Source: Methanobrevibacter sp.
GTDB lineage: Archaea > Methanobacteriota > Methanobacteria > Methanobacteriales > Methanobacteriaceae
NCBI GenBank assembly: GCA_017473945.1
Contig: JAFUIW010000027.1
Span: forward strand, 1-41,783
Length of the DNA stretch: 41,783 bases
Direction of reading: 5' to 3'
The position numbers and the translations under genes are program-made. Shown in pieces: positions 1 to 41,783 of this stretch. Below the pieces are notes generated by a model. It made no database searches, was not told the DNA's origin, and worked only from the letters and a program-made list of their open reading frames with translations. Position 1 is the stretch's first letter. Each line of letters starts with the position of its first letter.

Positions 1-1110
1 ATTTAAAGAAATAAGCAAACAATACTTAGTTGAAATAAATTATACTAAAAATGACTCATTTTTTAAGACTTATAAAGGATTTCGTTTGTTGGGAGGTGAT
101 GGGTCTGATTTTGAAATTCCAGATTTTGAAGAAGTTCGAAATGAATTCCAAATCAAAGACACTGAAAAATACAGAAAACCAGCACAAGCCAAATTTTCAT
201 CCATTATGGACTTATTAAACGGATTTATACTCGATGGAATCATAGGAAACTACAAACAAGCAGAATTACCATTAATGCATCAAAATCTTGAAAACATCCA
301 AGATGTAATACATCCGCCAAAATCTATTATCATTTTAGATAGAGGATACAACGCTATGGAACTATACGCACACATAATGTCTATGAATAGTTATTTTATC
401 GTTAGATTGAAAGATAAAAGCTATATAGACGACAGATACAAAATAACTAAAAACGATGCAGAAATAGAACTTGAACTCACAAAAGAACGACTAAAAAAAT
501 TCCACAACAAAGACCTAAAAGAAAAATACAGCAAGGAAAAACACTTAAAATTAAGAATACTAACAATAAATCTTGAAAACGAATCAAAAGAATACTTATT
601 AACTAACATATTAGATAAAAACTTCACAATGGATGATTTCAAAGAACTCTATAATCTGCGCTGGGGAATCGAAACCAACTACAATACAATGAAAAACAGA
701 CTAAACATAGAAAATTACACTGGAAAAAGAAAAATAACTATCAAACAAGACATATATTCCAAATTCATCAAATATAACATCTTCCAATACTACAAAATCT
801 ATTTCAACCTACTAATCAACCGAGTAAAAAGACAAAAAGGAATAAAACAAAAATACAAAGTCAATCAAGCACACCTAATACGAAAACTCAAAAAATACCT
901 GCCCATAATGATTCTAAATCCCACAAAAGAAATAATAAGAAAATACACAAAAAAATTAATAGATTCCTGCACACAATCGCCAAACAAAGACATCAAAAAT
1001 CCAACAACAACCAGAAACAAGAAAAAACAACGAAAATTCAACATCAACTACAAACCAACATAAAAATCAGGAAAAAACATGAAATCAAAAATTAAGTTGA
1101 CGACATTGAT
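1..1110 (+). mobile_element. IS4-family insertion sequence, right part (left end outside window)
   Basis: The block holds one DDE transposase gene and abuts a DUF4062 gene that loses its homology at about 1100-1115. The right boundary is therefore placed near 1110, where the minus-strand DUF4062 frame stops matching its family. The short AT-rich tail after the transposase stop (1064-1110), containing TTAAGTTGACGACATTGATA, probably includes the right terminal inverted repeat. The left end and any target-site duplication lie outside the window, so the exact boundary is inference. Confidence 0.6.
2..1063 (+). CDS. IS4-family DDE transposase, 5'-truncated by window edge
   Basis: Transposase that cuts and joins the ends of its insertion sequence. 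The frame is open to the left edge: the codons before the TTG at 86 read FKEISKQYLVEINYTKNDSF and then into the conserved GGDGSDFEIP motif, so that TTG is internal and the true start is outside the window. The DDE triad is visible. The first Asp is in GGDGSD just after position 88, the second in IILDRGYN, and the Glu in LYNLRWGIETNYNTMK, which fits the Y-x2-R-x3-E-x6-K signature of IS4 transposases exactly. The C-terminus is Lys/Asn-rich. Third codon positions are mostly A/T. No frameshift is seen, so the copy may be active. It lies against a broken DUF4062 gene. Family call is firm. Confidence 0.9.
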   Translation, partial: FKEISKQYLVEINYTKNDSFFKTYKGFRLLGGDGSDFEIPDFEEVRNEFQIKDTEKYRKPAQAKFSSIMDLLNGFILDGIIGNYKQAELPLMHQNLENIQDVIHPPKSIIILDRGYNAMELYAHIMSMNSYFIVRLKDKSYIDDRYKITKNDAEIELELTKERLKKFHNKDLKEKYSKEKHLKLRILTINLENESKEYLLTNILDKNFTMDDFKELYNLRWGIETNYNTMKNRLNIENYTGKRKITIKQDIYSKFIKYNIFQYYKIYFNLLINRVKRQKGIKQKYKVNQAHLIRKLKKYLPIMILNPTKEIIRKYTKKLIDSCTQSPNKDIKNPTTTRNKKKQRKFNINYKPT

Positions 1111-1340
1111 AAAATTCCTATAAATACATTATATTTCCCATTAATTTGTTTGTCAATTACACTTTGACCCTCAAGATTCCCTACTTTTGAACGAACATCA
1201 GTTTTTAAACTAATTAAATTTAATTTTGGCACATCAAAATGTTCATAATACCCATTCATTTCATTAATTATGCCCTCAATAATCTCTCTTTCTTCTTGAA
1301 CATCACTTGGTGATCCAATAAAAATGTTATATCCTTCCAT
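1092..1340 (-). pseudogene. DUF4062 protein N-terminus, truncated by the IS
   Basis: 82 codons matching the start of a DUF4062 domain: YNIFIGSPSDVQEEREIIEG (residues 4-23) is the typical first strand and helix, and QSVIDKQINGKYNVFIGI is the conserved end of the fold's first half. Family members normally continue with a tryptophan/RFG segment and large C-terminal effector or NTPase domains. Here the frame runs into SMSST and a stop inside sequence that appears to belong to the IS. The intact start has a good ribosome site (AAGGTGA, 1344-1360 region). DUF4062 is common in STAND-type ATPases and other proteins suspected of defence or signalling roles (family knowledge). The remainder of the gene, if it survives, would lie left of the IS, outside the window. 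Confidence 0.75.
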
Positions 1341-1606
1341 CTTTTTTTCACCTTTAATATAAATTTGATTTTAATATAATATTGTATTTGTTTTAAAGTA
1401 ATATTTAAATTTCTAGAGACCAGTTGAAAATTAATATGAGATAAGTTAAAATATAACATCCCCTTATTGTTTGGAAAGTACAATACAAATTTATATAAGC
1501 ATAATCCCCAAATTTTATTACAGAAATGTTACCAGAATAGCTCTAAGTAAAACATCTTTTTTACAGAATATGTGGACCCCAAGTTTTAGATGATTTACAT
1601 AAAACA

Positions 1607-2893
1607 TTATTTCAAACATCCTATTGGAATAACTTTCACTCCATCAGCTCTAGTGTAGGCCAACTCCCCACCAGTAATCACTGCTAAAAAACTTGGCTCT
1701 TCCAAATCAATTTTTTTGTTTTCCACACTTTTTCTAATCAATTTTTTTAGCTTAAGTAAATTTTCTGCTCCCTTATCGATTTCACGGTTACCTAATTTAA
1801 ACTCTATTAATGCATATCTTCCATCATTTAGATATATGACGCAATCCGCTTCAAGGCCACTGTCATCATTGTAATATAACACTTCGCCATTGACTGAGCT
1901 TGAATAAACTAGCAAATCTCGTATGCACAGGTTTTCAAATATGAATCCGAATGTTTCGAAGTCTTTAAGCAATTTTTCAGGTGTTAGGTTTAGGCTTGCC
2001 ACAGCTATTGATGGGTCAATGAATTCTTTTTTGTATGATTTTCTCATGGTATTTGCTGATCTGATGTTTGGTGACCATGCAGGAATGTTTTGGATAACAT
2101 ATAACCTTTCAAGAGCATTAATATAGGAATTATAAGTGGGTGGTGAAATATCTTCATATTCTGTTTTTATATCTTTCATGAGTGTTTTTTTAGTTGCCAA
2201 TGTTGATATGTTTCTAGCATAGGATTTTAGAATAGCTTTTACTCTTTGTGGACTGCGTTTAACCCCATCTACTTCTGAAACATCACTATTGCATATTATA
2301 TCAATATAATTTGATACAATGGCCAATTGCTGTTTTTTGGTTTTTTTGTTTAATGATTCTGGCCATCCCCCTCTGCAAGCGGCAAATATTAAATCAGGTA
2401 TTGTTAATTTTGATGTTATACCATCAATGTATAAATCTTCATCATCAAATAAGTCCATTAATGAAATTTCGCCTGTGGATTCCCCGCTTTCATATAGACT
2501 CATCGGACGCATCACTATCCGTTTTATTCTACCTGCACCATTGTGCGCAATTTTACTACCATCTACTGTTGATGATCCAGTTAAAATATATAATCCATCC
2601 TCATCTGATTCATCTACCAAATACCTTACAGCACCCCATAGTTCTGGTGCCATTTGCCACTCGTCAATCAGCATTGGTTTTTCACCTTTTAGGAGTTCTA
2701 TGGGATTGGTGTCTGCAAGTTTTAAGTAAGATTTTCCATGAACAGGATGTTGTAGTTCCTTTAGGCTTTTACATTGTTGTTTTGCTGTGGTAGTCTTACC
2801 GCACCACTTCGGACCGGTTATTAGAACAGCACCCATGTATTCAAGAGATTCTTTCAGTTCCTGGTCAGTATATCTTGGTAAATATTTTTTCAT
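1607..2893 (-). CDS. AAA-family ATPase with C-terminal DUF4143 domain
   Basis: A 428-residue member of the AAA_14/DUF4143 group, common and often multicopy in gut archaea and anaerobic bacteria, with no settled function. Walker A is GPKWCGKTT (residues 27-35), Walker B is PMLIDEWQ (73-80), and LYILTGSST follows as a sensor-like strand. The C-terminal part carries EADCVIYLNDGRYALIEFKLG (about 360-380), the D...ExK pattern of a PD-(D/E)XK-like fold typical of DUF4143. The ATG at 2893 is preferred over the in-frame GTG at 2902 because that GTG lies inside the AGTGATT ribosome site four bases upstream. A 23-bp tandem repeat lies just upstream. A role in defence or regulation is only suggested by its neighbours, a recombinase and a DUF4062 relic. 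Confidence 0.85.
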   Translation of the reverse strand: MKKYLPRYTDQELKESLEYMGAVLITGPKWCGKTTTAKQQCKSLKELQHPVHGKSYLKLADTNPIELLKGEKPMLIDEWQMAPELWGAVRYLVDESDEDGLYILTGSSTVDGSKIAHNGAGRIKRIVMRPMSLYESGESTGEISLMDLFDDEDLYIDGITSKLTIPDLIFAACRGGWPESLNKKTKKQQLAIVSNYIDIICNSDVSEVDGVKRSPQRVKAILKSYARNISTLATKKTLMKDIKTEYEDISPPTYNSYINALERLYVIQNIPAWSPNIRSANTMRKSYKKEFIDPSIAVASLNLTPEKLLKDFETFGFIFENLCIRDLLVYSSSVNGEVLYYNDDSGLEADCVIYLNDGRYALIEFKLGNREIDKGAENLLKLKKLIRKSVENKKIDLEEPSFLAVITGGELAYTRADGVKVIPIGCLK

Positions 2894-2910
2894 ATTAATC
2901 ACTTTTTTAT

Positions 2911-3018
2911 ATTTTTCACCACATTTATTTTATACTTTTCACTTAATTTATTTTATACTTTTCATCATATAAATTTTATGTTTTTCATCCAATTTATTTT
3001 ATACTTTTCATCATAAAT
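2911..3018 (-). repeat. 23-bp tandem repeat (about 4.7 copies) in the ATPase upstream region
   Basis: Units begin at 2911, 2934, 2957, 2980 and 3003 (the last partial). On the plus strand they read roughly ACTTTTCATCNAATTTATTTTAT. Read on the gene's strand, each of the four complete units contains a TATA-like ATAAAAT core preceded by GATGAAAAGT or GTGAAAAGT. The array ends 18 bases before the ATPase ATG. The spacing is about two helical turns, so the copies face the same side of the DNA. They could be stacked promoters, an operator array, or simply a replication-slippage tract. No function is proven. Confidence 0.85.
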
Positions 3019-3112
3019 AATCCCTTTTAAAATTATGGATTTATAAAATTTTTTGAATATTAATTTTGATAGCATTCAACATATGCCAAATGCTATCATT
3101 ACTTGTTATCAA

Positions 3113-4252
3113 TTAACCTTCATTAATCATGTTTACGATACCTAAAAGTTCTTTCTTCAAACCTCTCATCTCCTCAATTTCATTTCTCATGCTACCTACT
3201 TCTGATCTTAAGGATTCATTTTCCTTTTCCATTTGAATGAATTGAGGTGATTTGATGGAAAGCTTTTCAACATCAGTATTGATTGTTACTGCCGGCAGAT
3301 GCTTGATGTATTCAAATTTCAAATCATCAGGATTTGTCATGAAATATGCAGCATCTGTCTTGTTTTTGGCCTTGCCCTGCAAATCATTTACCTTGTCCAA
3401 ACTCATACCACTATTATACAATGCTGATGCATGAAACTTCCTGAGCATGTGGCTTCTCAACCTTCGATACTTTCCAACCCTGCCAAGACCTAAAGTGTCA
3501 TTGATCATCTCAAATGATTGCACCATATATGTCCTGCTAATCCTAAACAATGGACTTTCCTCAGTCAGAGGTTTATCCCGTAACAAAAGATATGCATTAA
3601 TGGCATTTACAGCTTCAGGACTGCAGTATGTAATGTAATACTTGTTTGTCTTTTTTCTTAAAATGCTGAAGGTCGGAACTACATCATCTACATTATTTAA
3701 ATAATCGATTACATTAAAGATGTCCATATTCCTATAGGGAAGATATTCAGACAAGGCCTCAATGTAGTCTCCGATTGTCAGGCTCAGTGTTTCGGTTCTG
3801 GCACATCCGCTGGAACATGAAAACAATATTATAGCTTTCATCAAAGGAGATGCAATTTGAAAGGCTTCTCTAATAACAGCCTTATCCGGCAAGTCCTTGA
3901 AATATATCGGAGCAGGCTTTTGAATGCTTTTCTCATTGATTTTAGGCAGTGACAATATCTCTATGTCATAGAACTTATAGAAATATTTGATGCAGTTCAT
4001 CTCTTTTCTGACAGTTCCCGGAGCATAATGCTGATACATGTAATGCCTGTATTCAACCAATTTTGCTTTCAAACGACTGTGTTTCCATTTTACTCCATTC
4101 ATCTCATCTTCTTCTGCTTCATCAAGAAGCTCTTTTAAGCTCATAGAGAAATACTCACAGTACTTTCTCAGCGAAAGTTCATAGCTTAAGAATGTACCCT
4201 GCGAATGGTTACAGCTTATTGAAAAATTTCTTAATAACTCGTCATTAATCAT
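3113..4252 (-). CDS. Tyrosine recombinase (phage-integrase family), atypical active site, C-terminal coiled coil
   Basis: Site-specific recombinase of 379 residues. An N-terminal core-binding/SAM-like domain (about 1-110) is followed by the catalytic domain. Visible active-site residues are Arg152 (GCARTETLSL), Lys200/201 on the beta hairpin (LRKKTNKYY), His268-x-x-Arg271 (SHMLRKFH) and the nucleophile Tyr303 (DAAYF). The usual second His/Trp position reads LQGKAKN, so Lys294 sits there. After about residue 335 a heptad-like stretch rich in Glu/Met/Leu predicts a coiled coil for self-association. The ATG at 4252 is chosen; the GTG at 4261 belongs to the AGTGATT ribosome site. A TATA-like TTTATAAATA lies just upstream (about 4274-4284). 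No tRNA or obvious attachment site is seen beside it, so it need not mark an integrated element. Confidence 0.85.
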   Translation of the reverse strand: MINDELLRNFSISCNHSQGTFLSYELSLRKYCEYFSMSLKELLDEAEEDEMNGVKWKHSRLKAKLVEYRHYMYQHYAPGTVRKEMNCIKYFYKFYDIEILSLPKINEKSIQKPAPIYFKDLPDKAVIREAFQIASPLMKAIILFSCSSGCARTETLSLTIGDYIEALSEYLPYRNMDIFNVIDYLNNVDDVVPTFSILRKKTNKYYITYCSPEAVNAINAYLLLRDKPLTEESPLFRISRTYMVQSFEMINDTLGLGRVGKYRRLRSHMLRKFHASALYNSGMSLDKVNDLQGKAKNKTDAAYFMTNPDDLKFEYIKHLPAVTINTDVEKLSIKSPQFIQMEKENESLRSEVGSMRNEIEEMRGLKKELLGIVNMINEG

Positions 4253-4347
4253 ACTAATCACTTTTATTGCTTATTTATAAAAAATCTTGAGAGAGAGCGG
4301 CTGAAAAGTAATAAGTATCTGAACTTTTGAAACAGTTCGTATAAAAC

Positions 4348-4364
4348 AAAATTATATATAATAA
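4348..4364 (+). promoter_or_regulatory. TATA box for fprA-rubrerythrin
   Basis: AAAATTATATATAATAA is a good archaeal TATA element. Transcription would start about 25 bases downstream, near 4385, giving a leader of roughly 50 bases before the fprA ATG at 4435. Position inferred from sequence only. Confidence 0.5.
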
Positions 4365-4434
4365 TAAATCAGAAAATAAATATAATTCATAGATTTTAAA
4401 TCAATGAATAAAAAAAATAATATGGTTGATAAAA

Positions 4435-5661
4435 ATGAAAGCAAACGCACAAAAAATAGCTGATGGAGTATACTGGGTTGGTGTACTCGATTGGGACCTC
4501 AGAACCTATCACGGTTACACTTTAGACGGAACCACCTACAACGCATACGTTGTATTTGGTGAAGACGAAGTAGCAGTGATTGATAACGCTTATCCTGGAA
4601 AAACAAAAGAAATGATGGCACGTATCGATGATGCATTCGCTCAAGAAGGAAGAGATGTAAAAGTTGACTACATCATTCAAAACCACGTTGAAAAAGACCA
4701 CTCCGGAGTTTTAGTAGACTTACACAAAAGATTCCCAGAAGCACCTATCTACTGTACTGAAATCGCTGTAAAAGGTTTATTAAAACACTACCCTGCACTT
4801 GAAGGAGCAGAATTTGTTACCGTGGGAACCGGTGACAGTTTAGAAGTTGGTGGAAGAACCTTAGCATTCCTCGATGCTTTCCTCTTACACTGGCCTGACA
4901 GCATGTTCACATTACTTGCTGATGAAACCGGTGTTTTATTCCCTAACGACGCATTCTCACAACACTTATGCTGCACCCAAAGATTCTCAGACGAAATTCC
5001 TGAATACGTCTTAATGGATGCAACCCAAAAGTTCTACGCAAACTTACTTACTCCTCTTTCCAAACTCGTTCTCAAAAAATTGAACGAAGTAGTGGAATTA
5101 GGATTGCTCGATTCAATCAAAATGATTGCACCTGCACACGGTCAAATCTGGAGAGACCCAATGCAAGTAATCGGAGCTTACCAAAACTGGGCTCAAGGTG
5201 TATGCGAAGACAAAATCACAATCGTCTACGATACCATGCACTACTCCACCCAACAAATGGCTCATGAAATCGCCGAAGGTGCAATGTCTGAAGGCTACGA
5301 CGTAGACATCTTCTTCCTGCACGAAGACGAAAGATCAGAAATAGTCAAAAGCATCCTAACAAGTAAAGGAGTGGCAATTGGAGACCCTACCATCAACGAT
5401 GTGCCATACCCAAGTATCGGAGACATCATGTACTACTTGAAAGGATTATTATTCAACAGAACAGGCATTGAAAGAAAAGCAGTTACCTTCGGTTCCATGG
5501 GTGGAAGAGGAGGAGCTCCTGCTAAACTCGCTGAAGAATTAGGAAACTGCGGATTTGATGTAATCGAATCACAAGAAATTTACTTCGTACCAACTGCAGA
5601 CGAAGATGATGCAAGCTACGAATTAGGTGTGGCTTTAGCAAAAGCATGTAAAGAATTATAA
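4435..5661 (+). CDS. fprA: F420H2 oxidase FprA (flavodiiron protein)
   Basis: Cytoplasmic flavodiiron enzyme that reduces O2 to water with coenzyme F420H2, protecting the strict anaerobe. The 408-residue protein has an N-terminal metallo-beta-lactamase-like diiron domain with the ligand motif His84-x-Glu86-x-Asp88-His89 (NHVEKDHSG), further ligand regions at [10 protein letters not shown] and IAPAHGQIW, and a C-terminal flavodoxin-like FMN domain from about residue 260 ([16 protein letters not shown]). Length is normal for the family. The ATG at 4435 gives the family-typical N-terminus. The TTG at 4426 overlaps the GGTTGAT ribosome site and is not used. Rubrerythrin follows after 10 bases and is probably co-transcribed. 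Codon use is visibly optimised (many C-ending codons), consistent with high expression. Confidence 0.95.
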
Positions 5662-5671
5662 TGGTGATAAT

Positions 5672-6085
5672 ATGGTTAAATACGAACATGAAATTGGAAT
5701 TACAAAAGGAACCCCTGTAGAAAAATTTGTTGCTGGAAACTTTGAAGGAGAAACCAACGAAGTTGGAATCTACTTAGCTATGTCCAGACAAGCTTCCCGT
5801 GAAGGTTATGGGGAATTAGCTGAAGTATTCAAAAGATTAGCTTGGGAAGAAGCTGAACACGCTGCAAGATTCTGTGAAATGAACGGAATCATCAAACCTA
5901 CCCTCAAAGAAAACATCGAATGGATGATGGGTGGGGAAAAAATGGCTAACGCAGAAAAAAGAGAAGCTTCCGAAAAAGCCGAAGAAGCAGGTATCGAAAC
6001 TGCTGCTGATTTCTTCAGAGAAAGTTCCAAAGACGAAGGTCGTCATTACAAAATCTTAGAAGGAATCTTAGAAAGATACTTCTAG
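5672..6085 (+). CDS. Rubrerythrin-like ferritin-fold diiron protein (no rubredoxin domain)
   Basis: 137-residue four-helix diiron protein, probably an NAD(P)H- or F420-linked peroxidase acting with FprA. The ligand carboxylates are in GETNEVG, EEAEHAA (ExxH), the EKAEEAG region and the C-terminal KDEGRHY (ExxH). The usual C-terminal rubredoxin Cys4 domain is absent, so electrons must come from a separate partner. The start at 5672 has an ideal GGTGAT ribosome site at 5663-5668. The gene begins 10 bases after fprA, which supports one oxidative-stress operon. It ends just before a hairpin with a T-rich tail. Confidence 0.9.
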
Positions 6086-6097
6086 ATACTTTAAATC

Positions 6098-6119
6098 GAA
6101 AGAATTTAATTATTCTTTC
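6098..6119 (+). terminator. Hairpin with U-rich tail after rubrerythrin
   Basis: GAAAGAAT (6098-6105) pairs perfectly with ATTCTTTC (6112-6119) around a 6-base loop and is followed by a T-rich run to 6133. It lies 12 bases after the rubrerythrin stop and is a likely transcription terminator. Confidence 0.6.
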
Positions 6120-6140
6120 ACTATTTCTTTTTTCAAAAAC

Positions 6141-6150
6141 TTTATAAATA
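6141..6150 (+). promoter_or_regulatory. TATA-like element for a possible plus-strand RNA
   Basis: AAACTTTATAAATA is a strong archaeal TATA match lying just after the rubrerythrin terminator and pointing into the structured region. It predicts a transcript starting near 6170 that would run antisense to the small hydrophobic reading frame at 6276-6368. Inference only. Confidence 0.35.
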
Positions 6151-6176
6151 ATAAAAAGATAATTATTATTAATTTT

Positions 6177-6488
6177 ATTAAACATTTGTTTAATGGAATT
6201 GGTAATGAATCTATAGCAAGGAAAAAACAGACGGCGAGAATTTAATTCTCTAAAACCCTGCTAATCATCGATTCATTACCTGTTTACTAGTTTTTTATCA
6301 TTTGGTAATAATAAATACATTGAAAAAATTATTATTAATGTTAAATTAATATTAACGTTCAATTCCATTATACTACCCCCTTTAACTTATAAGGGCGAGG
6401 AATCAAAACAAGCAAACACCTTACACCAGTCAACGTCTGTTTTTTTAAAAAAAAAAGTTGTAGGCAATAACCCGCAACTTTAGACTGG
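6177..6488. ncRNA. Densely structured region: nested hairpins and long-range pairings around a tiny hydrophobic ORF
   Basis: Perfect or near-perfect inverted repeats stack here. ATTAAAC/GTTTAAT (6177-6183/6188-6194). GGTAATGAATC (6201-6211) with GATTCATTACC (6270-6280), enclosing TAGCAAGG/CCCTGCTA (one mismatch) and GAGAATT/AATTCTC. TAATGGAATTG (6191-6201) with CAATTCCATTA (6360-6370). AAAAAACAGACG (6222-6233) with CGTCTGTTTTTT (6434-6445). AAGTTG/CAACTT (6455-6460/6475-6480), enclosed by CCAGTC/GACTGG (6426-6431/6483-6488). In a minus-strand transcript the second-last long pairing covers the start codon of the 30-codon frame and the last joins 5' leader to 3' end, as in hok-type toxin mRNAs. 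The same pairings form in a plus-strand RNA, so strand is undecided. A palindromic MITE-like element is the alternative. Confidence 0.5.
6276..6368 (-). CDS. Putative small hydrophobic peptide, 30 aa (type I toxin-like)
   Basis: An ATG frame of 30 codons. Residues 1-6 are short and polar. Residues 5-21 are almost entirely hydrophobic (NLTLIIIFSMYLLL), enough for one membrane helix, then comes Pro22 and the charged tail NDKKLVNR. This layout (single helix, charged C-terminus, about 30 residues) is that of Fst/Ldr/Hok-like type I toxins. A GGGGGT ribosome site lies at 6377-6382, 8 bases before the start. The start codon (6366-6368) sits inside an 11-base inverted repeat whose partner is about 160 bases downstream in the same transcript, and the stop lies in the arm of a strong hairpin. 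No homologue is recognised. In AT-rich DNA a chance frame of this size is quite possible, so the case rests on the surrounding structure. Confidence 0.35.
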   Translation of the reverse strand: MELNVNINLTLIIIFSMYLLLPNDKKLVNR

Positions 6489-6610
6489 ATTTTTAATAAT
6501 TAGTTTTCACCAATTAAGAGAAAAAAATTTCTCCAATAATCTATTATATTGTATAATATTTAAAATAAGCAGTTCTTTTTGGCTACAATTTTACAAACTC
6601 AAAGCAATTT

Positions 6611-7741
6611 TTATAAAAATCCTGCAACAATACTGAATACTATTACCATTGCCATGACAACTGACAATGCATTAACGAGTGGTTTGTAGTGCTCTTCAGA
6701 CAGTTTATAGCTCAATAATATTTCAAGCATGTAACCACCATCCAAAGGTTTCAGTGGAAGTAGATTAAATAGCCCAATTCCAAGGTTAAGCATGAACACC
6801 CATTGGAAAAGTTCAAGAAGCTCGAATAAAATCCAAGGTAGCGGACCTAAACTATTATTTACAAGCTCGAAATGTTTGTTTGCCTGGATTCCAAAAAATC
6901 CTCTGGACTCATTGTTTGGATTCTTGTCAAGGGTAAGCGAATATGTACCCTGATCCGTTTTGACACTTACATTATCCCCCGGACTGTAAGAACTTAGAAC
7001 ATTTGTATAGTCTGTTGCATTGCCTATAGTCTGATTGTCAATTGCCTGTAAAACCATGCCTTCCTTTAACACACCATCTGAAGGTGAATCAGTAACAATT
7101 CTGTCAATAGCTATTCCGTCTTCTGCAAAGTAATATGGAATTCCAGCTGATATCAGTGACACCAATAAAATTGCAATGACTGCCAATGAAATATTTGCAA
7201 TGGAACCTGCCGCATAAACCCTAAGCCTTGAAGACCTTTTGGCCGCTTTCAGCTCATCCTCGTCAGGTTCTACAAATGCACCCGGAATGATTGCAAACAA
7301 GAGTAAGCCGATTGATTTGATTGAAATTTTCTCACCGACTGACTGGACACCATGTGATAATTCATGAACTATCAAAACAGTTGCCAGAGCTATCAGACCA
7401 TAGAAAAATGGAATATAAATTGATGAGCCCGGCATCTCCACACCCGGAATCACTATTGAAACCGCCGGCGTATCGAAAACTGATGGCAGGGAACTTATTA
7501 ATGTCCCTGTAATAAAAATCATGGCTCCAAAGGCCACGACAATTCCAACATTCATGTACCACCGCCAGAATGTCGGAGAAAAATTAGAAATTCTGGATAT
7601 AAGTCCCCTGAGTCTTTGAGTCTTCCACATTATAACCGGGAAGTTTATCTCAAATCCATGACTTTCAAGCTTGTCATGTAACACTGCAGACAATATCCAG
7701 ATGACAGCAAAAGCTATCAAATAATAATAAATACCATTCAT
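6611..7741 (-). CDS. Site-2-type membrane metalloprotease (M50) with PDZ domain
   Basis: Integral-membrane zinc protease of the M50/S2P family, about 376 residues, that cuts substrates within or next to membranes. It has an N-terminal membrane segment (IYYYLIAFAVIWILSAVL), the zinc motif His126-Glu127-x-x-His130 (LIVHELSHG) in a helix, a PDZ-like insert (VLKEGMVLQAIDNQTIGN) and the second catalytic motif LPLKPLDGGYML near the C-terminus (Asp ligand in LDGG), ending in a final helix. The ATG at 7741 has GAGGAAGTG ahead of it and lies 16 bases after the moeA stop. The upstream ATG at 7777 would overlap moeA by 20 bases and adds a non-family extension. Substrate unknown. It is the last gene of the ileS-purL-moeA run. 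Confidence 0.9.
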   Translation of the reverse strand: MNGIYYYLIAFAVIWILSAVLHDKLESHGFEINFPVIMWKTQRLRGLISRISNFSPTFWRWYMNVGIVVAFGAMIFITGTLISSLPSVFDTPAVSIVIPGVEMPGSSIYIPFFYGLIALATVLIVHELSHGVQSVGEKISIKSIGLLLFAIIPGAFVEPDEDELKAAKRSSRLRVYAAGSIANISLAVIAILLVSLISAGIPYYFAEDGIAIDRIVTDSPSDGVLKEGMVLQAIDNQTIGNATDYTNVLSSYSPGDNVSVKTDQGTYSLTLDKNPNNESRGFFGIQANKHFELVNNSLGPLPWILFELLELFQWVFMLNLGIGLFNLLPLKPLDGGYMLEILLSYKLSEEHYKPLVNALSVVMAMVIVFSIVAGFL

Positions 7742-7757
7742 TAAAAATGCACTTCCT

Positions 7758-8975
7758 CTACCAAAGTAGTGAATCAAACATCACAACATCAACTATATCA
7801 CCTTTCTGATATCCTTCATCATTTTCGTTTATGATGATATAGCTGTTCGCCTCAACCATTGACCGAATAATGCCGGAACCTCTGTTCAGGACATGCTTTG
7901 CATAATCGTCATCTGCAACCGCACGGATGAAATCGGTTCTTCCAAGTTGGGAAGGGATTTTAAGTTGAGATTCACGGTTTAGAATATGGAAATCAAATGA
8001 CCTTCCCTGCATTTCAAACAGGTATTTTCTTGCAAATACATCAAATTGAGTCATTGCAGCCACAGGCTGGCCTGAAAATGTAAATATGATTTTACCATTG
8101 ACAATTCCTGCACCTGCAGGTTTTCCAGGTCTCATTGCAACACCGTGGAATAGGATTTCTCCAATGTCATCGACAACCTCCAAAACAACATCCCCTTTAC
8201 TGATGGCCGTTCCTCCGGTTGTCATTATTACATCGTAGTCTTCGCTAGCTTTAAGGATAGCTTCCCTGACTTCATCAAATGTGTCACCAGCATGGCCAAT
8301 TTCACAGATGGCTCCGGAATCCTCAATCATAGCTTTTATTGTGAACTGATTGGAGTTGATGATTTTGGCCTTATCTATTTCCTCTTTGGTCGGTTCTACA
8401 AGCTCATTGCCGGTTATGATAACCTTGACTTTAGGTTTTTTATATACATTGACTGTATCATAACCTGCTGAAGCGATTAATCCCAATTCCTGATATCTGA
8501 TAAATGTGTTTTTATCCAATATCTTTTGACCTTTTTCAATGTCTTCAGATTTCGGAGAAACATTTTCACCAGGAGTGACCTGGGAATAGATTGTCAGTTC
8601 ATCACCGTCGGTTGTGGTGTATTCCTTCATGATGACCGCATTGGCACCTTCAGGAATTGGAGCGCCGGTAGCGATTACGATAGCTTCATTTTCGCCTACT
8701 GTCTTGTCGGAAAATTCCCCAGCTCCGATTGCATCTATTATATTTAGTTGTTTAGGAGCTGATTGGGATGCACCGAAAGTGTTTTCACCGATTACTGCAA
8801 AACCGTCCATTGCAGATTTATCGAATGGTGGTGAATCATGAAAAGCCATGATATCTTCAGCCAGAACTCTCTTGTGAGCATCATGAATAGATATCTCTTC
8901 TGAATCTGTGTATTTCTGATTATCTGCTATTAGCTTTAATGCATTTCCAACTGAATCCAATTTAGATAAAAACAT
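7758..8975 (-). CDS. moeA: Molybdopterin molybdotransferase MoeA
   Basis: Inserts molybdate or tungstate into adenylylated molybdopterin, the last step of Mo/W cofactor synthesis needed by formylmethanofuran and formate dehydrogenases. The 405-residue length is normal. Family motifs are visible: SPPFDKSAMDGFA near residue 55, IATGAPIPEGANAV, the MoCF-binding domain with VKVIITGNELVEP and MTTGGTAISKGD, then MRPGKPAGAG and FSGQPVAAM, with a C-terminal beta domain. The start has a GGGGGAG ribosome site. It lies 22 bases after purL and precedes the M50 protease. Methanogens often carry two MoeA paralogues (one possibly fused to a PBP domain); only this one is in view. Confidence 0.93.
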   Translation of the reverse strand: MFLSKLDSVGNALKLIADNQKYTDSEEISIHDAHKRVLAEDIMAFHDSPPFDKSAMDGFAVIGENTFGASQSAPKQLNIIDAIGAGEFSDKTVGENEAIVIATGAPIPEGANAVIMKEYTTTDGDELTIYSQVTPGENVSPKSEDIEKGQKILDKNTFIRYQELGLIASAGYDTVNVYKKPKVKVIITGNELVEPTKEEIDKAKIINSNQFTIKAMIEDSGAICEIGHAGDTFDEVREAILKASEDYDVIMTTGGTAISKGDVVLEVVDDIGEILFHGVAMRPGKPAGAGIVNGKIIFTFSGQPVAAMTQFDVFARKYLFEMQGRSFDFHILNRESQLKIPSQLGRTDFIRAVADDDYAKHVLNRGSGIIRSMVEANSYIIINENDEGYQKGDIVDVVMFDSLLW

Positions 8976-8997
8976 GTTTTAAACTCCCCCAAGTTCA

Positions 8998-11136
8998 TTA
9001 TGCCATGAATTTTTCAATGACTCCATGATATGCATTATCCAAATCTTCATAGCTGAATTCATGATCGTTTACATTCAATGAAGTGCCTTTTACCTCACCG
9101 ATAACTTCACAGTCAACATCTATTTTAGCTAAAACATCATCTAGTGCATCAGCTTTAACTGTTAACAGGTATCTGCCGTGACTTTCTGAGTATAAGAGTT
9201 GGATTTTATCCAGTTCATCATCCTCAATATTTACTTCACAACCGAGCCCTGATTTTATGACCATTTCTGACAATGCCACTGCAAGACCTCCTGCTGAAAC
9301 GTCATGAACCGCAGTGATGTTTTTATCTTTATCTTCATCGATTAATTTCAGGACTGTCTGACCGTTAGCGACTTCATCTTCAATTCTGATTCTAGGAGCA
9401 GTTCCAACTTCAAGGTTGTGGATGCATCTGTGATATTCAGAACCTGTCAATTCATCATAGGTTTTACCTATTAAAATGATTTTATCTCCTTCGTTTTTGA
9501 AGTCCATGGTTCTGATGTTTTCAATATTTTCAACACCAATCACACCTACGGCAGGAGTTGGGTTGATTTTGATTCCTTCAGTTTCGTTGTAGAAACTTAC
9601 GTTACCGCTGATTACAGGTGCATTGAATTTTTCAGCAACAAGACTCATTCCTTCAATAGCTGTCTTGAATTGCCAAAGTATTTCAGGTGTTTCAGGGTTT
9701 CCAAAGTTCAGACAGTCAACAACTGCGTATGGTGTTGCACCCATTGAGATTACGTTTCTGATAGCTTCAGCAACACATCCTGCCGCTCCGTCAAAAGGAG
9801 AGAGTTTTGTGTGGAATGTGTTTGAATCAGTAGTGAGTGCAATTGCAGTATCTTCATCGATTCTTAAGACTGCTGCATCATCACCAGGCTTTACGACAGT
9901 TCTTACCTGAACTTCATGGTCATACTGTTTGTAGACCCATTGTTTGGATGCAATGTTTGGAGAAGCCAATAGTTTTGGCAGGGATTGGTAAACTCCAGGT
10001 TCCTTAAGTTCAATTTTTTGAGTGTCTTCTGGAATTTCGGCAATTGGCCTGTCGATTGAAGGTGGGTCTGCTAAAAGAATAGTTGGCAAGTTTGCAAGTT
10101 CTTCACCTTCATCTGAAATAATCATGTTGTTTCCTTCGATTACCTCACCGATTACTGATGATACGATTTCATGCTTGTCACATATTTTCTGAGCAAGTTC
10201 AATGTCATCCGGATTTAATACGAAAACCATCCTTTCCTGGGACTCTGAAAGCATGATTTCATATGGAGTCATTCCGGTTTCCCTTAATGGTATTGCACGT
10301 AAGTCAACCAATGCACCGTTTTCGGATGCATCTACAAGTTCTGAAATACAGCAGGTGAGACCCCCTCCACCTAAGTCCTTTACACCACTGACATTGATCT
10401 TTTCAAGGATTTCAAGTGAAGCTTCCAATACTCTTTTTTTGGTGAACGGATCTGCTACCTGTACAGCTGGCCTGTCTTCGGTTTCAGAGTCTGAAGTCAA
10501 TTCTTCAGATGCGAATGTTACACCATGAATTCCGTCACGGCCTGTTGTTCCACCCATTAGAAGGAATTTGTCACCTATGTTTGGTGCCTGCGCCCTTACG
10601 ATGTTTTCCTTTTCGACAAGCCCTACACACATTACATTGACAAGAGGATTTGTCCTGAATGATTCGTCAAATTCAATTTCGCCGGCAACTGTCGGAACCC
10701 CTACACGGTTTCCATAGTCGGAAATACCTTTTACCACATGTTCAAAAAGGTATCTTGATTTTTCATCTTCAAGAGGTCCGAATCTAAGTGAATCTAGAAG
10801 TGCAATTGGCATTGCCCCCATGGAAATGATATCCCTTAAAATTCCACCGATACCGGTTCCTGCACCACCGTACGGTTCGATTGCAGATGGGTGGTTGTGA
10901 GATTCCATCCCTACTGCCAGTGCGTATTTGTCTGTAACGCTTACAAGACCTGCATCGTCTCCAGGCCCTAAAATGATGTTTTCTCCTTCGGTTGGGAATG
11001 CCCTTAAGAATGGTCTGCTGCTTTTGTATGAGCAATGTTCTGAAAACATCACATCCAGCATTCCTTCTTCAAGTTCATTCATTTCCCTACCGAGGATTCC
11101 TTCAATATATTCAATTTCAGAATCAGCTAAAGTCAT
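8998..11136 (-). CDS. purL: Phosphoribosylformylglycinamidine synthase subunit PurL
   Basis: ATP-dependent synthetase subunit converting FGAR to FGAM in purine biosynthesis. At 712 residues it is the small, stand-alone PurL form that needs separate PurQ and PurS partners (neither is in the window). Motifs include [14 protein letters not shown] at the N-terminus, [46 protein letters not shown] and the second-half [16 protein letters not shown]. The ATG at 11136 follows a GGGTGTT ribosome site and sits 10 bases after ileS, so the two are likely co-transcribed. Confidence 0.95.
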
Positions 11137-11146
11137 ATTAACACCC

Positions 11147-14100
11147 TTAATTTTTAATTGAAATTATTACTTTTTCTCCTTCAATATCCCATTCTTTGGT
11201 ATAATCTTTAGAATCTTTACTGCATTCTTCTGTATCTGTTATAATTAGGCTATTCGCCCTTACCTCATGAGAGATGACTTCTGATTGAGGAACAATCAGG
11301 TCCTTGAATTCAGCTGAAGTTTCAACATCGACATTGATGTTTGCTTCAACATCTAAGTCCATGTCTTTTCTCATATCTTGAATTCTTCTTATCAGTTCAC
11401 GAGCCATAGCTTCCTGTCTGATTTCCAATGTGATGTTTGTATTTACAAATACGTTTCCGCCATCGAATTCAGAAGATACAAAGTCATCCGGAAGTTCTGA
11501 ATCGAACAGTACTTCTTCTGAGTTTAATTCAATTCCTTCAATTGTTACAGTACCATTTGCATCCAATTCAGCTTTAATTTGATTACCGTCAGCGGTTTTA
11601 AGTCCTTTTACAACTTTACCCATGTCACCTTTGAGTTTTGGACCTAAAATCTTGAGATTTGGTTTTGCATTGAATGACAGTTTGTCGAATTCAGCTGCAG
11701 TTAAAACCTCTTTGGTATTTGACTGATCTTTAATGATATCTTCAAGTTCAGTTATTGCGTTTAATGCATTTTCATCTGGAGATACTACAGTTATATCTGA
11801 AACCGGCCATCTTAGTTTGTATTGTGCCATGTCACGTGCTCTTATAGATGCATCAATCACTTGGCGGGCAACGTCCATTTTTGCTTCAAGGTCTTCATCG
11901 ATTGCATCTGAATCGTATTCCCAGTTAAGCATGTGAATGCTTTCAGGCGCTTCAGGATTAACTCCTTTTACGAGATTTTCATAGATTTCTTCAGATACGT
12001 GAGGAGCTATAGGACATAATACTGAAATCAGTTTGACAAGCGCTGTGTAAAGGCTGTAGTATGCACCGAGTTTATCCGGATCATCGCTTTCAACCCATGT
12101 TCTTCCACGGATTAACCTTACATACCAGCGGCTCAAGTCATCGAGGATAAAGTCATATATTTTTCTTGTAGCCTTGTGGAAGAATAAGTTATCCAGGTCT
12201 TCTGCAACGTCCTTTACTAATGAGTTAACTCTAGAGATAATCCATTTATCTTCAGACCTTAAAATAATGTCATCTTCAGTTATTTCACTTGGATTGAAGT
12301 TATCAAGAGACATGTATGTTGTTGAGAACACATATACGTTCCATAAGATGTTGATCATCTTGTTTACATTTAATAGTTCATCCCAAACGAACTTGAGGTC
12401 ATCCCATGGTTTAGAAGCCCATAACAAGTAGAATCTGAGTACATCTGCTCCATATTTTTCAATTACCTCTTCAGGAGATACAACATTGCCTAATGATTTT
12501 GACATCTTGTTTCCGTTTTCATCTAAAACGAAACCGTGCATTAATACTTTTTGATATGGACTTTTACCCATTGAAATTACTCCTGTACCGAGTTGTGAGT
12601 AGAACCATCCTCTTGTTTGGTCGTGACCTTCTGTAATGAAGTCATATGGGAACCAGTCTTCGAATTTTTCCTTTTCTTCAGGATAGTACAGTGAAGCCCA
12701 TCCGGCTACACCTGAGTCAATCCATACGTCCAATACGTCAGGAATTCTTTTTATTGTCTGTCCACATTTGTCACATTTAACTTCAACTTCATCTACATAT
12801 GGCCTGTGGATAAGCTCTGAGTCGGAAACGTTGATTTCATTTAATGACTCCTGTTTTAATTCATCTAAAGAACCTATAACTTTCAGTTCTCCACAGTCAG
12901 GACACTCCCAAATAGGAATTGGAATACCCCAGTATCTTTGTCTTGAGATTGTCCAGTCACGGGCGTTGTCTACCCAGTCATGAAACCTGCCTTCTCCGGC
13001 CCATTTAGGCACCCATTCAACCTTGTCTATTTCATCCAACATTTTGTCCTTGATTTCTGTTACTTTAAGGAACCATTGTTTGGTTGCTCTGTAGATAATT
13101 GGAGTTTTACATCTCCAGCAAACACCATATCTGTGTTCAATGGTTTCAACTCTGTACATTAGGTTTTTAGCCTGCAAATCTTCAATGATTTGGTCATTTT
13201 CCTCTTTAGTAAATTTACCCTCGTATTTTCCTGCATCTTCAGTGAAGCATCCGTCTTCACCCACAGGACAAAATATAGGCAAATCGAATTCTTGACCAAT
13301 TTCAAAGTCGTCCGGACCATGTCCTGGTGCGGTGTGTACCAATCCAGTACCTTCACCAAGTTCTACGTGGTCTCCAGGTAGGATTGTGTGGACTTTTTCA
13401 ATTTCTGAGTCAAATTCCATTTGTTTTGGAATTTCATCTGCTAAAATATAATCATAAGCCATTCCAACTAAGTCTTCACCTTTTACGGTTTTGATGACTT
13501 CATACATCACTTCTTTTTCTTCAATGACTTTATCTTCTTCGCCTTCTTCTTCAGCTGGAATTTTGGTTCTGTGGATTTTGATTTGTTTGCCTAAAACTGT
13601 CTCCATCAGGTTTTCGGCTAAAATGTAAGTTTCACCATCTTTTGAAACGTAAACATAATCAAATTCAGGATTTACACAAATTGCGAGGTTAGCAGGTAGT
13701 GTCCATGGAGTAGTTGTCCAAACAAGGAAATAAGTATTCTCTTCGCCAGTGACTGGGAATTTTATGAATATGGATGGGTCAACTTTTTCCTCATATTCGA
13801 TTTCTGCAGCAGCCAGTGCGGTTCCACAGTGAGGACACCAGCTAATTACTCTTTGGTCATTGACAAGTAAATTTTGTTCATTTGCTCTTTTGAGTGTCCA
13901 CCAGGAGGATTCCATGTATTTCGGATCAAGTGTCATGTATGGATCATCCCAGTCCATCCAAACACCTAATTGGTCAAATTGACTTTCCATCGCAATTTTG
14001 TTTTCTATTGCAAATTCCCTACATTTGTCTACAAATTTATCAATTCCAATGTTTTCTTCAATGTCCTGTTTGGATTGGATGTCCATAATGTGTTCTACCT

Positions 14101-14386
14101 TGTTTTCAATTGGTAGACCATGCATATCCCATCCTGCCTGGCGTCTTAAAGAGAATCCATTCATGGACTTGTATCTAAGGTATGAATCTTTAATGACTTT
14201 GTTCCAAGCAGTACCTAAGTGGATTTTACCGCTACAGTATGGTGGCCCATCTAAAAATGAATATCTTGGACCTTTTTCTCTAAGCTCATTTACTTTTTTG
14301 AAAGTTTCTGCTTCTTTCCAGAATTTCTGAACTTTCTTTTCTATTTTTTCATGGTCATATGACTTTTCTGCCTCTTCTATTGGCAT
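11147..14386 (-). CDS. ileS: Isoleucyl-tRNA synthetase
   Basis: Class I synthetase charging tRNA-Ile, 1079 residues, the long archaeal/eukaryotic type. The HIGH-type motif is HLGT at 56-59 ([14 protein letters not shown]). The CP1 editing domain carries the Thr-rich [14 protein letters not shown]. Zinc-type Cys clusters CPHCG and CPDCGE are present. The KMSKS loop (NKMSKSLGN) is near residue 626, followed by the anticodon-binding domain. Start ATG 14386 has a GAGGAG ribosome site. An AT-rich TATA-like run (14431-14445, minus strand) about 50 bases upstream is the probable promoter for the ileS-purL-moeA-protease run. Confidence 0.96.
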
Positions 14387-14430
14387 TGTAACTCCTCAAA
14401 TAATTAAAATTAATATGTGTAAATAAAAAT

Positions 14431-14445
14431 TTATAATATATATCT
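14431..14445 (-). promoter_or_regulatory. TATA-like element upstream of ileS
   Basis: Read on the minus strand, GATATATATTATAA is followed by a short leader with GAGGAG and the ileS ATG. Predicted start about 14410. This heads the minus-strand housekeeping run. The rest of the gap to 14586 shows only AT-rich sequence. Confidence 0.4.
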
Positions 14446-14586
14446 TTTTGTTTTAGATAATAAATAAAGGTTATGGGAATTTAGAAAAATCTTGAAAATT
14501 AGAATGATTTTAAAATGAAAAATAAGATTATTTTAAAAGAATACTGATTGAAATCTAACCAAAAACAAGATAAAAAAATAAAAATG

Positions 14587-15513
14587 TTAAAGTAAAAGAA
14601 CAGTCTTTAGACTCAATCCTGTGACTTTAACTATTTCTTCGGGAGAAAGTAGGCTTTTTAACTTCCTTGCCATTTCAATATCGTACTCTCCTTTAATTTC
14701 TTGTACAACTTCAGCCTTAACTTCTTCTTTAACTTCTTCTTTAACTTCTTCTTTAACTTCAGCCTTAACATCATCTTTCATTTCTAGTTTCATTTCTTCC
14801 TTGTATGATTCCAATACTCCTTTAGCTTTTTTAGCCATTCCAATCATCTCCATCAATTCTTTTTGATCGGACACATCCACATATTCAATAATATTCAAGT
14901 AACTTCCTATAATCACTTCATCAAGCTTCTCTTCAGGAATACAATCTTTTTTATTTTTAATGTCCAAACAGGTTTGGCGAACAATATCTGATTCGCTTTC
15001 TTTTACGTCAAACAAAGGTAAAGCAATCAGAAGTGAACATTCTTGAATTGTGAGTTTTTCATTGTTGTCAAATTTATTTTTTATTTGATTTAAATCTTTT
15101 TGCTTGTTAATTTTTTTAGTTTTAATGATTGTAGGGTGAAACGTCAGGTTTAGTTTAGCATATTCCTTGATTTTTCCGCCTTTTGACAATACAATCATTA
15201 TCAATTCAACATCCTCATCGTTTCGGCAAAATTCACGAGTATAATAGTCAAATGCCTGCTTTAAATCATCGGTTCTTAGAATGTTTTTCTTGAATTCAAA
15301 AATTATAATCTTTCCGGATTTTGTCAATGCCTTAAAGTCAAACAGATTGTTGAATATTTTTATCCTACCTGTTTTTTTATAGCTGATTTTTTCTGTTGGA
15401 AGCATATCAACAATCTCCTCATCAATGCCGAGAGCTGTTAAGATATGATTTAAAAAGTATATGAAGCAAAACTTGAGAAATATGTCCCTGTTTCTTTCGT
15501 TTTCAACAGACAT
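14587..15513 (-). CDS. Rpn/PD-(D/E)XK nuclease-like family protein
   Basis: 308 residues. The N-terminal half has a PD-(D/E)XK-like core: FDFKALTKSGKIIIFEFKKN (about 58-78) gives the D...ExK pattern. The family (Rpn/YhgA-like, PDDEXK transposase-like) includes bacterial Rpn proteins that promote recA-independent recombination or act as defensive nucleases. The C-terminal third is a charged helix made of a repeated Lys-Glu-Glu-Val unit, then an HTH-like LSPEEIVKVTGLSLKTVLLL tail. That short C-terminal HTH-like motif is shared with the second copy at 17184-18008. Start ATG 15513 has a GGAGGATT ribosome site. Whether it cuts DNA in this host is unknown. Confidence 0.75.
   Translation of the reverse strand: MSVENERNRDIFLKFCFIYFLNHILTALGIDEEIVDMLPTEKISYKKTGRIKIFNNLFDFKALTKSGKIIIFEFKKNILRTDDLKQAFDYYTREFCRNDEDVELIMIVLSKGGKIKEYAKLNLTFHPTIIKTKKINKQKDLNQIKNKFDNNEKLTIQECSLLIALPLFDVKESESDIVRQTCLDIKNKKDCIPEEKLDEVIIGSYLNIIEYVDVSDQKELMEMIGMAKKAKGVLESYKEEMKLEMKDDVKAEVKEEVKEEVKEEVKAEVVQEIKGEYDIEMARKLKSLLSPEEIVKVTGLSLKTVLLL
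14709..14768 (-). repeat. In-frame 12-bp tandem repeat in the Rpn-like gene
   Basis: Five 12-base units: three identical CTTCTTCTTTAA units (14721-14756), flanked on each side by CTTCAGCCTTAA. They encode repeated Val-Lys-Glu-Glu/Ala steps in a predicted long helix. Because the unit is four codons, copy-number change would lengthen the helix by about one turn without breaking the frame. Confidence 0.85.
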
Positions 15514-15741
15514 GAAAATAATCCTCCTTTTAAATTATTATTGTTAATTAGTTTCTTAAACATCATATAAAAAGTATTTGTTTGATTTGATAACAATTTA
15601 TCGATTTTAAAGCAATTATGCTTTAATTATGTGAAATTGACTGAAAACAGAATTTTTCCATTGCCCTTATACAATTAATGAGCAATACAAAAAGAAAAAT
15701 AAGTGAAAAAATTGATATAAACCAACGACAAAAGTAATTAC

Positions 15742-15846
15742 ATGGGATTCTATAGAAGATACAATACAATCATCAGGACTGTCGATAACCTTGTAAAGCT
15801 TTACAAAGTTTCCAAAAAGAAATCCAAAAAAGAGGATAAAAAATGA
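15742..15846 (+). CDS. Small basic protein, 34 aa, coupled to DsbA-like gene
   Basis: An ATG frame (MGFYRRYNTIIRTVDNLVKL at its start) ending in a Lys-rich tail. It has no recognised family. Its stop codon overlaps the ATG of the next gene (ATGA at 15843-15846), the usual sign of translational coupling, and it shares its strand. The ribosome site is weak. A TATA-like TTGATATAAA about 25 bases upstream would make the message nearly leaderless. It is cationic and amphipathic with no signal peptide. Reality as a protein is moderately supported by the coupling only. Confidence 0.45.
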   Translation: MGFYRRYNTIIRTVDNLVKLYKVSKKKSKKEDKK

Positions 15847-16508
15847 ATGTAACCTTCTGGAGCGATTTCAACTGTCCCAATTCATACATCGGACTTAACA
15901 GGTTAAAAGAGGCCATTGAAGAATTGAATTTAGAAGCTGACTGGGAGATGAAGCCCTTTGAACTGCACCCGACACTTTTTGACACACCATCCAACTCAAT
16001 GACCACTGAATACATCATAAAATATGGAATCGGCCCAGATGAGGCTCAAGAAATAATTGCTGAAACAGAAAAAATAGCTGAAAGTGAAGGATTAAACATT
16101 AACTGCAAAGATGTGAAGCTGACATCATCAAAAAATGCCCATCGACTTGTGAGATACGTTCAAAATAAACACCCTGAAAAGTCTTTGGAACTTATTTTTA
16201 AAATTTATGAGGCAAATTTCATAGAAAACAAGATTATAGCTGACATTGATGTGCTGGTTAAAATAGCTGCAGGAATTGACTTGGATGAAATCAAAATAAG
16301 AAAAATGCTTGAAAGCGAATCATACAAGTTTGAGGTTCAGCTTGAAGAGGAAGAGGCCATCGTCATGGGAATTGAAACCATTCCATTATATATTATAACT
16401 GTCAATGCTGACCAGCTAACCGTTCCAGGAGCCTTTGGAAAGCAAGATTTGAAAACCGCACTCAATGACATGATTAGCGGCGAGATGGAATCTAAAACAT
16501 TCCTTTAA
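15843..16508 (+). CDS. DsbA-family (FrnE-like) thioredoxin-fold protein, copy 1
   Basis: 221-residue DSBA/FrnE-like oxidoreductase. The family includes FrnE disulfide isomerases and 2-hydroxychromene-2-carboxylate isomerases and is cytoplasmic here (no signal peptide). N-terminal VTFWSDFNCPNSYIGLNRL holds the active-site position. The usual CxxC is CPNS, so only one Cys remains. A helical insert follows, and near the C-terminus GIETIPLYIIT gives the cis-Pro strand of thioredoxin folds. It is followed after 23 bases by a paralogue and preceded by a coupled 34-codon ORF. The partner substrate is unknown. With a single thiol it more likely binds or transfers a glutathione-like thiol, or isomerises, than forms disulfides. 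Confidence 0.82.
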   Translation: MNVTFWSDFNCPNSYIGLNRLKEAIEELNLEADWEMKPFELHPTLFDTPSNSMTTEYIIKYGIGPDEAQEIIAETEKIAESEGLNINCKDVKLTSSKNAHRLVRYVQNKHPEKSLELIFKIYEANFIENKIIADIDVLVKIAAGIDLDEIKIRKMLESESYKFEVQLEEEEAIVMGIETIPLYIITVNADQLTVPGAFGKQDLKTALNDMISGEMESKTFL

Positions 16509-16531
16509 AAAAAGATACAAAAGATGATAAA

Positions 16532-17170
16532 ATGAAGATTACATATATTATTGATTACAACTGTCCATATTCATACATCGGACTTAAAAGAATTAGAAAA
16601 GCCTGTGAAAATCTTGATTTAGATGCTGAATGGGAAATGAGGCCTTTTGAAATTGAGCCACAGGCAGGTAAAAGAACAACCATGAGCATTACAGAAAGAT
16701 ATGTGGAAAAATATGATTTTTCTCAAAAAGAGGCATCAGAAAAAATTAAAGAAATTGAAGAAATTGCCCATAAAGAAGGATTGGAGATGAATTTCAAAGA
16801 CATCACACTTACAAGTTCAAAGGATGCATTAAGGTTTTCAAAATACGTTCAAAATAACCATCCGGAACTTACCTTAAGCCTTGTTGATGAAATATTTAAG
16901 GCAAATATGGTTGAAAACATTAACCTAACAGATCTCGACATCCTAGCAGACATTGCAGTTTCCTGTGGAATAGAGGAAAATGATGCTCGAAAAATACTTG
17001 AAAACAATTATTTCAACATAGAAGTCTTTAGGGATATGGAAGATATCACTTCAATGGGAATTATATCAACCCCATGCTTCATATTGGAAGAAAATGGAGA
17101 AGAATTAATTATCAGAGAAGTTTTTTCAATTGAAGAATTTGAAACAGTTTTAAAAGACTTTGATGAATGA
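16532..17170 (+). CDS. DsbA-family (FrnE-like) thioredoxin-fold protein, copy 2
   Basis: 212-residue paralogue of the previous gene, a tandem duplication. Active-site region ITYIIDYNCPYSYIGLKRI has CPYS, again monothiol. KDITLTSSKDALRFSKYVQN matches copy 1 closely, and GIISTPCFILEE gives the cis-Pro segment, with an extra Cys after the Pro that copy 1 lacks. An AGATGAT ribosome site lies just before the ATG, and the spacing of 23 bases to copy 1 suggests one transcript. The two copies have diverged considerably, so the duplication is old and both are likely in use, perhaps with different substrates. Confidence 0.82.
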   Translation: MKITYIIDYNCPYSYIGLKRIRKACENLDLDAEWEMRPFEIEPQAGKRTTMSITERYVEKYDFSQKEASEKIKEIEEIAHKEGLEMNFKDITLTSSKDALRFSKYVQNNHPELTLSLVDEIFKANMVENINLTDLDILADIAVSCGIEENDARKILENNYFNIEVFRDMEDITSMGIISTPCFILEENGEELIIREVFSIEEFETVLKDFDE

Positions 17171-17183
17171 AAAAATGAAAGTT

Positions 17184-18008
17184 TCATTTAGATAATGTCT
17201 GACTAACAAAATCCAAACTAACATCAGCAATCCTTGCAATATCTTTAATTCCATAACCTTCCTTATCTAAACTGATTACAAAATTTCTTTTTGATTCATC
17301 AACTTTCCTTTGAGCAACTCTTTGCGCATAATCCTCAACTATTTTCATATTACCACCTACCAAATTTGAGATTGTTGTATTAAGAGATTCGTCATCTACA
17401 AACTTGTCACATAACATCAACACCACTCCTTTAACAAACTGAGCAATGTTTTTTTCTAAATCAGGAATATTAGTTATAGTAACAGCTGAATTTAATATAC
17501 TGTTTTCAATTCCGTTTTCAGTTTTCATAAAGCAAATTAAGCTTATTAAGAGCAGTTCTTTTTGGCTTAACTGTTGATTGTTTTCTATTTTGGCATTCAT
17601 CGTATTTAAAAATTCATCACCATCATAACTTTTTAGTGAGTGAATATATATTGGAAAACTTGAATCAGGATTGATTTTATAGCATTTTATATTTTCAGCC
17701 TCAACAGTGCTTAAGACATGAACTTCAATGTCCTTTTTGGATTTGTTTTGAATTTGATCAAAAAGTGCACTGTAAAGCCTGAATCTCCTTTTGTCTGAAA
17801 TGTCCACATACGTGCTTTGAAATTCAAGTATGACTATCTTGTCTTCCAGTTCCAATACCATATCCGGCTTGTACATTTTGGGATCTATGATACCATATTC
17901 CGTTTGATGGACTTTCACTATTTTTCCTTTGATTTTGATAATTTCTATAAGTTCTTGGCCATATTCCTGACCCTGACTTTTGAAGATAACATCCTCATGA
18001 AATTCCAT
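17184..18008 (-). CDS. Rpn/PD-(D/E)XK nuclease-like family protein, second copy
   Basis: About 274 residues. Core KPDMVLELEDKIVILEFQST gives the D...ExQ version of the PD-(D/E)XK fold (Gln in place of Lys), as in many PDDEXK_2/Rpn proteins. The C-terminus has an HTH-like YGIKDIARIADVSLDFVSQT motif, parallel to the tail of the other Rpn-like protein. The ATG at 18008 is preferred, 9 bases after GGGGGTG. The GTG at 18020 lies inside that ribosome site. It is convergent with the DsbA pair. It differs strongly in sequence from the 14587-15513 copy, so these are separate members, not a recent duplication. Confidence 0.72.
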   Translation of the reverse strand: MEFHEDVIFKSQGQEYGQELIEIIKIKGKIVKVHQTEYGIIDPKMYKPDMVLELEDKIVILEFQSTYVDISDKRRFRLYSALFDQIQNKSKKDIEVHVLSTVEAENIKCYKINPDSSFPIYIHSLKSYDGDEFLNTMNAKIENNQQLSQKELLLISLICFMKTENGIENSILNSAVTITNIPDLEKNIAQFVKGVVLMLCDKFVDDESLNTTISNLVGGNMKIVEDYAQRVAQRKVDESKRNFVISLDKEGYGIKDIARIADVSLDFVSQTLSK

Positions 18009-18242
18009 GAAAACATGCACCCCCTTAAAATTTAATTTATAGAGTTTAATATGAATTTAAAAGAATATAAATCTTTTGTTTTGATTTTAAAGCAATATTT
18101 ACAGCATAAAATAAAAAAACAAGTAGAAATCAATATTTATATTTAAAATAATTTTATTTTCAGTATTTTTTTTACATAATTAAAGCTAAATTTATCAAAA
18201 CTCATTAAATATTTAAATACTAAAAATAAGAAAATAAAATCC

Positions 18243-18569
18243 ATGATTTTAAATAAAACAAATAATGAACAGATTAATATCAAAATAATACGTGCAGATA
18301 ATTTTTTAAAGCATTTTAAGGGATTGATGGGAAAGAAAGATATTGACTTTGCAATGCTTTTCTCTAACCTTAAAGACTCTTCGATACACACATCATTCAT
18401 GAGGTTTGAAATTGACGTTTATTTTCTAGATGAAAATGGGACTGTCTATGAAAAGACATCATTAAAGCCATGGAAATTTTACAGACCTAAAAAGCAGGCT
18501 AAATATATTTTAGAAACCAAAAAAGATGAATTAAAAATAAAAGTAGGAGATAAATTAGAATTTATCTAA
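18243..18569 (+). CDS. DUF192 family protein
   Basis: 108-residue DUF192 domain, a small beta-rich fold of unknown function found across bacteria and archaea. Recognisable elements are FLKHFKGLMGKKDIDFAMLF, SSIHTSFMRFEIDVYFLDENG (the HSFxMRxxLDVxFLD-type core) and the C-terminal KVGDKLEF. It lacks the signal peptide many bacterial homologues have, so it is probably cytoplasmic. A TATA-like TATTTAAATAC about 30 bases before the ATG suggests a nearly leaderless message. The last 15 bases overlap the convergent flavoprotein gene. Confidence 0.85.
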   Translation: MILNKTNNEQINIKIIRADNFLKHFKGLMGKKDIDFAMLFSNLKDSSIHTSFMRFEIDVYFLDENGTVYEKTSLKPWKFYRPKKQAKYILETKKDELKIKVGDKLEFI

Positions 18570-19247
18570 GATATCCTCAGGGTTTTCAAATATCTGGATA
18601 TTGTCAATGCTTGATAATTTACGAGTATTTTCAATGTCAATATCCCTCATATAGATTGTTATGATTTTTCCTTCAGAAATTGCATCATTTGGACATGTGT
18701 TTCTGCACAGACCACAGCCGATACATTTTGTAAGGTCTATTTCGGAATGTGGAATGATTGCTCCCTGTTCACATGCAAGAGCCGCTACACAGTCATCACA
18801 ACCCTCACACTTTGAAAGTTCCATCTTTGATGGCAATACTGTATCAATCGGTCCGGGATGGATGTCTACAGGCACCATATAAACCGGCACCGCACCCTTT
18901 CCCGCCTGAGCGACTGCATTTGTAACAAGAGTATCCGCTATTCCATAGACTATTTTTGAAACGGTATTTGCTGTAGCCGGTGAGACTATCAAAAGGTCAT
19001 ATTTACCCAGTGATAAACGGCCAGTAATTGGATATGAGAACTTTTGGTTTGAATCAGTTGCAAGTTCACGATATTTTCCACCGGTAATGCTTTCAACATT
19101 TTCGTAAAGCCCATACATTTTAAGGACTTCTTCTGCTGCACCTGACAGAAAAACGGTAACTTCATGCTCCTTTGCAAGTTCACGGGCAACGTGCACTGAT
19201 TCTCTAAGTAAATGACCAGCTCCAGTAAATGCAAATCCGATTCTCAT
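18555..19247 (-). CDS. Flavoprotein-ferredoxin fusion, probable dihydromethanopterin reductase (acceptor)
   Basis: 230 residues. An N-terminal flavoprotein domain (MRIGFAFTGAGHLLRES, LLIVSPATANTVSKIVYGIADT) of the Dfp/AfpA type binds FMN. The C-terminal part carries two [4Fe-4S] sites: CEGCDDCVAALAC (C-x2-C-x2-C-x5-C) and CIGCGLCRNTCPNDA (C-x2-C-x2-C-x3-CP). This architecture matches the archaeal dihydromethanopterin reductases (acceptor) of the DmrX type, which finish tetrahydromethanopterin synthesis, but the exact electron donor is not shown. It starts 6 bases after glyA, whose enzyme uses tetrahydromethanopterin in this lineage, so the operon links making the cofactor with using it. It overlaps the DUF192 gene tail to tail. 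Confidence 0.78.
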   Translation of the reverse strand: MRIGFAFTGAGHLLRESVHVARELAKEHEVTVFLSGAAEEVLKMYGLYENVESITGGKYRELATDSNQKFSYPITGRLSLGKYDLLIVSPATANTVSKIVYGIADTLVTNAVAQAGKGAVPVYMVPVDIHPGPIDTVLPSKMELSKCEGCDDCVAALACEQGAIIPHSEIDLTKCIGCGLCRNTCPNDAISEGKIITIYMRDIDIENTRKLSSIDNIQIFENPEDILDKF

Positions 19248-19253
19248 TTTAAT

Positions 19254-20522
19254 CTATAATTTATGATATTCGTAAGCATCTCTGTCTGAGAATGCGTAAT
19301 CGAGTGTTGTGTATTGGTTCATGAATTCAGCTACTTCATCAGCAATGTCTTCTTTGTCAACCGCTACACGTTTGATGAACTGAGCAACTTCTTCCATTTC
19401 TTTTTCCTTTAAACCTCTTCTGGTTATTTCCTGGGTACCGATTCTGATACCTGAAGGATCATCGGAGTTGTCCCTGTCATCTCCAGGAAGGAGGTTTTTG
19501 TTTAGGATAACGTTGTTGTCAGCGAGTTCTTTTGCAATATCTGATGCAGATCTGATTGCACTTAAGTCCACTGCAATTTGGTGGGACTCGGTAAATCCTA
19601 AATCTTCACATAACACATCAAAGCCTAATTCATACATTGCCTGACCTAAAGCCTGTGCGTTTTTAATGGTTTGTTTAGCGTATGCTTCACCGAACTCTAA
19701 CATTTCAGCAGTTGCAATACCTAAACCAAGTAAGTGGTGCAAGTGGTGATTACTTACAACACCCGGGAAAACTGCATTGTCAATTAACTCTTCATTTTCC
19801 TTGTGGGAGAGAATAATTCCCCCTTGTGGACCCGGGAATGTCTTGTGGGTAGATCCCATCATAACATCTGCTCCTTCTTTTAGAGGTTGTTGGAATTGTC
19901 CTCCTGCAATAAGACCCAATACGTGAGCACCATCGTACATTATGGTTGCTCCCACTTCATCAGCCGCTTCACGAGCTTCTTTGATTGGGTGTGGGAATAG
20001 GAATAAACTTCCACCGAACAATACTATTTTTGGTTTTTCTTCAAGGATTTTTTTGTTCATTGCATCGATGTCAATGTTCATTACGTTTTTATCCAATGGG
20101 TGGAATACTGTTTTAAGGCCACGGATACCTGCTGCACTTACATCTGCGTGGGAAATGTGTCCTCCGGAAGGTACTTCCAATGCCATTACCTTTTCACCAG
20201 GTTTAGCAAATCCAAAGAATGCGGCAAGGTTTGCAGTTACGCCTGAAACTGGTTGAACATTAGCGTAGTCACAATCATAAACTTTACATGAAAGCTTTTT
20301 GGTCATGTCTTCAACTAAATCAACATATTGGCATCCTTCGTAAAACCTTTGGAATGCTTGTCCTTCTGCGTATCTGTGTGCAAAATCAGTAGCTAAAGCT
20401 TCTGTTACTTCTACGCTGGTAACGTTTTCAGAAGCGATTAAATTGATACTGTTTCTCATGTATTGAGTATGTTCTTTTGCGATTTCTTCCAATTTTAAAA
20501 TTTCGTCATGATAATTAGCCAT
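19254..20522 (-). CDS. glyA: Serine hydroxymethyltransferase
   Basis: PLP enzyme interconverting serine and glycine while loading a one-carbon unit on the pterin carrier (tetrahydromethanopterin in methanogens). 422 residues, family length. Motifs are [10 protein letters not shown] near residue 28-37, [12 protein letters not shown] (89-100), YDGAHVLGL, and the PLP-lysine region [13 protein letters not shown] with Lys227. A C-terminal [11 protein letters not shown] follows. It heads a two-gene unit with the flavoprotein. The upstream gap to the MFS gene is about 110 bases of AT-rich DNA. Confidence 0.96.
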
Positions 20523-20632
20523 TTATTACACCTAATATCCAATTATATATTTATGATTTAATTTTTGTTCATCTTCTAATATAACATTTATGAAAAATAG
20601 TGTTATAGAATTGAAAATTAAAAATATTAAAA

Positions 20633-21796
20633 TTAATCGCTGTATTTCAAATCGATTTTCAAAACTAAAATCACATACACCAACAGGGCAAATGCAGCAA
20701 GCAAAAATATTGTTCCGAAAATAAATATGGACATTACTCCAAGGCCATCCACCAGAAATCCTCCGATAGCTATTCCTATTGCAATGCCGCCATTAAGAAC
20801 ACTTAGAAACACTCCGTTTGCAAGTTCAGGAGTGTCAGGCAGTACGGATGTTTCAATATATTGAATCAGATTGTATCCCATACCGTCCAATATTCCAAAA
20901 ATCAGAATCAATGCCAAAACCGGAATCAAATAATTTGCCGAGAAGTACATTGCAACAAACACTGAAGCGCAAACCAATTGGAAAATTATTAATGTAGCCT
21001 TATCCTTCTTATATATTAGTTTTCCACCTAACCATGTTCCAAATATGGAAATCAGACCATAAATGAACAGGAAGATGCTTAACTTATAAGTGTAGACATG
21101 GCTTACTGTTTGAAGGAAATATGGAATGTAATTGTAAACGATGCTAGCTCCAATCGGCATCATTATAATCCCAACAGTTGCCAATATAAATTCCTTTGAG
21201 ATTAAATTGGATAAAGGCTTTTCATAGCTTTTGGATTTACCGGGAACATTAGGGAAAAATACAACGATTAGAATCAGAGTTATGAAATTGATTAAAAAGA
21301 TCCAGCTCATGGCAACCTGATAGCCAAATACTGTTCCAAGACCTGTTGTGATTGGAAGGCCAATAATGCTTCCTACAGAAATTCCAAGCAATATTTTTGT
21401 AATGTAGTCCTGCTTTTCACCTTCAGGCGCTATTTCTTCACAGAATGTCAATGCAACTGATATGAATGCAGGATAAAATACTGCAGAAAGGATTCTGAAA
21501 AACGATGCAATATAGATATTGTCAGTGAAGATTATGACAATGTTTGCCACCGCAAATATGCTCAAAATTGAAACGAAGGTTGTTTTCCTGTTAAATTTTG
21601 AAAATAAAACAGGAATGAACAGTCCAGTAACCGCAATGGTGAATGTAAATGAACTTACATATAGGCCAGATATTGCAATAGAAGTTCCAAAATACTGAGA
21701 AATCTCAGAAATGATTCCAATAATGCTTAAAGGAGTGTTGATACCTAAAGTTGACAACATTAAGATGTATAAAAGTATCTTTGGATTGTTTTTCAT
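20633..21796 (-). CDS. MFS transporter (drug/sugar efflux type)
   Basis: 387-residue polytopic membrane protein with about 12 predicted helices. The N-terminal half has LGINTPLSIIGIISEISQYF and IAVTGLFIPVLFSKFNRKTT (the loop 2-3 region of major facilitators, here with a KFNRK basic end). The second half repeats the arrangement with GTWLGGKLIYKKDKATL. The pattern is that of DHA1-like (AraJ/YdhP type) exporters; substrate unknown. The start has an AGGTAAT ribosome site. It stands alone; upstream lies a 737-bp gap with a long hairpin about 90 bases away. Confidence 0.85.
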   Translation of the reverse strand: MKNNPKILLYILMLSTLGINTPLSIIGIISEISQYFGTSIAISGLYVSSFTFTIAVTGLFIPVLFSKFNRKTTFVSILSIFAVANIVIIFTDNIYIASFFRILSAVFYPAFISVALTFCEEIAPEGEKQDYITKILLGISVGSIIGLPITTGLGTVFGYQVAMSWIFLINFITLILIVVFFPNVPGKSKSYEKPLSNLISKEFILATVGIIMMPIGASIVYNYIPYFLQTVSHVYTYKLSIFLFIYGLISIFGTWLGGKLIYKKDKATLIIFQLVCASVFVAMYFSANYLIPVLALILIFGILDGMGYNLIQYIETSVLPDTPELANGVFLSVLNGGIAIGIAIGGFLVDGLGVMSIFIFGTIFLLAAFALLVYVILVLKIDLKYSD

Positions 21797-21884
21797 TTTT
21801 ATTACCTAATTAATAACAATAGTTATATCCTATTAAAAATTATTAAATCATCAAAAATCATTCACAAAAATCGCGATATTGAAA

Positions 21885-21918
21885 AATATGAAAGTTAGAT
21901 TAAATCTAACTTCATATT
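21885..21918 (-). terminator. Long perfect hairpin upstream of the MFS gene
   Basis: Left arm AATATGAAAGTTAGATT (21885-21901) pairs with right arm AATCTAACTTCATATT (21903-21918) with only one bulged A. On the minus strand it is followed by TTTTCAATATCGCGATTTTT, so it could terminate a minus-strand transcript arising in the gap. It could also be an operator for the MFS gene, whose ATG is about 90 bases away. Confidence 0.5.
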
Positions 21919-21987
21919 AAATTTCATAACATTATACAAATAAAATAATTACATACTTTTTTGTACACTTCTAATTTTACATTTAAC

Positions 21988-22014
21988 TTTATATAAAATT
22001 TTTGATACGTATCA
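21988..22014 (+). promoter_or_regulatory. TATA box abutting a perfect 12-bp palindrome (operator-like)
   Basis: TTTATATAAA (21988-21997) is a strong TATA element. TGATACGTATCA (22003-22014) is a perfect palindrome lying between it and the expected start near 22018, the classical place for an archaeal repressor to block polymerase. It does not match the NrpR pattern (GGAA-N6-TTCC). What is transcribed is unclear: only very short frames follow. Confidence 0.45.
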
Positions 22015-22491
22015 TGAAAGCAAAAAAGCCAACCACAGGAAAATCAAAACTCGAAATTTTTTGGCGTTCAACAGTCCAGTCATATAATTATTTTATAAGT
22101 ATGGTGATGAGTTGAATAATGGATATAATTAACATTAGTAACAATTCATTTCTTCTACTCAAAAAAATCACCTTTAATGTTATGAAATGATTTAATTTAA
22201 GCAAGCAAAAGCTTTCATAGACCGGTCAAATAATATATTAACTCACAATCATATAAATCATATAGTTTTTAAGGATATAAAATTGTTTTGGAGTTAAAAT
22301 ATTGCTTTAAAATCGTTTTTACAAGAATTTTAAAAAACAAGTTTTGATGCGAAAAATAAGTATGACAATAATTAAAAAACCATGAAAGAAAATCAGATGC
22401 AAATCAAAAATCATTGATATATTTAATCGAATTTTACATTAACATTGATGGTCCAGTAATTCAAGTAAAAAAGAGTTTGAATGGTATGGAT

Positions 22492-22530
22492 GAAAAAAAA
22501 TAAAAAAAGAAATAGAGAAATTAATCTCTA
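22492..22530 (-). terminator. hdrA terminator
   Basis: On the minus strand, TAGAGATTAATTTCTCTA forms a 6-bp stem just after the hdrA stop and is followed by TTTCTTTTTTTATTTTTTTT, a long U-run typical of archaeal termination. Confidence 0.65.
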
Positions 22531-22533
22531 AAT

Positions 22534-24522
22534 CTATTTACCTATGTCTTCAAGAGCAGCACTGATTTGTGCCATAATTTGCTCGGTTTTGAAGTGTTGT
22601 TGGTTCATTGCACCAGATGGACATGCACCTACACAAGTACCACATCCTTTACATAATGCGGAGTTAATTTGTGCAAATTCTTTTCCACCTACACCGGTTG
22701 CGATACTAATTGCTGCGTATGGGCATAATTCAACACATACTTGGCAAGCACCACAAACAGCTTCGTCGTTGGATGCAATAATAGGTTCGATTTCTACTTC
22801 TCCTTTAGCCATTGGAATTGCAGCTCTGGATGCTGCGGCTGAACCTTGTGCTACGGAGTCAGGAATATCTTTAGGACCTTGTGCTACACCAGCAATGTAA
22901 ACACCGTCAGTTAAGGTGTCAACAGGTCTGAGTTTAGGGTGAGCTTCCATGTAGAATCCGTCAGCAGATCTGGAGAGACCTAAGGTTTGTCTGAGTTCGT
23001 CAGATCCTGCGGAGTGTTCGAGACCAATACTTAATACTACTAAGTCGTAAGTGTATTCAGTTACTTTACCGAGTAAAGTATCTTCTGCTCTGATAGTTAA
23101 GGTTAAATCGTCGTTTTCGAAGATTTGTGCAGGTTTACCTCTGATAAATTCAATACCGTATTTTTCTTGAGATGTTTTGTAGAACTCTTCGTATCCTTTA
23201 CCGAAGGAACGGAGATCCATGTAGTAACAGGTTACTTCAGTATCAGGTTCGTGGTCGATACATAATTGTGCGTTTTTCATGGAGTACATACAACATACTC
23301 TGGAACAGTATGGTTTACCGATTGTTTCATCTCTGGAACCGACACAGTGGATGAATGCTACACGTTTAGGTTCGATACCGTCGGAAGGTTTGATAACGTG
23401 ACCACCAGTAGGTCCGGATGCGTTAATCATCCTTTCAATTTCCATAGCGGTAATTACGTTTGAGAAACGTCCGTATCCGTATTGGTAAATTCCGGATGGA
23501 TCGAATGGGTCGTAACCGATTGCAGCAACAATAGTACCAACTTCTAATTCAATTTTGGTTGGTTGTTGGTTGTGGTCGATTGCGTCTGGTCCACATGCTT
23601 GTACACATAAGTTACATTCGATACAGTAGTCTTTATCGATAGTAGCACATAATGGTACAGCTTGAGGGAATGGGATGTAAGATGCTTTTACCATACCTAC
23701 ACCTTCGTCGTAGTAGTTAGGTATTTCGATAGGACAAGCTTCTTGACATGCACCACATCCAGTACATAAATCTTCATCTACATATCTTGCTTTTTTCTCT
23801 ACAGTTACTTTGAAGTTTCCGATGTATCCGTCTACTTCAGTAACTTCTGCGTAAGAAATTAATTCGATGTTTTCGTGTTTGGAACAGTCTACCATTTTAG
23901 GTGCTAAAATACACATTGAACAGTCGAGAGTAGGGAAAGTTTTATCTAATTGTCCCATACGTCCACCAATGGTTGGGTTTCTTTCTACCATGTAGGTTTT
24001 GAATCCCATGTCACCTAAATCTAAAGCGGTTTGGATACCAGCTACTCCACCACCGATAACTAATGCTTTGTTATCTACTGCTACTTTAGTAGCTTCTAAT
24101 GGTTCGAGTAATCTTGCTTTAGCAACAGCCATACGGGTTAAGTCTTTAGCTTTTTCGGTAGCTGCTTCAGGTTCGTTCATGTGTACCCATGAGTCTTGTT
24201 CTCTTAAGTTAGCAAATTCAAATAAGAATTTGTTTAATCCTGCTTCTTCTACACATCTACGGAAAGTAGGTTCGTGAAGACGAGGGGAACAAGCTGCTAC
24301 AACAACTCTGTTTAAGTTTTTCTCTTTAATATCTTCTTGAATCATTGCTTGACCTGGGTCTGAACACATGTATTTGTAGTCAGTTGCGTGAACTACATTA
24401 GGTAAGGTCTTAGCATATTCAGCTACACTAGGACAGTCTACGACTCCACCAACGTTTACACCACAGTGGCAAACGTAAACACCGATCCTTAATTCTTCGT
24501 TGTTATTTATATCTTCTGCCAT
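22534..24522 (-). CDS. hdrA: CoB-CoM heterodisulfide reductase iron-sulfur subunit A
   Basis: FAD-containing, electron-bifurcating subunit of the cytoplasmic HdrABC-MvhADG complex, which reduces the heterodisulfide at the end of methanogenesis while reducing ferredoxin. 662 residues. N-terminal Cys-rich part ([23 protein letters not shown]), the FAD-binding GxGxxG at 157-162 ([12 protein letters not shown]), a ferredoxin insert with [16 protein letters not shown] and [12 protein letters not shown], a Cys-rich thioredoxin-reductase region ([12 protein letters not shown]), and C-terminal clusters [12 protein letters not shown] and [15 protein letters not shown]. The ribosome site is AAGGTGA. 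It is monocistronic here: hdrBC are not in the window, as is usual in this order. Codons are strongly optimised (highly expressed gene). Confidence 0.97.
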
Positions 24523-24532
24523 ATTAATTCAC

Positions 24533-24570
24533 CTTGTACAAGTCGTGAAAAATATCTAATATATAATAAA
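24533..24570 (-). promoter_or_regulatory. hdrA promoter: TATA box plus CTTGTACAAG palindrome
   Basis: Minus-strand TTTATTATATATTAG (24556-24570) is the likely TATA box. The perfect palindrome CTTGTACAAG (24533-24542) falls at the predicted start site, about 10 bases ahead of the ATG, overlapping the AAGGTGA ribosome site. The palindrome could be an operator or a leader hairpin; the further upstream gap to 24824 shows only AT-rich sequence and a GATAAATTTATC palindrome near the AEC gene's end. Confidence 0.45.
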
Positions 24571-24824
24571 AATTGCAATTTTTAAAAAAAAGTCTATAGA
24601 ATTTTTACATAGTATTAGATATACATATGTAGTAAGTCCACATATTTAAAGCTTTCTGATGACATCTTGGAGTAAAGTATATATATGATAAATGAAAATA
24701 CGCTTGAAAATAGCTTTAATAACTTAAAAAAGAATAAAAAAAGCTAATTATTTAAAAACAAGCTTATTTGTTAGATTTATAAAAAATAATAAATTTAGGT
24801 TAAGATAAATTTATCGATTTTTAG

Positions 24825-25730
24825 CTAGATTATCATGATAATTACAGGCAGTGTAATCAAAGAGATTACAGTGTTGATTAATATGCAGTCTGAAGTCAAC
24901 TCATAATCCAGCTTATAGGTAATTGAAAGCAACAGTGACATCATTCCTGAAGGCATAGCAGCCTCAACAACAGCAACACTATACTCCAAGTTTACCAAAC
25001 CCAAATAATTAACTATTAAAAAAGCAACCATAGGGAAAAATGCCAGTTTCATAATAGATGTAAACACAATCATGGATTTGCTTCTAGACAATGCTGAAAA
25101 ATCAATGGATAAACCTAAAGTAACCATTATTAAAGGAATGGCACCCTGACCCAAATAATTAACAGTGTAATCTAAAACAGACCCTATTGGAATATTCAAC
25201 CAATTGAAACACAAACCTAAAACTACAGCCCATAAAGGTGGGAAAAATGCTATCTTTTTAACTGCCGTTTTTATAGTTCCACCGAATTTTAGGATTAAAA
25301 CAAAGGATAAAATCAAAAATATACACAATGTTGCCATATCACAGAATATTGCTCTTAAAAAACCTGCCTGACCATAAATGCCTAATGTAACCGGATAACC
25401 CATAAATGCAGTGTTAGCAATCATTACAGTTACAAGAACAGACCATAATTTTATATCATCTAATTTAAATTGTTTTAAAATGAAATAAGATACAATACCT
25501 GTTGCAAATGATGAAGCCAAAATAATAAACGGTAAAATTCCCAATTTTGGAATCAAAGACAAATCAGCTCCATATATCGCATGAAATATCATGCACGGCA
25601 TTAAAATATACATCACTATTTTATTAAATGGATCAATATCTTTTTCTGATAAAAAATCAATTCGCTTAAGGAAATACCCTAAACCAATCATTATGATAAT
25701 AGATAAAATAGTAGTTTCAATTGCACTCAT
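24825..25730 (-). CDS. AEC (auxin efflux carrier-like) family transporter
   Basis: 301-residue, about 10-helix membrane carrier of the AEC/BASS-like superfamily, which in prokaryotes exports organic acids such as malate. The N-terminus is IIIMIGLGYFLKRIDFLSEK. The internally repeated half-motifs are visible in NKIVMYILMPCMIFHAIYG and in the second half at LIMVTLGLSIDF, and a conserved mid-region runs NTAFMGYPVTLGIYG. It stands alone between hdrA and radA on the same strand but with its own spacing. Substrate cannot be told from sequence. Confidence 0.87.
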   Translation of the reverse strand: MSAIETTILSIIIMIGLGYFLKRIDFLSEKDIDPFNKIVMYILMPCMIFHAIYGADLSLIPKLGILPFIILASSFATGIVSYFILKQFKLDDIKLWSVLVTVMIANTAFMGYPVTLGIYGQAGFLRAIFCDMATLCIFLILSFVLILKFGGTIKTAVKKIAFFPPLWAVVLGLCFNWLNIPIGSVLDYTVNYLGQGAIPLIMVTLGLSIDFSALSRSKSMIVFTSIMKLAFFPMVAFLIVNYLGLVNLEYSVAVVEAAMPSGMMSLLLSITYKLDYELTSDCILINTVISLITLPVIIMII

Positions 25731-25802
25731 ACAAGGCTATTGTATGAATTTTAAAATATATAATAATTATTACAAAAAATAGAAAAAAAGAAAAAAGTAA
25801 AA

Positions 25803-26738
25803 TTAACTAACGATACCTTCGCTAGTAATTTTAAATACACATTCACCTTCAGGTAAATGTGGAGAATCCACTAAACGAGCAATTCTTTTACCAGCTAAAC
25901 CTTTTTTAAGCCAAATTCTGTAAGTGGATGCGTGACCTAAAACGTGACCACCAATAGCTTTTGTAGGACTTCCAAAGAAGGAATCAGGTTTAGCTTGAAC
26001 TTGGTTGGTTAAAAATACTGCAACATTATAAGTGTTTGCAATTTGTTGTAGGGAGTGTAAGTGCTGATTTAATTTTTGTTGTCTTACAGCTAATGATTCC
26101 CTTCCAACATATTCTGCTCTGAAGTGAGCCATTAATGAATCAACTATGACTAATTTGATATTAGCTCCGTTTTGAATGAGTTCATTGATTTTATCAACCA
26201 TTAATATTTGGTGAGCAGAGTTAAAAGCACGAGCAACGTGAATTCTGCTTAAAACTTGTTCAACATCTAAATCAAAACCTTCAGCGATTTGCCTTACTCT
26301 TTCTGGACGGAAAGTGTTTTCTGTATCTACAAATACACATTCACCATCAAGACCTCCGAGTTCTTCAGGTAATTGAACAGTCACGGCTAATTCATGAGAA
26401 ATTTGACTTTTACCAGATCCAAATTCACCAAATACTTCAGTAATTGATTGAGTTTCAATTCCACCACCAATCAAATCATTGAATTCTTGGCTACCTACAG
26501 TAATGTGACCAACATCTTTTCTTCTTTCATCTACTTCTAAAGCAGTTTCAAAATCAATATTTTCAGCTCTACGAGCTGCTTCAATAACTTTTTCAGCGAC
26601 ACCTTCACCAATTTCTGCTTTAACAGATAATTCCTTTGGAGTAGCAGTTGCTAATCTCATCATATCAGCAAAGCCTGCATCCCTTAATTTTTCTGCTGTC
26701 TTTTCACCAACACCCGGTAAATCTGCTAATTCTACCAT
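25803..26738 (-). CDS. radA: DNA repair and recombination protein RadA
   Basis: Archaeal RecA/Rad51 recombinase that forms filaments on single-stranded DNA and carries out strand exchange. 311 residues. The N-terminal helix-hairpin-helix domain starts [20 protein letters not shown], Walker A is GEFGSGKSQ (104-112), Walker B is KLVIVDSLM, and the DNA-binding loops are in the [15 protein letters not shown] to [10 protein letters not shown] region. The ATG at 26738 gives the family N-terminus; the ATG at 26747 sits in the GGAATGAT ribosome site. The gene follows rpa by 26 bases, so the ssDNA-binding protein and the recombinase it works with are co-expressed. Confidence 0.96.
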
Positions 26739-26764
26739 AATAATCATTCCTTCATTTTTCTAAT

Positions 26765-29410
26765 TTAAAAATATTTGTTTAAGATTTTTTTAGGACTTAA
26801 CCTATTTTCTTCATTAAATTCATCAAAACTAACATTAGCTATAATTTCAACAGTTAAACCATTAAGATCATCGAGTTTATCTTGAATATCTAAACCGTCT
26901 TCAACAAGACTAATAATTTCCTCTTTTTTCATTCCTATTAACTCTTCAGCTAAATTATCAAAGAATGTGACTTGAATATCTCCAGTGTCATCTTCGATTC
27001 TTGTAGGAACCATTAAAAGATATTTAGGTTCATCGAAAGTGTATCCACAGTTATCGCAGATATACTCATCAATAGTTTCTTCTACGTTACTATTACAGTT
27101 AGGACATCTTTTAAGTAATATCCTGTCTGTACTTACATCTTTAATTGTTCCTGTGACACAAACATTTGTATCATCTTCATACAAAGATTCGATGGATTTA
27201 GGAGTGTAAATTTCAGCCATTAAATCATCAATTGATGGTAAATTTTCCAATTCACTTTCACTAGGTTCAAGAATTGTAGTAGCTCGGGATACATTAGCTT
27301 CTAAACGGTTATCCATATTTAATGCTAAACGAGGATTTTGTAATTTTATTCCGTCACCGACTTCTCTTTCTTGAAGTGCATCGTTATCCCATAAAGCAAC
27401 TCTGATTGTACCTGTGTCATCGGCTATTTCAATATTTCTAACATGGCCTGTGTCACCGGTATCCCTGTCAAAGTCTCGAACATCATTGATTTCAATGATT
27501 CTACCAATAATAATAGTGTCTTCTTCATCCTCATCAAGGTCTTCAATCTTTTTAGGATTGTAAATTGTTTTTTCAAGAGTTGATAATTCAGGTATAAACA
27601 TTGCAGATGCTTGCTCTTCAGTTAATTTTATAACTCTAGAACCACTTCCTATGTTTAAGTCAACGCTCATCATTCCAAGTCTAGTTCTAGCGTTTTCGAT
27701 TTGGTATGCATCTCCAACAACATATTCTTCCCTGGCTTTTTCATTCCAGAAAGATAATTGAACCTTACCAGACTCATCGGCGAACATTACAGATCGAACA
27801 ATACCGACACTTCCATCATCACGTTGGAATTCATTAACATCATTTACAGAAAGAACCCTACCAATAACATCAATTTCTTTTCCTTCATCATCGATTTCAG
27901 CTATGCTTCCAATTGGAACAGGTCTTAATTGTTCTCTAATAGCTTCAAACTCATCTAACTCTTCAATAGTTAAATTTTCAGGATTAATTGTAATTTGAGT
28001 GTTGAAATTTGTATTCATTGAATATCCGCTTTCAGTGTAATCATCAAAACGAACATCCCCACCAATAATTTTAACAATGTCACCCTTATTAATTGGTAAA
28101 GCGGTATCGTCACCCCAAACTGTAACTCTGATAGAACCTGTGTTATCTCCAACATCAAAGTTTCTCAATCTTCCTTCAGAGTTATCTGTTTTTCTTAGGA
28201 AAGTTCTAATATCCTGGAGTCTGATTACAACCCCTTTGATGGAAACATCTTTCTGTTCTGACAAATCGCCGATTTGCATGAATTCCTGTTCAATTTCGGG
28301 AACATCGAATTCACCTTTAATGATTCTTCCATCCCAATGGGTTAAAGATATTTCTGAATCGCCGTCCCTATTGACTCTTTCACGAGCTTGCGCTGCAAGA
28401 ATTTTAACAGTGTCGCCATCTTCTAACTTTAAATCTTCAATTAACTCCACGTTTTTATTCCATAGGGTGTATGTGATTTTACCGGTTGCATCCTGTAATT
28501 CTAAAGAGGCAACTTTACCCTGTTTTCCATTTTTTTCATAACTTCTGATTGTTGGAATCCTTAAAATTCTTGCAATGATATTGACTTTAGTTTCAGGTTC
28601 GATATCTGCAATAGGTGTAATGGTTTGTTCATAAACAGGATATTTTGAAGCATCATCTTCAACATGAGCGATTGTTGATCTTGGCCTTAATGTAGCTTCA
28701 AGACCGGAATAACCTTCCTTAATATCAACATTTTTAATTTGGATAATGTCTCCTTCATTGAATTTCTTCAAAAGAGGCATGTTTTGAGTCCAGAAAACAC
28801 ATCTCATAGTACCTGTGTTGTCCTTGAGTTCAACATTACAGACTTCACCTTCTTTACCTTTGCGTGTTTTGAAAGACCTTTTATTAGAAATAGATATTAC
28901 CCTACCGGTAACTTGAACGTCTTTGCTGCCGTCTTCCAAATCATTAATTGATTTATCTGCATATTCAGGTTTTTCGGAAACAATTTCAGGCTCTTCTGTT
29001 ACAAATTGTCCAACAACCATATCTGCAAATGTAACATCTCCCATAAATGAAGCATGTTCATTTTTTTTCTTGAATTCTTCCATACGGCTAAAGAATTCTT
29101 CCTCTGTTATTTTATCTTTAACTTTATCATATCTTTCTTGAAGTTCTTCTGTCATTGTAAATCCAGTGTCCTGAGGAACTTCTTCATATTTATCAATTCC
29201 TTGAGAATCATCTGAAGTTTCATCATCTGTAGAAATTACATCACTATAATCAACCCTATAATTGTCTAAAATCATGCGAGCCAGATCAATATCGTTCATA
29301 AATTCTACATCACCATAGTTTTCACGTAATTTTTCGATTTCAGCTTCAAACTCTTCTTCAGAAAGTTGATCTTTGATTTTTTCATATAATTGTAAAATTT
29401 CTTCTTGCAT
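26765..29410 (-). CDS. rpa: Replication protein A, multi-OB-fold single-stranded DNA-binding protein
   Basis: 881-residue archaeal RPA that coats single-stranded DNA in replication, repair and recombination. At least five OB folds show the repeating signature D-x-TG-x-(I/M)-x-W: VELKDNTGTMRCVFW, LELQDATGKITYTLW, FDVGDNTGSIRVTVWG, MFADESGKVQLSFWN, IEIADDTGTIRVALWD. A sixth, zinc-containing fold has CPNC (769-772) and CDNCGY (785-790) followed by IEDDTGDIQVTFF. The N-terminal 130 residues hold two copies of an acidic helical repeat (YEKIKDQLSEEEFEAEI and YDKVKDKITEEEFFSRM). Close downstream radA suggests one operon. Very acidic overall. Confidence 0.93.
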   Translation of the reverse strand: MQEEILQLYEKIKDQLSEEEFEAEIEKLRENYGDVEFMNDIDLARMILDNYRVDYSDVISTDDETSDDSQGIDKYEEVPQDTGFTMTEELQERYDKVKDKITEEEFFSRMEEFKKKNEHASFMGDVTFADMVVGQFVTEEPEIVSEKPEYADKSINDLEDGSKDVQVTGRVISISNKRSFKTRKGKEGEVCNVELKDNTGTMRCVFWTQNMPLLKKFNEGDIIQIKNVDIKEGYSGLEATLRPRSTIAHVEDDASKYPVYEQTITPIADIEPETKVNIIARILRIPTIRSYEKNGKQGKVASLELQDATGKITYTLWNKNVELIEDLKLEDGDTVKILAAQARERVNRDGDSEISLTHWDGRIIKGEFDVPEIEQEFMQIGDLSEQKDVSIKGVVIRLQDIRTFLRKTDNSEGRLRNFDVGDNTGSIRVTVWGDDTALPINKGDIVKIIGGDVRFDDYTESGYSMNTNFNTQITINPENLTIEELDEFEAIREQLRPVPIGSIAEIDDEGKEIDVIGRVLSVNDVNEFQRDDGSVGIVRSVMFADESGKVQLSFWNEKAREEYVVGDAYQIENARTRLGMMSVDLNIGSGSRVIKLTEEQASAMFIPELSTLEKTIYNPKKIEDLDEDEEDTIIIGRIIEINDVRDFDRDTGDTGHVRNIEIADDTGTIRVALWDNDALQEREVGDGIKLQNPRLALNMDNRLEANVSRATTILEPSESELENLPSIDDLMAEIYTPKSIESLYEDDTNVCVTGTIKDVSTDRILLKRCPNCNSNVEETIDEYICDNCGYTFDEPKYLLMVPTRIEDDTGDIQVTFFDNLAEELIGMKKEEIISLVEDGLDIQDKLDDLNGLTVEIIANVSFDEFNEENRLSPKKILNKYF

Positions 29411-29553
29411 ACCAAACCCCTCATAGAAAAGTTAATTATTATTTTATAATTAGAATGTATATAAAGTATTAGAGAGAGCATTTGATGAGTAATATATTGA
29501 AAATTTTATATATATTTCACTTAAATGCACACTTATGAAAAGTAGTAAAATAA

Positions 29554-30957
29554 TCAATATGCATTAGGATTTTTCTTTAATGCAGTTTTAATCATTATTG
29601 CTAGGTCTAAACCCATGTGCCAGTTTTCTACATATTCAATATCATATTCAATACGTTTTTTAATAGAGGTATCTCCACGGCAACCATGAATTTGAGCCCA
29701 ACCAGTAATTCCTGGCCGTACCTGATGTTTAACCATGTATTTTGGAACATCCTTTTTAAATTGCTCTACAAAATAAGGTCTTTCAGGTCTTGGACCAACA
29801 ACGCTCATATCTCCCTTTAAAACATTGAAAAATTGAGGCAATTCATCAATACTAGTTTTCCTAATAAAGTTTCCAACAAGTGTTTTACGTGGATCATCTT
29901 TGGTTGTCCATTCAGATTTTTCTTCACTTGGTTTTTGAACCTTCATACTCCTGAACTTATACATCATGAACGGCTTTCCGTTGTGACCTATCCTTTCCTG
30001 TTTGAATATTATCGGACCTCTTGATGTCAATTTAATTGCAATTGCTGTAAGAATCATGATAGGTGAAGTGATTATAATTGCAATAATGGATATAATATAA
30101 TCTGAAGAATACTTTAAAAACTTATTGAATTCATCATCCAAAGGTACATAACGAATATTAATAATTGGAATATCTTCAATCATGTCCACGGACGGTTGAG
30201 CGGGAAAATACCTAATGTAATCTGGAATAATTTCCGCTTTAATTCCAACACGCTCACAACTTTCTACAAGCTCATTAATACGGTAATAATACTTTAAAGG
30301 AATAGCTAAAACAACCCTATCGAAACGATTTTTCTCCAAAATATCATCCAAATCACCAAATGCGCCTATAACTTCACTTCCCGCAATTTTCATCCCAACA
30401 TGTTCAGATCTTCCCAAAAATCCATTTACGGAAAATCCCAAATAGGGATTGTCTCGAATTTTTTCAGCGAAAGAATAAGCCAAATCATTATCCCCAACGA
30501 TTAAAATATGCTTTAAATTTCTGTTGTTAATTCTAATTTTTTTTAAAAAGCTTCTGATTATGAATCTTTCAATAATACCCAAGAATGTAGCTATAATAGC
30601 CAAAAGGAAAAGCATTATTCTGGAAAAATTAGGCTGATTAATAATAAATAAAATTGCAACAAGAACAATAAAAGCAACTAAATTTACCTTAATAATTTGG
30701 GTTGCCTCTGAAAAAATATTTTTGTAGGTTCTGCGAGGCCTATATAAACCAAAAGCAAAGTAAAGAATTAAATATGTAGGAATTACAGCAAATACCAAGA
30801 AAAGAAGATAACTTTGCAGACTTAAATGACCTCCTATTGGTCCAAATAAGGTAGTATGAAATCTTAGCCAAAATGAAGATGCCAAAGATGCTACAAAGAC
30901 TAAAACATCAAGCAATACCAAAATTATATTCAATAATCGCTGATTTTCCTTTATCAT
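29554..30957 (-). CDS. Polyprenyl-phosphate sugar-1-phosphate transferase (initiating transferase)
   Basis: 467-residue membrane enzyme that loads the first sugar-phosphate onto a polyprenyl-phosphate carrier, starting a surface polysaccharide repeat. Four to five N-terminal helices (LLNIILVLLDVLVFVASLAS onward), a central Rossmann-like CoA_binding_3 region (HILIVGDNDLAYSFAEKI), one more helix, then the catalytic domain with MYKFRSMK, DELPQFFNVLKGDMSVVGPR and RPGITGWAQIHGCRGD. The ATG at 30957 is preferred to the TTG at 30969, which lies inside the GGTAATT ribosome site. It ends the glycosyltransferase run; the gap of 57 bases before it may hold its own promoter. Confidence 0.92.
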   Translation of the reverse strand: MIKENQRLLNIILVLLDVLVFVASLASSFWLRFHTTLFGPIGGHLSLQSYLLFLVFAVIPTYLILYFAFGLYRPRRTYKNIFSEATQIIKVNLVAFIVLVAILFIINQPNFSRIMLFLLAIIATFLGIIERFIIRSFLKKIRINNRNLKHILIVGDNDLAYSFAEKIRDNPYLGFSVNGFLGRSEHVGMKIAGSEVIGAFGDLDDILEKNRFDRVVLAIPLKYYYRINELVESCERVGIKAEIIPDYIRYFPAQPSVDMIEDIPIINIRYVPLDDEFNKFLKYSSDYIISIIAIIITSPIMILTAIAIKLTSRGPIIFKQERIGHNGKPFMMYKFRSMKVQKPSEEKSEWTTKDDPRKTLVGNFIRKTSIDELPQFFNVLKGDMSVVGPRPERPYFVEQFKKDVPKYMVKHQVRPGITGWAQIHGCRGDTSIKKRIEYDIEYVENWHMGLDLAIMIKTALKKNPNAY

Positions 30958-31014
30958 AGTAATTACCAAAATAACTAGTTACAATCTTTATATTGGTTAC
31001 TATATTATATAACT

Positions 31015-31866
31015 TTATTTTTTAAACAAATTCAAAAATAGCTTTAAAAAACATAAAACTGCAATCCCAAAATAAACAATTAAATTGGTTAAAAAGAAGG
31101 AATCGTCGGCATGATGTTTTTTATAATAGACATACATTGCACGATAAAATTCATATATCAACTTGTTTTTTTGTTTTTTACTGCTGGCACCTTTAAGATG
31201 GGTAATTGAAGATTCACCGTAGTAAACTATCTTCCAACCGCCATTCTTAATGCGATAACATAGGTCAATGTCCTCACCATACATAAAAAAGGTCTCATCA
31301 AGAAGACCCACACCATCCAGTGCGCTTTTTCTCATGAACATGAATGCTCCGGTCAGGCAGTCAATTTCATAAATCCCGTCGTCAGGCAGATTAGTGAGAT
31401 TATAATTGTCATCCTCGCTGTTTGTGGGAATATGGAACAATCTGAAAAATGAATTTTTAACATTTGGAAAAGTTCTTTTACATGCCTTGTCCAACTCACC
31501 GTTTTCAAGTCTTACCCTACAGCCACATGCACCGACATCGTCATGTTTTTCCATGTAATTGTAAATGTTTTCCAAAGTATCTTCCCAAACAACCGTGTCT
31601 GAATTTAAAAGCAGAACATAATCACTGTCGACATGCCTCAAAGCCAGATTATTGCCTGCGGCAAAACCGTTGTTTTCACCGGATGCTATGAATTTTACAT
31701 TATCTTTAAAGTAATCCTGCAATTTGGACAAACTATCATCACTGGACGCATTATCAACTACAATTATTTCATAGGAAAACGGATAGGAATATTTCAAAAT
31801 GGAATTAATTGTATCTCTGGTCATCTCAAAAGTTTGATAATTAACAATTACGACAGAAAGATTCAT
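31015..31866 (-). CDS. GT2-family glycosyltransferase (rhamnosyltransferase-like)
   Basis: About 283 residues, GT-A fold. N-terminal LSVVIVNYQTFEMTRDTI binds nucleotide. LLLNSDTVVW gives the metal-binding SDT/DxD-like site, DCLTGAFMFMRKSAL the acceptor-side motif, and FFMYGEDIDLCYRIKNGGW the catalytic ED region. Two C-terminal hydrophobic segments anchor it to the membrane. The pattern is common in rhamnosyltransferases, and the rfb genes nearby make dTDP-rhamnose, but the linkage is unknown. The ATG at 31866 follows GTTGAG; the TTG at 31875 is an extension. Confidence 0.85.
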   Translation of the reverse strand: MNLSVVIVNYQTFEMTRDTINSILKYSYPFSYEIIVVDNASSDDSLSKLQDYFKDNVKFIASGENNGFAAGNNLALRHVDSDYVLLLNSDTVVWEDTLENIYNYMEKHDDVGACGCRVRLENGELDKACKRTFPNVKNSFFRLFHIPTNSEDDNYNLTNLPDDGIYEIDCLTGAFMFMRKSALDGVGLLDETFFMYGEDIDLCYRIKNGGWKIVYYGESSITHLKGASSKKQKNKLIYEFYRAMYVYYKKHHADDSFFLTNLIVYFGIAVLCFLKLFLNLFKK

Positions 31867-31877
31867 AAAACTCAACT

Positions 31878-32837
31878 TTACCTTTTTAAAAATTTTATAG
31901 TGTTAATTATTAATCTATATTCGATTTTTAAATAATTTTTTGTATTTTCTGATTTGAATTTTGTCTTTGAAACTTTATTTCTAGTGGATAAACCTTCCTT
32001 TATTCCGGCCAAATATATGTTTCCAAATCCTTTTTTTACAAAAAACAGATATTTTATGAAAAATCCTAAAAACAAGAATATGAAATTGATAATCTTTAAT
32101 GGAATTGGAATATTCTTATAGACGACCCATACATTATTACGTGCCGCCAGTCTCACTTTAAACTCATTGTACCTGCTGCCGCTGGTTGCACTCCCAATAT
32201 GATAAACAATGGCCTGAGGGCATAACAGATTGCGGTAACCGTTGATTTTAGATCTTATTGCAAGGTCCACATCTTCCATATATGCAAAAAAGTTATCATC
32301 AAACATTCCAAGCTCTTCAAGTAGGGATTTCCTATATAATGCGGCTCCGGCACAGCTTGAAAATATTTCCTTTACCTCAACATACTCATCGGATTTGTGA
32401 TTTTCACCGGTTTTTTTAGTCCATGCAAGCAAGTTATACTCATCGCCGACATCATCTATTAAATCTTTATTATTATATTGAAGCATTTTGGCCTGAACAG
32501 AAAATATATCATCACTTGATGAAATTAAATCTATCATATTCTTAATGGAACCCTTTTTAAGTTCAGTGTCATTGTTTAAGGAAAAGATATAATCATGTTT
32601 AGCTTTTGAAATTCCCTGATTGACCGCAGGAGCAAAACCTCGGTTTTTTGAATTTTCAACCAATACAACAGGGAAGTTGAACTCATTAGCGTTAATGAAA
32701 TCTTTACTGTTATCGCTTGATCCATTATCGACGATAATTACCTCTCCGATATGTTCACTATCTTCGTTAAGTGAATCAAAAAATCTTTTTAGGAATCTTT
32801 CCCCATTATAATTTGGTGTTACTACTGAGACTTTCAT
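31878..32837 (-). CDS. GT2-family glycosyltransferase
   Basis: About 319 residues. KVSVVTPNYNGERFLKRFFD begins the GT-A domain. FSLNNDTEL is the metal site, SCAGAALYRKSLLEELG the acceptor motif, and FFAYMEDVDLAIRSKINGYR the catalytic region. A C-terminal hydrophobic pair (INFIFLFLGFFIKYLFFV) suggests membrane association. The preceding gene's TGA stop lies within this gene's ribosome site (TTGATT), and the starts and stops are nearly touching, so translation is coupled. It most resembles the neighbouring GT2 (31015-31866). Confidence 0.86.
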   Translation of the reverse strand: MKVSVVTPNYNGERFLKRFFDSLNEDSEHIGEVIIVDNGSSDNSKDFINANEFNFPVVLVENSKNRGFAPAVNQGISKAKHDYIFSLNNDTELKKGSIKNMIDLISSSDDIFSVQAKMLQYNNKDLIDDVGDEYNLLAWTKKTGENHKSDEYVEVKEIFSSCAGAALYRKSLLEELGMFDDNFFAYMEDVDLAIRSKINGYRNLLCPQAIVYHIGSATSGSRYNEFKVRLAARNNVWVVYKNIPIPLKIINFIFLFLGFFIKYLFFVKKGFGNIYLAGIKEGLSTRNKVSKTKFKSENTKNYLKIEYRLIINTIKFLKR

Positions 32838-32838
32838 G

Positions 32839-33801
32839 CTAATCAATTGAATTTTTGAATCTAAACCACATTTTATAATATAATTTCGGATTAAATAAAA
32901 ATAATCTTATTTTTAATTTGAATTTAAAATCTCCCCTATATCTTGACAGTTTAGACAATAAATCTTTTTTCTTCATAACATAATAAACTTCATCAAAGCC
33001 ATAGCAGCTGTAAAAGAAGTAATTCATATTTCCGAATATTGCTTTAGGAATTCTGGAATAGATAATCAAATTAGCCAAATCGTTTCGTCCATTCATTCTG
33101 TAAAAACTAGCTAAACTCTCAAAAATATCAACAATGTCAAAGCGTCTGAATTCTGAAGTTCTGATGGCAGAATCTGAACGCTGAATGTAATAATATGTGA
33201 CTTCATTACTAATATGTATCCTATTTCCATGAATTAAAGCTTTAAGAGCAAATTCAGTGTCCTCTCCATAAACAACTCCCGGAGTAAAGTAGATATTGTT
33301 ATCTTTAATGATTTTTGAATTATACATCAGCTGGAAAAAATTAAACAGGATTTCCATTTGAAGTTCCTTTTTGATAAAATCTTCGGTTGAAATGGAATTG
33401 AAGTCAAAGTAATTCAGATAAGAGATTCTATCCCCTTCTTTTTTTGCAAATTGTATTAAACTGAAGTCATAATCCTCATTATACAATTCAGAGAGATGGT
33501 TTTCCAAAACCAAATCATCCCCATCGATAAAAACAATATATTCTCCAGAGGAAACATCTATACCATGATTCCGGGCAACGCTAACTCCAGCATTCCTCTG
33601 ATGGATTACCTTATACGGAATTCCACAACCCTTCAGCGTTGAATTGATGACATTCAGACTACCGTCAGTAGACCCGTCATCAATGACAATGATTTCATAC
33701 CTATATTTAAAATCCTGATTAATAACGGATTTGAGAGTTGCACCTACATATCTAGCGCAGTTATAAACGGGAATAATAACACTGACTTTAATATTATTCA
33801 T
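32839..33801 (-). CDS. GT2-family glycosyltransferase
   Basis: About 320 residues. The nucleotide-binding N-terminus is NIKVSVIIPVYNCARYVGAT, followed by IDDGSTDGS. FIDGDDLV is the DxD site, and VVYGEDTEFALKAL marks the catalytic acid region. The later part is long, basic and aromatic-rich (YFFYSCYGFDE), as in CpsI/WcaA-type transferases of teichoic acid and capsule clusters. The ATG at 33801 has a perfect GGAGGT ribosome site inside the end of the upstream gene, overlapping its stop by 8 bases; the ATG at 33816 precedes that site and is not used. Confidence 0.88.
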   Translation of the reverse strand: MNNIKVSVIIPVYNCARYVGATLKSVINQDFKYRYEIIVIDDGSTDGSLNVINSTLKGCGIPYKVIHQRNAGVSVARNHGIDVSSGEYIVFIDGDDLVLENHLSELYNEDYDFSLIQFAKKEGDRISYLNYFDFNSISTEDFIKKELQMEILFNFFQLMYNSKIIKDNNIYFTPGVVYGEDTEFALKALIHGNRIHISNEVTYYYIQRSDSAIRTSEFRRFDIVDIFESLASFYRMNGRNDLANLIIYSRIPKAIFGNMNYFFYSCYGFDEVYYVMKKKDLLSKLSRYRGDFKFKLKIRLFLFNPKLYYKMWFRFKNSID

Positions 33802-34894
33802 TTTTACCTCCTTCATTTAAAAGAAAATCGACAACTCTCTTAGATGCTTCACCATCAATTTCATCAAATTGTGTCATTACAAATTCAGATAATTTCTTTT
33901 CATCGAAATCCTTGTTTTTAATTGCATCAATCAACTGAGCTGAATCATAAACGACCGGTCCCGGAACAGTTTTTTTAAAATCAAAATAAAATCCTCTTTC
34001 GTCATTCAAATAACTTTCAAAATCATAAGTGAAAAATACAATTGGCTTATCCAGCATTGCAAACTCTATCATTATGGAGGAATAATCTGTAATCAAAACA
34101 TCACTAATCAATAATAATTCCTGCTCTGATGCGTAATCACTGCAATCAATGTATTTCCCTTTGGAGGAAATGTCACCGCTATAAAAATCCTTAATTTTCG
34201 GATGTAATCTCAAAGCTAAAATATATTCATCACCCAATGCCTCATTGAACTCGTTTAAATCCAGATAATTGAAAACATTATTATACTTTTCCTCATCCCT
34301 AAAAGTAGGGGCATAAAGGATGATTTTTTTATCGCAATCGATTGCATACCTGCTGCAAAAATTCTGCTTTAAATCATGAATATTGTGATTTTCAAAATAA
34401 TAATCCGCTCTCGGAAGACCTAATGGCTTAATTTTATCTTTAGATATCTGAAAAGCTTCGCTGTAAAAGCTTTCAATATTTTTTGAAGAGGTTATAAGAT
34501 AATCAGTGTTATTTGAAATTTTCAAAAGCATTTGCCTTTCCTCTTCACCTGAAACGGATCCTCCAAATTTTTTAAAAGCACCAGGAGCATGCCACAATTG
34601 AGTAACAATGCTTTCACTTTTAAAATTCATGAATGCAATTGGGAAAAAATTGTCATTCAAAAATATATATTTAGAAGTGGCCAAATCTTTAAAAGCAGTT
34701 ATGGAAAGTTTATCTTTATAAAAAAAGTTAAATTCAAAAGTTCCTCTTTTATCAAATTCCGTTTTAATATAATCCAAATTGCCCTTGAAAGACTCTCTTG
34801 AATCAACGATGAATGTGATTTTTTTACTATTTATGGGAAAGACTTTAAATAAATTAAAAATTGCCCCATAGACCCTATGTTTGAGAAACTTCAT
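33794..34894 (-). CDS. CDP-glycerol glycerophosphotransferase family (TagB/TagF-like)
   Basis: 366 residues of the family that transfers glycerol- or ribitol-phosphate in bacterial teichoic acid synthesis. Visible are VTQLWHAPGAFKKFGG (the conserved WHGxxxKKxG-type motif), KIILYAPTFRDE, LALRLHPKIKD and LLISDVLITDYSSIMIEFAM, followed by KPIVFFTYDFESY and ERGFYFDF. All are core family motifs, including the catalytic His in WHAPG and LHPK. Archaea with pseudomurein lack classical teichoic acids, so the product is probably a phosphodiester-linked surface polymer or decoration. Gene transfer from gut bacteria is plausible. It is translationally coupled to the following GT2 gene. Confidence 0.9.
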   Translation of the reverse strand: MKFLKHRVYGAIFNLFKVFPINSKKITFIVDSRESFKGNLDYIKTEFDKRGTFEFNFFYKDKLSITAFKDLATSKYIFLNDNFFPIAFMNFKSESIVTQLWHAPGAFKKFGGSVSGEEERQMLLKISNNTDYLITSSKNIESFYSEAFQISKDKIKPLGLPRADYYFENHNIHDLKQNFCSRYAIDCDKKIILYAPTFRDEEKYNNVFNYLDLNEFNEALGDEYILALRLHPKIKDFYSGDISSKGKYIDCSDYASEQELLLISDVLITDYSSIMIEFAMLDKPIVFFTYDFESYLNDERGFYFDFKKTVPGPVVYDSAQLIDAIKNKDFDEKKLSEFVMTQFDEIDGEASKRVVDFLLNEGGKNE

Positions 34895-34924
34895 AAAAAT
34901 CAGTTAAAAAGAAAAAAAATTAAT

Positions 34925-35206
34925 TTAATGGAAGAATGCCATAATTCCAGGAAGTGACTCCATCATTGCTTGAATACCTAAAATGAAAATTGCAAGACCT
35001 CCGATGAAATTAATATATCTTGCATATTTCATAGCAATTTTTGTTCCGAAGGTACCGATTAAAAGCCAGAAAACAACAGCAGTTAAACTTAAACATGCCA
35101 ATCCTAAGGGATTTACATGTGCAGCAACACCTTGAGCTGCCAAAATCAAGTTTTCAATGTTTCCAAAAATCAATAGGGCTGAAAATTGTTTTATTTCATT
35201 ATCCAT
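34925..35206 (-). CDS. Small three-helix membrane protein, tandem copy 2
   Basis: 93 residues with three hydrophobic segments (FSALLIFGNIENLILAAQGV, LACLSLTAVVFWLLIGTFG, FIGGLAIFILGIQAMMESL). Signature pieces IFGNIENL, GTFGT and GGLAIFILG-QAM are shared with the gene just upstream. I do not recognise a named family. The length and half-repeat look suggest one half of a two-part transporter (LysE/MntP/TerC-like carriers are built of two such three-helix halves). It starts right after the previous stop (TAGATG) with GGGGTGAG as ribosome site. Confidence 0.75.
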   Translation of the reverse strand: MDNEIKQFSALLIFGNIENLILAAQGVAAHVNPLGLACLSLTAVVFWLLIGTFGTKIAMKYARYINFIGGLAIFILGIQAMMESLPGIMAFFH

Positions 35207-35473
35207 CTACTCACCCCTGATTGACTCAACCATCGCTTGTAAACCTAAAATGAATATGGCCAAACCACCAATGAAATCTATGAAATCAACATAGTTAATG
35301 AGAAGTTGAGTTCCAAATGTTCCAATTATCAACCATAATGAAACACAAATGATACTTGCAATACCTAATTTAACTGGATTTACTCCAGCAACTACCCCCT
35401 GTGAGGATAGCACCAAATTTTCAATATTACCAAATATAATCAATCCTACAAAAGGTAAATATTGTTCCAACAT
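35207..35473 (-). CDS. Small three-helix membrane protein, tandem copy 1
   Basis: 88 residues, three hydrophobic segments, clearly paralogous to the next gene: GLIIFGNIENLVLSSQGVVA, LWLIIGTFGTQLL and FIGGLAIFILGLQAMVESI align throughout. The ATG at 35473 has GGTGAT four bases upstream; a 20-residue extension to 35533 is not supported. Adjacent, coupled, unequal copies suggest the two proteins form a heterodimer. The gene heads the glycan run, so a role in envelope transport or ion balance is possible, but function is unknown. Confidence 0.72.
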   Translation of the reverse strand: MLEQYLPFVGLIIFGNIENLVLSSQGVVAGVNPVKLGIASIICVSLWLIIGTFGTQLLINYVDFIDFIGGLAIFILGLQAMVESIRGE

Positions 35474-35717
35474 TAAATCACCATTTCCCCAATAATTCGG
35501 AAGAGATATTTCCGAATAAAAATAAACATACAATAATGATTATTAATGAATAATAATATATAAAACTATCTTTAATACTTAAAAAAATCTAGAACAATAT
35601 TCAATAAAAACTTTAAAAAATTATAATGAAATTATAAAAATTATTATACGATTATAGAAAAATCATATAAAAAAATAACAAAATTATAAAAAAAGAGGTA
35701 TGTTTCAAGTGTAAAAA

Positions 35718-36725
35718 CTACCTGTCGCCATACATCTTTTCATAATATTTTTGATAATCTCCACTTTTTACTTGGTCGGTCCAATTCTGATTGTCCAGAT
35801 ACCATTGAATTGTTTCTTTAATACCAGTTTCAAATGTATATGATGGTTTCCAACCTAAATCGCTTTGAATTTTACTTGAATCAATTGCATAACGTCTATC
35901 ATGACCTAATCTGTCGGTGACAAATTCTATCAATGATTCGTCTTTGCCCAATTCTTCTAAAATCAGTTTAACAATGTAAATATTTTCCTTTTCATTGTTA
36001 CCGCCAATGTTATATACTTCACCAAGTTCACCTTCATGCATGACCAAATCAATAGCTACGCAATGGTCATGAACATGCAACCAGTCACGGATATTCTTTC
36101 CATCACCGTAAATCGGCAATTTCTTATCTTCCAGAGCATTGGAAATCATTAAAGGAATTAATTTTTCTGGAAATTGATATGGTCCGTAATTGTTTGAACA
36201 GCGTGTAATGTTTATCGGCAAATCAAAAGTCTCACCATATGCTCTTGTAATTAAATCCCCACCAGCTTTTGAAGCTGAATAAGGACTATTTGGCTGTAAT
36301 GGAGTATTTTCAGTGAAGTATCCAGTTTTTCCTAAAGTTCCATACACTTCATCAGTGGATATTTGAATGTATTTTTCAACTCCAAACTCTTTTGCTGCAT
36401 TTAAAAGGGTTTGTGTTCCCAGAACATTTGACTTGATGAATATTTCAGGATCTTCTATGCTTCTGTCAACATGGCTTTCTGCCGCAAAATTAATGACATA
36501 ATCGCATTGTTTAACCAAATCGTCCACTACTGACTTGTCCCTAATGTCACCCTTAACAAATGAGTAATTATCCTTATTTTCTATATCCTTTAGGTTTTCA
36601 AGATTTCCGCAGTATGTTAATGCATCAAGATTGATGATTTCATATCCTGAATATTTATTAACCATATACCTTACAAAATTGCTTCCAATAAATCCTGCCC
36701 CACCTGTAACAAGTATTTTAGTCAT
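35718..36725 (-). CDS. rfbB: dTDP-glucose 4,6-dehydratase
   Basis: Second step of dTDP-L-rhamnose synthesis: NAD-dependent dehydration of dTDP-glucose. 335 residues. N-terminal KILVTGGAGFIGSNFVRYMV is the NAD-binding Rossmann motif. STDEVYG carries the catalytic Asp-Glu pair and PYSASKAGGD is the Tyr-x3-Lys motif (SDR family). CSNNYGPYQFPEKLIPLMI and WLHVHDHC are dehydratase-specific. The ATG at 36725 follows GAGTGAT and leaves 4 bases after rfbC. An upstream in-frame start at 36812 would overlap rfbC heavily and is rejected. Last gene of the rhamnose set. Confidence 0.95.
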   Translation of the reverse strand: MTKILVTGGAGFIGSNFVRYMVNKYSGYEIINLDALTYCGNLENLKDIENKDNYSFVKGDIRDKSVVDDLVKQCDYVINFAAESHVDRSIEDPEIFIKSNVLGTQTLLNAAKEFGVEKYIQISTDEVYGTLGKTGYFTENTPLQPNSPYSASKAGGDLITRAYGETFDLPINITRCSNNYGPYQFPEKLIPLMISNALEDKKLPIYGDGKNIRDWLHVHDHCVAIDLVMHEGELGEVYNIGGNNEKENIYIVKLILEELGKDESLIEFVTDRLGHDRRYAIDSSKIQSDLGWKPSYTFETGIKETIQWYLDNQNWTDQVKSGDYQKYYEKMYGDR

Positions 36726-36729
36726 GGTA

Positions 36730-37290
36730 TCACTCGTATTTAATTTGGGATTCCTTAAGAGTTTTCCACTGTTTATCCTTATCAGATAAAATAATCTCAT
36801 CGATATCATCAATAGGCCAATCTATTGCAATATCTTCATCATTCCACATTATTCCACTTTCATCTTCTCCATGGTAAAATTCTGTACATTTATACTGGAA
36901 TTCTGCTTCATCAGACAATACAACAAAACCATGTGCAAATTTTGGAGGAATGAATAACTGTTTTTTATTTTCTTCAGATAAAATGGCTCCAGCCCATTTA
37001 CCGTAAGTAGGAGAATCTGCTCTTAAATCCACACCAACATCAAATACTTCGCCCTTAATAACACGAACAAGTTTGCCCTGAGGATAATTCACTTGCAGGT
37101 GAAGACCTCTTAAAACTCCTTTTGATGATTTGGATTGGTTATCCTGAACAAAGGTCAAGTCATAGCCAGCTTCCTTAAAATCATTTTCATTATATGTTTC
37201 CATGAAATATCCCCTATTGTCTTCAAAGACAGTGGGTTCAACTGTAAACATGCCGTCAATGTCTAAATTAGTAAATTTAAATTTTCCCAT
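36730..37290 (-). CDS. rfbC: dTDP-4-dehydrorhamnose 3,5-epimerase
   Basis: Third step of dTDP-L-rhamnose synthesis, 186 residues, cupin fold. VFEDNRGYFMETYNENDF is the conserved start. VLRGLHLQ carries the catalytic His, KLVRVIKGEVFDVGVDLR the strand with Asp, and IPPKFAHGFVVLSDEAEFQYK the second active-site region. Start ATG 37290 has AGTGAG ahead; the rfbA TGA stop lies in that ribosome site. Overlapping gene ends show one operon from rfbA to rfbB. Confidence 0.95.
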   Translation of the reverse strand: MGKFKFTNLDIDGMFTVEPTVFEDNRGYFMETYNENDFKEAGYDLTFVQDNQSKSSKGVLRGLHLQVNYPQGKLVRVIKGEVFDVGVDLRADSPTYGKWAGAILSEENKKQLFIPPKFAHGFVVLSDEAEFQYKCTEFYHGEDESGIMWNDEDIAIDWPIDDIDEIILSDKDKQWKTLKESQIKYE

Positions 37291-37295
37291 AAAAC

Positions 37296-38162
37296 TCACT
37301 TTTTAACTAAATTAAATAAGTATTGCCCATAATCAGTTTTTTCAAGTTCTTGAGCGGTTTTTAACAATTCTTCATCGTTAATGTAACCTTTAAGATAAGC
37401 TATCTCTTCAAGACAAGCAATATATAATCCTTGCCTTTTTTGAATAGTTTCAATGAAATTTGAAGCCTCTAAAAGCCCTTCATGAGTACCTGTATCAAGC
37501 CAAGCCATACCCCTTCCCAGAAGTTCTACTTTAAGCTTACCTCTTTTAAGATACTCTTCATTTACAGATGTAATTTCAACTTCGCCCCTATCAGAAGGCT
37601 TTACTTTTTTAGCTATTTCAATTACATCATTATCATAAAAATAAAGACCAGGTACAATATAATTTGATTTAGGTTTTTCCGGTTTTTCTTCGATGGATAA
37701 AACCTTCCAATCTTCGTCAAATTCAACAACTCCAAAAGCTTCGGGGTTGTTGGTATAGTATCCAAATATTACAGCACCTTCCTCCAGATTTCTAGCCCTT
37801 TCAAGGATTTCGGTAAATCTGTGTCCATGGAAAATATTATCTCCCAAAATTAAAGCAACTTTATCTTTGCCAATGAAATCCTCACCTATGATAAATGCCT
37901 CTGCAAGGCCGTTGGGGTTTTCTTGAACTTCATAAAAAAATTTAATCCCCAATCTACTCCCATCGCCCAGCAAATCCCTATACATTGGCAAGTCACGGGG
38001 AGTGGATATGATTAAAATTTCTTTAATTCCTGCAAGCATTAAAACAGATATAGGATAATAAATCATTGGTTTATCATATAAAGGCAATAACTGCTTTGAA
38101 ACCGCTTTTGTAATTGGATAAAGACGAGTTCCAGAACCACCTGCAAGTACTATACCTTTCAT
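37296..38162 (-). CDS. rfbA: Glucose-1-phosphate thymidylyltransferase
   Basis: First step of dTDP-L-rhamnose synthesis: dTTP + glucose-1-phosphate to dTDP-glucose. 288 residues, normal for the short form. Nucleotide loop [20 protein letters not shown] at the N-terminus, [27 protein letters not shown] with the catalytic Asp, FGVVEFDE and [10 protein letters not shown]. The ATG at 38162 follows AGTGATT; the GTG at 38171 is within that site. About 70 bases separate it from the barstar gene upstream. Confidence 0.96.
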
Positions 38163-38232
38163 AACAATCACTAAAATAGAATTTGTTTTTAATGATTAAT
38201 ATAAATATGTTATAAAAAAAGAGAATGAAAGT

Positions 38233-38463
38233 TTAAGGAAAACTTTCAAATTTCAAAAATTCATTTTCACTGGCGGCATCCTTAAATGTATCGACAATAT
38301 CCTTATCGACTGCACCGGCATTGATTAATTCAATTTCACAACTGATTTCTGTAAGGCAATCATATAACGCATCTAAATTTTTACCATAGTAATCTGGAAA
38401 GTTTAAAGCTTCCATAAGATAATCATGGCCTCTTTCATTGATTAATTTACCATCCAATTGCAT
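38233..38463 (-). CDS. Barstar-family ribonuclease inhibitor
   Basis: 76 residues, cytoplasmic immunity protein for the barnase gene next door. NFPDYYGKNLDALYDCLTEI (residues 21-40) is the barstar signature. Asp31 and Asp35 match the two aspartates of Bacillus barstar that plug the barnase active site (its Asp35 and Asp39), and Tyr25 matches Tyr29. The barstar Trp is Tyr34 here. It is about a dozen residues shorter than the Bacillus protein, with the C-terminus ending FESFP. The ATG at 38463 has GAGGT in the last codons of barnase, two bases past its stop, so toxin and inhibitor are co-translated. A frame starting at 38520 inside barnase is not used. Confidence 0.92.
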   Translation of the reverse strand: MQLDGKLINERGHDYLMEALNFPDYYGKNLDALYDCLTEISCEIELINAGAVDKDIVDTFKDAASENEFLKFESFP

Positions 38464-38464
38464 T

Positions 38465-38914
38465 TTAAACCTCTTTAAATGTGTTATAATGGTCAGCAGT
38501 ATAGTAAACTTTAAAGTCACCGGTGTTATAGACTATCCTTTCTGCTCCACGTTGTGTTCCGTTGGCATTGATGTCGCATTCAATGTATTTGGAATCTGAA
38601 TCCGGAAGGACATGCTGCCTGTTGGTAAATGTATCTCCGCCTATGCTCTTTCCGGGAGCATAGTCTTTAAGAGGCCCGCCATGCCATCCAAGGTCCTGTG
38701 CCTGCTTTTTAGTGATATAATTGCTTGGAAGCTTATGATATTCTTTAATATAAGCTGCAACCTCATTTACAGTGCAATATTGACCATCTTCAGTAACACC
38801 AGCATCAGATGAATCATCACCAAAATGCAAAAAGTCAAAAAATCCCGCACTTACAGATCCGATTGTAAACAATGCAATTATAAGTGCAAGGATAAATACT
38901 AGTTTCTTATTCAT
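38465..38914 (-). CDS. Secreted barnase-type ribonuclease (guanyl-specific RNase, N1/T1 family)
   Basis: 149 residues. N-terminal signal peptide (NKKLVFILALIIALFTIG, predicted cut after VSA near 23), a short acidic linker, then a barnase domain from about 48. It follows Bacillus barnase closely: YHKLPSNYITKKQAQDLGW, APGKSIGGDTFTNR, then ECDIN. The active-site residues all appear: Lys61, Glu112 (general base), Arg122 and Arg126, and His142-Tyr143 in TADHYNTF. It should cleave RNA after guanosine outside the cell or at the envelope. The ATG overlaps the rfbD stop (ATGA), and barstar follows with 1 base between. Such a pair within a rhamnose operon is unusual; it may be acquired from bacteria. 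Confidence 0.93.
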   Translation of the reverse strand: MNKKLVFILALIIALFTIGSVSAGFFDFLHFGDDSSDAGVTEDGQYCTVNEVAAYIKEYHKLPSNYITKKQAQDLGWHGGPLKDYAPGKSIGGDTFTNRQHVLPDSDSKYIECDINANGTQRGAERIVYNTGDFKVYYTADHYNTFKEV

Positions 38915-39750
38915 TTAATCAACTCTATATATTCGCTAATAGCTTCTTTATAATCTCTTAATGGTTCAAATCCATTTTCAATCCATTTTTCATTCTTCAA
39001 AACAGAATAGCTTGGCCTTGGAGCAGGTCTTGAAAATTCAGATGCGGTTACCGGAATAACATTAACATCCCTTTCTGCAATTTCAAAAATGTATCTTGCA
39101 AATTCGCACCAGGAACAGCTTCCGGAATTTGTAAGATGATAAATTCCGTAATAATCTGTCTCAATTAACTGTGATAATCCATATGCCAAATCCGGAGTGT
39201 AGGTAGGGGTTCCAACCTCATCATAAACGACTGTTATTTCTGAATGATTTTCAGCCAATTCAAGCATTGTTTTCGGGAAATTTTTACCGTTGATACCGTA
39301 TAGCCAGGCTGTTCTGACTATAAAGTACTTGTCCAGTATTTCCTGAATGGCCTGTTCTCCCTTAAGCTTACTTTTTCCGTAAATGCTTATAGGTCCGATT
39401 TCACCATCTTCAGCAATAGGGTCCCTTGCAGTTCCGTCAAAGACATAATCCGTACTGATATGAACCAAAGGACAGTCAATTTCTCTGCATGCCAATGCCA
39501 AATTTTTAACTCCTTCACCATTAACTGCATATGCCAAATCCTGATTTGTTTCACATCCGTCAACATCAGTATAAGCCGCAGAATTAATAACTATGTCCGG
39601 ATTATTTTCCTTAATAATTTCCATTGTCTTATCCTTATCGGTTATATCCAATGTTTTAGATGTGGTCAGCACCAGTTCGTGCTTGTCTTTTAAAACTTCT
39701 TCCAAATCATGGCCCAACATTCCATTAGAACCAGTAATTAAAATCTTCAT
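38911..39750 (-). CDS. rfbD: dTDP-4-dehydrorhamnose reductase
   Basis: Last step of dTDP-L-rhamnose synthesis, NADPH-dependent. 279 residues. Nucleotide-binding KILITGSNGMLGHDLEEVL, INSAAYTDVDGCE, VHISTDYVFDGT, the SDR IYGKSKLKGEQ Tyr-x3-Lys, and FIVRTAWLYG. It is the first gene of the rhamnose operon here, the order being rfbD-barnase-barstar-rfbA-rfbC-rfbB, a variant of the commoner rfbBDAC layouts. Its stop overlaps the barnase start. An AT-rich divergent promoter region shared with the ManNAc dehydrogenase gene lies upstream. Confidence 0.95.
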   Translation of the reverse strand: MKILITGSNGMLGHDLEEVLKDKHELVLTTSKTLDITDKDKTMEIIKENNPDIVINSAAYTDVDGCETNQDLAYAVNGEGVKNLALACREIDCPLVHISTDYVFDGTARDPIAEDGEIGPISIYGKSKLKGEQAIQEILDKYFIVRTAWLYGINGKNFPKTMLELAENHSEITVVYDEVGTPTYTPDLAYGLSQLIETDYYGIYHLTNSGSCSWCEFARYIFEIAERDVNVIPVTASEFSRPAPRPSYSVLKNEKWIENGFEPLRDYKEAISEYIELIK

Positions 39751-39754
39751 AATA

Positions 39755-39815
39755 ATCCCTTAAAATTTAATATATAGTTTAGATATATATTAATTTAAAT
39801 ATTTAAAATGGGAGT
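39755..39815. promoter_or_regulatory. Divergent promoter for rfbD and the UDP-ManNAc dehydrogenase gene
   Basis: About 70 bases separate the two ATGs. TATA-like runs point both ways: CTATATATTAAATT on the minus strand near 39762-39775 and GATATATATTAATTT on the plus strand near 39781-39795. This would let both sugar-nucleotide branches be set together. Inference from sequence. Confidence 0.4.
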
Positions 39816-39822
39816 TATAATT

Positions 39823-41061
39823 ATGAAAGTTTGTATTATGGGTCAAGGATATATAGGGCTTCCAACAGCTGCCCTTTTCTCAAGAAGCCATTGTGAAGTT
39901 GTTGGAGTGGACATTAACGAGGAAATGATTAATAACTTAAATAAGGGAATTATTCACATTGAAGAACCAGGAATAAGTGACATCATCAAGAAATCCGTGA
40001 AAAAACATACCTACAAAGCTTCTCTAACTCCTGAAAAAGCAGATGCATTTATTATAACCGTGCCTACACCCTATATCGCTGAAAACTACAGCTGTGATTT
40101 AAGTTATGTCATTACTGCTTGTGAAACAATTATCCCATATTTGGAAAAAGGAAATACAGTTATTATTGAATCAACAATAGCTCCCATGTCAACTGATGAA
40201 GTTATTAAGCCAATTTTTGAAAAGGCAGGTTTTGTCATCGGAAAAGATTTATACCTTGCGCATTGCCCTGAAAGAGTTCTGCCCGGCCGTATTTTAGAAG
40301 AGCTTGTTCACAACGACAGGATTATTGGAGGAGTAACTCCGGAATGTGCAGTTAAAGCAGGTGAAGTGTATGGACAATTTGTTGAGGGTTATTTAATGCT
40401 TACAGAAGCAAAAACCGCCGAATTATCAAAATGTATGGAAAATACATTTAGGGACGTCAATATTGCACTTGCAAATGAACTTGCAAAAATATGCGCGGAA
40501 ATTGGTGTAAATGCACTCGACGTGATAAAAATGGCAAACAAACATCCTAGAGTGAACTTACACTCACCGGGACCTGGTGTTGGTGGACATTGCCTTGCAA
40601 TTGATCCTTACTTTATTTATGCTAAAGCACCCGAAACCGCTAAAATTATAAAGCTAGCACGTGACACCAACAAATCAATGCCAGCATTTGTGTGTGAATA
40701 CGTTAGAAAAATAATTCCGGACGGCAAAATTGCAGTTTTAGGAGTCTCATATAAAGGAAATACCGGTGATGACAGGGAAAGTCCAGCTTATGAAATTATA
40801 GCTGAACTTGAATCAGACGGATACGAACTTGCCATTCATGACCCGCATGTTGATAAGGATAATTTCATGAGTTTTGCTGATGCAGTCGATGGAGCTAAAT
40901 TAATACTCATTTTATGTGACCATAATGAATTCAAACATCCTGACTATGAGATGATCAGTAAAAAAATGGAAAATCCAATAATTTTCGATACAAAAAATAT
41001 TATCTATAAAGTTCCAGATGACGTTACACTTTACAACTATGGAAACTTGTATACAATTTAG
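39823..41061 (+). CDS. wecC: UDP-N-acetyl-D-mannosamine dehydrogenase
   Basis: NAD-dependent oxidation of UDP-ManNAc to UDP-ManNAcA, a uronic acid used in surface polymers and archaeal glycans. 412 residues of the UDP-glucose/GDP-mannose dehydrogenase family. N-terminal Rossmann KVCIMGQGYIGLPTAALFSR, central helix ENTFRDVNIALANELAKIC, catalytic cysteine in GPGVGGHCLAIDPYF, and a C-terminal domain with VLGVSYKGNTGDDRESPA. PERVLPGR is typical of the WecC branch. The ATG at 39823 follows GGGAG; the frame extends five codons further upstream. It is divergent from rfbD. Substrate choice (ManNAc versus related sugars) is by family resemblance. Confidence 0.9.
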   Translation: MKVCIMGQGYIGLPTAALFSRSHCEVVGVDINEEMINNLNKGIIHIEEPGISDIIKKSVKKHTYKASLTPEKADAFIITVPTPYIAENYSCDLSYVITACETIIPYLEKGNTVIIESTIAPMSTDEVIKPIFEKAGFVIGKDLYLAHCPERVLPGRILEELVHNDRIIGGVTPECAVKAGEVYGQFVEGYLMLTEAKTAELSKCMENTFRDVNIALANELAKICAEIGVNALDVIKMANKHPRVNLHSPGPGVGGHCLAIDPYFIYAKAPETAKIIKLARDTNKSMPAFVCEYVRKIIPDGKIAVLGVSYKGNTGDDRESPAYEIIAELESDGYELAIHDPHVDKDNFMSFADAVDGAKLILILCDHNEFKHPDYEMISKKMENPIIFDTKNIIYKVPDDVTLYNYGNLYTI

Positions 41062-41089
41062 TAAAAAAAAGATAAAAATTAGAGTAGTT

Positions 41090-41783
41090 TCATTCGCCGA
41101 AACTAACTCTTTCGAATTTTTCTAAAGCTTTTAGTGATTTGGTAGCATCCACACCTATTTTTGTAGTGGTTCCATCACTTTCAGCTACTGGATCAAGAGA
41201 TGAACCTCTGACATTAGGCACTATCATAATGTCCCTGTCACCTTTTACACGTGTTGATATTGCATATTCGACATCTTCGGCATCAAACACATTGACATCA
41301 GTGTCAACGACAACACAATGTTTTAATGATGGATGAGCCGACAATGCAGCCATTATTGCATTTTTTCCATCTCCTTCAGTTTGTTTTCTGATTGAAACAA
41401 CTGCATGTAACCAACAGCAACCGCCTTCAGTTAAAACAACATTTTCAACTGTAGGAACCGCATTTTTAACAGCTTTGAATATCCTTGGTTCTTGAGGAAG
41501 ACCTTGTAACAGCTTATGCTCAAAACCGGCAGGAATAATTGCATGATAAGCAGCATCTTTTTTAATATGCATGGTTTTCAGGTTAATGATTGGCTGGTCA
41601 CGAATAATATCATAAGTATCAGTTAAATCGACAAATGGACCTTCAGCAACAGTTTCAGTAACTGATATCTTACCTTCTAAAATAATATCCGCTTGAGGAA
41701 CATTTAAATCTCCACATTTAATTAATTCGAGGTCTCCTCCCTTAAAAGCATTAGCCACATCCATTTCATCATAATCAATTGGA
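41090..41783 (-). CDS. UbiD-family decarboxylase, C-terminal part (cut by window edge)
   Basis: About 231 residues are visible, reading [20 protein letters not shown] from the edge. The frame is open to the last complete codon at the edge, so the ATG at 41764 is internal and the real start lies to the right. The family (about 420 residues) uses prenylated FMN to decarboxylate aromatic or enoic acids. Matching segments are [41 protein letters not shown] and a C-terminal [26 protein letters not shown], typical of UbiD. In methanogens, members take part in cofactor or quinone-like routes, but this one's substrate is unknown. Confidence 0.9.

Follow-up and report, generated by a model that had tools for sequence, protein, structure and literature searches.

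Type I toxins of bacteria are hydrophobic peptides of fewer than 60 amino acids, often with a positively charged C-terminus, and sequestration of the ribosome site is a feature of their mRNAs (PMC8309996). Such systems had been found in three bacterial phyla only before a cyanobacterial one was proposed in a 2025 paper (PMC12390103), and our search of mainly open-access literature gave no archaeal example. Here we describe a locus from Methanobrevibacter that is apparently the first type I-like module in archaea, with both its transcription and the toxicity of its peptide being predictions. Its closest working analogue is the SOS-controlled dinQ/agrB system of E. coli, in which dinQ encodes a 27-residue peptide with a single membrane helix on an ~330-nt mRNA, the promoter is under a regulon repressor, and a small antisense RNA comes from the opposite strand (PMC3567139). 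The antisense complementarity of dinQ/agrB is about 30 nt, however, and the sRNA is encoded apart, whereas the antisense RNA of our element would cover nearly the entire mRNA; moreover, no sequence relation between the two was found and the promoters of the element are archaeal TATA boxes. In the zorO/OrzO, Ibs/Sib and BsrG/SR4 systems the membrane peptides are likewise short, and control involves a sequestered ribosome site, an antisense or partly complementary RNA, or both (PMC8309996), but they are known from bacteria only (PMC12390103) and the peptide described here matches no family in Pfam or NCBIfam. Fst/RNAII of the pAD1 par locus shares with the element a short hydrophobic peptide, a ribosome site within an intramolecular stem-loop and convergent RNAs (PMC8309996). 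The par RNAs interact via a shared terminator and direct repeats, whereas in the element the antisense RNA would lie inside the mRNA span and direct repeats of this kind were not found. Finally, hok/Sok resembles the element in having long-range pairing between the leader and the 3' part of the toxin mRNA, together with an antisense RNA (PMC8309996). In contrast to hok, we noticed no overlapping mok-like frame in the element, pairing of the start codon with the 3' end is not conserved, the peptide is about half the size, and homology to Hok was not detected with Pfam or NCBIfam. The comparisons with par (Fst/RNAII), hok/Sok and Ibs/Sib-type systems rest partly on background outside that review.

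The locus lies in the window, i.e. the whole stretch of 41,783 nucleotides that was analysed (contig C16 of genome G000), where it is flanked on one side by a rubrerythrin gene (5672-6085, plus strand) and on the other by a gene for an M50 peptidase (6611-7777, minus strand; confirmed with Pfam). It is a module of ~480 bases at 6130-6612, comprising a minus-strand small-peptide gene, a convergent plus-strand promoter and RNA folds. The initial annotation had drawn the locus at 6177-6488, which is too small because it missed the minus-strand promoter of the peptide at 6557-6564 as well as the operator-like repeats at ~6566-6611. Four conserved layers coincide here, namely the peptide frame, the peptide promoter with its repeats, the antisense promoter and a covarying RNA structure. 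The segment 6172-6495 folds far better than dinucleotide shuffles on either strand (z -4.7 for plus and -5.8 for minus; 0 of 100 shuffles were as stable). The features of the element are:

6141-6148, plus strand: TATA box TTTATAAA of the predicted antisense RNA (predicted start near 6170), kept in all members.
6170-6493, plus strand: predicted antisense RNA of about 320 nt, ending near the T run at 6490-6494, with promoter, conserved fold and G-U pairs favouring plus.
6172-6199, plus strand: P1, the 5'-terminal hairpin of the antisense RNA, with 13 G-U pairs on plus versus one A.C.
6201-6281, plus strand: P2 domain with an inner hairpin at 6236-6250 and compensatory changes in P2a, P2b and P3.
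6222-6233, plus strand: left arm of the long-range helix LR1; its core ACAGACG (6227-6233) sits in the P2 loop, giving a pseudoknot-like contact.
6276-6368, minus strand: 30-codon frame MELNVNINLTLIIIFSMYLLLPNDKKLVNR for a hydrophobic peptide, the only frame open in 14 of 14 members.
6282-6292, plus strand: left arm of the long-range helix LR2, pairing with 6407-6417.
6371-6400, minus strand: putative hairpin sequestering the ribosome site (GGGGG, 6376-6380), in the same place in 13 of 13 members tested.
6407-6417, plus strand: right arm of LR2, covered by the same arm-level test as the left arm.
6426-6488, either strand: hairpin of CCAGTC (6426-6431) with GACTGG (6483-6488), inner AAGTTG/CAACTT.
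6434-6445, plus strand: right arm of LR1, core CGTCTGT (6434-6440), covarying with the left arm.
6517-6534, minus strand: hairpin at the 5' end of the peptide mRNA, with arms at 6517-6523 and 6528-6534, recurring with differing sequence in most members.
6557-6564, minus strand: TATA box TTTAAATA of the peptide mRNA (predicted start near 6533), kept in 14 of 15 distinct members (all but L078) at constant spacing to the 5' hairpin.
6566-6611, minus strand: tandem operator-like repeats of ~20 bp upstream of the peptide promoter, with AATTGCTTTGAGTTTGTAAAATTG at 6586-6609, kept in members of both genomic sites.

Relatives first came to light when 67 Methanobrevibacter-type genomes, all from the genus of the window, were searched at the DNA level, and a covariance model (R1) built from the plus-strand core was then searched across family genomes. 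R1 finds exactly one copy each in 16 of the 67 genus genomes, leaving three quarters of them without the element, and none in the remainder of the 139 family genomes searched (17 genera). Since the cores of L065 and L066 are identical, the 16 copies amount to 15 distinct ones. They occupy two genomic sites, with seven at rubrerythrin/M50 and nine beside mntP (manganese efflux) or in its neighbourhood. A pattern scan of named genomes gave matches in uncultured rumen and gut Methanobrevibacter and in M. thaueri; four further matches, to unrelated bacteria, were attributed to chance.

The minus-strand frame of 30 codons at 6276-6368, which had been noted behind a GGGGG(T) ribosome site, is indeed there, and the proposed search for other copies with a conserved hydrophobic peptide was rewarding, yielding 16 genomes and a frame of 26-35 codons in 14 distinct copies, in most of which a G-rich ribosome site is recognisable. 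The hydrophobic core with a charged tail described for the window peptide recurs in the 14 intact members (KD17 about 2.0-2.9), the tail being charged or polar, so that with fewer than 60 residues, its hydrophobicity and one predicted membrane helix the peptide has the dimensions of a type I toxin. Searches of Pfam and NCBIfam returned no family match, and the sequence is strongly divergent between the two site groups. The frame is open in 14 of the 15 distinct relatives and alternative frames are mostly interrupted by stops; substitution tests weigh more, however, because the frame had been chosen for being open. In a set of five related copies, each 27 codons long, the three codon positions have 14, 7 and 18 variable columns out of 26 (permutation p = 0.0015), and the pooled pN/pS is 0.43 when the first codons of the window copy are added to these five. 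Together with the ribosome site, these signs of selection on the frame indicate that the peptide is really encoded. Relatives in which the frame is broken while the repeats persist, a finding that would have spoken against the locus, come down to L079 (G039:C58), 1 of 15, where the RNA fold is kept. The window copy itself carries a 1-nt insertion within 6276-6310 relative to its nearest relatives (L068 being the closest), which changes the last ~10 residues from YLLYYKIKNK to YLLLPNDKKLVNR, and its function may be altered as a consequence.

Each predicted transcript starts about 26 nt after its TATA box with a hairpin of copy-specific sequence; the exceptions are a weak mRNA hairpin in L074 and a missing antisense one in L078. 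From the positions of the TATA boxes and the 5' hairpins, we predict an mRNA running leftwards from about 6533 and an antisense RNA that starts near 6170 and ends at ~6490. The plus-strand TATA box of the initial annotation is thus present and kept throughout, in the variant form TATATAAA in one copy and TTTATAAG in another, although at 6141-6148 it lies just outside the span given for the locus. The predicted antisense RNA, with its own promoter and fold both conserved, covers the peptide gene, most of the mRNA leader and the 3' part of the mRNA, and would lie wholly within the mRNA span. In the decayed copy L078 (G057:C27), the peptide promoter, leader, ribosome site and P1 hairpin are lost, and the antisense promoter and frame are kept.

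The check for covarying pairs over Methanobrevibacter genomes turned up compensatory changes in 17 of the 33 core pairs, with 95.3% of cells paired in the model-fitted alignment of the 15 distinct copies. For four of the five measures, the value of the real alignment is not attained by any of 500 shuffles, and sliding the alignment as a control lowers pairing to 39-50%. Because this alignment was fitted to the structure, tests at the level of the arms are important. For LR2, 131 of 154 cells are Watson-Crick versus 77.6 expected if arms are reshuffled between members (0 of 20,000 such draws reach it), and pairing is kept even though the LR2 sequence is wholly different between groups; the arms of LR1 and LR2 were anchored by eye, which favours pairing. 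LR2 encloses the ribosome site and all of the frame except its 3' end. LR1 corresponds to the 12-base repeat seen earlier at 6222-6233/6434-6445 (100% identity), which is both conserved and covarying (left-arm core with 6434-6440, p = 3e-4). The hairpins of the initial annotation are likewise present. A hairpin at 6426-6488 folds on both strands; in L071 its arms change from CCAGTC/GACTGG to CCAGCC/GGCTGG.

A different picture emerges for the 11-base repeat over the start codon. It is present in the window, as the exact 11-mer within a 14-nt match of 93% identity (6188-6201/6360-6373), but it is not conserved, and the hok-like sequestration of the start codon by the 3' end that had been built on it is not supported, the pairing being missing in 10 of 13 intact members and found only in the window, in L068 and partly in L065. 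What is conserved in its place is the ribosome-site hairpin together with the helix enclosing the frame. In 13 copies, the mean probability of the ribosome site being paired is 0.92, compared with 0.79 when the sequence upstream is shuffled (Wilcoxon p = 2.4e-4), the latter value showing that pairing is already high by chance where the site is G-rich. As modelled, the mRNA would thus carry a translational lock through ribosome-site sequestration, as type I toxin mRNAs do.

Which strand does the structure serve? In the core, 28 G-U pairs on plus stand against 10 A.C mismatches, which are G-U on minus (p = 0.005, with cells that are not independent; 10 versus 5 by pairs). The bias to plus is strongest in P1 and P2a, while P2b goes the opposite way (3 versus 9); of the long-range helices, LR2 is even (8 versus 8) and LR1 favours plus (10 versus 3). 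The bias implies that the plus RNA is under structural selection, and on these sequence grounds the core fold would serve mainly the antisense RNA, with the mRNA probably under structural selection too. The G-U preference in P1, P2a and LR1, the strong, canonical plus TATA box and the plus core being the best conserved part of the element could also be explained by a structured plus-strand RNA, regulatory or catalytic, as the main product, with the minus frame secondary. We regard this as rather improbable, given that the minus frame and ribosome site are conserved with coding-type substitutions, that conservation is just as high in the minus promoter and the repeats upstream of it, that P2b runs counter to the bias, and that Rfam offers no match. 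The scan of Rfam was empty at gathering threshold, relaxed thresholds likewise gave nothing above threshold, and the best type I antitoxin RNA, rdlD, scored 14.6 bits versus a cut-off of 50; an identity as RNase P or SRP RNA was dropped, Rfam support being absent. The structured plus-strand ncRNA that the initial annotation offered as an alternative is nevertheless partly right, because the plus RNA is structured and appears to be the antisense partner.

Its other alternative, a palindromic MITE, fares worse. Presence and absence among genomes and two insertion sites are what a miniature mobile element or another non-functional repeat might leave behind, and several genomes that lack the element at rubrerythrin/M50 have an empty site there, with a gap of 47-84 bp versus 531 bp in the window. 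However, there is exactly one copy per genome in 16 of 16, always at one of the two fixed sites, and neither terminal inverted repeats nor a target duplication was seen. Collections of phages, plasmids and viral contigs contain no match to the element, and neither conserved promoters nor codon-level selection nor covariation is expected of such a repeat, making this explanation very improbable indeed.

A more serious rival is suggested by the association with mntP. MntS of E. coli reportedly acts on MntP, and the peptide could similarly be a non-toxic small membrane regulator, for example one that modulates a transporter and is perhaps linked to mntP, whose translation is tuned by the antisense RNA. 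Besides the nine of 16 copies near mntP, purifying selection on the peptide and its vertical maintenance at two sites fit this idea, as does the leader of mntP itself, which in five mntP-site genomes has the operator/TATA/5' hairpin arrangement of the peptide gene. The resemblance of the peptide promoter to mntP-type promoters means that a physiological role for the peptide is possible. Yet the seven copies at rubrerythrin/M50 are not near mntP, sequence conservation between the groups is poor, unlike what a specific transporter partner would impose, and most genomes of the genus lack the element, two copies of which have decayed. In addition, it is typically toxic products that are repressed in layers like these, with a ribosome-site hairpin, clamps and an antisense RNA overlapping the whole gene. 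On balance we consider a non-toxic regulator unlikely, though less so than either of the two explanations above.

The shared mntP leader (L069, L072, L073, L075 and L079) lies ~100-250 nt upstream of mntP (in L073 at about 6200-6310, minus). Behind its 5' hairpin come a conserved linker resembling CCGACCGTGCGA, then another hairpin and a CU-rich tail, and its only match in Rfam is a weak, sub-threshold one to AS-pc01. We regard it as a candidate for either a small RNA or a leader that regulates manganese efflux.

The operator-like repeats extend beyond these genes. The AATTGCTTTGAGTTTGTAAAATTG motif has nine exact sites in the genome versus none for a reversed control, and in related genomes similar repeats precede a RhuM-family gene, RlaP-type RNA-repair genes, mntP and many hypothetical genes, which suggests that they mark a host regulon of these methanogens with an undescribed motif. 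In G000, the tandem ~20-bp motif AATTGnTnTnAnTnTGTAAnATTG occurs in the window at 6586-6609 (minus) and at C12:5076-5099, C30:1452-1475, C53:16002-16025, C59:4480-4503, C76:381-404, C103:6204-6227, C135:26380-26403 and C140:65343-65366.

We therefore return to the type I-like reading. An architecture of hydrophobic peptide, overlapping antisense RNA, leader/3' pairing and structured RNA is strongly supported by conservation and covariation in the 15 distinct relatives; the toxin-antitoxin-like interpretation of the initial annotation is supported in part, without its hok-like start-codon step. The resemblance to type I systems lies in the size and hydrophobicity of the peptide, the sequestered ribosome site, the overlapping antisense RNA, the clamps, and the patchy presence with decayed copies. 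Taking together peptide conservation, both promoters, both folds, covariation and antisense overlap, all drawn from comparison of the copies, we consider a type I toxin-antitoxin-like module with an antisense-controlled peptide the probable identity of the element, a wording that stops short of placing it within type I itself. From these data we infer that both strands are transcribed, that control is exerted through RNA pairing and that the peptide is toxic. A regulated minus-strand promoter would produce a ~370-nt mRNA for a membrane peptide of 26-35 residues with a single helix, the ribosome site being held in a local hairpin and two long-range helices clamping the leader to the 3' part. 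The convergent promoter at the far end would give the ~320-nt structured antisense RNA, complementary to most of the leader, the ribosome site and the frame. During growth, this RNA would base-pair to the mRNA, contact probably beginning where the mirror-image folds leave loops exposed, and the duplex would block translation or be marked for decay. Upon induction of the promoter with its operators, or depletion of the antisense RNA, the peptide could be made and act on the membrane.

A bolder version, to which we give even chances, is that archaea here have their first known type I family in the full sense. Its pseudoknotted antisense RNA of ~320 nt would be nested within the span of the toxin mRNA, the two RNAs having mirror-image folds, and the toxin promoter would be one that belongs to a host regulon with tandem operators also in front of mntP, RlaP RNA-repair and other accessory genes. 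If the covarying single-copy module holds, RNA-controlled toxins would extend to a second domain of life, with a small and directly testable locus in gut methanogens relevant to rumen methane. The covariance model and the coordinates of the relatives can be used for searches of metatranscriptomes.

Two minor observations concern other loci. At L167:419-496 (G049:C13, plus), the same type of promoter precedes a different hydrophobic peptide of 25 residues, MDKIKVILIILEIIKFILSVVCIFR, for which a search for close relatives found none; it has a good ribosome site and a possible convergent TATA box ~130 bp downstream, and is possibly a second, unrelated type I-like locus. In the window, a transposase-like ORF is present at 86-1063 on the plus strand.
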